A DNA stretch of 64,000 nt from Pseudooceanicola marinus (GTDB lineage Bacteria; Pseudomonadota; Alphaproteobacteria; Rhodobacterales; Rhodobacteraceae), in NCBI RefSeq assembly GCF_020177265.1, contig NZ_JAIVMC010000007.1, positions 248,001 to 312,000 of the forward strand, given 5' to 3'. Shown here one piece after another: positions 1-64,000 of this stretch. Every line of letters begins with the position of its first letter. Position 1 is the stretch's first letter. The notes below the pieces were generated by a model. The model did no database searches and was not told the DNA's origin. It saw only the letters and a list, made by a program, of their open reading frames with translations. The position numbers were made by a program, and so were the translations under genes.

Positions 1-397
1 GGCGGGCAATGGGACGCGACGACAGGCCGAAGCCGGTGAAATAGGCGGGCTCGCCCAGGCGGATGTCGGCGGGCAGGGCGGTGTCTGCGCGCGCATCCAA
101 CCAACGCCACTCCCCCGTGCCCAGCAGGGAGACATCTGCGGTCTCGCCCTCGGGGCAGGTCACCGTCAGGACCATGGTGTCGATCAGCCCGGCGTAGCCG
201 TCGCGCAGGTGCAGCGGCACCGGCGCATCCGGGGCCAGGCCGTCGATTTCCATCACGGGGGCGTGGCACAGCAGCATCCAGGCCCAGCTGAGGTCATGGC
301 GCGCCATCATCTGGCGCACCGACTCCTTCAGGGTGAAATAGCCGTCCAGGATGTCATGGAACGGCTGCGCATGATCCCCGTTTTCGGGCAGGATCAT
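1..397 (-). CDS. Hypothetical protein, 3' part cut off by window edge
   Basis: The first 132 codons of a minus-strand gene are visible; the rest lies beyond base 1. The ATG overlaps the stop of the upstream oxygenase gene in an ATGA arrangement, so the two are probably translationally coupled and act together. The protein starts MILPENGDHAQPFHDI and contains a segment CHAPVMEIDGLAPDAP. I see no recognisable cofactor or catalytic motif and no signal peptide. I do not recognise the family. A role in the same oxidation pathway as the Rieske system is inferred only from the operon position. Confidence 0.7.
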   Translation of the reverse strand, partial: MILPENGDHAQPFHDILDGYFTLKESVRQMMARHDLSWAWMLLCHAPVMEIDGLAPDAPVPLHLRDGYAGLIDTMVLTVTCPEGETADVSLLGTGEWRWLDARADTALPADIRLGEPAYFTGFGLSSRPIAR

Positions 398-1626
398 ACC
401 GTCGCGTCCCAGGGCGCGGCCTGGCGGCGCTCCATGTCGGTGGCCATGCTGGCGCCCAGCCAGTCGTCGCTGTCGGCGATGGCATCGTTGGACAGCGGGC
501 CCATGATCTCGGGCGTGGTCTGCATGTCCTGCATCGGCAGCCGGTCCAGCTTGCCCGTCTGCACGGCCTTGATCGCCTTGCGCAACAGCAGGCGGTAACG
601 GATGATCGCCGCATCGCCCCGGCCCAGGTGTTCGCGGGTGCGGTCCTGGATCGCGCCCATGCTTTCCACCGCCCACTGGTCATGCACGTTGATGTCCATG
701 CCCATGCCCGTGTAGGTCAGCGATTTCTGCTCTTCCGGATCGTAGTGGTAGTTGTTGGAGGCGTTCTTCAGCGGCGCATAGTCGGGCAGGCTGTGTTCCT
801 TCAGGCGCTGCTCGCGCATCAGCTCCTTGTTCACCGGTTTGTCGAAGCTGGTGAACATCGTGTACCAGTAGCAGTTCTCGTCATCGACGGGCACGTGCCA
901 CTGGGTGATGATCATCTCGCGCGACATCGGGATGCAGATGGCCGAGGGGAAGATCTGGTTGGTCACCCGCACATGGGTCAGGCCGCCCTTCATGTGCCGC
1001 AGCGAGGTGATCTTCAGTCCGAAGGGCGTCTCGTCCACCTCGATGTCCGGACGGGGATATTCACGCAGCACCTGGGTGATCGGCATGTCGGTGTTGGCGG
1101 CCTTGTCGCGGAACTGCTTGCCGTAGCCGTCGCTGGGGTCCTCGTCCTGCAGGAAGCGGTGCAGGAAGGAGGCATGGCTGGGGTCGATACCGATTTCCAG
1201 CGCCTGCAGCCAGTTGCATTCCCACAGGCCCTTGAAGGCGAAGACGTGGCTTTCGGGCGCGCGGAAACAGTCGAAGTTGGGGAAGGCCGGCGGTTCACCC
1301 TCGCCCATGAAGGCGAAGCAGATGCCGTTCTTCTCGACAACCGGGTAAACGGGGCCACCCTCGACCAGGCGGATGTCCTCGCGCGCGGGGTGATGGGTGG
1401 GGGCCTCGTCGGCGCTGGCCTCGCGGGTGGCCAGGATCAGGTCACCGGCCTCGTCCCTCATCATCACCAGGCGCTCGCCCAGCAGGTTCACGGGCAGCAT
1501 GGGATCGTTGGCGCCGGCCAGCTCATCCGTCAGGGCGGCGGGTTGCCAGTACTGGCGATGCACGGCGCCGGCGGGGGTGTTCGGGCCGATGCGGGTGATC
1601 TGGTCGTTCAGCTTCTGGGTAATCAT
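394..1626 (-). CDS. Rieske-oxygenase-type catalytic subunit lacking Rieske cluster ligands
   Basis: 410 aa, related to the alpha subunits of aromatic-ring oxygenases of the phthalate 4,5-dioxygenase type. The mononuclear iron site is intact: IGIDPSHASFLHRF supplies the D-x2-H-x4-H pattern around residues 146-156. The N-terminal 100 residues follow the Rieske fold (GERLVMMRDEAGDL, then PVVEKNGICFAFMGEG), but the CxH and CxxH ligand pairs are absent. The cluster is therefore probably supplied in trans by the Rieske protein encoded 66 bp upstream. AAGGAGCC precedes the ATG. Substrate unknown. Confidence 0.85.
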   Translation of the reverse strand: MITQKLNDQITRIGPNTPAGAVHRQYWQPAALTDELAGANDPMLPVNLLGERLVMMRDEAGDLILATREASADEAPTHHPAREDIRLVEGGPVYPVVEKNGICFAFMGEGEPPAFPNFDCFRAPESHVFAFKGLWECNWLQALEIGIDPSHASFLHRFLQDEDPSDGYGKQFRDKAANTDMPITQVLREYPRPDIEVDETPFGLKITSLRHMKGGLTHVRVTNQIFPSAICIPMSREMIITQWHVPVDDENCYWYTMFTSFDKPVNKELMREQRLKEHSLPDYAPLKNASNNYHYDPEEQKSLTYTGMGMDINVHDQWAVESMGAIQDRTREHLGRGDAAIIRYRLLLRKAIKAVQTGKLDRLPMQDMQTTPEIMGPLSNDAIADSDDWLGASMATDMERRQAAPWDATV

Positions 1627-1692
1627 GCGGGGGCTCCTTTGCGGGAACGCTTGGGGAAGATGTGGGGCGCGCGGCGCGACAGGGAAGGGGGC

Positions 1693-2091
1693 TCAGGCGT
1701 CGAGGACGGGGGGCGTGCCCTCGCCGGACCAGGCGAAGATCTCTCCGTTCCGTTCGACCACGGTGAAGCTGGGCAGCTTGATCGCCTTGTACATGGTGGA
1801 ATCCACCGGTTCTGCGGGCTGTTCGGTGCACTGACCTGAGCGGTCGAAATGCCAACCGTGGAAGGGACAGCGGATACCGTTGTTTTCGTGCCGGCCAAAG
1901 CAGAGGTCAGCGCCACGGTGCGGGCAGTAGCGGCCGATCAGGCCCAGCTCGCCCTCCTCGTCGCGGAACAGCACCAGTTTCTGGCCGAAGGCCGTCACCG
2001 GGGCCACCGGGCGCGGGCCGGCCAGGGCATCTGTGCTGGCGATCTTTACCCAGGTCGACGGCACGGTCTCGGGTTGGGTCGCTTGGCTCAT
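1693..2091 (-). CDS. Rieske [2Fe-2S] domain protein, partner of the split oxygenase
   Basis: 132 aa and essentially one Rieske domain. Both ligand pairs are visible: YCPHRGADL and CPFHGWHFD give CxH and CxxH about 18 residues apart. The family binds a [2Fe-2S] cluster and passes electrons to a mononuclear iron centre. I start at the ATG at 2091 (MSQATQPETV), preceded by AGAGGATAG; an upstream ATG at 2145 has no ribosome binding site. It precedes the oxygenase subunit that lacks cluster ligands, so the pair reads as one Rieske oxygenase split into two genes. It lies divergent from a flavoprotein reductase and a flavodoxin that could feed electrons into it. Confidence 0.88.
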   Translation of the reverse strand: MSQATQPETVPSTWVKIASTDALAGPRPVAPVTAFGQKLVLFRDEEGELGLIGRYCPHRGADLCFGRHENNGIRCPFHGWHFDRSGQCTEQPAEPVDSTMYKAIKLPSFTVVERNGEIFAWSGEGTPPVLDA

Positions 2092-2339
2092 GTCTCTACT
2101 ATCCTCTGGGGCGCCCGGGCTGGCATCTGCCGCCTCTTCGGGCATCTAATCTGGGCGATAATCGACCACTTGGGCTTTATTCAAACTTCTCATTGATTTC
2201 GGACCCGGTCAATGCCAATGATCGAGCCAACGCAGCACGGCGACTGTCTGCCAGTGAAACGCCCCTGAAATCGCCCCATGCCGATCAAAAAGGCATCAGT
2301 GCCGGGCAGGCGGGGCGGCAAGGATGTAACGAGGATCGC

Positions 2340-3533
2340 ATGAGCGCCAAGATCGCAATTGTCGGTGGCGGGCCTTCGGGCTGCTACACCGCCCAAGCCC
2401 TTCTGAAACGCGCCCCCGATCTGGAGGTGGACGTGATAGATGCCCTGCCCGTGCCCTACGGGCTGGTGCGCTATGGCGTGGCCGCCGACCATCAGGGGAC
2501 CAAGGGCGTGGCGCGGCAGTTCGCGCGCCTCTTCACCCGGCAGAAGGCGCAGTTCTTCGGCAATCTGCGGGTGGGGGAGGACATCTCCCTCGACGAGCTG
2601 CGCGCGGCCTATGACGCGGTCGTCCTGGCCACGGGCCTGTCGGCGGACCGTCCGCTGGGCATCCCGGGCGAGGATCTGCCGGGCGTCATCGGCGCGGGCG
2701 CTCTGACCCGCGCGCTATACGAACATCCCGACGCCACCGACCTGCCGCATCTGGGCGCCACGCCGTTGGTCATCGGCACCGGCAACGTGGCCATCGACGT
2801 GCTGCGCCTGCTGGCCAAGACCCCGGCGGAGCTGCACGGCAGCGACCTCGGCGCCGGACCCAGCGACTGGCTGGCCGCCCAGGGGATCGAGCGGATCACG
2901 GTGATCGGCCGTTCGCCCGCTGCCGCCGCCCGCTTCTCGCCGGTGATGGTGAAGGAGCTGGGAGAGCTGTCGCGCGCCGATATCCAGGTGCGCCACCCGG
3001 CGCCCGAGGCCGAAGACGCGCTGAACCTGGCCGCCGCGGCCTCCTCCGGCCCGCTGCCGATCGAATTCCGCTTCGAGACCCGGCCCCTGGCGCTGGAGGC
3101 CATCGAGCGCGGGCTGCGCCTGACGGTCGAGACCCCTGAGGGCGAGGAGCGGATCGACGCCAGCTCCGTCATTTCGGCCATCGGGTTCACCTGCGACGGG
3201 CGGCTGGATCGCGCCGGGCTGCTGGCCGAGGCAGAAGACGGCACGGCTTCGCGTCTCTACGCCGCCGGCTGGTTCCGGGGTGGCCCCACGGGCGCCATCC
3301 CGCAGTGTCGCGAAGAGGGCCAGGCCCTGGCCGCGCGGATCCTGGAGGAGATCACCCCCGATCCTGCCCGCCCGGGTCGTACGCTCTTCGCCGGTCGCGA
3401 GGGCATCGTCGATTTCGATCACTGGCAGCAGATCGATGCGCAGGAACTGGCCGCTGCCCCCGATGACCGCTGCCGCCGCAAGTTCGCGCGCCGCGAAGAC
3501 CTTCTGCGTCCCGCCCTTCCCCAGGACGCGTGA
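2340..3533 (+). CDS. Adrenodoxin-reductase-type NADPH:ferredoxin oxidoreductase
   Basis: 397 aa, soluble. The N-terminus has the FAD dinucleotide-binding motif GGGPSGCYTAQALL, the middle has a second GxGxxA-type NADPH motif (VIGTGNVAIDVLRLL), and the C-terminal part has the family signature GWFRGGPTGAIPQCREEG. This is the FprA/adrenodoxin reductase family, which moves electrons from NADPH to a ferredoxin or flavodoxin. The ATG at 2340 follows AACGAGGATCGC; the open frame extends upstream but without homology. A flavodoxin gene follows 45 bp downstream and is the likely acceptor. Divergent orientation from the Rieske pair suggests a shared electron-transfer chain, which is an inference. Confidence 0.88.
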   Translation: MSAKIAIVGGGPSGCYTAQALLKRAPDLEVDVIDALPVPYGLVRYGVAADHQGTKGVARQFARLFTRQKAQFFGNLRVGEDISLDELRAAYDAVVLATGLSADRPLGIPGEDLPGVIGAGALTRALYEHPDATDLPHLGATPLVIGTGNVAIDVLRLLAKTPAELHGSDLGAGPSDWLAAQGIERITVIGRSPAAAARFSPVMVKELGELSRADIQVRHPAPEAEDALNLAAAASSGPLPIEFRFETRPLALEAIERGLRLTVETPEGEERIDASSVISAIGFTCDGRLDRAGLLAEAEDGTASRLYAAGWFRGGPTGAIPQCREEGQALAARILEEITPDPARPGRTLFAGREGIVDFDHWQQIDAQELAAAPDDRCRRKFARREDLLRPALPQDA

Positions 3534-3578
3534 TTTCAGGTCCCTCCCCGGGACCCCAGTTTCAGGACCCATGACCCC

Positions 3579-4022
3579 ATGAAGATCGCCATCTACTACG
3601 GAACCGAAACCGGCAACGCCGAGATGCTGGCCGAAGATATCGCCACCGAGCTGGAGGACGCGCACGAGACCTCCGTCGCCGACCTGGCCGAGACCGCGCC
3701 CGAGGCGCTGAAGGCGGCGGAGCTGAACGTAATCGTCTGTTCCTCCTACGACGACGGTGATTTCCCCGCCTCCGCCAAGCCCTTCGTGGAAAAGCTGAAT
3801 GCCGAGAGCCCCGACCTGTCGGGCGTCCGCTTCGCCATCTTCGGGCTGGGCGACAGCGAGTATGAGGCGACCTATGGTTTCGGCTCGATGAAGCTGGCGG
3901 ATCTGCTGGTTGCGCGCGGGGCCACCACCCTGGGCGAACGGATCGTCCATGACGCCGCCGGGGACGACCTGCCCGAGGATCTGGCGTTGCCTTGGCTGGC
4001 CGGGATCCTCGAAACCGCCTGA
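3579..4022 (+). CDS. Flavodoxin (MioC-like)
   Basis: 147 aa with the flavodoxin FMN phosphate-binding loop TETGN at residues 10-14 (IYYGTETGNAEMLAED). Further FMN loops follow: CSSYDDGDFP around residues 51-60 and FGLGDSEY around residue 90. The short single-domain length matches MioC-type flavodoxins rather than fused CPR or sulfite reductase proteins. It is an FMN one- or two-electron carrier. It lies 45 bp after the adrenodoxin-reductase-type gene, a natural electron donor. Whether it serves the Rieske oxygenase, or another enzyme such as biotin synthase, cannot be decided from sequence. Confidence 0.88.
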   Translation: MKIAIYYGTETGNAEMLAEDIATELEDAHETSVADLAETAPEALKAAELNVIVCSSYDDGDFPASAKPFVEKLNAESPDLSGVRFAIFGLGDSEYEATYGFGSMKLADLLVARGATTLGERIVHDAAGDDLPEDLALPWLAGILETA

Positions 4023-4167
4023 CCCTATGACTGGGGCGCTCGCGTGCGCCCCTATGCTGCCGCGCCCCCATGCCGCCCAGTGGCCGCGCGGCGCCGCTTT
4101 CGCGCGGCCCGCGCTTTGCCTTTCGGGGCAAGCTCTGACATGAAGGCGACAACTGCGAGGGGGCGTC

Positions 4168-5115
4168 ATGTCAGATCAGATCACCCAGGCCTTCGGCCAT
4201 CCGCTGGAACGGTCCAAGGCCATGTCGGGCGACACGCCCGCCGACCGCATCTCGCTGCGGGATTACCTGACCGAGGTGGAAATCGGCGCGTTCCAGCAGG
4301 AGCGCGGCCGGATGCAGCGTCTGCGTTTCAACATCGTGGTCGAGGTGCGCCAGCAGGCAGCCCCGGTCGATGATGATGTCGACCGCATCCTGTCCTACGA
4401 TACGATCTCCGAGGCCATCGAGGCCGAGCTGGCGGCTGAACGTCTGAACCTGCTGGAAACGCTGGCCGAACGCATCACCGCCCGCATCCTCGCCGAACCC
4501 CAGGCGCAGCGCGTCTTCACCCGGATCGAGAAGTTGGACCGTGGCCCCGGTGCCCTGGGGGTGGAAATCATGCGCGCCGAAGGGGACGTGGCCCCGGTGG
4601 TCGATGCTGCTGCGGGTGAGGGCGCGCCGGTGCCGCTGGTCGTCTTCCTCTCGGAAGAGGCGACCCGATCAGATCGGCTGCCCGGCTGGCTGGATCAGCT
4701 GGAGGCCGACCCGCGCCCGGTCATCCTGGCCTGTGGCCCGGGCCGGTGGGAGCGGCCGCTGTCGACCTCGCCCCAGGCCCAGCGACGCATTGACCTGCTG
4801 GCCATCGAACAGGCCGCCTGGGTGCTGGCCGCGCGCGACCGGCGCTGCGTCGTGGTCAACTCGCGCACGGAACTCGACTGGGCGATGAAGCATGACCAGA
4901 TCAGCCTCTGGGCGCCGTCGAAGATCGTTCTGGACGCCGCTGGTGACCGCCCTGATTCCGTGGGCGACGGCACCGGCCTGGCGCTGTGGTTCGCCGATCT
5001 GATGGGCGCCTCGGATGTGCTGTTCGTCGGCGCGCCCCAGCCCCAGCCCGGGGGCGCGGGGGAGGGGCCACGTCTGGCCGCCTGCGCCGCCGAAGGCCCG
5101 CTGACCCTGACCTGA
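4168..5115 (+). CDS. folB: Dihydroneopterin aldolase with C-terminal amino-acid-kinase-like domain
   Basis: 315 aa, far longer than usual FolB (about 120 aa). Residues 25-145 match dihydroneopterin aldolase, which converts dihydroneopterin to 6-hydroxymethyl-dihydropterin and glycolaldehyde. EVEIGAFQQERGRMQRL carries the early Glu region, and IEKLDRGPGALGVEIMR carries the lysine. Residues 155-315 form a second domain whose SKIVLDAAGDRPDSVGDG and ALWFADLMGASDVLFVGA segments resemble the end of the amino acid kinase fold. GAGGGGGCGTC precedes the ATG. folP follows after 30 bp, so the two form a folate operon. The function of the second domain is unknown. Confidence 0.85.
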   Translation: MSDQITQAFGHPLERSKAMSGDTPADRISLRDYLTEVEIGAFQQERGRMQRLRFNIVVEVRQQAAPVDDDVDRILSYDTISEAIEAELAAERLNLLETLAERITARILAEPQAQRVFTRIEKLDRGPGALGVEIMRAEGDVAPVVDAAAGEGAPVPLVVFLSEEATRSDRLPGWLDQLEADPRPVILACGPGRWERPLSTSPQAQRRIDLLAIEQAAWVLAARDRRCVVVNSRTELDWAMKHDQISLWAPSKIVLDAAGDRPDSVGDGTGLALWFADLMGASDVLFVGAPQPQPGGAGEGPRLAACAAEGPLTLT

Positions 5116-5145
5116 CCCACCGCAACCGCCGACCGGAGGTCCGCC

Positions 5146-6162
5146 ATGACCCAGCTCTACTATCGCCCGCTCGTGCAATCCGGCCCCCGTCCCGAGGGGG
5201 CGCTGCCGCTGACCGGCGGGCCGCTGTGGTTCGACCGGGTCGAGGTGCTGTCGCGCGAGGGCGCGCGCTTTGCCCCTGTCACCGAACTGCCCGAGGACTG
5301 GCAGCGCCGCCTCTGCCGTCCGCGCCCGGCGCTGGCCGGGCTGTCGCTGGACGTTCCGCGCGTCATGGGGATCCTCAACGTGACGCCCGACAGCTTTTCC
5401 GACGGCGGGGCCCATGATGCGCCCGACGCCGCCCAGGCCCACGCCCGGGCGATGATCGCGGCGGGCGCTGACATGATCGACGTGGGGGGCGAGTCCACCC
5501 GGCCCGGCGCCGCCGAGGTGGCCGTGGCCGACGAGATCGCCCGCACCGCCCCGGTGATCGAGGCCATCGCCCCGCTGGGCTCTCCGGTCTCCATCGACAC
5601 CCGCAAGGCGGAGGTGGGTCGCGCGGCGGCGCAGGCGGGCGCGGCGCTGATCAACGACGTTTCGGGCTTTGCCCATGATCCGGCTCTGGCGGACGTGGCT
5701 GCCACCTTCGGGCTGCCGGTCTGCGTCATGCACATGCGCGCCACACCCGCCGACATGCATGTCGATCCGCACTACGATAACGCCCTGCTGGAGGTCTACG
5801 ACGAGCTGGCCGCGCGCATCGATGCGGTGGAGGCCGCGGGCATCCCGCGCGCCCGCATCCTGGCGGATCCCGGTATCGGCTTCGCCAAGACCGCCCAGCA
5901 CAACATCGAGATCCTGAACCGGCTGTCGCTGTTCCACGGGCTGGGCTGTCCGATCCTGCTGGGGGTCTCGCGCAAGCGTTTCATCGGCACCATCGGCGGC
6001 GCGGCCGAGGCCCGCGACCGGGCGCCCGGGTCCATCGCCGTGGCACTGGCAGGGTTGGCCCAGGGGGTGCAGATGCTGCGTGTCCATGACGTGGCCGAGA
6101 CCGTGCAGGCGGTGCGCCTGTGGCAGGCGGTGCAGACCGGGCGGATCGCGTCCCAAGGATAA
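5146..6162 (+). CDS. folP: Dihydropteroate synthase
   Basis: 338 aa. It condenses p-aminobenzoate with 6-hydroxymethyl-dihydropterin pyrophosphate in folate synthesis and is the sulfonamide target. The pABA/pterin signature VMGILNVTPDSFSDGG lies near residue 70 and the second signature DMIDVGGESTRPGA near residue 109. SIDTRKAEV, NDVSGF and the final GVSRKRF motif are all present. About 65 residues precede the core, a common extension in this order. CCGGAGGTCCGCC precedes the ATG. It lies directly after folB in the same direction. Roseobacter relatives often have glmM next, but it is absent here. Confidence 0.95.
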   Translation: MTQLYYRPLVQSGPRPEGALPLTGGPLWFDRVEVLSREGARFAPVTELPEDWQRRLCRPRPALAGLSLDVPRVMGILNVTPDSFSDGGAHDAPDAAQAHARAMIAAGADMIDVGGESTRPGAAEVAVADEIARTAPVIEAIAPLGSPVSIDTRKAEVGRAAAQAGAALINDVSGFAHDPALADVAATFGLPVCVMHMRATPADMHVDPHYDNALLEVYDELAARIDAVEAAGIPRARILADPGIGFAKTAQHNIEILNRLSLFHGLGCPILLGVSRKRFIGTIGGAAEARDRAPGSIAVALAGLAQGVQMLRVHDVAETVQAVRLWQAVQTGRIASQG

Positions 6163-6820
6163 CCCGGCTGGCGCGGATCCCGTCCCACACCTCCCGCCCC
6201 ACACCTCCCGGGCCGCGACGACGGTGCCGCGAGAACGGTAATCGGCCCCGAGCGCGGAACGCACGGGGCCGGGACGCCGGATTGCACCGGGTAGGATTGA
6301 AAAGGTCTAGGTCATGCAAAGCGCGACCGGCAAGGCCGGCCGGGTGTTCTGTAGCTGCGCGGCGGGGGAGGCCACGTGGCGCGGAATTTGCCGCAGCGGT
6401 GGGAACCGACGCTCGGTACGGGACAGTCCGAGCGCCGGCCAACCGAGGTCGGCACCAGTCCTTGCGGGCGGCGCCACCACTACGTTTGCCCGGCCATAAT
6501 GGGGATAACGGCCGACAGGGGCATGTCGTCATCGACGACACCCAATGCCTACCGCGCCCGGCGGGGAAGGTGAAATGCGTATGGTTGCCTAGGCAGTATT
6601 GCCTATTCTCAAACAGGTCTGCCGGATGGCATGAGGAACACGCGCGCGCGCGGGGCCGCGCGCATCGCGGGCATCGGGCCAGCAATGGTGCGGCATGCGC
6701 CTCTCCCGGCGCAGCCGGATATGGCGGCGTCGCCGCGCCGTGGTACTCTGCGGGCGATCCGGCGGCGGCATACGCAGGCGGCAGGGCGGACGAGAACCGG
6801 AACTGGGGCGGGACGGACAC
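6163..6820. other. 658-bp intergenic region without a convincing gene
   Basis: The stretch between folP and the sensor kinase holds several open frames on both strands, but all are Arg/Gly-rich shadows with no ribosome binding site or family resemblance. The recognisable content is the cluster of TGCCTA half-sites at 6546-6605, probably the kinase operon promoter/operator. The upstream part (6163-6540) shows short GC palindromes but no clear terminator. Confidence 0.5.
6546..6605. promoter_or_regulatory. Cluster of TGCCTA half-sites upstream of the two-component operon
   Basis: TGCCTA occurs at 6546-6551. A perfect 10-bp palindrome TGCCTAGGCA lies at 6586-6595, and TGCCTA occurs again at 6600-6605 after a 4-nt spacer. 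The palindrome plus flanking half-site gives three half-sites in 20 bp, about 215 bp before the kinase start. This looks like an operator for a dimeric regulator. The adjacent FixJ/LuxR-type response regulator is the obvious candidate by autoregulation, but that is inference. Confidence 0.45.
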
Positions 6821-9199
6821 GTGAAGAAGACATTGGGCGCACCTCTGTTCCTGGGGCTGGCGGGGCTTCAGCTCCTCGCGGTGCTGGCCATCGTGTTTTC
6901 CTCCTACATCACCTCCGAAGGGGTGCTGATGTTCCACGCCCGCAACTTGCTGCGCAACGTCGGGCTGAACACGATGGAGCATTCGCGCGGCTTCCTCAAA
7001 CCGGCGCATGACGCGGCCGAGCTGGCGGTGCGCCTGGCGCAGAACCGCATCGTGGCCAGCGATGATGCTGACCGGCTGGAACAGCTGCTGTTCCAGCAGC
7101 TGCAACTGACCACCCAGGCCTCGGGCATGTATTTCGGCGCCGCCGACGGCAGCTTCGTCTTCGTCATGCGCGATCCGGGCACGGACCTCTTCCGGACGAA
7201 GTTCATCACCTACGACGACAGCGGCAACCGTGAAACCCGGCTGATCTGGCGGACAGAGGACTTCAGCCCCGTGCGCGAGGTGGAGGACCCGACCGATACC
7301 TATGATCCGCGCAATCGGGCCTGGTTCAAGGGCGCGTCCGAGACCGGCGGGATGACCTGGGCCGACCCCTATATCTTCTTTTCCTCCCGCCAGCCCGGCA
7401 TCACCCTGGCCGCGCCCGTCTTCAACACGGCAGGCAACGTGGGCGGTGTCATCGGCGTGGACATCGAGATCGACGAGATCTCGGACTTCCTGATGCGGCT
7501 GAAGATCGGGCGGTCGGGCCGGGCGCTGATCATCAACCGCAACGGCGACGTGATCGCGGGGCAGGACCCCGACCTGCTGAAGACCACGGCGGCCGATGGT
7601 AGCCTGCGTTTCGTCAAGATCGACGAGTTTGGAGACCCGATCGCGCGGCAGGCCTTCGCGCCGCTCTTCGTCGAGGGCACGGGGGATGTGACCGAGGAGG
7701 TGACCACGACCTTTACCCACGACGGGGGGCGTTTCGTGGCGCTGGCCATGCCGATCCTTTCGGAGGCGCTGCCCTGGACCATCGGCGTCTATGCCCCCGA
7801 GGACGATTTCATCGCCGAGATCAAGCAGAACCGCCTGATCAACATCTGGATCGCCGTGGCGGTGGCGGCGGTGACCGGGGGAATCGGCCTGGCGCTGGCC
7901 AACTCGATCCACCGCCCCGTGCGTGCCTTCGCCGTGCGGTCCGCGCTGATCAACCAGGGCGAGGTCGACCCGGACGAGCCCGCGCCCCGCACCTACCGTG
8001 AGCTGGAGGCGGTCAACGACGCGCTGATGACCCAGATCGCTGCCCGGCGCCGTGCAGAACGGGAATACGGTCTGACCTTCGAGATGTCCTCGCGCGGGAT
8101 GGCGCAGATCGAACCGGGCACCGGGCGCTTCATCCGGGTCAACAATCGTCTGTGCGACATCACGGGTTACGACGCCGGCCAGCTGACCTCGAAGACCCTG
8201 TCGGAGCTGGTCCTGCCCTCGGATCGCTGCGTGCTGCCGCAGGACGAGGCCATGGCGGAGAGCGATTTCTCCACCAACCAGGAGCTGCGCCTGCGCCGCG
8301 CCGACGGCACGGTGATCTGGGTGCGGCTGAACGCGATCATGATCCGCGACGGGTCCGGCGCCGCGCTGCATGCGGTGATGACGCTGGAGGACGTGACCCT
8401 GGCGCATGAGAAGGAAAGCGAGATCATCGAGCTGAACCGCGAGATGTCGCTGCTGGCACGGGACAACACCATGGGACAGCTGGCCGCCGGCCTGGCGCAT
8501 GAGCTGAACCAGCCGCTGGCGGTCATCGCGCAGAACGCGGGCACCGCGCTTTACATGCTGCAGAAACAGCCGGGCGTGGCGCCGGAGCTGGTCGAGGCGA
8601 TGTTCGAGGTTGAGGGCCAGGCCCTGCGCGCTGGCGAGATCATCAACGCCCTGCGCGGGTTGATCCACAATGACGGCAGCGCCTCGGCGCCCTTCGCCCT
8701 CGGCCCGCTTTTGGATCAGGTCCAGCGGCTGGTGCAGCATGAGGCGGGGGAGGCCGGGGTGCGCCTGATCGCGCAGGATGCCGCCGGCATCGAGGTGCGC
8801 GGGCACAGGGTGCAGATTGCCCAGGTGCTGGTGAACCTGCTGACCAACGCGATCGAGGCCTTCGCCCAGGCCGATCCCGCCACTCTGCCCCTGCCGAACG
8901 ACCGCCAGGTACGTATCACCCTGTCGCGCGAGGCGGGGCAGCTGACCCTGGGCGTGGTCGACAACGGGCCGGGCGTGGGGCAGGGGGTGCAGCTGTTCAC
9001 ACAGTTCGAGACGACGAAACCCGACGGCCTTGGCCTGGGGCTGTCGATCTGCCGCTCCATCGTGCAGGCCAATGGCGGCAAGCTCTGGCACGAACCTGCG
9101 CCGGAGGGCGGCGCGGCCTTCTACCTGACGCTGCCGCTGGCAGAGGGCGATGGCACCGACGGCGACGACGCCGAGACCGCGAAGGAGAGCCCAGCATGA
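6821..9199 (+). CDS. Cache-PAS membrane sensor histidine kinase
   Basis: 792 aa from a GTG at 6821, chosen because it directly precedes the first membrane helix (LFLGLAGLQLLAVLAIVF); longer upstream reading is Arg-rich and unlike a protein N-terminus. A periplasmic Cache-type sensor region spans roughly residues 30-330 and ends at a second helix (WIAVAVAAVTGGIGLALA). A PAS domain covers about residues 420-530 (DITGYDAGQLTSKTLSELV). The kinase core has the H-box GLAHELNQPL with His560, the N-box VLVNLLTNAIEA, DNGPG and GLGLGLSI. The gene overlaps the response regulator by ATGA. The ligand is unknown; dCache domains often bind small carboxylates or amino acids. Confidence 0.9.
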   Translation: MKKTLGAPLFLGLAGLQLLAVLAIVFSSYITSEGVLMFHARNLLRNVGLNTMEHSRGFLKPAHDAAELAVRLAQNRIVASDDADRLEQLLFQQLQLTTQASGMYFGAADGSFVFVMRDPGTDLFRTKFITYDDSGNRETRLIWRTEDFSPVREVEDPTDTYDPRNRAWFKGASETGGMTWADPYIFFSSRQPGITLAAPVFNTAGNVGGVIGVDIEIDEISDFLMRLKIGRSGRALIINRNGDVIAGQDPDLLKTTAADGSLRFVKIDEFGDPIARQAFAPLFVEGTGDVTEEVTTTFTHDGGRFVALAMPILSEALPWTIGVYAPEDDFIAEIKQNRLINIWIAVAVAAVTGGIGLALANSIHRPVRAFAVRSALINQGEVDPDEPAPRTYRELEAVNDALMTQIAARRRAEREYGLTFEMSSRGMAQIEPGTGRFIRVNNRLCDITGYDAGQLTSKTLSELVLPSDRCVLPQDEAMAESDFSTNQELRLRRADGTVIWVRLNAIMIRDGSGAALHAVMTLEDVTLAHEKESEIIELNREMSLLARDNTMGQLAAGLAHELNQPLAVIAQNAGTALYMLQKQPGVAPELVEAMFEVEGQALRAGEIINALRGLIHNDGSASAPFALGPLLDQVQRLVQHEAGEAGVRLIAQDAAGIEVRGHRVQIAQVLVNLLTNAIEAFAQADPATLPLPNDRQVRITLSREAGQLTLGVVDNGPGVGQGVQLFTQFETTKPDGLGLGLSICRSIVQANGGKLWHEPAPEGGAAFYLTLPLAEGDGTDGDDAETAKESPA

Positions 9200-9981
9200 T
9201 GCGGCGAACGCCAATCGGGGTACCGAACCCCCGCCTGCTCTCCCCGGCCGGGACGCGCCAGCCGGGCAACGGGCATTGTACCTCTGCAAGCGGAGGCGAT
9301 GCGGCCTCCCCCGAGACCGGGGCGGAGGAGGCCGATTTCACCGTCTACCTCGTGGATGATGACCCGGACGTCCGCCGCGCGCTCTCGCGGGCGATCTCGA
9401 CCCGCGGGCTGGCGGTCAGCACCTTTGACCGCGCCGAGGCCTTCCTGGAGGTCTACGATCCCGCGCGTCCCGGCTGCCTGATCCTGGATTACGGGCTGCC
9501 TGGCATGTCGGGCCTCGACCTGCAGGCACAGGTGATCGATCAGGGGCATCCCCTGCCGATCATCTTCATCACCGGCCATGGTGGCGTGGGCGAGGCGGTG
9601 CAGGCGATCCGCGGCGGAGCCATCGACTTTCTCGAAAAGCCCTTCCGTCAGGACCGGCTGATCGAACGGATCCAGGCCGCCCGCGGGGTCGCGGCCGAGA
9701 TGGCGGCGGCCCGAACCCAGCAAAGCGAACTGGCCGCGCGCCTGCGCCGCCTGACCCCCCGCGAGGCGGAAATCGTGCGCCACATGCTCGACACGCCGGC
9801 CGAGATCTCCTCGAAGGAAGTGGGCCGGCATCTCGACATCTCGCCGCGCACCGTGGATCACCACCGCGCCCGGATCCTGGAAAAGCTGGAGGTCGCCTCG
9901 GTCATCGAAATCTTCGGCCTGGTGGCGGAACTGCCCCGCGACATGGTGGGCGACCTGTTGGGCAGCCTGATCGCGGAGTGA
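9196..9981 (+). CDS. FixJ/NarL-type response regulator
   Basis: 261 aa. The receiver domain (about residues 49-165) has the acidic pocket VDDDPDVR, phospho-acceptor Asp98 in CLILDYGLPGMSG, and EKPF as the late lysine motif. The C-terminal LuxR-type helix-turn-helix includes LTPREAEIV and ISPRTVDHHRARILEKL. It starts at the ATGA overlap with the kinase stop, which gives an unusual 45-residue low-complexity N-terminal extension. No better in-frame start is seen. It is the partner of the upstream kinase and probably activates genes for uptake or oxidation of the sensed compound. Confidence 0.9.
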   Translation: MMRRTPIGVPNPRLLSPAGTRQPGNGHCTSASGGDAASPETGAEEADFTVYLVDDDPDVRRALSRAISTRGLAVSTFDRAEAFLEVYDPARPGCLILDYGLPGMSGLDLQAQVIDQGHPLPIIFITGHGGVGEAVQAIRGGAIDFLEKPFRQDRLIERIQAARGVAAEMAAARTQQSELAARLRRLTPREAEIVRHMLDTPAEISSKEVGRHLDISPRTVDHHRARILEKLEVASVIEIFGLVAELPRDMVGDLLGSLIAE

Positions 9982-10042
9982 GTTGCCCGGGAGGGGCAGC
10001 CTGTCGCCTGGTGCCTCCGGCACATGCCAGGGCACCAAAGGA

Positions 10043-10068
10043 AAAGGCCCCGCATCTGCGGGGCCTTT
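10043..10068. terminator. Bidirectional intrinsic terminator between response regulator and ilvC
   Basis: A perfect 11-bp stem AAAGGCCCCGC / GCGGGGCCTTT with an ATCT loop lies between two convergent genes. A-rich and T-rich ends on the two sides suit termination in both directions. Confidence 0.8.
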
Positions 10069-10098
10069 CCGTTTCGTCTGATCGGGGCTGGACCCAGA

Positions 10099-11166
<1,068 letters not shown>

Positions 11167-11264
11167 CTATAGGCGTGAGAGAGGGGCTGTGGCGTTGCAA
11201 AAATCTCATTTATATGGCAAAGGTCGATAAATTCATTCGTGAAATATCCTCAGGTGAAAAGGTC

Positions 11265-11720
11265 ATGCTCGACGACACTGACAGGCGCATCCTGCGCCAG
11301 ATGCAGGCTGATCCCGGCGCCTCCAGCGCGCAGATCGCCGAACGGGCGGGGCTGACCTCTGCCACCTGCTGGCGTCGGATCGAGAGGATGCAGGCGGCGG
11401 GTATCATCCGCGGTGTGCGTGCGGTGATCAATTGGCATGCTTTGGGCTACGAGGTGGAGGTGTCGCTGCGCATCATCCTCGACAAGACGCAGCCCCGTGC
11501 TTTCGAGGATTTCGCCGATGCCGCCCGCAAGATCCCCGAGGTATTGGAGATCCAGACCCTGCTGGGGCAGGTCGATGTGCGCATCGCCCTGATTGCCCGC
11601 GACCTGGCCCATTACCATGAGATCTATCGCACCCGCATCCTGACCCTGCCGCATGTCACCGACATCGACGCGCTGATGCATGTGGCGCGGGTGAAGTACA
11701 ACAACACGGTGCCCCTGTGA
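11265..11720 (+). CDS. Lrp/AsnC family regulator (first of tandem pair)
   Basis: 151 aa from the ATG at 11265 (MLDDTDRRILRQMQ), the classic Lrp start, preceded by AGGTGAAAAGG; the frame continues upstream without family resemblance. The N-terminal winged HTH spans about residues 4-60 (AQIAERAGLTSATCWRRIERM). A C-terminal RAM/effector domain follows (RIILDKTQPRAFEDFADAA). Lrp proteins bind amino acids and act as octamers on DNA. It overlaps the next Lrp gene by 4 bp and diverges from ilvC, so control of branched-chain amino acid synthesis is a reasonable guess. Confidence 0.9.
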   Translation: MLDDTDRRILRQMQADPGASSAQIAERAGLTSATCWRRIERMQAAGIIRGVRAVINWHALGYEVEVSLRIILDKTQPRAFEDFADAARKIPEVLEIQTLLGQVDVRIALIARDLAHYHEIYRTRILTLPHVTDIDALMHVARVKYNNTVPL

Positions 11721-12172
11721 TCGCCCTGGACGAAACCGACCGCGCCCTGCTGCGCGCCCTGGCCGAAGATGCCACGCAGGGCTCCGGCGCCCTTGGCCGC
11801 CGCCTGGGCCTGTCGCAACCCGCCACCTGGCGCCGCATCAAGCGACTGGAAGAGGCCGGCATCCTCGCCGGGCGCCGCCTCGATCTCGACCTGGGCGCGC
11901 TCGGCTTCGGCGTCACGGTCTTCCTCGGCATCAAGCTGGGCACCAAGGGCCGCGTCTCGCTGGAGGATTTCGAGCGCGCGGTTTCGGCCATCCCCGAGGT
12001 GCAGACGGTGGAACATATCCTGGGCGTCTACGACTACCGCCTGCGCGTCACCGCCCGCGACATCCCCGATTTCGAACGGGTCTTGCGCCGCCGCATCATG
12101 ACCCTGCCGGGCGTCGGCAGCGTGGATGCCAACGTCATGCTGTCCGAAGAACGCCTGCCCGGCCCGATCTAG
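11717..12172 (+). CDS. Lrp/AsnC family regulator (second of tandem pair)
   Basis: 151 aa starting at a GTG that overlaps the previous stop (GTGA). HTH: LGRRLGLSQPATWRRIKRLEEAG, listed here only as residues 21-43 with key pattern LSQPATWRRIKRL. The RAM domain includes VFLGIKLGTKGRVSLEDFER and TVEHILGVYDYRLRV. Its length equals that of its upstream neighbour, and the tight coupling suggests heteromeric Lrp assemblies. The two proteins share fold and layout but are clearly diverged, so this is not a recent duplication. Confidence 0.9.
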   Translation: MIALDETDRALLRALAEDATQGSGALGRRLGLSQPATWRRIKRLEEAGILAGRRLDLDLGALGFGVTVFLGIKLGTKGRVSLEDFERAVSAIPEVQTVEHILGVYDYRLRVTARDIPDFERVLRRRIMTLPGVGSVDANVMLSEERLPGPI

Positions 12173-12206
12173 GGCACAGCGGCACACTCCAGGTGCCGCC
12201 TCCCTT

Positions 12207-12276
12207 ATTTCATACCATGGCCAAAAGTACTCCGGGGTGAATGGCGCCGCAGGCGGCAGAGGGGCAGCGCCCCTTA
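12207..12276. repeat. Candidate dispersed intergenic repeat of Rhodobacteraceae type
   Basis: The stretch contains AAAAGTACTCCGGGGTGAAT followed by two small hairpins, GCCGC-AG-GCGGC and AGGGGC-AGC-GCCCCT (12260-12274). This order resembles a short palindromic intergenic element I remember from many Roseobacter genomes. Only one copy is present here, so the repeat nature rests on memory rather than this sequence. The last hairpin could also act as a weak terminator for the convergent genes. Confidence 0.35.
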
Positions 12277-12285
12277 GCCCGCCCC

Positions 12286-13485
12286 TTATCCCTTCGCGCC
12301 CAGACCCATCTGCATCAGCACCTTGCGCACCGGCGCCGCGGAATAGAGCGCGTTCAGCCCCGCCGCGCGCAGGTCGCGCAGGGGCTGGGCCGAGATCTGG
12401 CTGGCGCGGTTCAGCGCGTCGATGCCGGCGGCACGGATCTGCACCTCGCGGTGGCGGGCGCGGTGATAGGCCTCCATCATCTGCGCATCGCCCAGCCGGT
12501 CGGGGGCGGCCAGGATCAGCTCGCGCAGGGCGCGCAGGTCGCCCAGCGACATGTTCAGCCCCTGCGCCCCGATGGGCGGCACCACATGGGCGGCCTCGGC
12601 CATCAGGGCCAGGCGTTCGCCCGCCATGTGATCGGCCACCTGGGTGATGATCGGCCAGACGGACCGGCGGGTCAGCAGGCGCAGCTCTCCCAGGATGCCG
12701 ACGCTGCGGCGGTTCATCTCGGCCTCGAACTCGGCGACCTCCATCGCCGCCAGCTCCTGCACCCGGGGGCCGTCCTCCATCCAGACCACGGCGGACGACG
12801 GGCGGCCGTCGTAATCTGGCAGGGGCACCAGGGTGAAGGGCCCGCCCGAGCGGTGGATCTCGGTCGAGACGTTCTCATGCGGGATCGGGTGTGACACCGA
12901 AAACGCCAGGGCCTTCTGCCCGTAGCGGCGGGTGGTCACCTCGATGCCCGCGGCCTGGCGCATGGGGGAATTGCGCCCGTCGGCGGCCAGCACCAGCTTG
13001 CAGCGCACGCGGGTGCCGTCGCTCAGCCCGACACGGGCCTCGGCCTCGCGGGTGAAGAGGCTTCGGGTGCCGGTGCCGGGGCGGAACTCGACATTGGGCA
13101 GGTCTTCCAGCCGGGCCACCATCTCGCGGCGCAGCAGCCAGTTGGGCAGGTTCCAGCCAAAGGGCTTGTCGGAGATCTCGGTGCTGTCGAAGTCACGCAC
13201 CACGCGCGGTTCCGGCTCCGGCCCGCCGGCATCGACGATGCGCATGATGCGCAGGGGCGCGGCATGGGCGTCGAGACGGGCCCAGAGACCTGCCTGCTCC
13301 AGCAGCTGCTGCGCCGGTTGCAGGAAGGCCGTGGTGCGCAGGTCGGCCCCTTCGGCCGCGCCGTCGGTGACCGGCGGCGTCGGGTCGAGGCAGAGCACGC
13401 GGAACCCGTCCGCCCCCAGAACGGCCGCCGCGGACAGCCCAGCGACGCCCCCGCCCGAGATCACGATGTCGTATTGCGCGTCCAT
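12286..13485 (-). CDS. UbiH/UbiF/COQ6 family FAD-dependent hydroxylase
   Basis: 399 aa from the ATG at 13485, preceded by a perfect AGGAGG; an upstream ATG adds nine residues without merit. The FAD motif GGGVAGLSAAAVLGADG is at the N-terminus, LVLAADGRNSPMR in the middle, and AEAAHVVPPIGAQGLNMSL near residue 300. The last is the family GD motif, with AE replacing GD as in other rhodobacterial members. These enzymes hydroxylate the ubiquinone ring. Which ring position is used here cannot be read from sequence. It is followed by a small membrane protein and a HAD phosphatase. Confidence 0.88.
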   Translation of the reverse strand: MDAQYDIVISGGGVAGLSAAAVLGADGFRVLCLDPTPPVTDGAAEGADLRTTAFLQPAQQLLEQAGLWARLDAHAAPLRIMRIVDAGGPEPEPRVVRDFDSTEISDKPFGWNLPNWLLRREMVARLEDLPNVEFRPGTGTRSLFTREAEARVGLSDGTRVRCKLVLAADGRNSPMRQAAGIEVTTRRYGQKALAFSVSHPIPHENVSTEIHRSGGPFTLVPLPDYDGRPSSAVVWMEDGPRVQELAAMEVAEFEAEMNRRSVGILGELRLLTRRSVWPIITQVADHMAGERLALMAEAAHVVPPIGAQGLNMSLGDLRALRELILAAPDRLGDAQMMEAYHRARHREVQIRAAGIDALNRASQISAQPLRDLRAAGLNALYSAAPVRKVLMQMGLGAKG

Positions 13486-13531
13486 GTCCGGCCTCCTTCT
13501 GCCGTGGTTCAACGGGCCCTCTACGCTATTC

Positions 13532-13768
13532 CTAGCCCCGCGTCAGCAGGATCAGGATCACGAACATCACCGGCACCGAGGCCAGGGCTGTCAGCCCGAG
13601 GGCCACAAGGCCCCAGGTTTTCACCGCCAGGATCAGGGCGGTCACGGCGATAAGGGCGGCATAGCCGATATTGCCACGGAAATCCCGCTCCAGATCGCGG
13701 ATGATCCAGCCCAGTACGGGCACGAAATGATAGGGTCGCCGGGGACCGGCGGCGCTGATGTCAGTCAT
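13532..13768 (-). CDS. Small two-helix membrane protein
   Basis: 78 aa. Two hydrophobic segments are visible, IGYAALIAVTALILAVKTWG and ALGLTALASVPVMFVILILL, preceded by a short soluble N-terminus rich in aromatic and charged residues. GAGGAAA precedes the ATG. I do not recognise a named family. It lies between a UbiH-like hydroxylase and a HAD phosphatase, all on the minus strand. The context gives no firm function. Confidence 0.75.
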   Translation of the reverse strand: MTDISAAGPRRPYHFVPVLGWIIRDLERDFRGNIGYAALIAVTALILAVKTWGLVALGLTALASVPVMFVILILLTRG

Positions 13769-13840
13769 GGGTTTCCTCGCGTTTCCTGTGCCCTTCAGAT
13801 GGGGGCAAAGGGCGCCGGAGGCAAAGCGACATCCTGCCGC

Positions 13841-14485
13841 TCATAGCAGGGACTTCAGGAATCCGCCCAGGTTGTCGGTATGGAAATGCACATGCTCGGC
13901 CTCATGGGCCTCGGGGGCGACATGGACACAGCGCAGCCCCATGGCGTGCGGCACGGCCAGGTTGCGCGGATCATCCTCGAACATGGCGCCGCGGGTGCGG
14001 TCGAAGCCGTCGGTGCCGAAGACCGTATCGAAGGCTGCGCGGTCGGGCTTCGGATGGAAGCCCGCGTGTTCCACCCCGTAGACCGCATCGAACAGCCCCG
14101 ACAGCCCGCGCGCCGCCAACACCCGTTCCGCATAGGGCGCGGTGCCGTTGGTGAAGACGATCTTGCGGCCCGGCAAAGCGCGGATATGGGCGGCCAGATC
14201 CGGATCGCGTTCCAGGTGGTCCATGTTGATCTCGTGCACATGGGACAGGTAGGGGCCCGGGTCGACGTCATGCAGGCGCATCAGCCCGGCCAGCGTCGTG
14301 CCATGCTCGCGCCAGTAGAGGGCACGCAGCCGGTCGGCCTCGGCCCGGTCGACGCCAAGCGCCTCCATCACCCAGTTGGTCATCCGCACCTCGATCTGAT
14401 CGAAGAGCCGCGCCTCGGGCGGGTAAAGGGTATTGTCCAGGTCGAAGACCCAGGTGGTGACGTGATCGAAGTGGGGCTTTGGCAT
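13841..14485 (-). CDS. HAD-superfamily pyrimidine 5'-nucleotidase-like phosphatase
   Basis: 214 aa, soluble. HAD motif I is WVFDLDNTLYPP (nucleophile and acid/base Asp pair). Motif II is IVFTNGTAPYAERVL, motif III includes HPKPDRAAF, and motif IV is AMFEDDPRNLAVPHAMG. The DLDNTLY signature and the size are those of the SDT1/PyrN subfamily, which dephosphorylates pyrimidine nucleotides. The exact substrate is not certain. The start ATG is the only good one and lies 205 bp from the divergent GntR gene. Confidence 0.88.
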   Translation of the reverse strand: MPKPHFDHVTTWVFDLDNTLYPPEARLFDQIEVRMTNWVMEALGVDRAEADRLRALYWREHGTTLAGLMRLHDVDPGPYLSHVHEINMDHLERDPDLAAHIRALPGRKIVFTNGTAPYAERVLAARGLSGLFDAVYGVEHAGFHPKPDRAAFDTVFGTDGFDRTRGAMFEDDPRNLAVPHAMGLRCVHVAPEAHEAEHVHFHTDNLGGFLKSLL

Positions 14486-14690
14486 GGCGCGACGCTACGC
14501 CCGGGCGCGGCGAAGCACAAGCGGCCCCGGGCGTGATGCTTGGCCTTTCGGGTGTCTCGCGGGGGACATTGGAAGGGCTGCCGCCGGGCGACCCCGGCAC
14601 GAGCCCCGGTTGCTTTGTCGGGGCGCGATCCCTTGCACCTTCGCCCCGCCCTCGCCTAGGGTGTCGCGATGAGGAAAGGAGCCTGCCCCA

Positions 14691-15341
14691 ATGGCCACGA
14701 AACCCCCGCAGGGCGATGCCTATTCACTGATCCTGGAAGCCATCGACGTGGGCGTCTATCGCCCCGGTGACCGGCTGGTGGAAAGTGAACTGGCCGAGCG
14801 GTTCGGCGTCTCGCGTACGCCCATTCGCGAGGCTCTGCAGCGGCTGGAGACGCAGCGCCTGCTGACCCGCGACGGGCGCTCGCTGATCGTGGCCTCGCTG
14901 GATCACAACCAGCTGGCCGAGCTCTACGTGGTGCGCGCCGAGCTGGAGGCGCTGGCCGCAGGCCTGGCCGCTCGCCATGCGACCGCCGAAGAGGTGCGCG
15001 TGCTGCAGGAAATGGTCGCCCAGGACCGCCGCCTTGCGGGCGATCCCACGGCGCTGGCCCGGGCCAACAAGCGGTTCCACCACCAGATCCACCTGGCCTC
15101 GCACAACCGGTTCCTGGTGCAGCAGCTGGACCTGGTGCATCGGTCCATGGCGCTTCTGGCCACCACATCGCTGGCGGCCGAGGGACGGACCGAGGATGCG
15201 CTGAAGGAACATGAGGCCATCGTGCGTGCCATCGCGGCACGGGACGAAGACGCGGCCGCAGAGGCGTTGCGCACCCATATTTCCAAGGCCTTCGTCACCC
15301 GGCTGAAGCTGGACGCGGAGCGTCACGAAGAAGGCATCTGA
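14691..15341 (+). CDS. GntR family transcriptional regulator (FadR/FCD subfamily)
   Basis: 216 aa. The N-terminal winged HTH is seen in VESELAERFGVSRTPIREAL and RLETQRLLTRDGRSLIV. The C-terminal helical FCD effector domain (about residues 85-205) has the metal-binding His pattern: FHHQIHLASHN, then LKEHEAIVRAI and LRTHI. Such regulators usually respond to small carboxylates. GGAGCCTGCCCCA precedes the ATG. Its 3' end overlaps the convergent glycosyltransferase gene by 19 bp. The target genes are not evident. Confidence 0.92.
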   Translation: MATKPPQGDAYSLILEAIDVGVYRPGDRLVESELAERFGVSRTPIREALQRLETQRLLTRDGRSLIVASLDHNQLAELYVVRAELEALAAGLAARHATAEEVRVLQEMVAQDRRLAGDPTALARANKRFHHQIHLASHNRFLVQQLDLVHRSMALLATTSLAAEGRTEDALKEHEAIVRAIAARDEDAAAEALRTHISKAFVTRLKLDAERHEEGI

Positions 15342-17278
15342 CCGGCCGGGGGGCCTTGGTTCGCGTCTGGTGCCCGGGCACCCGATGCGGCCGCGCCTGC
15401 CAGGGAATGGCCGTGCTGGGTCTTGTCCCAGTAGAAGGGTCTCACCACCAGCTCGTATAGCGCCTTGTAGACCGCCAGGCAGCCCAGCGGATAATAGACG
15501 TGCATCGTCGGCACCCAGGGCCAGAGATGGCGATGCTCGGCGCGCCGGGTTGCGATCAGGCCGAGGGTGATGTTCTGCACCTCGGCGCAGAAGAACAGCA
15601 CCGCGCAAGTCTTCAGCAGCACGGGCGGCACCAGCGTCAGCAGCGGATGCGGCAGCCCCGCCAGCATCAGCCAGAAGGACCACAGCAGCGGCGCCAGCAT
15701 GAACTGCGACACCGCTGTGATGAAATGGGCGTGAAACCCGAAGCACCGCCAAGCCCCGAGGTCGCGGTACAGCCGCGCAGGCCGGCGCAGGTGCACAAGG
15801 TAGGTCACGATATACCCCTTCAGCCAGCGCGAGCGTTGCTTGACCCAGGGCAGGGGGTGGCAGGCGGCCTCTTCGCGGGTGGTGGTGTCCAGCAGTTCGG
15901 TCCGGAACCCATGCCGGGCGATGCGGATGCCGAGGTCCGCGTCCTCGGTCACGTTGTGGGCGTCCCAACCGCCGAGGATCTCCAGCGCCGTGCGGCGCAT
16001 GAACAGGGTCGTGCCGCCCAGGGGGATGGCAAAGCCGAGGCCAGCCATGCCGGGTAGCACCAGGCGGAACCAGCTGTTGTATTCGATGGTGAAACAGCGG
16101 GCGAGCCAGTTCTGCCGTGGGTTGTAGTAGTCGAGCGCCCCCTGCAGGCAGACGACCTCCGCCGGCGCAGCGGCAAAGCGTGCGGCCACCCGGCGCAGCT
16201 GGTCGGGGTCCGGGGCATCCTCGGCGTCGTAGATGCCGATGATGTCGCCGCGGCAGAAATCCAGCGCGTAGTTCATCGCCCGGGGTTTGGTCTGTGGCGC
16301 CCCGGCAGGAACGACGACGCAGCGGATCCAGGGTGGCAGGGTCAGGTCGCGGATCGTGGCGCGGGTCACCTCGTCCGCCTCTTCGAGCACCAGCACCACG
16401 TCCAGCCGGTCGCGCGGGTAGTCCAGCCGGTCCAGCCGCTTCATCAGGGCGGCGGCGATGCGTCTTTCGCGAAAGAGTGGCACCAGGACCGATATCTCGG
16501 GCAGCTCTGGCTCTGTCGGTGGCGGGGGCAGGCCCGTGTGCGCCTCGCGCAGGGGCGCCTGGCGCAACAGGTGCCGGGTGGCCGCGCTGCCTTTCTGCAC
16601 CATGGCCAGCGCCAGCGTCAGCACCGCCCAGCCGGTCAGGACCAGCAGCATCATGGCTGGCGCTGCGATCAGCAGAGCCAGGCCGAGCAGCAGCACGCCC
16701 ACGGTCAGGCGCAACCGGCTGGCCGTGACGGACCAGGTCCGGCAGCTTTCGGAGGGAGGCACCCGGCTGGCCATCTTCCGCGTCAGCTCCGCCCGGCTGG
16801 CATGGGCGACGGTCTGCTGAACCTCCTCGCGCCGTACGACCACCGGGCGCAGGCCAAGGCGTAGGTCACGGCGCAGCCGGTAGGCGAGGCCGGCCAGAAC
16901 GTCGGCGAAATGTTCGGGGCGGGCGGTGGCACAGACCAGTACGTCGTCATGCAGGCGCCAGGGCACGATCTGATGATGCAGGCAGAAAGCCGGATCCAGC
17001 AGTGCCTGCAACGCCGGATCGGGCGGAGCCTTTGCCAGGTTGACCCGGTCGAGGCCATGCCGTTCGGCAATCAGATCCAGCATGGCGCCTTCTTCGAGAT
17101 GGCCCGAGGCCCAGGCCGCGCGCAGCGCCGCGTCGGGCGGCGCGGGGTCGGCGTCGGGGGCGGGCCACACAAAGCTTGCGCCGGCCTCCTGAAGGGCGCC
17201 GAAAGTCGGGTTGCCGGGCGCGGCCGGGCCGTTCGGCACGGGAGAGTGTGCCGTCACCTTCCCCGAGTTCGTCGCCAT
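15323..17278 (-). CDS. Family 2 glycosyltransferase with N-terminal GspE-N/MshEN-like domain
   Basis: 651 aa, inner membrane. Residues about 55-165 resemble the small T2SSE-N/MshEN fold (LIAERHGLDRVNLAK, then CLHHQIVPWRL), a fold that can bind cyclic di-GMP in some proteins. Two helices follow near residues 190-225. The GT2 core has ISVLVPLFRER, the DxD-like IYDAEDAPD, TEDADLGIRI (catalytic Asp) and the QxxRW motif KQRSRWLKGY, then C-terminal membrane helices. It is a processive, BcsA-like polysaccharide synthase by layout. A CtrA-type site lies 49 bp upstream. The 3' end overlaps the convergent GntR gene. Confidence 0.88.
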   Translation of the reverse strand: MATNSGKVTAHSPVPNGPAAPGNPTFGALQEAGASFVWPAPDADPAPPDAALRAAWASGHLEEGAMLDLIAERHGLDRVNLAKAPPDPALQALLDPAFCLHHQIVPWRLHDDVLVCATARPEHFADVLAGLAYRLRRDLRLGLRPVVVRREEVQQTVAHASRAELTRKMASRVPPSESCRTWSVTASRLRLTVGVLLLGLALLIAAPAMMLLVLTGWAVLTLALAMVQKGSAATRHLLRQAPLREAHTGLPPPPTEPELPEISVLVPLFRERRIAAALMKRLDRLDYPRDRLDVVLVLEEADEVTRATIRDLTLPPWIRCVVVPAGAPQTKPRAMNYALDFCRGDIIGIYDAEDAPDPDQLRRVAARFAAAPAEVVCLQGALDYYNPRQNWLARCFTIEYNSWFRLVLPGMAGLGFAIPLGGTTLFMRRTALEILGGWDAHNVTEDADLGIRIARHGFRTELLDTTTREEAACHPLPWVKQRSRWLKGYIVTYLVHLRRPARLYRDLGAWRCFGFHAHFITAVSQFMLAPLLWSFWLMLAGLPHPLLTLVPPVLLKTCAVLFFCAEVQNITLGLIATRRAEHRHLWPWVPTMHVYYPLGCLAVYKALYELVVRPFYWDKTQHGHSLAGAAASGARAPDANQGPPAGQMPSS

Positions 17279-17326
17279 GGACCGTCGACCTTCTGTCTGC
17301 TCCGGCCCCTGTCTCGCAAGACATCG

Positions 17327-17341
17327 TTAATTGGTCGTTAA
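17327..17341 (-). promoter_or_regulatory. CtrA-type box TTAA-N7-TTAA upstream of the glycosyltransferase
   Basis: TTAA at 17327-17330, seven bases, then TTAA at 17338-17341 exactly match the alphaproteobacterial CtrA consensus. The box is 49 bp upstream of the minus-strand glycosyltransferase ATG, a plausible promoter distance. GTTAAC at 17358-17363 is an extra half-site-like element. Confidence 0.6.
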
Positions 17342-17432
17342 AGCGAGCTGAAGGTATCGTTAACCAGGGGAGGGGGCGCCGGCTGGCAGGCGGGCCTTTC
17401 CGGAAAGAGGCCGTGCGCCATGCCCGTCAAGA

Positions 17433-17466
17433 AAAGGGCGCCGCCGGTGATTCCGGGGCGCCCCTT
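17433..17466 (-). terminator. Intrinsic terminator after carA
   Basis: Read on the minus strand, AAGGGGCGCC pairs with GGCGCCCTTTT across an imperfect G+C stem, ending in a T run, 28 bp after the carA stop. Confidence 0.65.
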
Positions 17467-17493
17467 GGCATCTGTCATATGGGATTACGTGGC

Positions 17494-18663
<1,170 letters not shown>

Positions 18664-18906
18664 GGGCGACTCTCACGACTGGGGACAAATTGGCGCATAG
18701 CTATGAGCGGCACGGTCAGAGGTCAAGACCCGTCGGGGCGCTGCGGGCCTTTGCGCCATGCCTATTTTGCAGGCCGGCCCTGCGGTCTGACCACGCGACG
18801 GGGCAGGGCGATTGACGCAGCGACGCCCCTGCGGTCCGGAACCTTGTGAGCGCAGGGCCGTTTCTATATGGTGGGCATCTGCAATCAACGCGAGGGTAGA
18901 AGCGAG

Positions 18907-19368
18907 ATGCAAGTGAGGGAACGGGTCAATACCGCCCTGAAACAGGCGATGAAGGACCGGGCCGGCGACAGGCTGTGCACCCTGCGGCTGATCAGCGCCG
19001 CCATCAAGGACCGGGACATCGCGACGCGCGGCGAAGGCAGTGAAGAGGGGGTCGGCGAGGACGAAGTGCTGGCAATCCTTGGAAAGATGGTCAAGCAGCG
19101 TCAGGAAAGCGCCCGCGTCTACGAAGAGGGCGGCCGCATCGACCTGGCCCAGCAGGAGCTGGACGAGATCGAGGTGATCGAGGAGTTCCTGCCCCGACGC
19201 CTGTCCGAGGACGAGGTGGAAAACGCCGTCGACGAGGCCGTCTCGGCCACCGGCGCCAACTCGATTCGTGACATGGGCCGGATCATGGGCCACCTGAAGT
19301 CGCGCTACACCGGTCAGATGGATTTCGGCTCGGTCGGGGCGAAGGTGAAGGCCCGTCTGGCCAGCTGA
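18907..19368 (+). CDS. GatB/YqeY domain protein
   Basis: 153 aa from the ATG at 18907 (MQVRERVNTALKQAMKDR), preceded by GAGGGTAGAAGC; an in-frame ATG 13 codons upstream lacks a site. The family shares the C-terminal tRNA-binding helical domain of GatB and may act in tRNA-dependent amidation or amino acid metabolism. The conserved segment VIEEFLPRRLSEDEV is present. In many alphaproteobacteria yqeY lies beside carA or dnaG; here carA is divergent. Terminated by a strong hairpin 30 bp downstream. Confidence 0.9.
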   Translation: MQVRERVNTALKQAMKDRAGDRLCTLRLISAAIKDRDIATRGEGSEEGVGEDEVLAILGKMVKQRQESARVYEEGGRIDLAQQELDEIEVIEEFLPRRLSEDEVENAVDEAVSATGANSIRDMGRIMGHLKSRYTGQMDFGSVGAKVKARLAS

Positions 19369-19398
19369 CCGCGCCCTTTCAGGCATGAGAGATAGAGC

Positions 19399-19432
19399 AA
19401 GGGCCCGTGCCGGGATACGGCGCGGGCCCTTT
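19399..19432 (+). terminator. Intrinsic terminator after the yqeY-like gene
   Basis: A 14-bp stem AAGGGCCCGTGCCG / CGGCGCGGGCCCTT with a single G:T pair and a five-base loop, followed by T. Confidence 0.8.
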
Positions 19433-19541
19433 GCATGTCCGGCGGCCGGCCCGGACCAGGGCTGCGGCGAGGACGGCGGGGGCGGAACAGCCACGCCTGG
19501 CGGGGCGTTTCCATTGGAGACAGATCCGAAGGAGAGATCAG

Positions 19542-19724
19542 ATGAAAGCCCAGTCGAAAAGCCAGCAGCGCGCCGCCGGCGCCGCCCTGTCCGCCAAGCG
19601 CGGCGAGAGCAAGGTGGAGGACCTGCAAGGCGCCTCGAAGGAGATGTACGACAGCATGACGGAGGCGGAGCTGGACGAGATGGCCTCGACCCCGTGCGAG
19701 GACCTGCCCGAGGAGAAGGACTAG
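19542..19724 (+). CDS. DUF3008-family small basic/acidic protein
   Basis: 60 aa from the ATG at 19542, preceded by GAAGGAGAGATC. The N-terminus KAQSKSQQRAAGAALSAKRG and the middle GASKEMYDSMTEAELDEMA match the DUF3008 family, small conserved proteins of unknown function in alphaproteobacteria. The first half is strongly basic and the last 20 residues acidic (CEDLPEEKD), suggesting a disordered nucleic-acid or protein binder. It appears monocistronic. Confidence 0.85.
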   Translation: MKAQSKSQQRAAGAALSAKRGESKVEDLQGASKEMYDSMTEAELDEMASTPCEDLPEEKD

Positions 19725-19747
19725 GGGCGCGGCGTCGCGCCGTTCAT

Positions 19748-20242
19748 TCAGCCCTCGGGTCCGCCGGCGGCGCGCATCTCGCTCAGGGCGGCCTGCAGCT
19801 CGGGGTAGAGGCGCTTGCGTTCCTCCTCTGACAGGAAGGCGCCGATCTCCACCTCGCGGCCGTTCCCCGACAGGGTGACGTAGTGCTTCACCGGGCCCGC
19901 GTCATCGTGGGAGGTGACGCGCACCCAGTAGGGGTTGCAGGCCCATTCCGCATGGGCGCCGCGCGGCCCATGGCGGGTCAGGTGGCAGCTGTTGGGGGTC
20001 AGCACCAGGTGTTCGGTGATCGCGCCATCGGCGTAAGACCGACGCAGCCCCCACCACAACCCCCAGAGCGCCAGCATGGCAAAGGGCAGCAGGCCCCAGA
20101 GGGCCAGCGTTCCCAGGAAAGCCAGGATCGGCACCAGCACGAGAGTGAAGAACAGCAGGATCACCCCGGCGAAGCCGCGCGGTGACAGCGAGCGGTGCGG
20201 GCTGAGTTCCAGTTCGGTTTCCGTGGTCCAGCGGTAGGGCAT
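19748..20242 (-). CDS. DUF2244 integral membrane protein
   Basis: 164 aa from the ATG at 20242, preceded by a GGAG site. Two adjacent helices near residues 25-65 (GVILLFFTLVLVPILAFLG and LLPFAMLALWGLWWGL) are followed by a soluble C-terminal domain with EWACNPYWVRV and the acidic FLSEEERKRLYPELQ. This is the DUF2244 layout. The family is often found next to cytochrome c oxidase genes, as here, with ctaD immediately upstream on the same strand. The terminator between them at 20292 suggests separate transcription. Function unknown. Confidence 0.85.
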   Translation of the reverse strand: MPYRWTTETELELSPHRSLSPRGFAGVILLFFTLVLVPILAFLGTLALWGLLPFAMLALWGLWWGLRRSYADGAITEHLVLTPNSCHLTRHGPRGAHAEWACNPYWVRVTSHDDAGPVKHYVTLSGNGREVEIGAFLSEEERKRLYPELQAALSEMRAAGGPEG

Positions 20243-20291
20243 CGGCGGCTCCGCGCACAGGGTCGTGACATCATTGGCAGGCTGAAAGCAG

Positions 20292-20317
20292 AAGGGGCGC
20301 CCCGCCGGGCGCCCCTT
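20292..20317 (-). terminator. Intrinsic terminator after ctaD
   Basis: A perfect 11-bp stem AAGGGGCGCCC / GGGCGCCCCTT with a CGCC loop, 24 bp past the ctaD stop. Confidence 0.8.
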
Positions 20318-20340
20318 GTCGTTTCGGTCTCGCCCGCGGC

Positions 20341-22011
20341 TCAGTGCGCGTGGGCCTTGTCCCAGTCTTCCTGCTTCGGCAGCTGCTCGAACGTGTGTTC
20401 GGGCGGCGGCGAGGGCAGGGTCCATTCCAGGGTGTCCGCGTATTCGTTCCAGTAGTTGTTCTGGGTCACCTTCGCGCCGCGGAACAGCGAGTAGAAGACG
20501 ACACCGAAGAAGAACACGAAGGACGCGAAGGAGATGAAGGCGCCGATGGACGACCAGTAGTTCCAGACGGCGAAGCCTTCCGGGTAGTCGATGTAGCGGC
20601 GCGGCATGCCCTGACGGCCCAGGAAGTGCTGCGGGAAGAAGGTCAGGTTGGCCCCGATGAACATCATCCAGAAGTGCAGCTTGCCGGCCCATTCGGGGTA
20701 CTGACGGCCGGTCATCTTGCCGAAGTAGAAGTAGATCCCGGCGAAGATGGCGAAGACGGCGCCCAGCGACATCACGTAGTGGAAGTGGGCCACGACGTAA
20801 TAGGTGTCGTGGAAGGCCCGGTCGACCGCCGCCTGCGACAGGACCACGCCGGTCACGCCGCCCACGGTGAACAGGAACAGGAAGCCGAAGGCCCAGAGCA
20901 TCGGAGTCTTGAACTCGATCGAGCCCTGCCACATCGTCGCGATCCAGCTGAAGACCTTCACCCCCGTTGGCACCGCGATGACCATTGTCGCCAGCATGAA
21001 GTAGCTCTGCTGGGTCAGCGACAGGCCGACGGTGTACATGTGGTGCGCCCAGACGACGAAGCCCAGAACGCCGATGGCGATGATGGCCAGAACCATCGGC
21101 AGGTAGCCGAAGATCGGCTTGCGCGCGAAGGTCGAGATCACGTGGCTGATGATGCCGAAGCCGGGCAGCACGATGATGTAGACTTCCGGATGGCCGAAGA
21201 ACCACAGGATGTGCTGGTAGAGGATCGGGTCACCACCGCCGGAGGGCTGGAAGAAGGTCGTGCCGAAGTTCCGGTCGGTCAGCAGCATGGTGATGGCGCC
21301 GGCCAGAACGGGCAGGGACAGGAGGATCAGCCAGGCGGTGACGAAGACCGACCAGGCGAACAGCGGCACCTTGAACAGGGTCATGCCGGGGGCACGCATG
21401 TTCAGGAAGGTGGTGATGATGTTGATCGCGCCGAGGATCGAGGAGGCCCCCGAGACGTGGACGGCGAAGATCGCCAGGTCCATCGAATAGCCGCCCTCGT
21501 TGGTCGACAGCGGCGGATACAGCACCCAGCCCACGCCGGAGCCGGCCTGGTCGTTGCCGCCCGGGGCCAGCAGCGAGGCGACGCCCAGGGCAACACCGGC
21601 GACGTACATCCAGAAGCTGAGGTTGTTCAGCCGCGGGAAGGCCATGTCCGGCGCGCCGATCTGCAGCGGCATGAAGTAGTTGCCGAAGCCGCCGAACAGC
21701 GCGGGGATGACGACGAAGAACATCATCAGCACGCCGTGGTAGGTGATCATCACGTTCCACAGGTGGCCGTTCGGGGTACATTCCGCGGCCGACGGCCAGA
21801 AACGCGCGCCCTCCAGACACATGAACTGCACGCCGGGGTGCATCAGCTCCATGCGCATGTAGACGGTGAACAGAACCGAGATCAGGCCGGCCACGGCGGC
21901 GACGACCAGGTAGAGAATCCCGATATCCTTGTGATTGGTGGACATGAACCAGCGAGTGAAGAACCCGCGGGTATCCTCATGCCCGTGGTCCTGGACGGCT
22001 GCGTCGGCCAT
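20341..22011 (-). CDS. ctaD: Cytochrome c oxidase subunit I (aa3 type)
   Basis: 556 aa, integral membrane, twelve helices. It carries heme a and the heme a3-CuB centre that reduces O2 and pumps protons. Key motifs are [17 protein letters not shown] (CuB His and the cross-linked Tyr), WAHHMYTVG (CuB His pair) and [15 protein letters not shown] (heme His ligands). The ATG at 22011 follows AGGAGG; the frame continues upstream 83 codons without relevance. A perfect FNR-type site lies about 110 bp upstream. Subunits II and III are not adjacent, as is common in this order. Confidence 0.97.
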
Positions 22012-22119
22012 ATCTTGCCTCCTCATCAGATTGGTCGCTACCGAGGAAGACGGACTCTCCCCTGGCTCGCAAATTAGAGGCTTTTTAGTCGCGCGCGCGT
22101 GATCGGACAATGGGCCTGT

Positions 22120-22133
22120 TTGATACAGATCAA
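22120..22133 (-). promoter_or_regulatory. FNR/FnrL-type box upstream of ctaD
   Basis: TTGAT-ACAG-ATCAA is a perfect match to the TTGAT-N4-ATCAA palindrome of FNR/Anr/FnrL regulators. It is centred about 115 bp upstream of the ctaD start on the minus strand. This predicts oxygen-responsive control of the aa3 oxidase. Confidence 0.7.
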
Positions 22134-22258
22134 ATTTTTCGGCGTGGTGACGCGGGATGGCGTCGGATTCGGGCGCCTTTTCAGGGGGCTGGCAGAGGGG
22201 GCACGGTGCGCGGGCCGGTCGGGGCGCGGCGAGATGACGCGGGGCAGGGCGCATATGC

Positions 22259-22284
22259 AAAGGCCCGCCTGACGGCGGGCCTTT
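22259..22284. terminator. Intrinsic terminator after the cytochrome c gene
   Basis: A perfect 11-bp stem AAAGGCCCGCC / GGCGGGCCTTT with a TGAC loop lies 28 bp past the minus-strand cytochrome c stop. Confidence 0.8.
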
Positions 22285-22311
22285 GGGGTCTTGCGTCGCG
22301 GCGGTGGAGGA

Positions 22312-22761
22312 TCAGTCCTCGGCCGTCTCGCCTTCTTCTTCGCCGCTGTCGTCCGAGAAGGTGGCCAGGTAGGCGGCCATGTCTTCCTGGCCGCGCGTCA
22401 GCTTGAAGGTCATCTTCGTGCGGGCGCCGCCATCGTCCAGCTGCTCCTGCAGGAAGGCGCGCGGGTCGGTCATGTAGGTCTGGATGTTCTCCACGTCCCA
22501 GACGAGACCCTGCTCGCCCAGTTCGACGATCGAGTCGCCATAGCGGAAATCCTCGTAGGTGCCGGCGGTGCGGCCGATCACCCCATAGAGGTTCGGGCCG
22601 GTCTTGCCGCCCCTGACGAAAACCTCGTCGTCAGATGCGATGGTGTGGCAGGCCTTGCACTTCCTGAACTCCTTTTCGCCGGCTGCCGCGTCGCCGACAT
22701 CGGCGAGGGCGGGGCTGGCGGTGACAAGAATGGCGGCTGCCGTCATCAAAAATCGGGTCAT
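22312..22761 (-). CDS. Periplasmic c-type cytochrome (c2/c550-like)
   Basis: 149 aa from the ATG at 22761, preceded by GGAGGACAGAGC. A cleavable signal peptide runs MTRFLMTAAAILVTASPALA. Heme is attached at CKACH near residue 35, and the axial Met is probably in KMTFKLTRGQED near residue 120. The C-terminus is acidic (DDSGEEEGETAED). Such cytochromes shuttle electrons from the bc1 complex to the oxidase. It lies 300 bp upstream of ctaD on the same strand, with a terminator between, so co-function is suggested but not co-transcription. Confidence 0.9.
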   Translation of the reverse strand: MTRFLMTAAAILVTASPALADVGDAAAGEKEFRKCKACHTIASDDEVFVRGGKTGPNLYGVIGRTAGTYEDFRYGDSIVELGEQGLVWDVENIQTYMTDPRAFLQEQLDDGGARTKMTFKLTRGQEDMAAYLATFSDDSGEEEGETAED

Positions 22762-22944
22762 GCTCTGTCCTCCGATCCGGGGTTGCTGCGTTCCCATCCT
22801 CCCTCTCTATGGCATCCGTCCCGGGGGCCACAGGGGAAAAAGATCGACGTATTGTCGCAGAAGGATTTTTCCAGTCACTTGGCCCGCTTGCGCCGGGATC
22901 TGCCGCAGGTTTCGGCAGCGGCCCCCGGCGCGAAGCGCCGTCGG

Positions 22945-23673
22945 TCAGCCCGGTGGCGGCGGAAAGGACTGGTCAAAGGTGGCCATCAGGGCGGCGTCCA
23001 GGTCCTCCATCGTCACCGGTAGCCCGAGGTCGACCAGGCTGGTCACCCCGTGGGTGGCGATGCCGCAGGGAACGATGCCGGTGAAATGCTCCAGCTCCGG
23101 CTCGACGTTGATCGAGATGCCGTGGAAGCTGATCCAGCGGCGCAGACGGATGCCGATGGCCGCGATCTTGTCCTCGCACACCGATCCGTCGGCCTGGGGG
23201 GGCTTCTCCGGGCGGGGCACCCAGACGCCAACGCGCCCCTCGCGGATCTCGCCGCGCACGCCGAACTCCGCCAGGGTGGCGATCACCCAGTTCTCCAGCG
23301 CCTTGACGAAGGCCCGGATGTCGCGGCCGCGCCGGTTCAGATCCAGCATGACGTAAACCACCCGTTGCCCGGGCCCGTGGTAGGTGTATTGCCCGCCGCG
23401 CCGCGCGTCGAAGACCGGGAACCTGTCCGGGTCCACCAGGTCCTCGCGCCGGGCCGAGGTGCCGGCGGTGTAGAGCGGCGGGTGTTCCAGCAGCCAGATC
23501 GCCTCGGGCGCGCGCCCGTCGGCGATGGCGGCGGCGCGGGTTTCCATCTCGGTCAGGGCCGTTTCGTAATCCACGAGGCCGGGCGAGATGATCCATTCGA
23601 TCGGCTGTGCGCCCGGCCGTTGGTTCGGCGGATCGCTCGGATTGTCATGAATACTGTCGTTATTCGGCGTCAA
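22945..23673 (-). CDS. lipB: Octanoyl-ACP:protein octanoyltransferase
   Basis: 242 aa. It transfers octanoate from ACP to lipoyl domains as the first step of lipoate synthesis. The family signature [20 protein letters not shown] is present, with the catalytic Lys in [14 protein letters not shown] and the nucleophilic Cys in [12 protein letters not shown]. The best start is a TTG at 23673 preceded by GGAGAAGCGTT; no ATG occurs before the conserved core. The start is therefore less certain than the identity. lipA is not seen in the window. Confidence 0.93.
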
Positions 23674-23754
23674 AACGCTTCTCCAAACGGACGGGTCTGG
23701 TCTAACATGGAGTCAAGTTCTCGTGATTTGATTGCCATCTGGGGAGATTATTCC

Positions 23755-25413
23755 ATGTATTCCAAACTTATTCGCAGCACCATCGCTGCATCGCTTCTGG
23801 CGACCGCACCTGTGGCGGCCATGGCCGACAACCTTGGCGCGGCCATCGTCGGCGGCATCATCGGGGGCGCCATCATGAACGGCGCCTCGCAGCAGCGCAA
23901 GAAGACGACGACCACCTATTACGCGCCCTCGGCCACCCGCACCGCTAACCGCGAAACGCAGACGGCGCTGAACTACTTCGGGTTCAACGCCGGTACGCCG
24001 GACGGTGTGCTGGGTTCGCGCTCGCGCAGCGCGATCAGCCAGTACCAGGTCTACATGGGCTATCCCGCCACCGGCCGCCTGCAGCCGCATGAGCGGGATG
24101 CGCTGGTGGCCTCCTACAATCGCGCCCTGATCGGCGGCCCGGACGTGACCCGGGCGCTGAACCGTTCGAAGGATGGCGTGCGCGGCCTGCTGGTGCTGTG
24201 GCGCGGCGGGGCCGGCAGCTCCGGCCATGGCGGCATGGGCTATGCCGGCCTGCCGATCGAGGTCTCCGACGCGGTGGACGAGATCGCCGAAAGCACCGAA
24301 CCCTCGCCCGAACAGCTGCTGCAGCGCGCGGGCTTCATCCAGACGGCAGACCTGAACGGCGACGGGCAGAACGACTACATCGTCGATACCGCCGTCACCG
24401 GCTCGACCTTCTGGTGTGGCGCCAGCCAGTGCACGACGATGCTCTTCGTCTCCACCTCCGACGGCTATCAGCGGCGGCAATTCCAGTACCTGATGAACCC
24501 GCAGCGCACCAACACCGTGCAGGTCAGCTATTTTCAGTGCGACCACACAGGCTGCCGGATGAACGATCCGCTGGCCGGTGGTGGTGCGACGCAGCAATAT
24601 GCCGCCGCGCCGGCCCCCGCACCGGTTGCCCCCGCGCCGCAGACGCAGATGGCCGTGGCCCCCGCACCGGCCCCTGCACCCGCGGCTCCGGCGACCCTGC
24701 CGACCTTCGCCATCCCCGCGCCGGCCCCTGCGCCCGCGCCCTCGCTGGCCAGCTACTGCGAGAAGGTCAGCCTGATGACCAGCTCCAACGGCGGCTACGT
24801 CACCGCAGCGACCATGACCGACCCCAAGGTCGCCCTGGGAGAGCAGTTCTGCTACTCGCGCACCTACGCCAAGACCGCGGGTGAACAGCTGATGCAGAAG
24901 GTGCCTGGCCTGACGCCCGCCGCCGCCGCCCAGCAATGCGCGGGCTTCGAGCCGGTGCTGGCCCCCTACGTGGGCAGCCTGGCCACCACCCCGGCCGAGC
25001 AGGTCGTGGCGAATGTCGCGCAATACGCGGCCAATTCGGGCATGACGGCGGATCAACTGGCGGCCACCGCCCGCATCTGCCTCTACTCCGGCTACAACGG
25101 CGACACGATGGGCGTGGCCCTGGGGTCGGCGCTGTTGCTGACCGCGCTTGGCCAGGACGCCTACGCGGAACTGGTGGGCCATCACCTGAACGAGGGCTTC
25201 GGCACCACCGCGTCGCCCGTCGCGGCGGCCAACTGGTACCGCATGGCGATCGAGGCGCAGGAAGCCGGCGCGCCCTCGGCCTTCGGCGACAGCCTGCCGG
25301 GCCGCGTCGAACTGCTGCGGGCCGCAGCCCTGGGTGCTGCCAACCCGGCGCAGACGACCACCGCACCGACCGTGGTTCCGACCGCGCTGCCCAGCTTCAC
25401 CATATCCGAATAA
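23755..25413 (+). CDS. Exported peptidoglycan-binding-domain protein with Pro/Ala linker
   Basis: 552 aa from the ATG at 23755, preceded by GGGGAG. A signal peptide runs MYSKLIRSTIAASLLATAPV, followed by a glycine-zipper-like segment GAAIVGGIIGGAIMNGASQQ. A peptidoglycan-binding-1 type domain covers about residues 60-110 (TQTALNYFGFNAGTPDGVLG). A cysteine-containing central region has an EF-hand-like DLNGDGQNDYI and CDHTGC. A Pro/Ala linker follows at about 280-345, then a Sel1-like helical end (VAAANWYRMAIEAQEAGAPS). It is probably a periplasmic wall-associated protein. Function unknown. Confidence 0.8.
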   Translation: MYSKLIRSTIAASLLATAPVAAMADNLGAAIVGGIIGGAIMNGASQQRKKTTTTYYAPSATRTANRETQTALNYFGFNAGTPDGVLGSRSRSAISQYQVYMGYPATGRLQPHERDALVASYNRALIGGPDVTRALNRSKDGVRGLLVLWRGGAGSSGHGGMGYAGLPIEVSDAVDEIAESTEPSPEQLLQRAGFIQTADLNGDGQNDYIVDTAVTGSTFWCGASQCTTMLFVSTSDGYQRRQFQYLMNPQRTNTVQVSYFQCDHTGCRMNDPLAGGGATQQYAAAPAPAPVAPAPQTQMAVAPAPAPAPAAPATLPTFAIPAPAPAPAPSLASYCEKVSLMTSSNGGYVTAATMTDPKVALGEQFCYSRTYAKTAGEQLMQKVPGLTPAAAAQQCAGFEPVLAPYVGSLATTPAEQVVANVAQYAANSGMTADQLAATARICLYSGYNGDTMGVALGSALLLTALGQDAYAELVGHHLNEGFGTTASPVAAANWYRMAIEAQEAGAPSAFGDSLPGRVELLRAAALGAANPAQTTTAPTVVPTALPSFTISE

Positions 25414-25454
25414 TGCGGGGCGGGCCGACGGGGCCGGCCATCCAGCAAGATCAG

Positions 25455-25481
25455 AAGGGCCGTCCGCACCGGGCGGCCCTT
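25455..25481 (+). terminator. Intrinsic terminator after the exported protein
   Basis: An 11-bp stem AAGGGCCGTCC / GGGCGGCCCTT with one G:T pair and a GCACC loop, 42 bp past the stop. Confidence 0.75.
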
Positions 25482-25637
25482 TGCCTTGGGCGCGCCGGAG
25501 AACTGCAGCGCCCCGGTCGGGCAGGGCGCCTGCGAAGGCTCTGCAAGCGCCCATGCAAAAACCTCTTCAGCGCCCGAATTTTCCGCTTCACATCGCCGTC
25601 GCCGCTCGGTATACGCCCGCTACCTACCGGATCACGT

Positions 25638-25724
25638 GCGGTCGTGGCGGAATTGGTAGACGCGCAGCGTTGAGGTCGCTGTGGGGTAACTCCCGTGGAA
25701 GTTCGAGTCTTCTCGACCGCACCA
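25638..25724 (+). tRNA. tRNA-Leu (anticodon GAG)
   Basis: 87 nt including an encoded CCA. The acceptor stem GCGGTCG pairs with CGACCGC. The anticodon arm CAGCG-TTGAGGT-CGCTG places GAG in the loop. A long variable arm (GTGGGGTAACTCCC) marks a class II tRNA, and GTTCGAGTC is the T loop. It reads CUC/CUU leucine codons. Confidence 0.95.
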
Positions 25725-26100
25725 TCCGGAAGCTGACCTGACGGTCACCCGGTCCCGATCAGGGCCATTTTCCCGACATGCAGATCCCCGAGAGCTTCGC
25801 CGAAAGGCGGAAGCGGGTATGGCTTATCTGCGGCGACTGTCTGAGCGCCTACATCCCCTGACTACTGCCCAAGACCTGCTTCGGACACGGCTATGTGCGC
25901 CCGTGCATATCCGGAATGCATCTTTGCGGCGCGCCGGGGGCTTGCGTCGCGGCAGGGGGCGGGACAGAAGGTTAGCGGTAGCAGTCCTCCCCGGCTGCCT
26001 CTTCAGAAAAGATCCGCGGGTCATGCTGCTGCCCTCCGACCCGCGACGGCGCGACCCGGAGGCGGCAACAGGGCCTGCCCCTGCTGCGAAAGGCCCCGCC
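25725..26100. other. 376-bp intergenic region, nothing recognised
   Basis: Between tRNA-Leu and the MFS gene I see no ribosome binding site with a credible start, no tRNA-like fold and no integrase remnant. Long open frames here are extensions or shadows of the MFS frame. Confidence 0.5.
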
Positions 26101-27291
26101 ATGATCCGACAGGAGACGGCCGCCCATCCCATGCTGGTCACGCTGGCCCTTGCCCTTGGCGGTTTCGCCATCGGCGTGGCCGAGTTCGCCACCATGTCTA
26201 TCCTGCCCTATTTCTCGGCCGAGTTCGGCGTCTCCGAAGCGGTGGCAGGCCATTCCATCGCCGCCTATGCCATCGGTGTCTGTGTCGGCGCCCCGCTGAT
26301 CGCCCTGGGGGCGGCACGCATGGCACGGCGGTCGCTGCTGGTGCTTCTGATGGGGCTTTATGCCCTGGCCAACGGGTTGTCGGCCATCGCCCCCGACTGG
26401 ACGCTGTTCATCGCCTCGCGCTTTGTCGCCGGGCTGCCGCACGGCGCCTTCTTCGGGGTCGCGGGTTTGATGGCCGCGTCGCTGGCGCCGCCCGAACGGC
26501 GGGCGCGGGCCGTGGCCTCGGTGCTGACCGGCCTGACGGTGGCCAACGTGATCGGCGTGCCGCTGGCCAATGTCTTCGGCGCGCAACTGGGCTGGCGCTG
26601 GACCTTCGCCTTCGTGGTGCCGCTGGCGGCGGGTTGCGCGATCTTCGTCCGGTTGCTGGCGCCCCGGATCGAGGCCCTGGCCGATGCCAGCCCCCTGCGC
26701 GAGCTGTCGACGCTGAAGAGCCGCCAAGTCTGGCTGACCCTTTCGGTGGGGGCCATCGGCACGGGCGGCATGTTCTGCATCTACACCTACCTCGCCTCCA
26801 TCGTCATCGAATATGCGGGCGAGCCGGAAACCGTGGTGCCGGTGCTGCTGATGATCTTCGGCATCGGGATGACCTGTGGCCAGTTCATCTTCGGCTGGGC
26901 GGCGGACAAGTCGCAACTGGGCGCCGCGGCCGCGGCGCTGGCGCTGGCCTCGGTGATGATGATCGTCTTCTGGGCGGTGGCCGGCAACGTCTGGCTGATC
27001 GCCCCGGTGCTGTTGATCCTGGGCTGTTCAGGCGGCCTCAGCTCCGTCCTGCAGGCGCGGCTGATGACGCTGGCCTCGGATGCGCCGACCCTGTCGGCGG
27101 CACTGAACCACTCGGCCTTCAACCTGGCCAATGCCATCGGTCCGGTGCTGGGCGGCATGGCGCTGGCGGCGGGCTACGGCTGGCCGTCGGTCGGCCTGGT
27201 AGGCGCCAGCCTGTCGGGTGCGGGCCTGCTGGTCCTTGGCATCACCGCCTGGGACGCGGCGCCCCGCCGGCGCGGCCTGGCGGCGGGCTGA
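26101..27291 (+). CDS. MFS efflux transporter (DHA1, AraJ/PbuE-like)
   Basis: 396 aa with twelve predicted helices, starting at MIRQETAAHPMLVTLALALG. I chose this ATG because the first helix begins just after it and upstream sequence is unlike a protein. The family-typical GVAEFATMSILPYFSAEFG follows helix 1, and the loop 2-3 region has ARMARRSLLV. RFVAGLPHGAFFGVAGL is the helix 4-5 motif typical of the AraJ/YdhP sugar or purine efflux group. The substrate is unknown. A thioesterase gene follows 85 bp downstream in the same direction but is probably unrelated. Confidence 0.88.
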   Translation: MIRQETAAHPMLVTLALALGGFAIGVAEFATMSILPYFSAEFGVSEAVAGHSIAAYAIGVCVGAPLIALGAARMARRSLLVLLMGLYALANGLSAIAPDWTLFIASRFVAGLPHGAFFGVAGLMAASLAPPERRARAVASVLTGLTVANVIGVPLANVFGAQLGWRWTFAFVVPLAAGCAIFVRLLAPRIEALADASPLRELSTLKSRQVWLTLSVGAIGTGGMFCIYTYLASIVIEYAGEPETVVPVLLMIFGIGMTCGQFIFGWAADKSQLGAAAAALALASVMMIVFWAVAGNVWLIAPVLLILGCSGGLSSVLQARLMTLASDAPTLSAALNHSAFNLANAIGPVLGGMALAAGYGWPSVGLVGASLSGAGLLVLGITAWDAAPRRRGLAAG

Positions 27292-27375
27292 GGGCACTTC
27301 GGCTTGCAATCCGCGCCGGTTTCGCGATGGTCTGGCCCAAACCGGACAGACCCAGGAAAGCGGATTGCACGCCGA

Positions 27376-28275
27376 ATGACCCAGACGCCCTCTCAGCCCG
27401 ACCGCCTCTCCGACGGCCCCGAAGCCGACATCCTGACCCCGATCCTCGACGTCGAACGGATCGAGGAGGACTATTATCGCGGCATCGCCACGCCCGGTGG
27501 ACGCGGCCGCAGTTTCGGCGGGCAGGTGATTGCCCAGGCGCTGATGTCGGCCACCCGCACGGTGGAGGCGGGGCGCGCCAACCACTCGCTTCACGCCTAT
27601 TTCCTGCGCCCCGGCAAGGCGGATGAACCCGTGCTTTACCGCGTGGCGCGCGACATGGACGGGCGCAGCTTCTCCAACCGCCGGGTGGTGGCGGTGCAGA
27701 ACGGCAAGCCGATCCTGAACCTCACCGCCTCCTTCCAGGTCGAGAGCGACGGGCTGGCGCATGAGGATGCCTTCCCCCACGATATCCCCGATCCCGAGGA
27801 GCTGGAGAACGAGCTGCAGCTGGCCGAGCGCCATCCCGGCGCCGTGGCCCCCGAGGTGATGGAGTTCCTGCGCCTCAACCGCCCCATCGAGGTGCGCCCG
27901 GTCGGCCCCACGCCGCCCTTTGACATGACGCCCCGCCGGGGCGTGCAGTACCGCTGGATGCGGACCCGTTTCCCGCTCTGCGATGATCCGATCATCCATC
28001 GCGCAGCGCTGGCCTATACCTCGGATCTGGGCCTGATCCAGGGCGCGCTGACGGCCCATGGCCGGGCCTGGCTGGACGAGGGGGCCAAGGTGGCCTCGCT
28101 GGATCACGCACTTTGGATCCATGGGGATTTCCGCATGGATGACTGGCTGCTCTACTGCATCCAGAGCCCCTGGACCGGCAGCGCCCGGGGCATGGCGCTT
28201 GGCCAGGTCTATACCCGCGACCGGCGGCTGGTGGCCTCGGTCGCGCAGGAAGGCATGATGCGCTTCCCTGACTGA
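27376..28275 (+). CDS. tesB: Acyl-CoA thioesterase II
   Basis: 299 aa with the double hot-dog fold of TesB. The N-terminal half has the typical GRSFGGQVIAQALMSA and HSLHAYFLRPGK. The C-terminal half has the catalytic Asp region ALAYTSDLGLI, SLDHALWIHG and a final Gln in GQVYTRDRRLVASVAQEG. It hydrolyses a broad range of acyl-CoAs in the cytosol. The ATG at 27376 lacks a strong ribosome binding site. An in-frame start 24 codons upstream is possible but adds a sequence not found in the family. Confidence 0.92.
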   Translation: MTQTPSQPDRLSDGPEADILTPILDVERIEEDYYRGIATPGGRGRSFGGQVIAQALMSATRTVEAGRANHSLHAYFLRPGKADEPVLYRVARDMDGRSFSNRRVVAVQNGKPILNLTASFQVESDGLAHEDAFPHDIPDPEELENELQLAERHPGAVAPEVMEFLRLNRPIEVRPVGPTPPFDMTPRRGVQYRWMRTRFPLCDDPIIHRAALAYTSDLGLIQGALTAHGRAWLDEGAKVASLDHALWIHGDFRMDDWLLYCIQSPWTGSARGMALGQVYTRDRRLVASVAQEGMMRFPD

Positions 28276-28321
28276 CGCAGGCCGCTGCGATGTGCTGCGG
28301 AGCCTGCGGACCTTTGGGGCG

Positions 28322-29020
28322 TCAGCCCAGCAGGGGGAGGCGCCGCACCAGGTGGAAACGGCCTTCGTCATCCTCGCCGCAGAGGCTCAGGCTTTCGATG
28401 CGGAAGGGGGCGGGCAGGACCGGCGCTAGCGCCGGGCGCAGCGCCTCCTCGACCCGGCCCGCATCGACGCCCGACAACTTGCCCGTCAGCGTCAGGTGAA
28501 AGCGGAATTCCTCCATTACGTATGGATAGCCCCATTGCTGCAACAGTGCCTCCTGCCGGGGGCTGAGGCCCGCCTTGCGGCGCTTGTCCAACTCGCTTTG
28601 CGGGGCTGGGGCGCGGAAGGCATCCAGCCCCTGCACGGTTTCCGAGGCCAGCGCGGTCAGGGCCGCGATCTGGCCCTTGTCGCCCTGCGGGGTCAGCGCC
28701 AGGAAGCTGCCCAGCCGGGTCAGCGCCAGGCCGTCCAGCGTCACCGGCTCCAGCCGGGTGGCGAGATGTTCGGCCGCGTGCTCCAGGCCTTCGGCGTCAT
28801 GGCCCTTGGCCAGGCGGAAGGGCGGTTTCACGGTGCCGTGAAAGCCGTACTTGCGCGGCGTCGCCGTCAGGTCCGCCACCGGGCGGGGCAGGCCGGGCAG
28901 GTCGGGGTGGCCAACCTCCGTGCCGGTGGCAATGTCCCAGCCCAGCCAGGCGGCACCGAAATCGGCCAGGGGCCCGGGTTCGGGGGCATAGTAGACGGCA
29001 TATCGGGCGAAACGGGGCAT
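28322..29020 (-). CDS. DUF1045 2H-phosphoesterase-like protein
   Basis: 232 aa. Two HxT motifs separated by about 115 residues, KYGFHGTVKPPFRL and EFRFHLTLTGKL, define the 2H phosphoesterase fold. The arrangement and N-terminus RFARYAVYYAPEPG match DUF1045, whose members are usually linked to phosphonate (phn) gene clusters and act on cyclic ribose phosphates. No phn genes are visible near, so the role here is uncertain. It is convergent with tesB. Confidence 0.85.
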   Translation of the reverse strand: MPRFARYAVYYAPEPGPLADFGAAWLGWDIATGTEVGHPDLPGLPRPVADLTATPRKYGFHGTVKPPFRLAKGHDAEGLEHAAEHLATRLEPVTLDGLALTRLGSFLALTPQGDKGQIAALTALASETVQGLDAFRAPAPQSELDKRRKAGLSPRQEALLQQWGYPYVMEEFRFHLTLTGKLSGVDAGRVEEALRPALAPVLPAPFRIESLSLCGEDDEGRFHLVRRLPLLG

Positions 29021-29261
29021 CTGTCCTCTCCGGCTGTTCGGCCCGTGATAGCGCAGGTCGGGTGACGAGGAAATGACGCTTGCGCAGGGGGCTTAACACG
29101 AGCCAATCGGGACCTGCCCGCAGGGCGGCAGGCCGTTAAGGCTGAGCATGCATTTTCGGCCCCCGCCCTTGCAGCCGATCCGGACGATCACTAAGACTCT
29201 GTTAGGGTTCGGTCGATAGGGATCGAAACGACCGCAGAAGTGACTACAGGGCAGGGCACAG

Positions 29262-29894
29262 ATGAAAGATCCGGTTGAGTTTTACATGAACAATCTCGTG
29301 CCGATGGTGGTCGAACAGACCAGCCGCGGGGAACGGGCCTACGACATCTTCTCGCGCCTGCTGAAGGAGCGGATCATCTTCCTCTCCGGCCCGGTGCATG
29401 ACGGCATGTCCTCGCTGATCGTGGCGCAGCTGCTGCACCTCGAAGCCGAGAACCCGTCGAAGGAAATCTCGATGTACATCAACAGCCCGGGTGGCGTCGT
29501 CACCTCCGGCCTGTCGATCTACGACACGATGCAGTACATCAAGCCGAAGGTCTCGACCCTGGTCGTGGGCCAGGCGGCCTCCATGGGCTCGCTGCTGCTG
29601 GCCGGCGGTGAAGCCGGCATGCGCTTCGCGCTGCCCAACTCGGAAGTGATGGTGCACCAGCCCTCCGGTGGCTACCAGGGCCAGGCGACGGACATCCTGA
29701 TCCACGCCCGCCACACCGAGCGGCTGAAGGAACGTCTGAACCGGATCTACGTGAAGCACACCGGCCAGGACTACGAAACGGTTGTCGACGCGCTGGAGCG
29801 TGACAACTTCATGAGCGCGCAGGAGGCCAAGGACTGGGGCCTCATCGACGAGATCGTCGAAAGCCGCGCGGGCAAAGAAGAGACTGCCGAGTAA
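29262..29894 (+). CDS. clpP: ATP-dependent Clp protease proteolytic subunit
   Basis: 210 aa. The catalytic triad is visible: Ser in [14 protein letters not shown], His in [14 protein letters not shown], and Asp in the following helix region near [27 protein letters not shown] forms the oxyanion strand. It assembles into a double heptamer that degrades proteins unfolded by ClpX. clpX follows 167 bp downstream in the same direction, the usual pair. A short N-terminal propeptide-like segment is present. Confidence 0.97.
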
Positions 29895-30061
29895 ATCGGC
29901 CTCGGCCCCGGCCTGCAACGCGGGACGGGGCGCGCGTTCAATTTCCGTGTTGTCGCTCCGCAGGTGACGTCCTAGTCTGGTTCAATCAGGAGGGGCAGAT
30001 CCGGCTGGAGGAGCAGTTCCGGTGAACGCATCAGGGCCCGAACGGGCGAAAGGTAAAGAGC

Positions 30062-31330
<1,269 letters not shown>

Positions 31331-31354
31331 TCCCGCCGCCCTTTTGTGAAGATC

Positions 31355-31388
31355 AGGCCGGTCCCCCTGGGGCTGGCCTTTCTCTTTT
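31355..31388 (+). terminator. Intrinsic terminator after clpPX
   Basis: An 11-bp stem AGGCCGGTCCC / GGGGCTGGCCT with G:T pairs, followed by TTCTCTTTT, 24 bp past the clpX stop. Confidence 0.8.
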
Positions 31389-31491
31389 CGCGCAATCGCC
31401 CCAGGCGACCTCCGCCCCCTCGCACAGGGGAGGGGCTTGAGCGCGCCCTCTCCTGGCTCGAATGTCGCCGCGTTTCAACCAGGAGGTGGCG

Positions 31492-31854
31492 ATGACCATC
31501 AAGCGTATTTTCTCCGGCGGCCCGTTCGAGGCCAAGATCGGCTATTGCCGCGCCACCGTGGGCGGTGGCTTCGTCCATGTGTCGGGCACCGTGGGAGCGG
31601 GCGACACCGTCGTCGACCAGTGCCGCGCAGCGCTGGAGGTGATCGGCGGCGCCCTGGCCGAGGCCGGGGCCAGCTTCGCCGACGTGATGCGGGTGCACTA
31701 CTACCTGCCCGACGCGGCGGAGTTCGAGGCCTGCTGGCCGGTCCTGACCGAAGTCTTCGGGGCGAATCCCCCGGCGGCGACGATGATCGAATGCAACCTG
31801 ATCGACCCGAAATACCGCATCGAGATCGAAGTGACGGCCCTGTTGCCTGGCTGA
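31492..31854 (+). CDS. RidA/YjgF-family protein lacking the usual catalytic Arg
   Basis: 120 aa from the ATG at 31492, preceded by a perfect AGGAGG. The Rid fold is clear from the segments HVSGTVGAGDTVVDQCR, AGASFADVMRVHYYLPD and NPPAATMIECNLID. Classical RidA deaminates enamine/imine intermediates using an Arg in a PxRS-type motif; here the corresponding place reads PAATM. This puts the protein in a Rid subgroup of unknown activity. It is apparently monocistronic, between clpX and the NDUFA12 gene. Confidence 0.87.
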   Translation: MTIKRIFSGGPFEAKIGYCRATVGGGFVHVSGTVGAGDTVVDQCRAALEVIGGALAEAGASFADVMRVHYYLPDAAEFEACWPVLTEVFGANPPAATMIECNLIDPKYRIEIEVTALLPG

Positions 31855-31971
31855 ACCAATCACGGCAAAGCGAACAATTTCAGGCGTTCCGTACCCGCCC
31901 GGGCTGCGGGACGCACTGGACCTTGGCCGCGGAATGCGCCATATCGGTAGCAACACTGACCGGAGGCTTCG

Positions 31972-32355
31972 ATGGGCATTCTGAATTCGCTTCTGCGCGC
32001 CGTGACCTGGTGGAACGGTTCCACCCTGAACACGTCGCTCTACACCAGCCGCAAGGGCAAGAAGGTCGGCGAAGACGATCAGGGCAATGTCTTCTACCAG
32101 ACCGCTGACGGCAAACGCCGCTGGGTGATCTTCAACGGCGAGGCCGAGGCCAGCCGCATTTCCCCCGACTGGCATGGCTGGCTGCATCACACCTTTGACG
32201 AGATGCCCGCGTCGAAGCCGCTGGCGCACAAGTCCTGGGAAAAACCCCACCACGAGAACCTGACCGGCACCATGCTGGCCTATGCCCCCGCAGGCTCGAT
32301 CCGTCGCCCGGAACCCGCCGCCCGCGCGGACTACGAGGCCTGGAGCCCGGAATAA
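31972..32355 (+). CDS. NADH:ubiquinone oxidoreductase 17.2 kDa-type subunit (NDUFA12 homologue)
   Basis: 127 aa. The NDUFA12/B17.2 pattern is plain: [20 protein letters not shown] then [11 protein letters not shown]. It is a supernumerary subunit of complex I in alphaproteobacteria and mitochondria, sitting near the quinone site on the peripheral arm. CGGAGGCTTCG precedes the ATG. It heads the conserved rhodobacterial block with mlaD and a DUF2155 gene, then aat on the opposite strand. Confidence 0.93.
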
Positions 32356-32504
32356 GCCCGCACCGCCCCTGCGCGGTGTCATCGTGATCGGTCCCGGAAC
32401 AGGGACGAACGGATAGGGGGCAGCACGGCTGCTGCCCCGCATATCGGGCCACGGCGGCCTGCCCAGGCCAGCCGGGCGCCACCAGAACGGGAAGGCCCGC
32501 ACCC

Positions 32505-32957
32505 ATGTCGAACAACAGGATCGAGATCGTCACCGGTGCGCTGGTGCTGCTGATCGCCGCCGCCTTCCTGGCCTATGGATCCCGCGTCGTGGACCTGGGC
32601 GGATCGGGCGGCGGGACCTATCCCCTCAGCGCCTCCTTCCGCTCTGCCGAAGGGGTCAGTACCGGCACCGACGTGCGGCTGGCCGGCGTCCGCGTCGGCA
32701 CCGTCACCGGGCTGGAGCTGGATCCCGCCACCTTCCGCGCCAATGTCGGCTTCACCTTGCGCGAGGGCGTTGAAATCCCCGATGACAGCCAGGTGGCGAT
32801 TTCATCGGAGGGTCTTCTGGGCGGCAACTACGTCGAGATCCTGCCGGGCGGCTCGCCCTTCAACTATGCGGCTGGCGACGAGATCCTGGATACCCAGGGC
32901 TCGGTCAGCCTGATTTCCCTGTTGCTGCAATTCGTGGCCGGGGATTCGGAGGAATGA
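32505..32957 (+). CDS. mlaD: MlaD-type MCE-domain lipid transport protein
   Basis: 150 aa. One N-terminal membrane anchor (IVTGALVLLIAAAFLAYGS) is followed by a single MCE domain with VSTGTDVRLAGVRVGTVTGL and ISSEGLLGGNYVEILPGG. MlaD hexamers sit in the inner membrane and bind phospholipids for retrograde transport with MlaEF, which are encoded elsewhere. Upstream ATG with GGGAAGGCC. It overlaps the DUF2155 gene by an ATGATG junction, so the two are coupled. Confidence 0.92.
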   Translation: MSNNRIEIVTGALVLLIAAAFLAYGSRVVDLGGSGGGTYPLSASFRSAEGVSTGTDVRLAGVRVGTVTGLELDPATFRANVGFTLREGVEIPDDSQVAISSEGLLGGNYVEILPGGSPFNYAAGDEILDTQGSVSLISLLLQFVAGDSEE

Positions 32958-33412
32958 TGCGACGCACCCTGTTTCTGCTGCCCCTGGCGATGATGCTGGC
33001 AGGCCCCCTGGCGGCGCAGGAGGCCGTGGCCCCCGGCACCGGCGCCATGCTGCGCGGCTTGGACAAGATCAACGCCAGCACCGAGGACCTGGAACTGGCC
33101 ACCGGCGAGACCGGGCAGGTCGGCTCCCTGGAGGTTACGCTGCGCGATTGCCGATACCCGGAAAACAACCCGGCGGGCGACGCCTTCGCCTTCCTCACCA
33201 TCCGCGACATGCGGGCCGAGGAGGACACCGGGCCGATCTTCGAGGGCTGGATGGTCGCCTCCTCCCCGGCGCTCAACGCGCTGGATCACTTCCGCTACGA
33301 CATCTGGGTGCTGCATTGCGTCCTGCCCGCGGGCGTGGACACGACGCCTGATGCCGTGGTGCCGGAGGCGGAGCCCGCGCCCGAGCTGGATCCGGATCAG
33401 CCGGTCGACTGA
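32954..33412 (+). CDS. DUF2155 exported protein
   Basis: 152 aa with a signal peptide (MMRRTLFLLPLAMMLAGPLA). The DUF2155 core has two cysteines, TLRDCRYPENN and IWVLHCVLPAG, probably forming a disulfide, and the motif IFEGWMVASSPALNALDH. The last 30 residues are Pro/Glu/Asp rich. Its start overlaps the mlaD stop. The family is nearly always beside NDUFA12/mlaD/aat in Rhodobacterales; its function is unknown, but a periplasmic or envelope role is likely. Confidence 0.88.
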   Translation: MMRRTLFLLPLAMMLAGPLAAQEAVAPGTGAMLRGLDKINASTEDLELATGETGQVGSLEVTLRDCRYPENNPAGDAFAFLTIRDMRAEEDTGPIFEGWMVASSPALNALDHFRYDIWVLHCVLPAGVDTTPDAVVPEAEPAPELDPDQPVD

Positions 33413-33429
33413 CCCGGGGAAGGGCGCGG

Positions 33430-34101
33430 TCAGCCGCGCTCTCGCGCGGCCCGGGCGTCGTGCCGGGCCAGCAGTCCATCGACATCCTGTGGCCCGACAG
33501 CGGCGAAATTCGCGTTCAGCAGCAGGGCCTCTGACAGTTGCGCATGATAGACCGCCCGGGGCACCTCGATGGCCCCGAGGGAGGCCAGGTGGTGCGTCAG
33601 GAACTGCGTGTCGAACAGGGAAAAGCTGGCCAGGTTCAGCCGGTCCACCAGCCAGGCCAACGCGATCTTCGAGGCATCGGTGCGGCGGCTGAACATGCTT
33701 TCGCCGAAGAAGGCCCCGCCCAGGGCGACGCCGTAGACGCCGCCGATCAGGACGCCATCTTCGTCCCAGACCTCGACTGAATGGGCTTGCCCGCGGTCGA
33801 AGAGCGCCTCGTAGAGCCGGGCGATCTCGTCGTTGATCCATGTCTCCGCGCGGTCGGCGCAGCCGTCCAGAACGCCGGTGAAATCCCGGTCGAAGCTGAC
33901 GCTGTGATCGGGCCGGCGCAGGGCGCGGCGCAGCGAGCGGGAGATGTGGAAGCGATCCAGCGGGAAGATCCCCCGCCGGCGCGGGTCGACCCAGAACAGT
34001 TCGGGGTCGTCACGGCCCTCCGCCATCGGGAAGATGCCGGACATATAGGCCTGAAGCAGAAGATCGGGGGTGATGCCGTCGTCTTCGCTGTCATCCCTCA
34101 T
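33430..34101 (-). CDS. aat: Leucyl/phenylalanyl-tRNA--protein transferase
   Basis: 223 aa from the ATG at 34101 (MRDDSEDDGITPDLLLQAYM), preceded by GGAGG; the 42-codon upstream extension is Arg-rich and spurious. The family signature FWVDPRRRGIFPLDRFHISR and GGVYGVALGGAFFGESMF are present, with FDTQFLTHHLASLGA later. It adds Leu or Phe to basic N-termini, marking proteins for ClpAP. It is convergent with the DUF2155 gene, leaving 17 bp between. Confidence 0.95.
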   Translation of the reverse strand: MRDDSEDDGITPDLLLQAYMSGIFPMAEGRDDPELFWVDPRRRGIFPLDRFHISRSLRRALRRPDHSVSFDRDFTGVLDGCADRAETWINDEIARLYEALFDRGQAHSVEVWDEDGVLIGGVYGVALGGAFFGESMFSRRTDASKIALAWLVDRLNLASFSLFDTQFLTHHLASLGAIEVPRAVYHAQLSEALLLNANFAAVGPQDVDGLLARHDARAARERG

Positions 34102-34204
34102 CGGAAGAGACCTCCGTCGGGGCGCAGCGGCGCGGCGGGGAAGAGGCAAGCAGAGCGAGGCAGGGGACCCTGGCCCCGCTCTGCGCCGATATGAAAGCCG
34201 GCGT

Positions 34205-35554
34205 TCAGGGCTTGAAGGTCCTCTCAAGCCAGTCTTCCAGCCAGTGGATGTTGTAATCGCCGGTCAGGATTTCTTCCTCGCCCAGCAACATCTCGAACAG
34301 CGGCACGGTGTTTTCCACGCCATCCACGATCAGCTCCCCCAGGGCCCGGTCGAGACGCGCCAGCGCCTCGCGCCGGTCGCGGCCGTGGACGATCAGCTTG
34401 CCGATCAGGCTGTCGTAGTAGGGCGGGATCGAGTAGCCGTCGTAAAGCGCGCTGTCCATCCGCACGCCCAGGCCGCCGGGGGCGTGGTAGGCGGTGATCT
34501 TGCCGGGGCGCGGCGCGAAGGCCGGCACGGTTTCGGCGTTGATGCGCACCTCGATGGCATGGCCGTTGATCTGCAGGTCATCCTGGCCGAACGACAGCGG
34601 CAGCCCTTCGGCCACGCGGATCTGTTCGCGCACCAGGTCGACACCGAAGATCGCCTCGGTCACCGGGTGTTCCACCTGCAGGCGGGTGTTCATCTCGATG
34701 AAGTAGAACTCGCCGTTCTCGTAGAGGAACTCGATCGTACCGGCGCCGGCATAGTTGATCTCGGCCACGGCGTCGGCGCAGATCTTGCCGATGCGGGCGC
34801 GTTCTTCCTCGGTGATGCAGGGGCCGGGGGCCTCTTCCAGCACCTTCTGGTGACGCCGCTGCAGCGAACAGTCACGCTCGCCCAGGTGGACCGCCTGGCC
34901 CTTGCCGTCGCCGAAGACCTGGATCTCGATGTGGCGCGGGGTGGTCAGGTATTTCTCGATGTAGACTTCATCGTTGCCGAAGGCGGCCTTGGCCTCGGAC
35001 CGGGCGGAGTAGAAGGCGTTCTCCATCTCCTTGGCGTTATGCGCGACCTTCATGCCGCGCCCGCCGCCGCCGGCGGTGGCCTTGATAATGACCGGGTAGC
35101 CCATCTCGCCGCCCAGTTTCTGCGCCTCTTCCAGGCTGGCCACGCCACCGTCGGAGCCGGGCACGCAGGGCACGCCCAGTTTCTTCATCGTGTCCTTGGC
35201 GGTGATCTTGTCGCCCATCACCCGGATGTGCTCGGCGCGGGGGCCGATGAAGGTCAGGCCGTGGTCCTCGACGATCTGCACGAAGGCGGCGTTTTCCGAC
35301 AGGAAGCCGTAGCCCGGGTGGATCGCCTGGGCGCCGGTCACTTCGGCGGCGGCGATGATCGCGGGGATCGACAGGTAGCTTTCGGTCGAGGAGGGCGGGC
35401 CGATGCAGACGCTTTCATCGGCCATGCGGACATGCATCGCGTCGGCGTCGGCGGTGGAATGCACGGCGACGGACTTGATGCCCATCTCGCGCGCGGCGCG
35501 GATCACGCGAAGGGCGATCTCGCCGCGGTTGGCGATCAGGATCTTGTCGAACAT
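34205..35554 (-). CDS. accC: Acetyl-CoA carboxylase biotin carboxylase subunit
   Basis: 449 aa. It carboxylates biotin on AccB using ATP and bicarbonate. The N-terminal [18 protein letters not shown] is the biotin carboxylase signature. ATP-grasp loop: [14 protein letters not shown]. Later motifs include [19 protein letters not shown] and [14 protein letters not shown]. The ATG at 35554 follows GTGAGGCGAACC; an upstream GTG would consume the binding site. It starts 8 bp after accB, forming the usual accBC operon. Confidence 0.97.
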
Positions 35555-35562
35555 GGTTCGCC

Positions 35563-36066
35563 TCACTCGATGATCATCAGCGGGGCACCGTATTCGACGG
35601 CGGCCTTATCCTCGACCAGGATGCGCTTGACGGTGCCGGCGCGCGGCGCGGGGATGTGGTTCATGGTCTTCATGGCCTCGACGATCAGCAGCGTGTCGCC
35701 TTCGGACACCTGGTCGCCGACCTTGACGAAGGCCGGCGCGCCGGGCTCGGCCTGCATGTAGATCGTGCCGACCATGGGCGAGGTCACGGCGCCGGGATGA
35801 TCGGCGGGATCTTCCGAGGCTGCGGGGGCTGCCGCTGCAGCGGGGGCCGCGGGAGCGGCCGGGGCGGGTGCGGCGGCAGGCGCCGGGGCCGGCGCGGCAT
35901 AGCTGACCGGGGCCGGGGCCTCGCCCTTGCGGCTCACCCGGACGTTCAGCTGATCGTCCTTGCCATATTCGCGCTTCACTTCCAGCTCGGTCAGGTCGTT
36001 CTCGCGCAGCAGTTCTGCCAGAGCCTGAATGAAGGCCACGTCTGCGTCATGCGTCTTTTCGGTCAT
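35563..36066 (-). CDS. accB: Acetyl-CoA carboxylase biotin carboxyl carrier protein
   Basis: 167 aa. The N-terminal helical region binds AccC, a Pro/Ala linker runs over about residues 55-85, and the C-terminal biotinyl domain has the modified lysine in [10 protein letters not shown]. The thumb segment is [29 protein letters not shown] precedes the ATG at 36066; an upstream GTG is less likely because it would overlap this site. The gene is first of the accBC operon. It carries the carboxyl group to acetyl-CoA in fatty acid synthesis. Confidence 0.95.
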
Positions 36067-36203
36067 TGCACCCTCGGTCACATCTACCTGCTTCCATCGC
36101 CGGAAGCCCTATGATTGCAACCTCTATAGAGAAAGCCGGGGGGAGAGAAAAGCCGTGGAACGCACGTGGGTCACAGCCGGCAAACCCCGTCCTGCAAACG
36201 GCA

Positions 36204-36227
36204 GAAGCCGCCCCGGGGGGCGGCTTC
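36204..36227 (-). terminator. Hairpin terminator after the PRC-barrel gene
   Basis: GAAGCCGCCCC pairs with GGGGCGGCTTC with almost no loop, 45 bp past the minus-strand stop. It lacks a long T run, so efficiency is uncertain. Confidence 0.55.
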
Positions 36228-36272
36228 GCTTGGCCTATGGCCAGTCATGATCGCTTCAAGATCCGGTACGGA

Positions 36273-36911
36273 TCAGGAGGCGCCCAGCATCACCGGCTCG
36301 TCATCGCTGACCTCTTCGGCGCTCTCCGGATCGAACTCGGCCATCGATTCCAGCTGTGCCTTGGTGTAGCCCTCGGCTTCCAGCATCTCGATTTCGCCCT
36401 CGGCGGAGGTGGCGGTGCGCAGGTCGCTCAGCGGCAGGGCGACGTCATGTTCGCCAAGACCCAGGAAGCCACCGATGCCGACCACGGCCATCTCTTCGCC
36501 GTTCACCAGCACGACGTTGTCGACCTCGCCGATCACTTCGCCGTTGTCGCCGGCGACTTCATAGCCAACCAGGGTGCTGGCGGTCAGGGTCTCCGGGGTC
36601 ATGTCGTCCATCGACTCGTCGACATTCTCGGCGACGTCATTGGCGGTCTCGCTGATCGCTTCGCCAGCGTCGTTGGCGGTTTCGCTGATGTAGTCGCCGG
36701 TTTCCTCGGCGGCATCGGCGATCTCGTCACCCATCGGTTCACCGTCGTTGTCCAGGTCGATCGCGGTATCGCTTTCGGCCTGCACTTCGGCGCTGTCATC
36801 GGTGATGGCGACCGAGCTGTCGGTGTCGTTTTCCATCTGGGCGAAGGCGGGGGTGGCGGCGGCGATGGCAATGGCTGCGGCGCCGGTCATCAGGGTCTTG
36901 ATCGAAGTCAT
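36273..36911 (-). CDS. Exported PRC-barrel domain protein
   Basis: 212 aa from the ATG at 36911, preceded by AGGAGATCC. A signal peptide runs MTSIKTLMTGAAAIAIAAAT with cleavage after AFA. Then comes a very acidic region (residues 25-110) containing repeated YISETANDAGEAISETAND-type units. A PRC-barrel follows at about 115-185 (ASTLVGYEVAGDNGEVIG, DVALPLSDLR). The acidic repeat suggests an unfolded periplasmic or surface spacer. Ligand unknown. Terminated by a hairpin and followed by accB on the same strand. Confidence 0.85.
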   Translation of the reverse strand: MTSIKTLMTGAAAIAIAAATPAFAQMENDTDSSVAITDDSAEVQAESDTAIDLDNDGEPMGDEIADAAEETGDYISETANDAGEAISETANDVAENVDESMDDMTPETLTASTLVGYEVAGDNGEVIGEVDNVVLVNGEEMAVVGIGGFLGLGEHDVALPLSDLRTATSAEGEIEMLEAEGYTKAQLESMAEFDPESAEEVSDDEPVMLGAS

Positions 36912-37037
36912 GTCGGATCTCCTCTTCCGTCGTGTCATTTCCTGCCGACACAACCGGCATCCCCCGCCCTCAGTTCCGGGAAAAGTTTCGGGAACTTTTT
37001 GCCGGGGTCAGGCATTGAAGGGGCCGCCTGGAAACGC

Positions 37038-37071
37038 GAAAGGCCCCGCGGCAGGTGCCGCAGGGCCTTGT
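37038..37071 (-). terminator. Intrinsic terminator after acs
   Basis: On the minus strand AAGGCCCTGCGGCA pairs with TGCCGCGGGGCCTT, followed by T, about 22 bp after the acs stop. Confidence 0.75.
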
Positions 37072-37092
37072 TTTCAGAGGAATAATGGCGGA

Positions 37093-39045
37093 TCAGCCGC
37101 GGTTCATCCGGTTCTCGATCAGTTCGTCCACCACCGAGGGGTCAGCCAGGGTCGAGGTGTCGCCAAGCGCGCCGTAGTCGTTCTCGGCGATCTTGCGCAG
37201 GATCCGGCGCATGATTTTCCCCGAACGCGTCTTCGGCAGGCCGGGCGCCCACTGGATCAGGTCGGGCTTGGCGATCGGGCCGATCTCGGTCCGCACCCAC
37301 TGTTCCAGTTCCTTGCGCAGCTCGTCCGAAGGCTCCTGATCGTTCATCAGGGTGACATAGGCATAGATGCCCTGGCCCTTCAGGTCATGTGGGTAGCCGA
37401 CCACGGCGGCCTCGGCGACCTTGGCATGCGCCACCAGGGCCGACTCGACTTCCGCCGTGCCCATGCGGTGGCCCGAGACGTTGATCACGTCATCGACCCG
37501 GCCGGTGATCCAGTAGTAGCCGTCCTCGTCGCGGCGGCAGCCGTCGCCGGCGAAGTAGTAGCCCTTGTAGTCCGAGAAGTAGGTCTTCTCGAACCGCTCA
37601 TGGTCGCCCCAGACGGTGCGCATCTGGCCGGGCCAGCTGTCGGCGATGGCCAGCACGCCCTCGCATTTGGTCTCTTCGATGATCGTGCCGGCGGTCGGGT
37701 CCAGAACCACGGGTTGCACGCCGAAGAAGGGCGTGGTGGCCGAGCCGGGCTTGGTGGGCGTCGCGCCGGGCAGGGGGGTGATCATATGACCGCCGGTTTC
37801 GGTCTGCCACCAGGTGTCGACGATGGGCAGCTTTCCCTTGCCGATCTTGTCATTGTACCAGTTCCAGGCCTCGGGGTTGATCGGCTCGCCCACGGTGCCC
37901 AGCACCTTGAGATCCGACAGGTCGATGCCGTCGACGAATTTGTCGCCCTGGCCCATCAGGGCGCGGATGGCGGTCGGCGCGGTGTAGAACTGGTTGACCT
38001 TGTGCTTTTCGCAGACCTGCCAGAAACGGCTGGCGTCGGGGTAGGTTGGCACGCCTTCGAACATCAGCGTGGTGCCGCCGTTGGCCAGCGGGCCGTAGAC
38101 GATATAGGTATGGCCCGTCACCCAGCCCACGTCGGCCGAGCACCAGTAGACATCGCCGTCATGGTAATCGAAGGTCAGCTGCTGGGTCATCGCGGCATAA
38201 AGCAGATAGCCGGCGGAGCTGTGCACCACCCCCTTGGGCCGCCCGGTGGAGCCGGAGGTGTAGAGGATGAACAGCGGATCCTCGGCGCCCATGGGCCGCA
38301 CGGGGCAGTCGGGGGCGACCTGTTCCATCATCGCCTTCACGTCGACGTCGCGGTCCTGGATCCAGGTGGTCTGGTCGCCGGTGTGTTTCACCACCAGGCA
38401 CCGCACCTTGTCGGAGCAATGCAGCAGGGCGGCATCGGCGTTGGATTTCAGCGGCGTGCGGCGCCCGCCACGGGGCGCGGTGTCGGCGGTGACGACAACC
38501 TTGGCCTGGCAGTCGTTGATCCGGTTGGCCAGCGCGTCGGGCGAGAAACCGGCGAAGACCACGGAATGGATGGCGCCGATCCGGGCACAGGCCAACATGG
38601 CGATGGCGGCCTCGGGGATCATCGGCAGATAGATGACGACACGGTCGCCGCGCATCACGCCCTGGGCCAGCAGCACGTTGGCAAAGCGGCAGACCTTTTC
38701 ATGCAGCTCGGCATAGGTGATGTGCTGCGCCGGATCCTCGGGGTTGTCGGGCTCGAAGATGATCGCGGTCTGGTTGGCGCGCGTGGGCAGGTGGCGGTCG
38801 ATGCAGTTGTGGGCGACGTTCATCACCCCGTCCTCGAACCACTTGATGCTGACCTGGCCCAGCGTGAAATCCGTGTCCTTCACCGTGGAAAACGGCTCGA
38901 TCCAGTCCAGCCGTTCGCGGGCTTCCTTGCCCCAGAAGGCCTCGGGATCCTCGATCGAGGCCTTGTACATCGCGGCGTATCTGTCCGCGTCCACATGGGC
39001 GTTCGCCACGAAGTCGGCGGATGGCGGGTAAGTCGTGTTGGTCAT
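37093..39045 (-). CDS. acs: Acetyl-CoA synthetase
   Basis: 650 aa. It makes acetyl-CoA from acetate, ATP and CoA. The P-loop-like motif [16 protein letters not shown], the adenylate motif [12 protein letters not shown] (the second Trp favours acetate-sized substrates), [15 protein letters not shown], and the acetylation-regulated lysine in [14 protein letters not shown] are all present. Start is the ATG at 39045 after GATGAGGAGCCCGTG. It is the last gene downstream of the liv-type transporter, with a 96-bp gap holding a perfect hairpin, so it may be partly independent. Locus context suggests uptake and activation of acetate or a close relative. Confidence 0.95.
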
Positions 39046-39094
39046 CACGGGCTCCTCATCGCGTGATTAATCGCGGGTCGTTCTAGGCCCCGCG

Positions 39095-39119
39095 CCGGGG
39101 CCGGACAAGCCGGCCCCGG
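39095..39119 (-). promoter_or_regulatory. Perfect hairpin between livF and acs
   Basis: CCGGGGCCGG and CCGGCCCCGG form a 10-bp stem with a five-base ACAAG loop, but no T run follows on the minus strand. It may attenuate read-through or protect the transporter mRNA 3' end rather than end transcription. Confidence 0.5.
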
Positions 39120-39141
39120 TCAGGACTGTCTCACAAACGAG

Positions 39142-39897
39142 TCAGATCGCAAGGTATTCGGCGCGCAATTCCTCGTTGCCCAGCACTTCGGCGGCCGAGC
39201 CATCGAAGACGATGGAGCCGGTGTCGAGGATCACCGCACGGTCCGCCAGTTCCAGCGCGCGCACGGCGTTCTGTTCCACCAGGATGGTCGTGATGCCCTG
39301 TTCCTTGATGATGCGCAGGGTCCTTTCGATCTCGTCCACGATCACCGGGGCCAGCCCTTCGTAGGGTTCGTCCAGCAGCAGCACCTTGATGTCGCGCGCC
39401 AGGGCCCGGGCGATGGACAACATCTGCTGTTCGCCGCCCGAAAGCGTCACGCCCTCCTGCTTGCGGCGCTCGCCGAGGCGCGGGAAGAGGTCATAGAGAC
39501 GGTCCACGGACCAGCCGATGGGGGGCGCGATCTGTGCCAGCTGGATGTTTTCCTCCACCGTCAGGCCGGGGATGATGCAGCGATCTTCGGGCACCAGCCC
39601 GATGCCCGCCTGCGCCGCCTCATGGCTGGCCATGCGGTGCAGCGGCTGGTGATCAAGCCAGATCTCCCCGTGGGTGACCTGGGGGCTGTTCATCCGCGCG
39701 ATGGACCGCAGGGTCGAGGTCTTGCCGGCGCCGTTGCGGCCCAGCAGGGCCAGGATCTCGCCCTCGTGCACGTTGAAGCTGATGTTCTGCACGATGTAGC
39801 TTTCGCCGTAATAGCTTTCCATGTTCCAGACGGAGAGGAAGGCGGGGGCGGTCTCGGCGTAGTTCTTGCCCTTCGAGAAGTCGGGTTTGACGTTCAT
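39142..39897 (-). CDS. livF: Branched-chain-type ABC transporter ATP-binding protein
   Basis: 251 aa. Walker A LLGRNGAGKTSTLR, signature TLSGGEQQMLSIARAL, Walker B VLLLDEPYEGLAP and the His-loop-like VEQNAVRALEL identify an ABC ATPase of the LivF group, which pairs with LivG on the LivHM membrane core. AAAGGATAG precedes the ATG. It lies between livG and acs on the minus strand. The usual liv substrates are branched-chain amino acids, but the acs and ScfR neighbours suggest a carboxylate. Confidence 0.93.
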   Translation of the reverse strand: MNVKPDFSKGKNYAETAPAFLSVWNMESYYGESYIVQNISFNVHEGEILALLGRNGAGKTSTLRSIARMNSPQVTHGEIWLDHQPLHRMASHEAAQAGIGLVPEDRCIIPGLTVEENIQLAQIAPPIGWSVDRLYDLFPRLGERRKQEGVTLSGGEQQMLSIARALARDIKVLLLDEPYEGLAPVIVDEIERTLRIIKEQGITTILVEQNAVRALELADRAVILDTGSIVFDGSAAEVLGNEELRAEYLAI

Positions 39898-39965
39898 GTT
39901 CTATCCTTTCTCACTCATCTTGTCCGAAAACCGGCATCCGCTTTTCGGGATGAGTGACGAACTCC

Positions 39966-40727
39966 TTAGGCCGCAGCCGTTTCGCCAAGGTAGGCTTCGC
40001 GCACCTTGGGGTGGCCCTTGATGTTCTCCGGCACGTCCTCGACCAGCGGCGTACCCTGGGCCAGCACGGTGATCCGCTCGGCCAGGCTGAAGACCACATG
40101 CATGTCGTGCTCGATGATGACGATGGTGATGTCGCGCTTCTGCTTGATCTCCTTAAGCAGGTCGATCGTGTTGTTGGTGTCCGCCCGCGCCATGCCGGCG
40201 GTCGGTTCATCCAAGAGCAGAAGGCGCGGTTCCTGTGCCAGGCACATGGCGATCTCCAGTCGGCGCTTGTCGCCGCGCGACATGGAGGCCGAATGCATGT
40301 GCCGTTTCTCGGCCAGGTTCATGTCCTCCATCATCGCCTCGGCGCGGTCGCGGATCTCAGCATCGCTTTCAACGGAACGGATGCCGTTCAGCTTGAACGC
40401 GCCGTCTCGCTTGGCGAAGCAGGGGATCATCATGTTCTCCATCACCGTCAGGTCGCCGAAGATTTCCGGTGTCTGGAAGACGCGGGAAATGCCCATCTGG
40501 TTGATCTCGTAGGGCGTGCGGCCCAGCACCGACTGGCCGTCGAACATGACCGATCCGGTGTCGGGGATCAGCTTGCCCACCAGGCAGTTCAGCAGCGTGG
40601 ACTTGCCGGCCCCGTTCGGCCCGATGATGGCGTGAACGGTGTTCTCCTTCACGCTGAGGTTCACGTCACCGAGGGCCTGGAGGCCGCCGAAGCGTTTGCC
40701 GACATTCTTTACTTCGAGAATACCCAT
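39966..40727 (-). CDS. livG: Branched-chain-type ABC transporter ATP-binding protein
   Basis: 253 aa from the ATG at 40727 (MGILEVKNVGKRFGG), preceded by GAGGAGCAAG; the upstream in-frame extension is the shadow of livM. Walker A is GPNGAGKSTLL, the signature is SMSRGDKRRLEIAMCL, and Walker B is LLLLDEPTAGM. The signature departs from LSGGQ but is close to other LivG proteins. It begins 10 bp after livM. Energises uptake with LivF. Confidence 0.92.
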   Translation of the reverse strand: MGILEVKNVGKRFGGLQALGDVNLSVKENTVHAIIGPNGAGKSTLLNCLVGKLIPDTGSVMFDGQSVLGRTPYEINQMGISRVFQTPEIFGDLTVMENMMIPCFAKRDGAFKLNGIRSVESDAEIRDRAEAMMEDMNLAEKRHMHSASMSRGDKRRLEIAMCLAQEPRLLLLDEPTAGMARADTNNTIDLLKEIKQKRDITIVIIEHDMHVVFSLAERITVLAQGTPLVEDVPENIKGHPKVREAYLGETAAA

Positions 40728-40737
40728 GTCTTGCTCC

Positions 40738-41937
40738 TCACTCGGCCGGGGTGGATTGGGTGGCGGTCTTCTTCTCGGCATCCTTGCGGCGCAGGAGGCG
40801 GCCCAGACGCTGCCCCCCTTCCACGAGGCCACCGGGCAGGAAGGTCACCACCAGCATGAACAGCAGGCCCAGGGTCAGGTGCCAGCCGGAGCCGACGAAA
40901 TGCTCCAGCACCCAGACCACGGCGTTCTCGATCCCGTCGGGCAGGGCGTGGAACCAGCTGTGCAGGACCTGTTCGTTGATCTTCGAGAAGATGTTCTCGA
41001 AGTACTTGATGAAGCCCGCGCCCAGGACCGGGCCGATCAGGGTGCCGGCGCCGCCAAGGATGGTCATCAGCACCACCTCGCCCGAGGCGGTCCACTGCAT
41101 CCGCTCCGCGCCCGCCAGAGGGTCCATCGAGGCCATGAGGCCGCCGGCGAGACCGGCATACATGCCGGAGATGACGAAGGCTGCCAGGGTGTAGGGCTTG
41201 GTGTTCAGGCCGGTGTAGTTCATCCGCTGCTGGTTCGACTTCACCGCCCGCAGCATCATGCCGAAGGGCGAGCGGAAGATGCGGATGGCCAGGTAGAAGG
41301 CCAGCAGCAGTACGATGGCGCACATGTAGTAGCCGTTGTTGAACTGGAAGGACCAGCCGCCGACATTCATCACCTCGGTCGCGCGCATCTCGATCCCGAA
41401 GAAGTTGGTCACGGGGATCGAGCCGGTGGCCGTTGCGGTCTCGCCCAGGATGCGCGGGTCGTCGAGCGTCAGTTGCAGGCCCGTTTCGCCATTGGTGATC
41501 GGCGTCAGCACCGAATAGGCTAGGCGGAAGGACATCTCGGCAAAGGCCAGAGTCAGGATGGAGAAGTAGATCCCCGTGCGCCGCAGCGAGATATACCCGA
41601 TCAGCATCGCGAAGAGGCCGGAGACGATGACGCTGAGGATGATCGCCGGGACGATGTTCATCGACAGCAGCTTGAACATCCAGACGGCGGAATAGCTGCC
41701 CACGCCCAGGAAGGCCGCATGGCCGAAGGAAAGGTAGCCGGTCAACCCGAAGAGGATGTTGAAGCCGATGGCGAAGATCCCGAAGATCACGAACCGCTGC
41801 ATCAGGTCCGGATAGCCCGCGTTGAACTGCGCCATGGCGCTGTCGGCGGGGAAAGGGTTCAGGATGAAGGGGGCGAACACCACCAGGGCGGCGACGATCA
41901 GCAGCAGGGTGAAGTCTTTCTTGTTCAGTCCCAGCAT
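40738..41937 (-). CDS. livM: Branched-chain-type ABC transporter permease
   Basis: 399 aa, about ten helices. The LivM signature [20 protein letters not shown] and the cytoplasmic coupling segment [13 protein letters not shown] followed by [19 protein letters not shown] are clear. The gene starts 4 bp after the livH stop, with GGAGGACTG as ribosome site inside the livH end, so translation is tightly coupled. An insertion between helices (about residues 130-175) is larger than in Escherichia coli LivM-type proteins and is worth comparing across the family. The C-terminal tail is Lys-rich. Confidence 0.93.
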
Positions 41938-41941
41938 GGGC

Positions 41942-42973
41942 TCAGTCCTCCATCACGCCGCGGCGGCCCAGAAGGCCCCGGGGACGGGCAAGCAGAATGA
42001 CGATGGCGGCGACGTAGATGACGATCTGGTCGATGCCGGGGATGATCGACTTGATCTCGTTCATCGAGGCGAAGCTTTCGAGGATGCCCAGCAGGAAGCC
42101 CGCGGCGACAGCGCCGGGCAGGGACCCCATGCCGCCGACCACGACGACGACGAAGGACAGCACGAGGAAATCCATGCCCATGTGGTAATTGGGCGAGTTG
42201 ATTGGCGCGTACATCACCCCTGCCAGGCCGGCGACGGCGGCAGCCAGGCCGAACATGATGGTGAACCGCTTGTCGATGTTGATGCCCAGCAGGCCCACGG
42301 TCTCGCGGTCCGCCATGCCGGCGCGGACGACCATGCCGAAGGTGGTGAACTGCAGGAAGGCGAAGACGCCGCCGATGATGACCGCCGCGAAGGCGAAGTA
42401 GATCATCCGCCAGTAAGGATAGATGATGGTGTTGGGATCAAAGCCCATCATGGCGCCGAAGTCGAAGGAGCCCTTGAACGCATCGGGCGCGGGCGTCTGG
42501 ATCGGGTTGGCGCCGTAGTAATGCTTGATCAACTCCTGCAGCACGATGGCCAGGCCGAAGGTCACCAGGATCTGGTCGGCATGGGGGCGGCGGTAGAAAT
42601 GCTTGATCAGCCCGCGTTCCATGATGAAGCCGACGGCGATCATGATCGGGATCGAGAAAAGGATCGCCAGGGGCACCGACCAGTCGATGATGGCATGGCC
42701 GAGGTCCGGTCCGAACCATCCCTCGATATAGGGCGTCTTCACTTTCAGCGGGTTACCCAGGAAGTCGGTGCGCGTCGGATCGACGGTCTCGAATGACAGG
42801 TTCAGCAGCTTGTTCAGCGACACGGCACAGAAGGCGCCGATCATGAACAGCGCGCCATGGGCGAAGTTGACCACGCCGAGCGTGCCGAAGATCAGGGTCA
42901 GGCCGAGGGCGATCAGTGCATAGGCACTGCCCTTGTCCAGCCCGTTCAGGATTTGGAGGATGATGGCGTCCAT
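41942..42973 (-). CDS. livH: Branched-chain-type ABC transporter permease
   Basis: 343 aa from the ATG at 42973 ([16 protein letters not shown]). The LivH signature [20 protein letters not shown] is near residue 30 and the coupling helix [18 protein letters not shown] near residue 220. An insertion of about 60 residues between the first helices and the middle ([15 protein letters not shown] to DLGHAIIDW) exceeds the common 290-aa length. GGTAGAGCC precedes the ATG. It lies 181 bp after the binding-protein gene, across a hairpin. Confidence 0.92.
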
Positions 42974-43111
42974 GGCTCTACCTTGGCTCTGTCGGCGCGC
43001 CCCGTGCCGGGCGGCCGTGCGGAAGTAGGGGGAGAGGGGCCGCACCGGTCAGGCGCGGCCCTCGGAAACGGGACGGGAAGGGGGGACAGGTGGTGCGTCC
43101 TGCCCCCGCCC

Positions 43112-43137
43112 GTCGCGGGGAGGGTTCCCCCCGCGAC
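43112..43137 (-). promoter_or_regulatory. Intercistronic hairpin between binding-protein gene and livH
   Basis: GTCGCGGGG and CCCCGCGAC form a perfect 9-bp stem with an 8-base loop, 18 bp past the binding-protein stop. Such hairpins commonly stabilise the abundant binding-protein message and limit read-through to the permease genes. Confidence 0.6.
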
Positions 43138-43154
43138 CCCGTGCCCCGCAGGCG

Positions 43155-44495
43155 TCAGGCGCCGGCGTTGCAGGACCCGAGCGCGCCGCCCGAGAACATC
43201 GGGTGATCCGGCGCGTAGGTGACCTGATCGACGGGCGTGACCTCGACCACTTCCAGAAGGTCGAACTCGGAGGTCGGGTTGTCCTTCCCCTTCACCACGA
43301 GCACGTCCTTGAAGCACTGGTGGTCATCGGCACGATACAGCGTCTTGCCGTTGCCCAGGCCGTCGAACTCGTAGCCCTCCAGGGCCTCGGCCACGGCGCA
43401 GGGGTTGAAGGAGCCCGCGCGGGCCACGGCATCCGCATAGAGCAGGGTCTGCACGTAGCAGGTGTGCGCGGCCTGGGACGGCGGGAAGCCGTACTTGGTG
43501 CCGAAGCTCTTCACGAAGGCCTGGGAGCCCGCGTCCTGCAGCGACCAGTGCCAGTTGGTCGACCCGAAGATGCCCTTCACGTTCTCGCCGGCGCCGCGCG
43601 CCATCAGGCGCGAGTAGAGCGGCACGACGATCTCGAACTGCTTGCCGTTGACCATCTTCTCGCGCAGGCCGAACTGCACGGCATTGGTCAGCGAGTTGAC
43701 CATGTTGCCGCCGTAGTGGTTCAGGATCAGCACGTCGGCGTCCGTTTGCAGGATCGGCGTGATGTAGGAGGAGAAGTCGGTCGCCGCCAGCGGGGTGCGG
43801 ACGGTGTTGACGGTTTCCCAGCCCAGCGACTCGGTCGCCGCCTTGATCGATTCCTCCTGGGTCCAGCCCCAGGTGTAGTCGGCGGTCAGGTGATAGGCCT
43901 TGCGATCGGTGCCGTACTGCGAGGCAAGCACCGGGGCGAGGGCCGCGCCGGACATGTAGGCGTTGAAGAAGTGGCGGAAGCCGTTGGCCTTCTTGTCCTT
44001 GCCCGTGGTGTCGTTGGAGTGGGTCAGGCCGGCCATGAAGATCACGCCCGCTTCCTGGCAGAGACCCTGCACGGCCACGGCCACGCCGGAGGACGAACCG
44101 CCGGAGATCATCACCGCGCCGTCCTTCTCGATCATCGACTTGGCCGAGGCACGGGCCGCGTCGGACTTGGTCTGGGTGTCGCCGGTCACGTATTCGACCT
44201 TCTTGCCCAGGATGCCGTTGCCCTCCAGCACCTGCGAGCTGAAAGTCTGCATCATGCCGCCGTCGCCTTCACCGTTCAGGTGCTCGACCGCCAGCTGGAA
44301 GGCGCGCAGTTCGTCGGCGCCTTCGTCCGCATAGGGGCCCGACTGGGGCACGTTGAAGCCCAGGGTGACGGTGCCGCCCGTGGGTTCGTTGGTGAAGGCG
44401 CTTGCGCCCGAGGTGAAGATGGTCGGCAGAGCAAGACCGGCGCCAGTCACGGCACCGGTTTTCAATAGCCCGCGACGGGTCAGAAAGTTCGTCAT
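43155..44495 (-). CDS. ABC transporter periplasmic substrate-binding protein (Leu/Ile/Val-binding family)
   Basis: 446 aa. A twin-arginine-like signal runs NFLTRRGLLKTGAVTGAG, with cleavage after GASA. The type I periplasmic binding fold is shown by TVTLGFNVPQSGPYADEGA, AVMISGGSSSGVAVAVQGL and GLTHSNDTTGKDKKANGFRH. Cysteines near the C-terminus (NPCAVAEAL, HQCFKDV, GSCNAGA) may pair. GGGAGGAATCC precedes the ATG. It is first in the operon and divergent from the ScfR-type regulator across an AT-rich promoter region. The ligand is not known; neighbours point to a short-chain acid. Confidence 0.9.
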   Translation of the reverse strand: MTNFLTRRGLLKTGAVTGAGLALPTIFTSGASAFTNEPTGGTVTLGFNVPQSGPYADEGADELRAFQLAVEHLNGEGDGGMMQTFSSQVLEGNGILGKKVEYVTGDTQTKSDAARASAKSMIEKDGAVMISGGSSSGVAVAVQGLCQEAGVIFMAGLTHSNDTTGKDKKANGFRHFFNAYMSGAALAPVLASQYGTDRKAYHLTADYTWGWTQEESIKAATESLGWETVNTVRTPLAATDFSSYITPILQTDADVLILNHYGGNMVNSLTNAVQFGLREKMVNGKQFEIVVPLYSRLMARGAGENVKGIFGSTNWHWSLQDAGSQAFVKSFGTKYGFPPSQAAHTCYVQTLLYADAVARAGSFNPCAVAEALEGYEFDGLGNGKTLYRADDHQCFKDVLVVKGKDNPTSEFDLLEVVEVTPVDQVTYAPDHPMFSGGALGSCNAGA

Positions 44496-44642
44496 GGATT
44501 CCTCCCTAGATCAGGTGCGCCCGGACCTCCTCCGCCCGGCCACTTCATCACGATCGGGTTCAATACCCGAGCGCATGATGCAAAAGGATCATGGCAGAGG
44601 AATGGAAAAGCGATCAACAACCCACTTTCATTACTTGATTTT

Positions 44643-44688
44643 TTTGTAAATTAATCGACTATACGAGTGCGAGTTGTGTAAATTAATC
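44643..44688. promoter_or_regulatory. Paired operator in the AT-rich divergent promoter (ScfR site candidate)
   Basis: The 11-bp unit GTAAATTAATC occurs at 44646-44656 and 44678-44688, 32 bp apart (three helical turns), in unusually AT-rich DNA between the binding-protein gene and the regulator. The first copy overlaps TTTGTAAA, which resembles the TTTGCAAA-like motif I recall for PccR of Rhodobacter. Same-face spacing suggests cooperative binding, probably by the adjacent regulator. Confidence 0.6.
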
Positions 44689-44731
44689 AATGTTGCGCCG
44701 CAGAATATGGTTGAAAGAACAGGGAAATTTG

Positions 44732-46072
44732 ATGGCTGAACGTGGCAGGGGCGGATCGCTGACCGGCACGCGGATTCGCGAAAGGCGCAATCTGGTGGGC
44801 ATGCGGCAGGCGGAACTGGCCCGACGGGCGGGCATCTCGGCCTCCTATCTCAACCTGATCGAGCACAATCGGCGCAGAATCGGCGGGAAGTTGCTGCTGT
44901 CGCTGGCCGAGGCGCTGGGGGTCGAGCCCTCCGCCCTGTCGGAGGGCGCGGAGGCCGCGCTTCTGGCGCAGTTGCGCCAGGCCGCCGCAGACCGGCCCGA
45001 GGCCGGTGCGGACCTGGAACGGATCGAGGAATTCGTCGGCCGTTTCCCGGGCTGGGCGCAACTGGTGGCGCAGCAGGGGCAGCGCCTGGGGGCCTTGCAA
45101 CAGGCCGTGGAGGCGTTGACTGACCGCCTGACCCATGACCCTCACCTGGCGGCTTCGCTGCACGAGGTGCTGTCGACCGTCACGGCGATCCATGCCTCTG
45201 CCGAGATCCTGGTGGCGGAAAAGGAGCTGGAGCCCGAGTGGCGGGATCGTTTCAACCGCAACATCCGCGAGGACAGCGCCCGCCTGGCCGAGGGCGCGCG
45301 GCGGCTGGTCGAGGAACTGGACGAGGGCGAGACCAGCGAGGCGGCCATCGCCTCTCCCCAGGACCAGGTCGAGGGGTTCCTCAGCGATCACGGCTTCCAC
45401 TTTCCCGCGCTGGAAGGGGGCGCGGAGGACGGTGCGGTGGAGGCGCTGCTGTCGACCGCCGGCGAACGTCTTGGGTCGGGCGCCGCCCGGCTGATGGCGC
45501 GGCGAGTGCTGGACCGATACGCGCGCGAAGCGGCGGCGCTGCCGGTCTCGGCGGTGATAGAGGCCCTGCCGGAGGGCGTCGTGCTGGACCCGGCGGCCCT
45601 TGGCGCGCGCTTCGGCGTCGATGCCGGGCGGATGATGCGCCGCCTGGCAACACTGCCCGCCGACCGGCTGGCCGAGAAGGGGCAGGCGCCCCTGGGCCTG
45701 GTCGCTTGCGACGCCTCGGGCACGCTGACCTTCCGCAAGCCGCTGGACCGCTTCCCTCTGCCACGCTTCGGCGCGGCCTGTCCGCTCTGGCCGCTGTTCC
45801 AGGCGCTGAGCCGGCCGATGATGCCCATTGCCGGCAAGATCCGCCTGGCGGGCCGGTCGGAGGGAGTCTTCGTCACCCATGCCATTGCCCAGCCCGTGGG
45901 CGCCCCCGTGGCCAACCGCGATCCCACCTTCGAGGCGCATATGCTGATCCAGCCGGGGCGGGCCGAGGATCCTGTGGACCTGCCGCGCGTCGGGGTGACC
46001 TGCCGGATCTGCCCGAAAGCGGATTGCCGAGGGCGCCGCGAACCCTCCATCATGGCGGAAAGCGGGGGCTGA
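44732..46072 (+). CDS. ScfR/PccR/RamB-family XRE-type acyl-CoA regulator
   Basis: 446 aa. N-terminal XRE helix-turn-helix: MRQAELARRAGISASYLNLI, residues about 24-43. The long C-terminal domain ends with the cysteine-rich family motif GVTCRICPKADCRGRREPSI. These short-chain fatty acyl-CoA regulators (PccR, RamB and relatives) sense acyl-CoAs and control acetate, propionate or glyoxylate genes. I start at 44732 after AGGGAAATTTG; an ATG at 44690 lies in the operator and has no ribosome site. It is divergent from the transporter-acs operon, its likely target. Confidence 0.88.
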   Translation: MAERGRGGSLTGTRIRERRNLVGMRQAELARRAGISASYLNLIEHNRRRIGGKLLLSLAEALGVEPSALSEGAEAALLAQLRQAAADRPEAGADLERIEEFVGRFPGWAQLVAQQGQRLGALQQAVEALTDRLTHDPHLAASLHEVLSTVTAIHASAEILVAEKELEPEWRDRFNRNIREDSARLAEGARRLVEELDEGETSEAAIASPQDQVEGFLSDHGFHFPALEGGAEDGAVEALLSTAGERLGSGAARLMARRVLDRYAREAAALPVSAVIEALPEGVVLDPAALGARFGVDAGRMMRRLATLPADRLAEKGQAPLGLVACDASGTLTFRKPLDRFPLPRFGAACPLWPLFQALSRPMMPIAGKIRLAGRSEGVFVTHAIAQPVGAPVANRDPTFEAHMLIQPGRAEDPVDLPRVGVTCRICPKADCRGRREPSIMAESGG

Positions 46073-46180
46073 GGCCTTTTGGCGTCACTGATTCCGTTTC
46101 CGCGCGAGAAGGCGCTTTCAACGCGCCCGTGAAGACTGCTAGAACTTTCCGGCATTGCTCTGCTGGGAGGGGAGGACCGA

Positions 46181-46552
46181 ATGAGCAAGTCCGTACTCGT
46201 CGTCGAGGACGAGCCGAACATCATCGAGGCGATTTCCTTCATCCTGTCACGGGACGGCTGGCATGTGTCCAGCCACTCCAACGGCGAGGATGCGGTGGAG
46301 GCGATCCGTGCGCGGGCGCCCGACCTGGTGATCCTCGACGTGATGCTGCCCGGCCGCTCCGGCTACGACATCCTGCGCGAGCTGCGCGCTGGCGAAGGCG
46401 CCGGGGCCAACCTGCCGGTTCTGATGCTGACCGCGCGCGGCCAGACCAAGGATCGCGCCCTGGCCGAGGAAATCGGCGCCAGCCGCTTCATGTCGAAACC
46501 CTTCTCCAACGCCGAGGTGCTGGAGGCGGTGAACGCGCTGGTCGCGCCGTGA
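46181..46552 (+). CDS. Stand-alone response regulator receiver protein
   Basis: 123 aa, a single CheY-like receiver domain. The acidic pocket VVEDEPN, phospho-acceptor Asp53 in LVILDVMLPGRSGYD, TARGQ and SKPF are all present. There is no output domain. GGGAGGGGAGGACCGA precedes the ATG. It lies 35 bp before a small membrane protein and then a symporter-histidine kinase, so it is the probable phosphoryl acceptor of that kinase. It may act by protein contact or phosphorelay, unlike CrbR of other bacteria, which carries a DNA-binding domain. Confidence 0.92.
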   Translation: MSKSVLVVEDEPNIIEAISFILSRDGWHVSSHSNGEDAVEAIRARAPDLVILDVMLPGRSGYDILRELRAGEGAGANLPVLMLTARGQTKDRALAEEIGASRFMSKPFSNAEVLEAVNALVAP

Positions 46553-46587
46553 TGCGCTGCCTCGCAGATATGGGGGACTAGACGCCG

Positions 46588-47076
46588 ATGAGCCCGCCGC
46601 CGGTCCGCCCCGTTTTCCTCGAACGCCAGAGCTACCGTCAGCGCAGGCTGATCGACGCGGCACGCTTGCTGCCGATCCTGGGGGTGCTTTTGCTGGCCGT
46701 GCCGCTGCTGTGGCCCGAGGGCAATGAGTTCGAACTGGGGGAAGGCAGCGCGGGGCAGGGCCTGCCGGTGTCGCGGGCGATGATCTACATCTTTTCCGTC
46801 TGGGCCGGGCTGGCCATCGCCTCGGCCCTGCTGGTCTGGCGTCTGTCGGTCGAGGAGGTCGAGCGGCTGGACAGTGGCGGGACCGGGGGGGCACGCGGCG
46901 CCGCGCCCGACCTGCCGGCCGAGTTTGTCCTGCGCAACCGCGGGGCGGTTTCGGCGGCTGCGGGCGCGGACTTCGGCCGTGGGGCGCCGGGCGCCGACGA
47001 CATGGGCGTTGATGGTGTCAGCAACGCGGGCCCGGGCGCAGAGGGTGAGGATGGTGCCGGCGGGGGCCGGGGCTGA
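46588..47076 (+). CDS. Two-helix membrane protein upstream of symporter-kinase
   Basis: 162 aa. Two predicted helices are present, LLPILGVLLLAVPLLW near residue 30 and MIYIFSVWAGLAIASALLVW near residue 70, with a short periplasmic-size loop between. A disordered Gly/Ala-rich tail follows. The layout resembles the small DUF4212-type subunits often found just before sodium:solute symporters. Its stop overlaps the start of the symporter-kinase by one base. Accessory subunit of that protein is the likely role (inference). Confidence 0.75.
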   Translation: MSPPPVRPVFLERQSYRQRRLIDAARLLPILGVLLLAVPLLWPEGNEFELGEGSAGQGLPVSRAMIYIFSVWAGLAIASALLVWRLSVEEVERLDSGGTGGARGAAPDLPAEFVLRNRGAVSAAAGADFGRGAPGADDMGVDGVSNAGPGAEGEDGAGGGRG

Positions 47077-49766
47077 TGGCCTCGCTCAACCTGCTGATCG
47101 CGGTCTGCATGGCCTATGGCGCGGCGCTGTTCCTGGTGGCTTTCGGCGCCGAACGTGCGGCCCTGCGCGGACGCTCGGGCTGGTTGCGTTCGCCCATCGT
47201 CTACACCTTGTCGCTGTCGATCTACTGCACCGCCTGGACCTTCTACGGGGCTGTCGGCTACGCCGCGCGGTCGGGGCTGGAATACATGACGATCTACATC
47301 GGCCCGTCGCTGGTGATGATCGGCTGGTTCTGGGGCCTGCGCAAGATCGTGCGGATCGGGCGCAGCCAGCGCATCACCTCGGTCGCCGACCTCATCTCGT
47401 CGCGCTACGGCAAGTCGAACCTGCTGGCGGTCGCCGTGACCCTGATCGCGGTCGTGGGCACCACGCCCTACATCGCCCTGCAACTGCAATCCGTGACACA
47501 GAGCTTCGCCGTCTTCGCCGCCGCCGACCCAACGGCGCGCATGGGGGCCGAAAGCCAGACCACCGCGCTTTGGGTCGCCGCCGGGCTGGCGGCCTTCACC
47601 GTGCTTTTCGGCACCCGCAACCTGGATGCCAACGAACGCCACCACGGCGTGGTCATGGCTATCGCGGTCGAGGCGGTGGTGAAGCTTTGCGCGCTGCTGG
47701 CCGTGGGGATCTACGTGGTCTGGGGGCTGGGCGGTGGCCTGGGGGAGACGCTGGCGCGGATCGACGCCTCGGCCCGGCTGGGGGAATGGCACATCGCCAA
47801 CGGCCGCTGGTCGGGGCTGATCTTCCTCGCCGGTGCCGCCTTCCTGACCCTGCCGCGGATGTTCCAGGTGCTGGTGGTGGAGAACGAGGATGAACGCCAT
47901 CTGCGCACCGCCTCCTGGGCCTTCCCCGGCTATGTCATGCTGATGAGCCTTTTCGTCATGCCGATTGCGGTGGCCGGCCTGTCGACGCTGCCGCGCGGCT
48001 CGAACCCCGACATGTTCGTCCTGACCCTGCCGCTGAGCCAGGGGCAGACCGGGCTGGCGGTCTTTTCCTTCATCGGGGGGTTCAGTTCCGCCACCTCGAT
48101 GGTGATCGTGGCGGCCATCGCGCTGTCGACCATGGTGTCGAACCACATCGTGATGCCGATCTGGCTGAAGCTGCAGCCGGGCAAGGGGGCGATGGTTTCG
48201 GGCGACGTGCGCCACGTGGTGATCCTGGCGCGGCGGCTGTCGATCGTCGGCGTGCTCTTCCTCGGCTATCTCTACTACCACCTGTCGGGCGGTGGCGCGG
48301 CGCTGGCGGCCATCGGCCTGATCTCCTTTTCGGGGGTGGCGCAGTTCCTGCCGCCGCTTCTGGGCGGGATCTTCTGGCGCGGCGGCGCGCGGTCGGGCGC
48401 CCTGGCCGGGCTGGGTGCGGGATTTTCCATCTGGCTGTGGTGCCTCTTCCTGCCGTCCTTCGGCGAAGGCGTGGTGATCCCGGCGGAGGTCATGCGGCAT
48501 GGACCCTGGGGCCTCAGCTGGCTGCGGCCCTATGCGCTTTTCGGGATCGAGGGGCTTGATCCGCTGGTGCACGGGGTCCTGTGGTCGATGCTGATCAACT
48601 CCGGCCTCTTCGCTGGGATCTCGCTGCTGTCCTTCCCCAGCCCGATGGAGCGGTTGCAGGGGGCGCAGTTCGTCAACATCTTCCAGCATTCCGCCAGCCC
48701 CCGCGGCTGGGAGGGCGGCACGGCGCAAAGCGAGGACCTGATGGTCATGGCGCAGCGCCTTTTGGGCGCGCGCGAGGCGCAGAAGCTGTTCCAGCGCGAG
48801 GCGGAACGCCAGGGCGTACAGGGTTACCTGCCCGAACCCACGGGGGAGTTCCTGCAGGTCTTGGAACGCGAGCTGTCGGGCAGCGTGGGCGCCGCCACGG
48901 CGCACGCCATGGTGGGCCAGATCGTCGGCCGCGCCGCCGTCTCGGTCGAGGATCTGATGGCCGTGGCCGATGAAACGGCGCAGATCATGGAATACTCCAG
49001 CCAGCTGGAAGCCAAGTCGGCCGAACTGGCCCGCACCGCCCGGCAGCTGCGGCTGGCGAACGAGAAGCTGACCCAGCTGTCGGTGCAGAAGGACGCCTTC
49101 CTCAGCCAGATCAGCCACGAGCTGCGCACGCCCATGACCTCGATCCGGTCCTTTTCCGAGATCCTGCGCGATGCCCCGGACCTGTCCGGCGAGGCGAAGT
49201 CGAAATATGCCCAGATCATCCATGACGAGGCGAAACGCCTGACCCGCCTGCTGGACGATTTGCTGGATCTGTCGGTGCTGGAGAACGGCCAGGTGACCCT
49301 GAACCAGAGCCGGGTGCGTCTGGGCGACGTTCTGGACCACGCGGTGCATGCCACCGGCGCCGATGATGGCCGGCTGACCCTGCGCCGCACCCCGGCGCAG
49401 GAGGACATCTGGATCGACACCGATGGCGACCGTCTGGCGCAGGTCTTCATCAACCTGATCGCCAATGCGCGGAAATACTGCGATGCCGAGGCACCGGTGC
49501 TGGGCATCTCCGTGCGCCGGGCCGAGGGGCAGCTGATCGTGGATTTCATCGACAACGGCTCGGGCGTCGAGACCTCGCAACAGGCGATGATCTTCGAGAA
49601 ATTCGCCCGTATCGGTGATCAGAAGGCCGGGGGCGCGGGCCTTGGCCTGGCCATCTGCCGGGAGATCATGCTGCGCCTGGGCGGTACCATTTCCTACCTG
49701 CCGGGGCAGGGGGGCGCAGCCTTCCGCGTCGTGCTGCCGCCGCCGGAGGCGCTGGCAGCGCAATAA
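47076..49766 (+). CDS. Sodium/solute symporter-histidine kinase fusion (CrbS-like)
   Basis: 896 aa. Residues about 1-500 form an SSS/SLC5-type transporter with twelve or more helices (LSIYCTAWTFYGAVGYAA near the start and GLAVFSFIGGFSSATSMVIV mid-way). A helical linker at about 570-670 leads to the kinase: H-box SQISHELRTPMTSI with His681, N-box FINLIANARKYC, DNGSGVE and GLGLAICREI. CrbS and CbrA share this design; CrbS controls acs in Vibrio and Pseudomonas. Here it lies close to acs, with a receiver-only partner. It probably senses or transports acetate or related acids. Confidence 0.88.
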   Translation: MASLNLLIAVCMAYGAALFLVAFGAERAALRGRSGWLRSPIVYTLSLSIYCTAWTFYGAVGYAARSGLEYMTIYIGPSLVMIGWFWGLRKIVRIGRSQRITSVADLISSRYGKSNLLAVAVTLIAVVGTTPYIALQLQSVTQSFAVFAAADPTARMGAESQTTALWVAAGLAAFTVLFGTRNLDANERHHGVVMAIAVEAVVKLCALLAVGIYVVWGLGGGLGETLARIDASARLGEWHIANGRWSGLIFLAGAAFLTLPRMFQVLVVENEDERHLRTASWAFPGYVMLMSLFVMPIAVAGLSTLPRGSNPDMFVLTLPLSQGQTGLAVFSFIGGFSSATSMVIVAAIALSTMVSNHIVMPIWLKLQPGKGAMVSGDVRHVVILARRLSIVGVLFLGYLYYHLSGGGAALAAIGLISFSGVAQFLPPLLGGIFWRGGARSGALAGLGAGFSIWLWCLFLPSFGEGVVIPAEVMRHGPWGLSWLRPYALFGIEGLDPLVHGVLWSMLINSGLFAGISLLSFPSPMERLQGAQFVNIFQHSASPRGWEGGTAQSEDLMVMAQRLLGAREAQKLFQREAERQGVQGYLPEPTGEFLQVLERELSGSVGAATAHAMVGQIVGRAAVSVEDLMAVADETAQIMEYSSQLEAKSAELARTARQLRLANEKLTQLSVQKDAFLSQISHELRTPMTSIRSFSEILRDAPDLSGEAKSKYAQIIHDEAKRLTRLLDDLLDLSVLENGQVTLNQSRVRLGDVLDHAVHATGADDGRLTLRRTPAQEDIWIDTDGDRLAQVFINLIANARKYCDAEAPVLGISVRRAEGQLIVDFIDNGSGVETSQQAMIFEKFARIGDQKAGGAGLGLAICREIMLRLGGTISYLPGQGGAAFRVVLPPPEALAAQ

Positions 49767-49825
49767 GGCGGGGCTAAAGCGAATGGTAACCATCTGACGC
49801 CTACAACCAGCAGGGAAACCCGCGA

Positions 49826-51094
49826 ATGGCGGTGGCGAAAGACATGGCATCAACTGCATCCAATGCGGTGCTGCGCAAGAAGGCGTCAGCGGCGCGAGAG
49901 ACCTACCAGGCCCGGGCGATGTCGCCCGAGAAAGCCTTGCGGCTGTCGCTTGCCAAAAGCGCGGATGAGCTTCTGGATATGTCGCTGGTCGTCCTGTCGT
50001 GCCAGTACGACTACCTCTCGGCCGATGATCTGGCGGGGCATCTGGCCGATGACGCGCTGCTGGTGCTGCTGGATGGGGCCGGGAGAGTGACCGGGGCGAT
50101 GATGCTGGATCTGATGGCGACCTCCGCCCTGGTGGAGCAGAGCACCATGGGCCGCGTCTCCCCGCTGGAGCCGGAGCCGCGCGCGACCACGGCCACGGAT
50201 GCAGCCCTGATCGGGCCGATCCTCGACGATGTCTTCCTGCGCCTGGCGATGATGCTGGAAGGGGATCCGGCGGCGGACTGGATGGCCGGGTACAGCTTCG
50301 GCGTGCGGCTGGAGAACGTACGGCTGATGAGCCTGGCGCTGGATGCCCCCGATTTCCACGTCTTCCGCCTGCACGCGGAATTCGGCGCCACCCGGCAGGG
50401 GCACATGCTCTTCGCGCTTCCAGACCGCCGCCACCTGCCCGCGATCGAGCAGGAGGGCGAGGCCGCGGGCGATGCCGGACCCACCGTGGGCGAGGCGGTC
50501 ATGTCGGCGCCCGCCACCATCGACGCGGTCCTGCACCGCACCACCATGCCCTTTGCCCGCGTCAGCGCGCTGAAGGTGGGGGATCTGATCGGGATCCCCC
50601 GCGCCGCTCTGACCCAAACCCGGCTGGAAACCCGCGGCGAGACAGGGCGCGCGGCCTGCCTGGGCAAAGTGCGCTTGGGCCAGATGGGCGGGTTTCGCGC
50701 CGTGCGGCTGACCATGGCCGAACTGGCCGAGGCGCAGGGCGTCGGTGGCGCGGGCCAGGCCGGCCTGCCTGCACCGGACGGCGGCGGGGCGGGCTCGGCG
50801 ATGGACGGCGGTGAGATGGATTTCGCCGCCGCTGACATGGCGGAGGCCTCGCCCGCAGCGATGGATCTCGGCGCGATGGATTTCGATACGGCGGAGATCG
50901 GCGGGTTCGACAGCGACGAGGGCGGGGAGCTGCCGCCCTTGGGCGATCTGTCGTCCTCGGATGACGCGGGGGAGGCAGATTTCCCGGCGCTCGACGACCT
51001 GCCCGACCTGTCGGACTTGCCGGAGCTGGAGGCGGGAGACGACGACGATTTTCCGGCCATGTCCCTGGCCGATCTGCCCGACCCGGAGGAGTAG
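49826..51094 (+). CDS. FliM/FliN-family flagellar motor C-ring protein
   Basis: 422 aa. A C-terminal SpoA-type domain at about residues 230-300 is recognisable (TIDAVLHRTTMPFARVSAL, KVGDLIGIPRAALTQ). The middle region (about 90-200) could be the FliM-like domain. An Asp/Glu-rich tail of about 110 residues (SSDDAGEADFPALDDLPD) follows. The classical FliM N-terminal CheY-binding sequence is missing. No other flagellar genes are near; stand-alone placement of this gene is common in Rhodobacterales. It probably forms part of the flagellar switch complex. Confidence 0.7.
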   Translation: MAVAKDMASTASNAVLRKKASAARETYQARAMSPEKALRLSLAKSADELLDMSLVVLSCQYDYLSADDLAGHLADDALLVLLDGAGRVTGAMMLDLMATSALVEQSTMGRVSPLEPEPRATTATDAALIGPILDDVFLRLAMMLEGDPAADWMAGYSFGVRLENVRLMSLALDAPDFHVFRLHAEFGATRQGHMLFALPDRRHLPAIEQEGEAAGDAGPTVGEAVMSAPATIDAVLHRTTMPFARVSALKVGDLIGIPRAALTQTRLETRGETGRAACLGKVRLGQMGGFRAVRLTMAELAEAQGVGGAGQAGLPAPDGGGAGSAMDGGEMDFAAADMAEASPAAMDLGAMDFDTAEIGGFDSDEGGELPPLGDLSSSDDAGEADFPALDDLPDLSDLPELEAGDDDDFPAMSLADLPDPEE

Positions 51095-51334
51095 AGGGCA
51101 CCGGCAGGTCCGGGCGGTCCTGCCGAATGAGCTGCCGTTCTCCCCCTTTTGGCAAAGCGGAAGGCCTCTGGCGCGAAGAGCCGGAGGTGGCTGGCGCGGC
51201 ATGAAAAAGCGCCCGCGAGGGGCGCTGTCACGTCATGGGTCTTGAGGGGTAGGCCAGAGGAGGGAGCCCGACGGGCGCCCTGGTGACCGCGAGGGCCGGG
51301 GCGCGGCCCGGTGACCGGGCCCGCGCCTGACTGT

Positions 51335-51757
51335 TCAGCCCATCTGTTCGAGACGGGGGCGCAGGTTCGACAGGTCGTAACCCGCGCGGGCGGTGGTCGC
51401 GAGGATTTCCTCGGTGCCAAGCGCGCCGCTCATCGCCTGGCCCAGCGACCAGATCACCGAACAGCGGGTGCCCGAGGCGCAATAGGCCAGCACCGGGCCA
51501 TCGGCCTCGATCAGCTCCATCTGCCGCGCGATATTCTCGGGCGTCATGGTGTCATGGGTCAGAGGCAGCACGGCAAACTCGATGCCGGCGGCCTCGGCGG
51601 CCTTGGCCATGGTGTCGGCCTGCAGGGCCGGGGGCACCTCGGCGTCGGGGCGATTGCAGATGACCCGGGTGAACCCGGCATCTCGGATGGCCGTGAGGTC
51701 TTCCGGTTCGATCTGCGGAGAGACGGAATACTGCGGGGTGATTTGACGAATGTTCAT
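51335..51757 (-). CDS. TIGR01244/DUF442-type phosphatase-like (Blh) protein
   Basis: 140 aa, soluble. A cysteine-phosphatase-like loop YCASGTRCSVIW supplies the C-x5-R pattern. The N-terminus YSVSPQIEPEDLTAIRDAGF and VICNRPDAEVPPALQ match DUF442, called sulfur transferase or beta-lactamase-hydrolase-like phosphatase; related domains are linked to persulfide metabolism. The start is ATG at 51757. There is no operon partner on this strand. Substrate unknown. Confidence 0.87.
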   Translation of the reverse strand: MNIRQITPQYSVSPQIEPEDLTAIRDAGFTRVICNRPDAEVPPALQADTMAKAAEAAGIEFAVLPLTHDTMTPENIARQMELIEADGPVLAYCASGTRCSVIWSLGQAMSGALGTEEILATTARAGYDLSNLRPRLEQMG

Positions 51758-51996
51758 ACCCCATCAATAGGAGCGGCCCCGGCGCCTGTCCAGACGCAGG
51801 GCGCCCGGCGGGGCGAGGCCTCGCGACCTTCTGCCGCGTCGATGATCATTTCCTTTGGGCGCGGGGCGTCGCTTTCGCTATAGTTGTGGCAGTTCCCGTC
51901 GGAGGAGCGGCGGCCCCACTTCATAGAAAACTACCGGGAAGCTGGCCGCAGGATGCTGCGGCGCAGAGGCTTCCCCCCACACCCGGAGGAGCCATC

Positions 51997-52221
51997 ATGA
52001 ACCCTGTCGCGCTTGACGAGTTGCAGCGGAAATTCGCGAATGTGTCGGAGCTGATTTCCGGAACACGGCCGGGTAGCCGGCATCATCATTTGCCTGAATT
52101 GCATGACCTGATCGGGAATTACACCCGCCGCGGCCTGGTGGTGCCAGCCCCCCTGCGGCAGCTTCAGGAAGACCTGACCAACGAGGCGATCGAATCCCGC
52201 TTCGACAACATGCCGGTCTGA
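51997..52221 (+). CDS. Small conserved hypothetical protein
   Basis: 74 aa from the ATG at 51997, preceded by CCGGAGGAGCCATC; a longer upstream frame is spurious. The sequence begins MNPVALDELQRKFANVSELI and is charged and soluble with no cysteines. The central HHHLPELHDLIGNYTRRG is distinctive. I do not recognise a named family. It stands alone between convergent-type neighbours. Confidence 0.7.
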   Translation: MNPVALDELQRKFANVSELISGTRPGSRHHHLPELHDLIGNYTRRGLVVPAPLRQLQEDLTNEAIESRFDNMPV

Positions 52222-52353
52222 GACCGGAGGCGGGCGGCCCTCCGTCCGCGCTGCGGCGCCCGGAATGCGGCGCCGCGGCATCGTTTTGCAGGGGCACGGC
52301 GTCGAATCGCACGAGAACGGACGACCCGTAGCCCGGGCAATGCGGGCCGGCGG

Positions 52354-52569
52354 TCAGCCCAGCCAGATCCCCAGGATCACCAGCATCAGCCCGAAGACGG
52401 ACAGCAGCAATCCGCCCATGTTCATCGGCATGGCGCGGCGGATCACCTCGCGCAGTTCGGCGTCCTCCAGCCCGGCCGCGCGGCCGCGCGCCACCTTGAT
52501 GATCGACCAGACCAGCAGCACCAGGCCAACCAGCGACACCGCCGCGCCCCCCCAGATCATCACGTCCAT
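52354..52569 (-). CDS. Small two-helix membrane protein
   Basis: 71 aa. Helices IWGGAAVSLVGLVLLVWSII and GGLLLSVFGLMLVILGIWLG flank a short charged loop with Glu/Arg pairs. AGGCGGAGAAGTCG precedes the ATG. No named family is recognised. It is monocistronic, opposite in strand to its neighbours. Confidence 0.75.
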   Translation of the reverse strand: MDVMIWGGAAVSLVGLVLLVWSIIKVARGRAAGLEDAELREVIRRAMPMNMGGLLLSVFGLMLVILGIWLG

Positions 52570-52736
52570 CGACTTCTCCGCCTATCGCTTGTCACATCTG
52601 CGTTTCGCGCGTAGCGGAGCGGGACCGCCGTTGCAAGCGCGGGGGTGGAATGGACCCTTGCGGCGGGGCGCCCGCGCCGCTAGCAAAGGAAGCTGCCCGA
52701 GCAGGGGACCGCGCAGAAAAACAGGAGGCGACAGCC

Positions 52737-53003
52737 ATGATGGACGACGAAGACGTCAAGTCCGACAACTACCGTGTGACCGCAGGCGAGCTGCGCCAGT
52801 TCATCGAACGCTTCGAGCGCCTCGATGCCGAGAAGAAGGACCTGGCGGACCAGCAGAAAGAGGTCATGGCAGAGGCAAAGGGCCGGGGCTACGACGTGAA
52901 GGTCCTGCGCAAGCTGATCGCCCTGCGCAAGCGCGAGCCCGACGACATCGCCGAGGAAGAGGCGGTTCTGGAAATGTACAAGGAAGCGCTCGGCATGCAC
53001 TGA
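52737..53003 (+). CDS. gapR: GapR nucleoid-associated protein (DUF2312), chromosomal copy
   Basis: 88 aa. The DUF2312 sequence TAGELRQFIERFERLDAEKK then IADQQ-like LADQQKEVMAEAKGRGYDVK and LIALRKREPDDIAEEEAVL is complete. GapR of Caulobacter is an essential protein that clamps overtwisted DNA ahead of replication forks and aids topoisomerases. AGGAGG precedes the ATG. A second copy lies in the prophage element 5 kb away, on the opposite strand, about 86% identical over the core and sharing a 50-bp identical stretch. Confidence 0.93.
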   Translation: MMDDEDVKSDNYRVTAGELRQFIERFERLDAEKKDLADQQKEVMAEAKGRGYDVKVLRKLIALRKREPDDIAEEEAVLEMYKEALGMH

Positions 53004-53124
53004 GCGCTTTGGCCCGTGCGGGACATCCCCCGCCGGCCCTCGCGGGGCGCACCTTTGCGCTCCGCCCGCCCAGGCCGGACCGCCTGCGGACCGGCGGGGC
53101 CCGGCCCACGACCTGCCGCCTCAT

Positions 53125-54000
53125 CTATGGCGTGATGAAGGTCACCCCCGGAAGGCGTTCGATCTCGTAGACGTCTTCCTCGTACAGCTCCGTCAGCATG
53201 TCGATCATCAGCTCGTCCCAGTCGGGGCCGGTCAGCTCTTCTTCCAGCGCGTCGTCCAGGGCGAATTTGTCGAGGAAGGCGGTGGCGGCGCGGCGGCGCT
53301 GGCTTTCGCTCATCCCCGGATGGGCAGCCAGGTAGGCCTCGAAGCGGCGCATCCCCTCGGGCGACATGATGTCGCTCAGCATGTCGAACTCGCCGTCCAG
53401 CCGGTGCTCCGGTGACAGCCCGGCCAGTGCCCGCATGACCTCGCCCCAGATCAGGGGCGTATCCTCGTGGCACCAGCAGGTGATCTTCATGTCCGGCACG
53501 GTCTCGCGGATGCGGCCGATCAGCTCCGACCAGCGCAGCGCCAGCGGATCGGTGCCGCCCATGAACTGGTCGAAGCTTTGCTGCGGGGAGATGTTGAAGA
53601 CGTCCGGCAGGTAGGTCGCCGGGTTGCGCACCGCCAGGAACAGCTCCTGCCGGTCGCCGGCAAAGAACTCCCGGAAATCGGCCAGCTTGGTCTCCGCGTG
53701 GGGGTAGAACTGGTCGTCCGCCACCGCCAGCTTGGGCACGCAGAAGAAGTTCTCGTTCGACAGCACAAGCCGCTCGGGCGCCTCGTGATCCAGGGTCTGC
53801 GTGAGAAACTTGTCGCGAGCCCCGGCCTCGGGCGGACGCGAGGACAATTCGTGGATGGCATCGCGCAGCGCGCGACGATAGCGCGAGGGCCCGGGGACGG
53901 CGATGCCATCTTCATGCAGGCGGTCGCGGTTCTTCAGCAGGCAACGGATCAGCCGGTCTTCGTCCGTGGTGTGCACCCCGGCGTGGAGAACAACCTGCAT
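53125..54000 (-). CDS. Sulfotransferase-like hypothetical protein
   Basis: 291 aa from the ATG at 54000, after GTGAGGTGAGGTG. The N-terminus VLHAGVHTTDEDRLIRCLLK resembles the 5' phosphosulfate loop of bacterial sulfotransferase-like proteins (typically HxGxxKTGTT), but the loop is degenerate, with TTDE instead of KTGT. The rest (SNENFFCVPKLA, FLAVRNPATYLPDVF) keeps the family layout. Catalysis is therefore doubtful. It is divergent from the ABC permease. Substrate unknown. Confidence 0.65.
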   Translation of the reverse strand: MQVVLHAGVHTTDEDRLIRCLLKNRDRLHEDGIAVPGPSRYRRALRDAIHELSSRPPEAGARDKFLTQTLDHEAPERLVLSNENFFCVPKLAVADDQFYPHAETKLADFREFFAGDRQELFLAVRNPATYLPDVFNISPQQSFDQFMGGTDPLALRWSELIGRIRETVPDMKITCWCHEDTPLIWGEVMRALAGLSPEHRLDGEFDMLSDIMSPEGMRRFEAYLAAHPGMSESQRRRAATAFLDKFALDDALEEELTGPDWDELMIDMLTELYEEDVYEIERLPGVTFITP

Positions 54001-54092
54001 CACCTCACCTCACCTGCCGTCACGTTCTGCGGTCGGTTTTCTATATACGCTCGCATCTGGACAGGCAAAGCGGTTTCGGGCAACCAGACCTC

Positions 54093-55760
54093 ATGCCGCA
54101 AGACCACGCTCAGATCTCCCGGACCGCATCGTCGCGCCCTGCGCGGCGCCTTCCCTCGCCCTGGTCGGTGGGGGCGGCGCTGATCGCGGCGCTGGCGCTC
54201 TTCCCGATCCTGTCGGTGATCTGGACCGCGCTCTGGCCCGAGGCGAACATCTGGCCGCATCTGGTGGCGACGACCCTGCCGCGCTACCTGGGCAATTCGC
54301 TGATCCTGATGGGGGCCGTGGGGGCGCTGACCGGGGCCGTGGGCACCGGGGCGGCCTGGCTGGTGACGCGCTATCGCTTCCCCGGCCATCGCTGGCTGGA
54401 ATACCTGCTGCTGCTGCCGATGGCTATCCCGGCCTATGTGGGGGCCTATGCGCTGGTGGATTTCCTAGAATACGCCGGGCCGGTGCAGACCGGGCTGCGC
54501 AGCCTTTTTGGCTGGACCTCCTCGCGCGACTACTGGTTCCCCGAGATCCGTTCGATCGGGGCGGCGATCGTGGTGCTGACGGCCTCGCTTTATCCTTACG
54601 TCTACCTGCTGTCGCGCGCCGCCTTCCGCGAACAGTCCGGCGGCGCCGAGGAGGTGGCCATGTCGCTGGGGCGCGGCCCTGTCCGGCGGTTCCTGACCGT
54701 AGGCCTGCCCCTGGCGCGGCCCGCCATCGCCGCCTCGGTCGCCATCGTGATGATGGAGACGGTGAACGATTTCGGCACCGTCGACTATTTCGCGGTGCAG
54801 ACCCTGACCACGGGCATCTTCTCGGTCTGGCTGCAAAGCTACAACGCCGGCGGCGCGGCGCAGATCGCCTGCGTGATCCTCGGCCTCGTGGTCTTCCTGG
54901 TGCTGCTGGAGAAAAGCTCCCGCCGTCGCCTGCGCTACTACAACCTGTCCAGCCGTCACCGGCCCGTGTTGCCGGTGCGCCTGCGCGGCCTGGCCGGCTG
55001 GGCCGCGACGCTGGCCTGTGCGCTGCCCTTCGCCCTGGGGTTCGTCCTGCCGGGGGCGGTGATCACCAGCCACGCCTGGAACGAAGCCGGGGCCTGGACC
55101 GACCCGGGCCTGCTGACCGCGCTGCGCCACACGCTGACGGTCTGCGCGCTGGCGGCCCTGGTAACGGTCGCCGCCGCGGTCTTCCTGGTCTACGGGGTGC
55201 GTCTGTCGGGCGCCGCCCTGCCGCGCCTGCTGATGCCGGTGACGACCATCGGCTATGCGGCCCCCGGCGCGGTGCTGGCCGTGGGCATCCTGATCCCGCT
55301 GGCCGGTATCGACCATCGCCTGGCCGATGGCGTCACGGCGCTGACCGGCTACGATCCGGGCCTCCTGCTGACCGGGACGGGCTTTGCCCTGGTGCTAGCC
55401 TACTCTGTGCGTTTCTTCGCCATCGCCCAGGGGGCGGCCGACAGCGCCATGGGGCGCATCCCGCCCTCGCTGCCCATGGCGGCGCGGTCCCTGGGCCGCA
55501 ACCGCGCGGCGGTGCTGCGCGAGGTGCATTTCCCGCTGATCCGTGGCTCCCTGGCCTCGGCCCTGCTGCTGGTTTTCGTCGACAGCGTGAAGGAACTGCC
55601 GGCGACGCTTCTGCTCCGGCCCTTCAACTACGACACCCTGGCGACGCGGGTGCATGAGAAGGCCAGCCTGGAGCAGTTGGGGGAGGCGGCCCCGGCGGCC
55701 CTGGTGGTGATCGCCGTCGGCCTCTGCGCCGTGGCGCTTCTCGCCCGCGCCAACCGCTGA
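54093..55760 (+). CDS. Iron/thiamine-type ABC transporter permease (double-length)
   Basis: 555 aa with about twelve helices, the fused two-domain permease of the FbpB/SfuB/ThiP group. Two EAA-type coupling loops are visible: EEVAMSLGRGPVRRFLTVGL near residue 190 and MAARSLGRNRAAVLREVHFP near residue 470. The substrate is likely ferric iron, given LLLRPFNYDTLATRVHEKAS near the C-terminus, which is typical of iron permeases. Binding-protein and ATPase genes are not adjacent. It ends 56 bp before tRNA-Thr. Confidence 0.87.
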   Translation: MPQDHAQISRTASSRPARRLPSPWSVGAALIAALALFPILSVIWTALWPEANIWPHLVATTLPRYLGNSLILMGAVGALTGAVGTGAAWLVTRYRFPGHRWLEYLLLLPMAIPAYVGAYALVDFLEYAGPVQTGLRSLFGWTSSRDYWFPEIRSIGAAIVVLTASLYPYVYLLSRAAFREQSGGAEEVAMSLGRGPVRRFLTVGLPLARPAIAASVAIVMMETVNDFGTVDYFAVQTLTTGIFSVWLQSYNAGGAAQIACVILGLVVFLVLLEKSSRRRLRYYNLSSRHRPVLPVRLRGLAGWAATLACALPFALGFVLPGAVITSHAWNEAGAWTDPGLLTALRHTLTVCALAALVTVAAAVFLVYGVRLSGAALPRLLMPVTTIGYAAPGAVLAVGILIPLAGIDHRLADGVTALTGYDPGLLLTGTGFALVLAYSVRFFAIAQGAADSAMGRIPPSLPMAARSLGRNRAAVLREVHFPLIRGSLASALLLVFVDSVKELPATLLLRPFNYDTLATRVHEKASLEQLGEAAPAALVVIAVGLCAVALLARANR

Positions 55761-55816
55761 CCCTGTCGCGCAACCCTCTTGAACGGCGCGGGCGATCCGC
55801 GTAAACGGCCTGTGAT

Positions 55817-55892
55817 GCCCCTATAGCTCAGCTGGTAGAGCAACTGATTTGTAATCAGTAGGTCCGCGGTTCGAGTCCGTGTGGGGGCACCA
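55817..55892 (+). tRNA. tRNA-Thr (anticodon UGU), prophage attachment site
   Basis: 76 nt including an encoded CCA. The acceptor stem GCCCCTA pairs with TGGGGGC, allowing one T-T mismatch region by G:T pairing at the end. The anticodon arm ACTGA-TTTGTAA-TCAGT places TGT. TTCGAGTCC is the T loop. The integrase gene begins 72 bp downstream and points toward this tRNA, so its 3' end is the likely attachment site. Confidence 0.95.
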
Positions 55893-55963
55893 TAAAATCA
55901 ATTACTTAAGAGAAGTTCTGTTTCGTCGTTTCGACCTGTTTCGACGGTGTTTCGACGGCAGGT

Positions 55964-57202
55964 TCACTGCGTGTTTCTGAGCTTAACGACCTTTGCGATG
56001 GATTCGTCTCGGCCGCGGGCATAGCGGTCGGTGGTTGTCACGTTCAGATGCTGCCCCGCGTCGCGCAGAATGTAGGGGTCAGCGCCGAGGTTCTTCGCCT
56101 CGGTCAGGGCGCCCGCGCGGGTGTCCATCACAGTCAAATTCTTGGGCAGTCCAAGGTCATCACGGATTCTGCGGAACGCTTGGCTCCAGCCATAGACCGT
56201 GTAGGGCATGCCAGTGCGCTCGCCTGTGATGACCGGACCGATGCGACCACGTTGCGACAGGATGAAAAGCCTGGCGCGGAGCTCTGGGACATCTGTCAGG
56301 CCGAAGCGGATCGGGTCCGGCATCGAGCGTGCAGTCTTTGAGATGACCTTCGAGAAACCTGACAGATCTTCATCGAACATGTCCCATGTGAGACCGTCCT
56401 GCCATCTTTCGTAGGCGTCGGGCAGAAGGCGCTGCCGCCGATTGCGTGAGAGCTTGCGGACGATGCCGCCGGCATCGGGAGCGCAGGGGAGCCACTGGCC
56501 CCGAACGTCGACAGAGCGCAGGCAGAAGACCCACTGGATCAGCAAGCCGGTCGCGAAGGCGAACATGCCCCTTGCGTCGGCCTCGTCCACAACGGCCCGA
56601 ATTTGTTCGCGCGTCGGAGTGACCGAGCGTCGGGGCGGGGTCTGAAACCGCATGTCGCGGAGTATGTCCGAAACCTCGTGCGCCGGAGCGTACTTCAGCA
56701 TCTTGCCGTATTTGGCCACCGCGCGAAGCCGCTCGAACATGCGATGGATATAGGACGTGTTGCGGCCCTTGGCTTTCATGCCGTCACGCAGATCGCAGAT
56801 GGTGGTATAGTCCGTGGCGCCGATCGCGACCCTGCCTATGGCCGCGTCCCAGCGATCCAGGATCCAAATATAGTTTGTCCGGGTGTTTTCCTTGACCCCG
56901 TGGATCGGGCTATGGCGGTCGGTCTTGTAGCGGTGGATAAGCCATCCCCAAGTGCCGGGCTCGCGCGTTTCAATGTTTGCGCCGTAGTATGCTAGCATCT
57001 GGCGAGTCAGCTCGCGTGCCTCGTGCGCGCGCAAGAGATCCTGACCGTCGCCTTCCTCTCCGGTGAGGCGGATCGAGGTCTTTGGGTATCCCATTTTTCG
57101 AAACTTGGGGGAGGGCTTCCAGTAGTAATACTGCCTCCCCTTGCTCAGACCCGGGGCGTAAGACGGATCCGATCCGTCCCAGAGGGCGTCCTTGTAGGCC
57201 AT
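55964..57202 (-). CDS. Tyrosine recombinase (phage integrase)
   Basis: 412 aa. The catalytic residues fit the tyrosine recombinase set: Arg229 in WVFCLRSVDVRG, Arg362 in VMDTRAGALTEA, His385 in DAGQHLNVTT, and nucleophile Tyr394 in TDRYARG. The arm/core-binding half occupies about residues 60-190. The first catalytic box keeps Arg but the usual HxxR is DTR, so the His is replaced. AGGAC precedes the ATG. It lies next to tRNA-Thr and is the last gene of the leftward operon, reading toward the tRNA. It catalyses element integration and excision. Confidence 0.93.
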   Translation of the reverse strand: MAYKDALWDGSDPSYAPGLSKGRQYYYWKPSPKFRKMGYPKTSIRLTGEEGDGQDLLRAHEARELTRQMLAYYGANIETREPGTWGWLIHRYKTDRHSPIHGVKENTRTNYIWILDRWDAAIGRVAIGATDYTTICDLRDGMKAKGRNTSYIHRMFERLRAVAKYGKMLKYAPAHEVSDILRDMRFQTPPRRSVTPTREQIRAVVDEADARGMFAFATGLLIQWVFCLRSVDVRGQWLPCAPDAGGIVRKLSRNRRQRLLPDAYERWQDGLTWDMFDEDLSGFSKVISKTARSMPDPIRFGLTDVPELRARLFILSQRGRIGPVITGERTGMPYTVYGWSQAFRRIRDDLGLPKNLTVMDTRAGALTEAKNLGADPYILRDAGQHLNVTTTDRYARGRDESIAKVVKLRNTQ

Positions 57203-57235
57203 TTGTCCTGCTTTCGTTGTTTCGAGGTTTCCCGG

Positions 57236-57496
57236 TCAGAGGGCATCGAGGTTGATGCGCTGTCGCTCGGCGTCAGGGAAAACCTTGGCTGCGTCCGTGA
57301 CCCGTCGACGGTTCTCAATCCAGGCCTTTACGTCGGCTTTGATGTAGAGCTTCAGGATGGGATCGGGCCGGGGGAAGCCCTCTGCTTCGAGGTTCTGGCG
57401 CCGGTTGCGAAAGGCGCCCGGTGACATCCCGAGAAAGCTGGACACCCAGCGGGTGCTTCCCACGGCGGCTTCCTTATTGAGGGTGTGGTCGGCCAT
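57236..57496 (-). CDS. Small DNA-binding excisionase-like protein
   Basis: 86 aa from the ATG at 57496, with AAGGAGG upstream. RWVSSFLGMSPGAFRNRRQN and YIKADVKAWIENRR resemble the winged HTH arrangement of AlpA/Xis-type proteins: a helix-turn-helix followed by a basic segment. It lies directly upstream of the integrase, 33 bp apart, the usual place for an excision director. Its start overlaps the stop of the preceding small gene. Exact role unproven. Confidence 0.75.
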   Translation of the reverse strand: MADHTLNKEAAVGSTRWVSSFLGMSPGAFRNRRQNLEAEGFPRPDPILKLYIKADVKAWIENRRRVTDAAKVFPDAERQRINLDAL

Positions 57497-57669
57497 CACT
57501 CATCCTCCTTCACTTTGCGGATCATTTCCTTCAGCTCACCCAGGATGGCGACGCAGACGTTTCGCAGCGCAGGGGAGGCTCCTTCCTGCGCAAGCGACCG
57601 GGCGCGCGCGCCGATGCTCTGCAGTCGTTCGACTTCTTCGGCTTGGTAGCCAGTCAATTCATCAAGCAT
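57496..57669 (-). CDS. Small acidic/basic coiled protein (57 aa)
   Basis: 57 aa with a good start site (GGGAGGACCTGCA before ATG). Sequence begins MLDELTGYQAEEVERLQSIG and ends KEMIRKVKEDE; it is probably all helix. It overlaps the next gene at TGATG and lies inside the end of the previous one by 16 bp, showing dense packing typical of phage operons. Function unknown. It is too short for many gene callers. Confidence 0.7.
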   Translation of the reverse strand: MLDELTGYQAEEVERLQSIGARARSLAQEGASPALRNVCVAILGELKEMIRKVKEDE

Positions 57670-57935
57670 TGCAGGTCCTCCCGCTCAGCCAGCTGCCCAC
57701 AATTCGCCTTCACCACCGCGGCTGCCACGGGCGGACAGACAGAGTTCCCGACGCAGCTGACCTGTGTGTTCTTGGTGAAGCTGCGCCAATTCCAGCCGCC
57801 ATCTCTGTCCTGCTCCCAGCCGCCCTCGTTTACGTAGTCGCGGGGTAAGCCCTGTGCGGTGAAGAGCATGCGCGTGCCTATGTGGGCGAGGACGTAGCGG
57901 GTGCCGGTGATGTCCATAAGGTGCGAGCCGTCCAT
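57654..57935 (-). pseudogene. C-terminal fragment of a DNA cytosine-5 methyltransferase
   Basis: 93 aa covering only the last part of a phage-type C5-methyltransferase: IGTRMLFTAQGLPRDYVNEG (motif IX region) and the motif X segment QVSCVGNSVCPPVAAAVV. The AdoMet loop and the catalytic PCQ motif are absent, and the region upstream is occupied by another gene. The usual RELFRAQGFP segment appears shortened to FTAQGLP. It still starts at a TGATG overlap, so it is translated, but it cannot methylate DNA alone. Remnant or domesticated small protein. Confidence 0.75.
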
Positions 57936-58288
57936 CAGCGGGCCTCCCGGGACAGTGCCAGCCCGCAGAGGGCGGGCAGCAGGGCGAGGGTGGCCAGCCC
58001 GGTGCAGGTGGCCATGGTGAGGAGGTTGGTGGCGTCGGTCTCGCGCCCGAAGAGCCAGCCGGAGAAGGCGGGGGCGGCCATGATGTAGGGCGCCCAGGGG
58101 CGGGCGGCGCGCAGGAGGCGGAGCATGTGGGCGCTGTCGCGGGTCATCAGGGCCAGCGCCACGGCTTCACCGCTGCAAACAACCGCCGCCAGCAGCAAGG
58201 CGGGATTGCCGGTGAGGGCGAAGGTTGCCGCAGTCATGGCGCTGAGGCTCGGCGCGAGGAGGATGGGAGAGAAGATTAGCCAGCGCAT
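57935..58288 (-). CDS. Prophage membrane protein of unknown function
   Basis: 117 aa. Three or four hydrophobic segments are visible (MRWLIFSPILLAPSLSAMTA, ALLLAAVVCSGEAVALALM, ATCTGLATLALLPALCGLAL). It overlaps the GapR-like gene at TGATG and the methyltransferase fragment by one base. It is embedded in the leftward operon between DNA-metabolism genes. No family is recognised. It could be a superinfection-exclusion type or other envelope protein, but this is a guess. Confidence 0.7.
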   Translation of the reverse strand: MRWLIFSPILLAPSLSAMTAATFALTGNPALLLAAVVCSGEAVALALMTRDSAHMLRLLRAARPWAPYIMAAPAFSGWLFGRETDATNLLTMATCTGLATLALLPALCGLALSREAR

Positions 58289-58608
58289 CAGCCCATCCCC
58301 ATGGCGTCTTTGTACATCTGCAGCACCGCCTCTTCCTCGGCGATGTCGTCGGGCTCGCGCTTGCGCAGGGCGATGAGGAGCCTCAAGACCCTCACGTCGT
58401 ATCCGCGCCCCTTGGCCTCGGCCATCACCTCTTTCTGCTGGTCCGCGATGCCCTTCTTCTCCGCCGCGAGCCGCTCGAAGCGTTCGATGAAGCTCCGCAG
58501 TTCTCCCGCTGCCACGCGGAAGGCGCCGTCACGGACTTCGCGATCCGCGTCTGTTTCCTTGAGGCCGGCATCCTCCTTGGACGCCTTGGGGAAGCCCATG
58601 TCCTTCAT
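58288..58608 (-). CDS. GapR (DUF2312) paralogue encoded by the prophage
   Basis: 106 aa. The whole DUF2312 core is present: AAGELRSFIERFERLAAEKK, ADQQKEVMAEAKGRGYDVR and LIALRKREPDDIAEEEAVLQ. An N-terminal extension of about 25 residues precedes it. Over the shared 74 residues it differs from the chromosomal copy (52737-53003) at about 10 positions and shares a 50-bp identical DNA stretch (58325-58374 here). It overlaps the downstream membrane protein gene and lies 12 bp after the clamp gene. It may help phage replication by handling overtwisted DNA. Confidence 0.92.
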   Translation of the reverse strand: MKDMGFPKASKEDAGLKETDADREVRDGAFRVAAGELRSFIERFERLAAEKKGIADQQKEVMAEAKGRGYDVRVLRLLIALRKREPDDIAEEEAVLQMYKDAMGMG

Positions 58609-58620
58609 GATCCGTTCCCC

Positions 58621-59835
58621 TCAGTCGCGCATCGGCATGAGAACCCAGAGCGCATCGGGGTCCTCGGTGACGATGCGGGCGGGCTCTCCGCGCCCGGCGC
58701 TGGAGAGGGTGAAGGCCGGGGCGATCCGGGCGAACTCGGACAGCAGCGCCAGGCTGTAGGTTGCCGTCTGGCCTTCCCGCTCCGTATGGCCCTGCAGGGC
58801 GATGCTCAGATCAACGCCATCGGGCATGCTGAGCGACATGCGTCCGGCGCCGGGATCCAGCCGCAGGGGCAGGCTGCGCCCGTAGCAGGTCGCACTGGCG
58901 ATGGTGCGCAGGCGGCTCAGGGCGCTGGCCGACAGGTGGGCGGTGAAGGCGTCGGAGGCCGGCGGCGTGACCCGGGTGTAATCCGGATAGGTGCCGTCGA
59001 TCCCCTGGATCACCAGGCGCAGCCCGGGCGCCGTCACCATCATGTGGCGCGCATCAGCAGCGAAGGTCAGCGGGGCATTCCCTGCCTTACGCGCGATCGC
59101 GATCAGCAGATCGACGGCGCGGACCGGGACGATGAGGCCGTCGGGGCGGTCGGTCGCCTTGCTGCCGTCGGCGCGCGGCCCCTCGATAAAGCGCGCCGGC
59201 TCATCGCAGTCGATGATGGCCATGCGGTGGCCATCGGTAGACACGGCCCGCAGGGTGCCCGCGTCCGGCTTTGTCGTCAGGAAGGTGCCGTTGAGATAAT
59301 AGCGGGTCTCTTCGCGGCTGACGCAGGACCGGCCCAGATCGAAGAGCCGCAGCGCCTGCGCACCCGAAAGCGTGAACGCGCCCGCGCCGGGCCCTCCCAC
59401 GGGCTCCAGATCCGTGAAGGGCTGGGGGAAGTCCTCGGGAGGGATGCTCAGCTGCAGCGTGACCTGGATCTCGCCGTCGGAGAGGCGGACGCGGTCATGG
59501 TCCTCGCCACTCATATGGGTGATCGTGACGGGCCCCCGGGCGGCCCGCAGGAAACCGGCCAGCGCCCGATGCGACATCACCAGATCCGCGCGCCCGATGG
59601 TCTGCGCCTCCAAGTCCAGCGCCAGGGTCATCTTGAGGTCGGTGGCCTCCAGTGAAACCTGGCCGCCCTTGAACCGGGTCCGCACGCAGCCCAGGGCCGG
59701 GATCGTGTTCCGGCGCTCGATCACGCGAGGCAACCGGTTGGCCGCCAGCCGAAGCTCGGCAAGGGCGACGGTGGCGCTCGGGCCGTCGGAGATCTCCGGG
59801 GCAGGCGCGGCGGCGCGGGGCATCTGGTGCAACAT
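58621..59835 (-). CDS. DNA polymerase III beta (sliding clamp) homologue on the prophage
   Basis: 404 aa, slightly longer than typical DnaN (about 370). Three clamp domains can be traced: ALAELRLAANRLPRVIERRN near residue 25, CVSREETRYYLNGTFLTT near 170 (the central DnaN motif), STDGHRMAIIDCDEP near 205, IQGIDGTYPDYTRV near 290 and the C-terminal WVLMPMRD. AAAGGACCTGCC precedes the ATG. Sliding clamps tether polymerase to DNA; phage-encoded ones are uncommon. It heads the dense part of the leftward operon, followed by GapR. No polymerase is seen in the window. Confidence 0.9.
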   Translation of the reverse strand: MLHQMPRAAAPAPEISDGPSATVALAELRLAANRLPRVIERRNTIPALGCVRTRFKGGQVSLEATDLKMTLALDLEAQTIGRADLVMSHRALAGFLRAARGPVTITHMSGEDHDRVRLSDGEIQVTLQLSIPPEDFPQPFTDLEPVGGPGAGAFTLSGAQALRLFDLGRSCVSREETRYYLNGTFLTTKPDAGTLRAVSTDGHRMAIIDCDEPARFIEGPRADGSKATDRPDGLIVPVRAVDLLIAIARKAGNAPLTFAADARHMMVTAPGLRLVIQGIDGTYPDYTRVTPPASDAFTAHLSASALSRLRTIASATCYGRSLPLRLDPGAGRMSLSMPDGVDLSIALQGHTEREGQTATYSLALLSEFARIAPAFTLSSAGRGEPARIVTEDPDALWVLMPMRD

Positions 59836-59867
59836 GGCAGGTCCTTTCCGGTGGCGGTGTCTGGAGG

Positions 59868-60146
59868 TCAGGGGTAGGCGGGCAGGGCGTCCGCCTCGGC
59901 AGCCGTGTCGGCCACGGTCTCGCGGGCATGGGTGATCCAGGCGGCGATGGCCTTGGCCTCGGTCGGGCCGCTTGCGGTGATCCGGTAGAGGGTCAGCACG
60001 GCGCGGCCTTCGGCGGGGACGTGGAAGCGGCCGCCCCCTTCGAGAGCGGCGCAGACGAACGCCTCGTGCAGGGCGTCGCCACTCAGCGGCGCAACGCGCC
60101 CGAGGAAGTCGGTGATCGCGTGGGTATCGAAGAGACGGCCGGTCAT
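59868..60146 (-). CDS. Prophage hypothetical protein
   Basis: 92 aa from the ATG at 60146, preceded by GGAGATCAGCC; the longer frame upstream is an Arg-rich extension. Sequence: MTGRLFDTHAITDFLGRVAP with a later GRAVLTLYRITASGPTEAK. It is soluble and mixed alpha/beta. Its start overlaps the previous gene stop by ATGA. I do not recognise it. It lies 32 bp before the clamp gene. Confidence 0.7.
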   Translation of the reverse strand: MTGRLFDTHAITDFLGRVAPLSGDALHEAFVCAALEGGGRFHVPAEGRAVLTLYRITASGPTEAKAIAAWITHARETVADTAAEADALPAYP

Positions 60147-60328
60147 GGCTGATCTCCGACGGTGGCGTCGGGCTGGAGCGCCCGGCGCGCGAGCGTTGTC
60201 GGCAGATCCAGCAGCGCGGCGGTGATCAGCAACGCCACCGCCAGCCAGCAAAGGCCTTCCAGCGCGAGTTGAAACAGAGACCGCCTGTGGTCGGTTCGGC
60301 GCGAGGTCATGGGCATCCGGGCGCTCAT
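60143..60328 (-). CDS. Small single-helix membrane protein
   Basis: 61 aa. One helix (ALEGLCWLAVALLITAALLD) follows a basic N-terminus rich in Arg. It overlaps both neighbours by ATGA, indicating translational coupling. Not recognised. Small membrane peptides in phage operons can be holin-like or regulatory, but nothing here identifies which. Confidence 0.65.
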   Translation of the reverse strand: MSARMPMTSRRTDHRRSLFQLALEGLCWLAVALLITAALLDLPTTLARRALQPDATVGDQP

Positions 60329-60501
60329 GCTTCCGGCTCCACGGGCTCGGGCGCCGGGCGCGATTGTTCTTCGGCCTTCTGGGCTTCCTCCGGGGTGGAG
60401 GCCCGGCAGGCGCCGGTTTCGCGGTCGAAGGTGGCCCAGCCGGTCGCAGTGACCGCGCGGTAGAAGCCCATTGTCTCGGGGACGATCAGGGGACGCGTCA
60501 T
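60325..60501 (-). CDS. Small hypothetical protein (58 aa)
   Basis: 58 aa: begins MTRPLIVPETMGFYRAVTAT, then GWATFDRETGACRAS and an acidic Pro/Glu end (QSRPAPEPVEPEA). Both ends overlap neighbouring genes by ATGA. Too short for many gene callers, but the overlap chain supports translation. Not recognised. Confidence 0.65.
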   Translation of the reverse strand: MTRPLIVPETMGFYRAVTATGWATFDRETGACRASTPEEAQKAEEQSRPAPEPVEPEA

Positions 60502-60578
60502 GCCGGCACTCCCGCGATCATCACCAGGGCAGCGGTGGTCAGCAGCCAGCCGGTCAGGGCGACGGGGAGCAGGCTCAT
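60498..60578 (-). CDS. Micro-protein with one membrane helix (26 aa)
   Basis: 26 aa: MSLLPVALTGWLLTTAALVM plus AGVPA, almost all one hydrophobic helix. GAGGG precedes the ATG, and both ends overlap neighbours by ATGA. It could be a genuine membrane peptide or a translational coupling device for the next gene. Confidence 0.5.
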   Translation of the reverse strand: MSLLPVALTGWLLTTAALVMIAGVPA

Positions 60579-60805
60579 GCCGCGCCCTCTGGATGGGCGC
60601 GGCTGGCGATCAGGGCGCGGACCTTGCCACGGCAGCGCTCGGTGATGTCCAGGACCTCGGCCATCTGTGACGACACGGCCGGCGCGCCGGCGAGGTGGTG
60701 CGGGGTGAGCCGGGCCAGCCGGTCGGGCGAGATCGGGGTGCCGCGGGCGGCCTTCCGCGCGGCCCAGTCGGACCGCAGGCGCGCGCTTTCGTCAGGGGTC
60801 AGCAT
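60575..60805 (-). CDS. First gene of the leftward operon, hypothetical
   Basis: 76 aa from the ATG at 60805 (MLTPDESARLRSDWAARKAA), preceded by GGAGGCTTCG. Basic and helical, with LTPHHLAGAPAVSSQMAEVL mid-way. It stops in an ATGA overlap with the micro-protein gene. The two palindromic operators lie 34-81 bp upstream, so this is the first gene under repressor control. No family is recognised. Confidence 0.7.
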   Translation of the reverse strand: MLTPDESARLRSDWAARKAARGTPISPDRLARLTPHHLAGAPAVSSQMAEVLDITERCRGKVRALIASRAHPEGAA

Positions 60806-60838
60806 CGAAGCCTCCATCTGTGATGATGGAGGTTGATA

Positions 60839-60886
60839 GTCCGAAAAAATCAGACTAGTCAATCCAATGGTCTGAAAAATTCAGAC
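60839..60886 (-). promoter_or_regulatory. Paired phage repressor operators upstream of the leftward operon
   Basis: A perfect site GTCTGAAAAATTCAGAC lies at 60870-60886: arms GTCTGAA/TTCAGAC with AAA between. A near match GTCCGAAAAAATCAGAC lies at 60839-60855. Centres are 31 bp apart, three helical turns, as expected for cooperative dimers. They lie between the repressor gene and the first gene of the leftward operon. Confidence 0.85.
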
Positions 60887-60928
60887 ATACGTTCTCGATT
60901 GGGGCTTGATCGGGCCGCTCATAAGTGA

Positions 60929-60943
60929 GAACAAAACATGAAC
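60929..60943 (-). promoter_or_regulatory. Candidate LexA (SOS) box, GAAC-N7-GAAC
   Basis: GAAC at 60929-60932 and GAAC at 60940-60943 with seven bases between are the reverse complement of GTTC-N7-GTTC, the alphaproteobacterial LexA consensus. The box lies 43 bp upstream of the paired operators, on the side of the leftward operon promoter. Chance occurrence in a region this small is below one percent by simple base counting. Confidence 0.5.
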
Positions 60944-61028
60944 GATAGGGAATCGAAGATGATACTGGCGCGCTTTGTTCGCGTGCTCCGAGTGCTTGGG
61001 GTCGACGTGAATTGGGTGTTTGACCCTG

Positions 61029-61337
61029 CTACTCGCTGGCTTTTAGGGCCGCGTCCGCCAGCTTCGCCTGCACGCTTGGGTGAAGGTGGGCAAAGTCGCC
61101 GTGGAAGAGGAAATTGAAGTCAATGCCGTGAGCCCGGTAAAAATACCTTGCAACCGAGATGGATGGCGCGCCTCGGGCCTCCTGGGAGTGGTACGTCTGC
61201 TTTGCCAGGCCAACTGCATCGGCGACTTCCTTCTGGGTGAGGCCAGTCGATAGTCGGGCTGCAATTAGGCGCAGGCGAAGTGCGTCGTTGGACGTGTCGC
61301 CTAGCAGGAAGATCTTTTCGAGCTCTTCGTGTGTCAT
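61029..61337 (-). CDS. XRE-type phage repressor (CI-like, no protease domain)
   Basis: 102 aa. The helix-turn-helix at about residues 20-75 includes LSTGLTQKEVADAVGLAKQT and a second half IDFNFLFHGD. There is no C-terminal LexA/S24 peptidase domain, so RecA-driven self-cleavage is not expected. No Shine-Dalgarno sequence is seen before the ATG (ACATGCGGC), so the message may be leaderless, as for lambda cI. It is divergent from a Cro-like gene, with two operator copies between them. It probably maintains lysogeny. Confidence 0.85.
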   Translation of the reverse strand: MTHEELEKIFLLGDTSNDALRLRLIAARLSTGLTQKEVADAVGLAKQTYHSQEARGAPSISVARYFYRAHGIDFNFLFHGDFAHLHPSVQAKLADAALKASE

Positions 61338-61356
61338 GCCGCATGTATCTGGCTTG

Positions 61357-61413
61357 GTCTGAATTTTTGGAACCGATTTTCGTCAGACTATTGACAGTCT
61401 GAAAAATTCAGAC
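61357..61413. promoter_or_regulatory. Repressor operators between repressor and Cro-like genes
   Basis: The perfect 17-bp site GTCTGAAAAATTCAGAC recurs at 61397-61413. A degenerate copy GTCTGAATTTTTGGAAC lies at 61357-61373, 40 bp away. A further half site TCAGAC at 61383-61388 and TTGACA at 61391-61396 (possible -35 element) lie between. This is the divergent control region of the switch. Confidence 0.8.
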
Positions 61414-61426
61414 CAAAGCTCGCGGT

Positions 61427-61675
61427 ATGAGTTATGCATCCCGAGAACTGATCCGGGATCTCGGTGGGTATCGTACCGTAGCGATCCGGCTGGGGATTTC
61501 GGCGAACACACTTCATAGCCACATGATGGCGGCTGCTTTCCCAGCGAAGTTCTTCGTGGCGCTTCGCGCCCTTGCGGTTGAGCAAGGGCTGCCAGAGCCA
61601 TCCCAAGAGCTCTTCTCTTTTGTTGATCTGCGCGGTGAGAAACTCGGAATTGATGGTGAAGGGGATGCCGCATGA
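61427..61675 (+). CDS. Cro-like/YdaS-like small regulator
   Basis: 82 aa. DLGGYRTVAIRLGISANTLH is a helix-turn-helix, and the C-terminal FPAKFFVALRALAVEQGL pattern is typical of Cro-like phage proteins that contact the repressor operators. It begins 14 bp after the perfect operator and lacks a clear ribosome binding site, suggesting leaderless translation. First gene of the rightward arm. Confidence 0.8.
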   Translation: MSYASRELIRDLGGYRTVAIRLGISANTLHSHMMAAAFPAKFFVALRALAVEQGLPEPSQELFSFVDLRGEKLGIDGEGDAA

Positions 61676-61774
61676 CGTGCTCATCCCTCTTTGTTTCCGA
61701 TCCTTTCGATATCCCTTTCCATGCTCCGGTTATGCCGAGGGCTTTGTCGACCTTCCAGAAAACGGGGTTTCGCG

Positions 61775-62194
61775 ATGAGCGGTGAGATCGCGGTGTACCA
61801 GGGGCCCGCCGTGCGGGCGCTGTTCAAGCAGCTGGTGCGGGACTTCGGCGGCGTGGATGCCGCGGCGGCCCTGCTGGGCTGTGCCAAGGGCACGATCTCG
61901 CGCGAGGTGAACGGCGGGCTGCCGGTCTCGATCGCGCATTTCTGCGGGCTTGAGGATGCGCTGGAGCGCTTTCCGATCACCTCGATGCTGGCCGACCGCC
62001 GGGCGGCCCGCCATGTCCGGCAGGAGGTCAATGACCTGGTGCTGCGTGTGGTGGCCGAGAATGGCGACGTGTCCAACGCCGCCGTTGGCCTGCTCTGCGC
62101 CGGCGATGCCGAGGGCGTCATGAAAGAGCTGCGCGAGTCCATCGCGGCTTCGCAGCAGCTGCTGGCCCGCCTCGAAGATGAGGCCGCCGCATGA
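61775..62194 (+). CDS. CII-like phage regulatory protein
   Basis: 139 aa from the ATG at 61775 (MSGEIAVYQGPAVRALFKQL). The N-terminal HTH includes VRDFGGVDAAAALLGCAKGT, resembling the CP76/CII-type phage regulatory fold, and a C-terminal helix pair (VMKELRESIAASQQLLARLE) could oligomerise. It follows the Cro-like gene after 99 bp and ends in an ATGA overlap with a possible next gene. Regulatory role inferred from fold and position. Confidence 0.75.
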   Translation: MSGEIAVYQGPAVRALFKQLVRDFGGVDAAAALLGCAKGTISREVNGGLPVSIAHFCGLEDALERFPITSMLADRRAARHVRQEVNDLVLRVVAENGDVSNAAVGLLCAGDAEGVMKELRESIAASQQLLARLEDEAAA

Positions 62195-62556
62195 GCTGCG
62201 CCCTCACATGCCCCTCCCGCCGACGGGCGGGCGATTGTCGTGGGGAGGGCGCTATCGTTGGCGGTGCGCTCCCCGCGCCGATCACCTTTCTTTCCAACCC
62301 CTCACGGACCCCGGCACAGGTGCCGGGTCGTGCGGAGCGCCGCCTGTCGGGCAGGGCAGGGCGCTCCCAGGCGCGGAGGGCCCATGTCCTCCAGTCCCTC
62401 CGCGCCGCCCGTTTCCCCGGACCTTGTCTGGCCGCCCCGCGGGACCGCGCGGCCGTCCGGGGCGTCGCGGTCCCGATCTGTCCGTCCCCGACTTGGGGCG
62501 CGTCCCTCCCGGCGCGCCCCGCCTTTTCCCTGGAGGGTTCCGCATGGACATCGTGA
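62191..62556 (+). CDS. Possible Arg/Pro-rich prophage protein (low support)
   Basis: 121 aa beginning at an ATGA overlap with the CII-like gene and ending 13 bp into the next gene. The third-codon GC level is coding-like, but the protein is Arg/Pro/Ala rich (MSCALTCPSRRRAGDCRGEG) with no ribosome site of its own and no recognised family. Long open frames by chance are common at this GC content. A perfect hairpin CCCGGCAC-AG-GTGCCGGG at 62310-62327 lies inside it. Confidence 0.3.
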   Translation: MSCALTCPSRRRAGDCRGEGAIVGGALPAPITFLSNPSRTPAQVPGRAERRLSGRAGRSQARRAHVLQSLRAARFPGPCLAAPRDRAAVRGVAVPICPSPTWGASLPARPAFSLEGSAWTS

Positions 62557-63095
62557 CCGCAGAAGAGCGCCGTCTGATCGACGAGGCGCTGGAGCGTATC
62601 CCCGAGGAGAAGCGGCGCATCCCTGCAGGCGTCAGCGGCATGGACCGGGACTACGTCTGGGACCCGAAGACCCAGTCGATCGTCACCCGGAACGAGGCCT
62701 TCAAGGGCGGCTTCCGGACCATGCAGCGCGCGCAGGTGCCCACACTGGCAGACCGCCTGAAGGATCGCGAGATCGCCCAGGACATCAAGGATGGGCTGAG
62801 CATCAGCGAGATCATCCTGCTGCGCCACACGGCACGTCAGCGCATCCAGCGGGTGGCGCGCGAGGACGGGCTGGAGATCGCCCGGCCGAAGCCCGCGCCG
62901 CTGCGGGGCGGGCGGGAGAAGTCCGTCTCGGGCGATGACGAGGAAATCACCCGGAAGATCCTGGCCCTGGTCGATGGCCAGAGGGGACTGACCGAGATCG
63001 CCCGGCTGGCGGGCTGCCACAAGGATGCGGTGCGCCTGCGCCGGGATCGGCTGAAGCTCGATATCCCGGCAGCGAAGCGGAGGAAGGTGGCGTGA
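62544..63095 (+). CDS. Prophage HTH-containing protein
   Basis: 183 aa. Two helix-turn-helix-like stretches are visible, ISEIILLRHTARQRIQRVAR near residue 93 and LTEIARLAGCHKDAVRLRRD near residue 153, joined by a basic linker. TGGAGGGTTCCGC precedes the ATG. A regulatory or DNA-structure role is likely; it is not a recognised named family. It lies between the CII-like gene and the replication initiator-like gene. Confidence 0.75.
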   Translation: MDIVTAEERRLIDEALERIPEEKRRIPAGVSGMDRDYVWDPKTQSIVTRNEAFKGGFRTMQRAQVPTLADRLKDREIAQDIKDGLSISEIILLRHTARQRIQRVAREDGLEIARPKPAPLRGGREKSVSGDDEEITRKILALVDGQRGLTEIARLAGCHKDAVRLRRDRLKLDIPAAKRRKVA

Positions 63096-63443
63096 TATTG
63101 TATGCTTACGTAGCGTCTTTGTTTGACACGGGCAGGGCTGCGCGAGATTGGGGGGACGTGCGCGCCATTCCCCAGGCGCGCCTGGCGTCGCTGCGTGTCC
63201 CCACGGGCTTCGCCAGGGGGCGTAGCGCCAGTCCCCATCAGGCGACTGCGCCCCCGACGGGACCTCCCCCTTTTGAACAGGCCGTGCGCGCCCTTCGGCG
63301 CTGCGCGGTCTTTCTGGCGCCCCGCGCCCCGATCACCGGTGCCGCTCTGACGGGACCGGGCGGGAGCGTTCTGCGTCGAACAGCCGGCCCCTGAGGCCGC
63401 GATAGAGGCCCGGGCAGCGGGCGGACGACCTGGAGGACAGGAG
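63096..63443. other. 348-bp region without a clear gene before the initiator
   Basis: It opens with AT-richer DNA containing TTGACA at 63123-63128 and the palindrome TACGTA, possibly a promoter. A 7-bp stem GCGCGCC / GGCGCGC lies at 63160-63181. No open frame with a start site is credible. It could be the leader of the replication module. Confidence 0.5.
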
Positions 63444-63521
63444 ATGACTGGACAGAAGAGGGCTCGGAACCGTGGTTCCGGGCGCGGAGACGTGTTGCCT
63501 GCGGGCAGGAGGGGACGATGA
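63444..63521 (+). CDS. Possible 25-aa basic leader peptide
   Basis: MTGQKRARNRGSGRGDVLPA plus GRRGR, very basic, with a strong GGAGGACAGG start site. Its stop overlaps the initiator ATG (ATGA), so it probably serves for translational coupling. May not be a functional protein. Confidence 0.45.
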   Translation: MTGQKRARNRGSGRGDVLPAGRRGR

Positions 63522-64000
63522 GCATTCCGGCGATGAACTGGGCCTTCGCGCAGCGGGGGCTGAAGCCTGCGACCAAGCTGGTGCTGGTCTGTCTGGCGGA
63601 TTGCCACAACGCGCATACGCGGCGCTGCGACCCCTCGCAGGAGACGCTGGCGGAGGAGTGCTGCATGAGCCGCTCGACGGTGAACGTGCACCTGAAGCTG
63701 CTGGAGGAGCAGGGGCTGATCCGGCGCGTGCAGCGCTCGGACAAGCGCACGCGTAAGCAGCTGTCGAGCCTCTACCTCCTGGGCTGCGACATGGAGGAGG
63801 CCCCCGCGGAGAGCGGCGAGAAACCCGTGTCCGAAATCCGGACACGGGAGACCGCAGGCGCCGAGGGAGCCGTGTCCGGAAACCGGACACGGGATCGCGC
63901 CAGCACGGGCCGGGGAGCCGTGTCCGAAAACCGGACACGGGACACAAGGGCAAGCCGTGTCCGGAAATCGGACACGGGGCAGGGCCGAGCCGTGTCCGGA
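63518..64000 (+). CDS. HTH replication initiator-like protein with embedded iterons, 3' part missing
   Basis: The first 161 codons are visible; it runs off the window end. Residues 1-90 form a HTH_36/MarR-like domain (ETLAEECCMSRSTVNVHLKL, LLEEQGLIRRVQRSDKR), like the N-termini of phage replication protein O and plasmid Rep proteins. From residue 103 the coding DNA consists of iterated inverted repeats, giving a protein pattern AVSGNRTRD and AVSENRTRD, with one repeat shifted in frame. AGGAGGGGACG precedes the ATG. Lambda O has iterons inside its own gene in the same place. Replication initiation is inferred. Confidence 0.7.
   Translation, partial: MSIPAMNWAFAQRGLKPATKLVLVCLADCHNAHTRRCDPSQETLAEECCMSRSTVNVHLKLLEEQGLIRRVQRSDKRTRKQLSSLYLLGCDMEEAPAESGEKPVSEIRTRETAGAEGAVSGNRTRDRASTGRGAVSENRTRDTRASRVRKSDTGQGRAVSG
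63824..64000 (+). repeat. Five iterated 23-bp inverted repeats inside the initiator gene
   Basis: Arms CCGTGTCCG and CGGACACGG separated by five bases (R-A-A-W-Y) occur at 63825-63847, 63870-63892, 63918-63940 and 63955-63977; a fifth begins at 63990 and is cut by the window end. All four complete copies have perfect arms; only the spacer varies. Starts are 45, 48, 37 and 35 bp apart. The third step breaks the reading frame and the fourth restores it, so DNA sequence rather than protein is conserved. Candidate origin iterons or operators. Confidence 0.9.

Follow-up and report, generated by a model that had tools for sequence, protein, structure and literature searches.

The replication initiator gene of an integrated phage-like element in Pseudooceanicola marinus very probably carries, in its central third, the origin of that element, built in the manner of the lambda origin. 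This reading, reached by sequence comparison, rests on a constraint on the DNA that runs through three reading frames, on covariation between the recognition helix of the protein and its sites, on the least stable element lying next to these sites, and on the lack of scattered operator copies. The window, the whole stretch of 64,000 nucleotides that was analysed (G000:C7:248001-312000), belongs to a genome of 4.55 Mb in 28 contigs (98.77% complete), and the initiator gene crosses its right edge; the contig continues beyond 64000 and was read in locus L002, in which a position equals the window position minus 62999. The completed gene encodes a product of 257 aa and is ordered as a winged helix, four palindromes, two half-sites, a fifth palindrome, GAACC units and a C-terminal tail (Table 1).

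Table 1. Coordinates of the initiator gene, its embedded sites and the neighbouring features (window positions unless a locus or contig is given)
Feature	Position	Strand	Basis
tRNA-Thr(TGT), probable integration site	55817..55892	+	ARAGORN
Tyrosine integrase	55964..57202	-	phrog_1 1.8e-18
GapR-like protein	58288..58608	-	PF10073 7.5e-30
DNA polymerase sliding-clamp paralogue	58621..59835	-	phrog_947 2.7e-38; PF02767 1.2e-8
cI-like repressor	61029..61337	-	phrog_2328 1.4e-7
Small protein, cro position	61427..61675	+	position; one below-cut-off match, YdaS_toxin E 0.099
Protein, cII position	61691..62194	+	weak Phage_CP76 match, E 0.0056, below cut-off
Protein upstream of initiator	62544..63095	+	phrog_2554 3e-6 (unknown function); HTH_47 E 0.0061, below cut-off
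O-like replication initiator gene	63518..64000, window-cut; whole = L002:519-1292 (G000:C7:311518-312291)	+	open frame, Pfam, PHROG
HTH_36 winged helix, aa 14-68	63557..63721	+	Pfam, AlphaFold2 model, covariation
Palindromic iteron 1, frame VSEIRTR	63825..63847	.	sequence scan
Palindromic iteron 2, frame VSGNRTR	63870..63892	.	sequence scan
Palindromic iteron 3, frame VSENRTR	63918..63940	.	sequence scan
Palindromic iteron 4, other frame (SRVRKSDTG)	63955..63977	.	sequence scan, frame test
Half-site (CCGTGTCCG), first of three units at 23-bp pitch	63990..63998	+	contig sequence; same spacing in relatives
Second half-site, 23 bp on	L002:1014-1022 (GTGTCCG from 1016), past window edge		
Fifth palindrome GTGTCCG-N6-CGGACAC, another 23 bp on	L002:1039-1058 = C7:312038-312057, past window edge		
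Three GAACC 11-mers	L002:1059, 1070, 1081, past window edge		

The N-terminal part of the initiator adopts a winged-helix arrangement in which aa 14-68 match HTH_36 (PF13730) at 53.7 bits against a curated cut-off of 25, so that the HTH domain which the sequence-only reading had placed ahead of the repeats, together with the HTH_36 search it had proposed, is borne out. The AlphaFold2 model (mean pLDDT 88) assigns the recognition helix to aa 52-64 (R52, S53, N56, V57), and columns 51, 52, 55 and 56 of the HTH profile correspond to residues 52, 53, 56 and 57 of this protein. Named protein relatives occur in P. marinus (96%), P. antarcticus (90%), Oceanicola sp. S124 (83%) and P. endophyticus (65%; Pseudooceanicola). 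Two PHROG groups annotated as 'replication initiation O-like' match the initiator (phrog_391, 5.7e-21; phrog_345, 1.2e-17), and both also match lambda O, phrog_391 through its other half. PF04492 (Phage_rep_O), which lambda O itself matches at 5.7e-36, is absent among the 19 Pfam families listed up to E 0.1 for the initiator, and a weak profile comparison of HTH_36 with the lambda O N-terminal domains, one side of it being a single sequence, gives a probability of 0.1%. Because Pfam places the protein in HTH_36 and not in Phage_rep_O, the statement that it works like lambda O is supported at the level of sequence, whereas the statement that it is lambda O by family is not; the earlier label of a lambda-O-like initiator accordingly keeps its intragenic-origin logic, through the comparative tests described below, and loses the family assignment.

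Matches to the winged-helix fold include DnaD (2v79) and a plasmid Rep-DNA complex (5kbj), none of them reaching E 0.001 or better, and the nearest solved structures, by sequence and by fold, are mostly MarR-type or other transcription regulators. The latter would suit an arrangement in which the palindromes are operators, the HTH protein repressing or timing its own gene while replication starts elsewhere, and intragenic protein binding can block transcription, which also counts in favour of this explanation. We nevertheless consider it unlikely, since PHROG annotates the protein's best matches as replication initiation proteins, the sites are intragenic and follow the HTH, and in many families a phased track of half-sites runs up to the gene's least stable element. 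The distribution of the sites across the genome argues in the same direction. Specifically, no other exact 7+5+7 palindrome is present elsewhere in the genome (98.77% complete), a single site with 1 mismatch occurs at C5:65009, and at a tolerance of up to 2 mismatches, hits to the reversed control pattern outnumber those to the palindrome itself (25 versus 19 per strand). The sequence-only reading had named repeats scattered as operators as the finding that would speak against it, and scans of the window and the genome return no other exact copy.

Within the gene, four perfect palindromes CCGTGTCCG-N5-CGGACACGG carry identical arms in 4/4 copies, as had been read at 63825, 63870, 63918 and 63955, and they provide the repeated inverted-repeat iterons inside the initiator gene that characterize a lambda-type origin. 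The unit at 63990, initially taken for a fifth palindrome cut by the window edge, is in the contig continuation a half-site (GTGTCCG, from L002:993) lacking a right arm; the count of at least five iterons therefore holds for the four perfect copies and not for this unit, and a fifth palindrome, with a 6-base spacer, lies past the window. Extension past 64000, as had been advised, recovers this palindrome together with the second half-site, the GAACC 11-mers and the C-terminal tail. When the gene is codon-aligned with four relatives, the most distant sharing 65% protein identity, the region from the half-sites to the GAACC end is nearly unchanged, while the linkers between palindromes vary and the palindromes are gained and lost.

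The four copies far exceed what composition or coding would provide. When up to 3 mismatches are allowed, 0.16 palindrome sites are expected in the window against the four perfect ones found. The exact 7+5+7 palindrome, present four times in the initiator gene, reaches a maximum of 1 copy in 5000 codon-order shuffles, and protein-keeping (synonymous) shuffles reach a maximum of 2, in 10 of 5000. GTGTCCG occurs in all three codon phases of the gene, and so do the three GAACC units; a palindrome site read in three codon frames indicates that the DNA, and not the protein, is conserved. This bears directly on the proposal that a repeated peptide, a VSENRTR-like linker, is what selection maintains and that the DNA palindromes are its by-product. 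Although three copies do share the frame VSE/GxRTR, and an EPxxEP peptide explains part of the GAACC signal, the reading of the same DNA in all three frames of one gene largely contradicts the proposal, and across families synonymous shuffling leaves repeated palindromes in 4-10 of 165 against 86 in the real genes, which reduces its probability almost to nothing. A role of the repeats as RNA hairpins in the transcript, through attenuation or mRNA structure, is scarcely more credible: as judged from the sequence, the transcript of each palindrome could fold into a stem of 9 bp closed by a 5-base loop, but neither the half-sites nor the GAACC units form inverted repeats, a search of L002:1-3000 gives no Rfam match at gathering score, and the copies keep their letters rather than only their pairing, these letters following the helix of the protein.

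Genomes, viral contigs and phage records, including 14 phage regions, were searched by protein similarity for homologous loci, and 505 profile hits resolve into 316 distinct genes, of which 300 have at least 200 nt after the HTH and fall into 165 clusters at 90% HTH identity, here called families; the family counts exclude the 107 loci (L190-L296) that were retrieved with the palindrome pattern. An array was called from an exact seed palindrome when at least 2 copies with no more than 2 mismatches each were present. With a spacer of 5, at least two copies of one palindrome occur in 86/165 families. Five shuffles of codon order leave 0-2 such families and five synonymous ones 4-10, and 2/154 upstream regions qualify. 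Two spacer-5 copies are missing in 36/104 near and 43/61 distant families (HMM E below and above 1e-30, respectively). Odd spacers are strongly enriched and even ones much less (spacer 4, 13/165 families), so the centre of the palindrome is usually a base; the fifth palindrome of the present clade, with its 6-base spacer, runs contrary to this rule. Taking the best of four odd spacers, an array is found in 108/165 families, a union that has no shuffle control of its own, and 57/165 families contain no repeated palindrome at any odd spacer tried. In 86 of the 108 array families the palindrome centres fall in two or three codon phases. A complementary scan of viral contigs with the pattern GTGTCCG-NAANN-CGGACAC retrieves 107 loci with 174 exact palindromes, 147 of which lie inside such an initiator gene, after the HTH; the remaining 27 lie outside such genes, 2 elsewhere in a locus that bears an initiator and 25 in loci without one.

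Upstream of the last palindrome, the half-sites follow a fixed pitch and a single orientation. Among the 88 array families that could be counted (20 of the 108 lack a consensus core and were dropped), 61 have a left half-site at exactly -23 bp relative to the last palindrome and 46 have one at -46 bp; these units are half-sites only in 60/61 and 46/46 cases, respectively. An opposite-orientation half-site alone is found at neither position in any of the 88 families. A pitch of 23 bp, not being divisible by three, necessarily shifts the reading frame, which again speaks for DNA as the conserved entity. Half-sites at -46 and -23 together with GAACC at +15 to +50 are all present in 44/88 families, and none of the three is present in 17/88.

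On the other side of the last palindrome lies the GAACC element. In the 103 array families used for position and stability counts (the others being too short), GAACC lies within 110 nt after the last palindrome in 92 and in at least two units in 58, whereas 0/105 upstream controls contain two; a unit sits at +23 in 59/103, with successive units mostly 12 or 11 bp apart. Tandem RAACC units are present in 99/165 families, 31 of these 99 using two or three codon phases, against 2-8 in ten codon-order shuffles, 27-45 in synonymous shuffles, 3/154 upstream regions and 2/165 on the reverse strand. As synonymous shuffles preserve RAACC in 27-45/165, part of the signal is the peptide EPxxEP. Codon choice separates the remainder from the peptide. 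Of the 59 families whose GAACC unit sits at +23, 57 were aligned and 2 use another frame. In the aligned families GTA encodes Val at +17 in 54/54 cases against 6/171 further along these genes, AGG or AGA encodes Arg at +20 in 48/48 against 42/374, and TTA or CTA encodes Leu at +29 in 24/24 against 10/361; at 33 conserved degenerate HTH positions, the commonest codon takes an average share of 0.53. GAACC elements or close variants occur in the SfV, cdtI, SI8, ZF40, V039C and BUCT708 genes, and RAACC units in the initiator genes of LASTA, Pavtok, PPF1 and Pam5.

The GAACC element coincides with the weakest part of the duplex. The least stable 36 bp of the gene fall on it in 70/103 families, with 5.7 expected, and A+T averages 0.535 at the element versus 0.384 further on, being higher in 87/101 families. 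In the present gene the least stable 36 bp begin at gene position 535 (rank 1/739), and the GAACC units occupy 541-573. An easily melted region thus lies beside the iterons, as in a lambda-type intragenic origin.

The palindromes differ between lineages, and their bases follow residues of the recognition helix. With site positions counted from the palindrome centre, Arg at column 51 (R52 here) goes with C at position 7 in 72/74 families, and Asn, Val, Ile, Pro, Ser, Ala or Asp at this column goes with G in 24/24. Other residues at column 51 also accompany C at position 7 (Lys 4/5, Glu 2/3, Leu 2/2), Lys and Leu being exceptions to the Arg-with-C code. At column 52, Arg is paired with C at position 5 in 12/12 families and Ser, Ala or Gly with G in 89/93; at column 56, Arg accompanies G at position 3 in 12/15, Asn or Thr accompanies T in 28/30, and Asp or Glu accompanies C in 22/32, while Val, which the present initiator has there, is found with any of C, T and G (C in 10/18) and is a further exception. 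The mutual information between column 51 and position 7 stands 0.68 bit above shuffles, against 0.25 for the best column outside the recognition helix, and the best-matching HTH column lies inside this helix for positions 3 to 7 and outside it for positions 2, 8, 9 and 10. Phylogenetic dependence was addressed with a tree built without columns 48-58. On the best tree, of 14 independent pairs that differ in Arg 51, an average of 9.5 change the same way and 1.0 the opposite way; the corresponding values for Arg 52 and Arg 56 are 5.9 and 0 of 8 pairs, and the same-way share is at most 0.33 in 35 control columns versus 0.68. When the sign test is confined to supported branches, 2-4 independent pairs are left, too few for significance. 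Collectively, the covariation strongly indicates that each initiator's recognition helix would read its own palindrome, an Arg in the second helix position going together with a C:G pair seven bases out from the centre.

In the lambda-type origin proposed here, initiator dimers would settle on the full palindromes, and the half-sites, all in the same orientation, would let the complex grow in one direction, up to the GAACC element. This element would then melt, and the replicative helicase could be loaded there, perhaps through the conserved C-terminal tail; that the tail contacts the helicase is a guess. Precedent for such an initiator mechanism in lambda is found in PMC7466680 and PMC5043065. 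The gene order of repressor, cro-position gene, cII-position gene and initiator suggests, by analogy, that transcription may run through the origin as it does in lambda.

The tail comprises 42 residues at or near the very C-terminus and is common to 83/165 families, whatever lies between it and the HTH. In this gene it maps to L002:1155-1289; its profile consensus is AFWAEKINSGGYVPASAISNRVADELLARGLVTEEQLRARGV, and it is kept in initiators whose middle parts differ. The possibility that it is a module of other proteins was rejected, as the matches listed, at least 8 in at least 7 of 60 genomes with up to 120 candidates taken per genome, all coincide by their coordinates with initiator genes. 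A whole-protein scan of viral contigs returned no match. In one genome, two initiator copies (L011 and L029) lie about 9.7 kb apart on a single contig (G014:C19), the second interrupted by unread bases.

The element itself probably begins at the tRNA-Thr. The left flank of this tRNA matches in 22/22 genomes of the genus (its own included) and reaches into the tRNA in 18. For the right end, no exact piece of at least 13 bases of the tRNA-Thr 3' end is found in L002, up to C7:330999. Copies of the tRNA-Thr 3' end lie about 8, 40 and 44 kb away in G017, G010 and G014, respectively, and tRNA-Thr(TGT) looks like an integration hot spot that may hold elements of differing size. In another genome with a 94% identical flank (G021), the tRNA-Thr is followed by a paralogous initiator with TCTCCA arms (L031) and by DNA that shares 75% identity with what lies downstream of the window's initiator. 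The sliding clamp (phrog_947) and GapR (PF10073) that had been ascribed to the element are confirmed, both between integrase and initiator. A second GapR gene (PF10073, 1e-31) is located at 52650-53000, left of the tRNA and outside the element; it is probably the host's own copy, the element's GapR being an extra one.

To the right of the initiator, the two downstream genes have 0 Pfam matches, and one of them matches phrog_9306 (unknown function). Of three frames tested to the right, one gives a weak tape-measure match (phrog_167, E 0.0078), one gives none and one is LysR-type. A 522-aa frame (L002:2978-4546) that follows the replication genes has weak matches only (SLATT_2, E 0.0098; phrog_167, E 0.0078) and is possibly cargo. 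Neither Pfam nor PHROG recognises a helicase or loader beside this initiator. Of the 14 phage regions, 4 (SI8, BUCT708, V039C and ZF40) have a gene for a DnaB-like helicase or a primase/helicase next to the initiator, and in the other 10 the annotation gives no helicase or loader beside it. The Sulfitobacter plasmid record NZ_CP136687 likewise has a DnaB-like helicase gene adjoining its initiator, which contains at least three GTCCCA units (22-bp pitch, counted by eye) and then GAACC at gene positions 400, 411 and 421. This 46-kb record (NZ_CP136687.1), with its initiator at L632:12754-13473, also carries phage terminase, portal and capsid genes, and the order of repeats and GAACC is similar; it may represent a phage-plasmid that depends on this type of origin.

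A broader reading, to which we assign an even chance, is that phages of Alpha- and Gammaproteobacteria and of one cyanobacterium share an intragenic origin grammar, consisting of lineage-specific palindromes with a helix-to-base code, a one-way 23-bp half-site track, and a constant GAACC element of 11/12-mers that would be read by a common factor rather than being merely A+T-rich. As the GAACC element stays constant while the palindromes change, such a grammar implies that something common must read it; as part of the same evenly balanced reading, that reader would be either the helicase machinery or a conserved surface on the initiator. If the grammar is true, initiator-origin pairs and element incompatibility would become predictable from sequence through the code. 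To our knowledge, the origins of most phages and prophages are not known, and the lambda-type reading itself supplies a testable sequence rule by which the origin is placed in a common gene that is often labelled 'helix-turn-helix domain protein'. The odd protein repeats VSENRTR, PCPEIGHG and REPVREP would be explained as DNA signals, and natural initiator-origin pairs of differing specificity would become useful for studying how initiators open DNA. This origin type is unusual in that sequence alone exposes its grammar so clearly.

Comparison with known systems places these features next to lambda, whose origin (NC_001416) likewise has iterons inside the initiator gene O, formed by inverted repeats with a short spacer (TCCCTC-N5-GAGGGA) at an annotated pitch of 20, 24 and 23 bp, with an A-rich region on the same side as here. 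Lambda O differs in belonging to PF04492 rather than HTH_36 and in its arms; positions 241-660 of gene O contain no GAACC, and no half-site track is annotated. In addition, the partner gene P adjoins O in lambda, whereas no such gene is recognised beside the present initiator. Among phages with related genes, SfV orf39 resembles it in its HTH_36 domain (44.1 bits), inverted repeats recur inside the cdtI, ZF40 and V039C genes, and SfV and cdtI share the GAACC-element variant AGAACCAGTCACTCTTTTGAACCAGTCAAAGAACC; SfV, cdtI, ZF40, V039C and SI8, whose genes are called 'replication protein' or HTH, differ in arms and spacings, and no origin is marked in the stretches shown.

According to the excerpted text of PMC8022706, the distantly related gene 18 initiators of P22 and Salmonella phage L are proposed to bind their own intragenic iterons, so that the likeness lies in lineage-specific iterons inside the initiator coding region; the difference is that these are likely origins of single phages, and the excerpts describe no helix-site code, half-site pitch or shared GAACC. 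The Stx phage origin, as described in PMC7466680, has six intragenic iterons, a dimeric O and an adjoining A+T-rich tract, with binding measured, and each single iteron is bound by any O protein tested. These Stx O proteins are relatives of lambda O, whereas the arms of HTH_36 initiators differ by lineage. Iteron plasmids and Gram-negative PICIs, as excerpted in PMC5043065 and PMC6092414, similarly place initiator-specific iterons beside an A+T-rich region, but the plasmid iterons are mostly direct repeats and those of PICIs lie 3' to the replication gene, whereas the present ones are inverted and intragenic. For P. yeei plasmids pYEE7/8, which encode HTH_36 replication proteins, PMC6209633 states in its excerpted part that cloned regions replicate in Alphaproteobacteria. 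As an experimental precedent they were set aside, because they are not among the 22 records listed by tblastn with the initiator; either they form another branch or they are absent from the sequences searched.

Searches of the open-licence literature, outside which most subscription papers and bioRxiv lie, turned up no description of the shared layout, specificity code, half-site pitch or GAACC element of HTH_36 initiators. The intragenic, lineage-specific iterons of lambda, P22, phage L and the Stx phages are already known. Set beside them, the initiator gene with its embedded sites is, as far as its sequence can tell, a new variant of the lambda-type origin.
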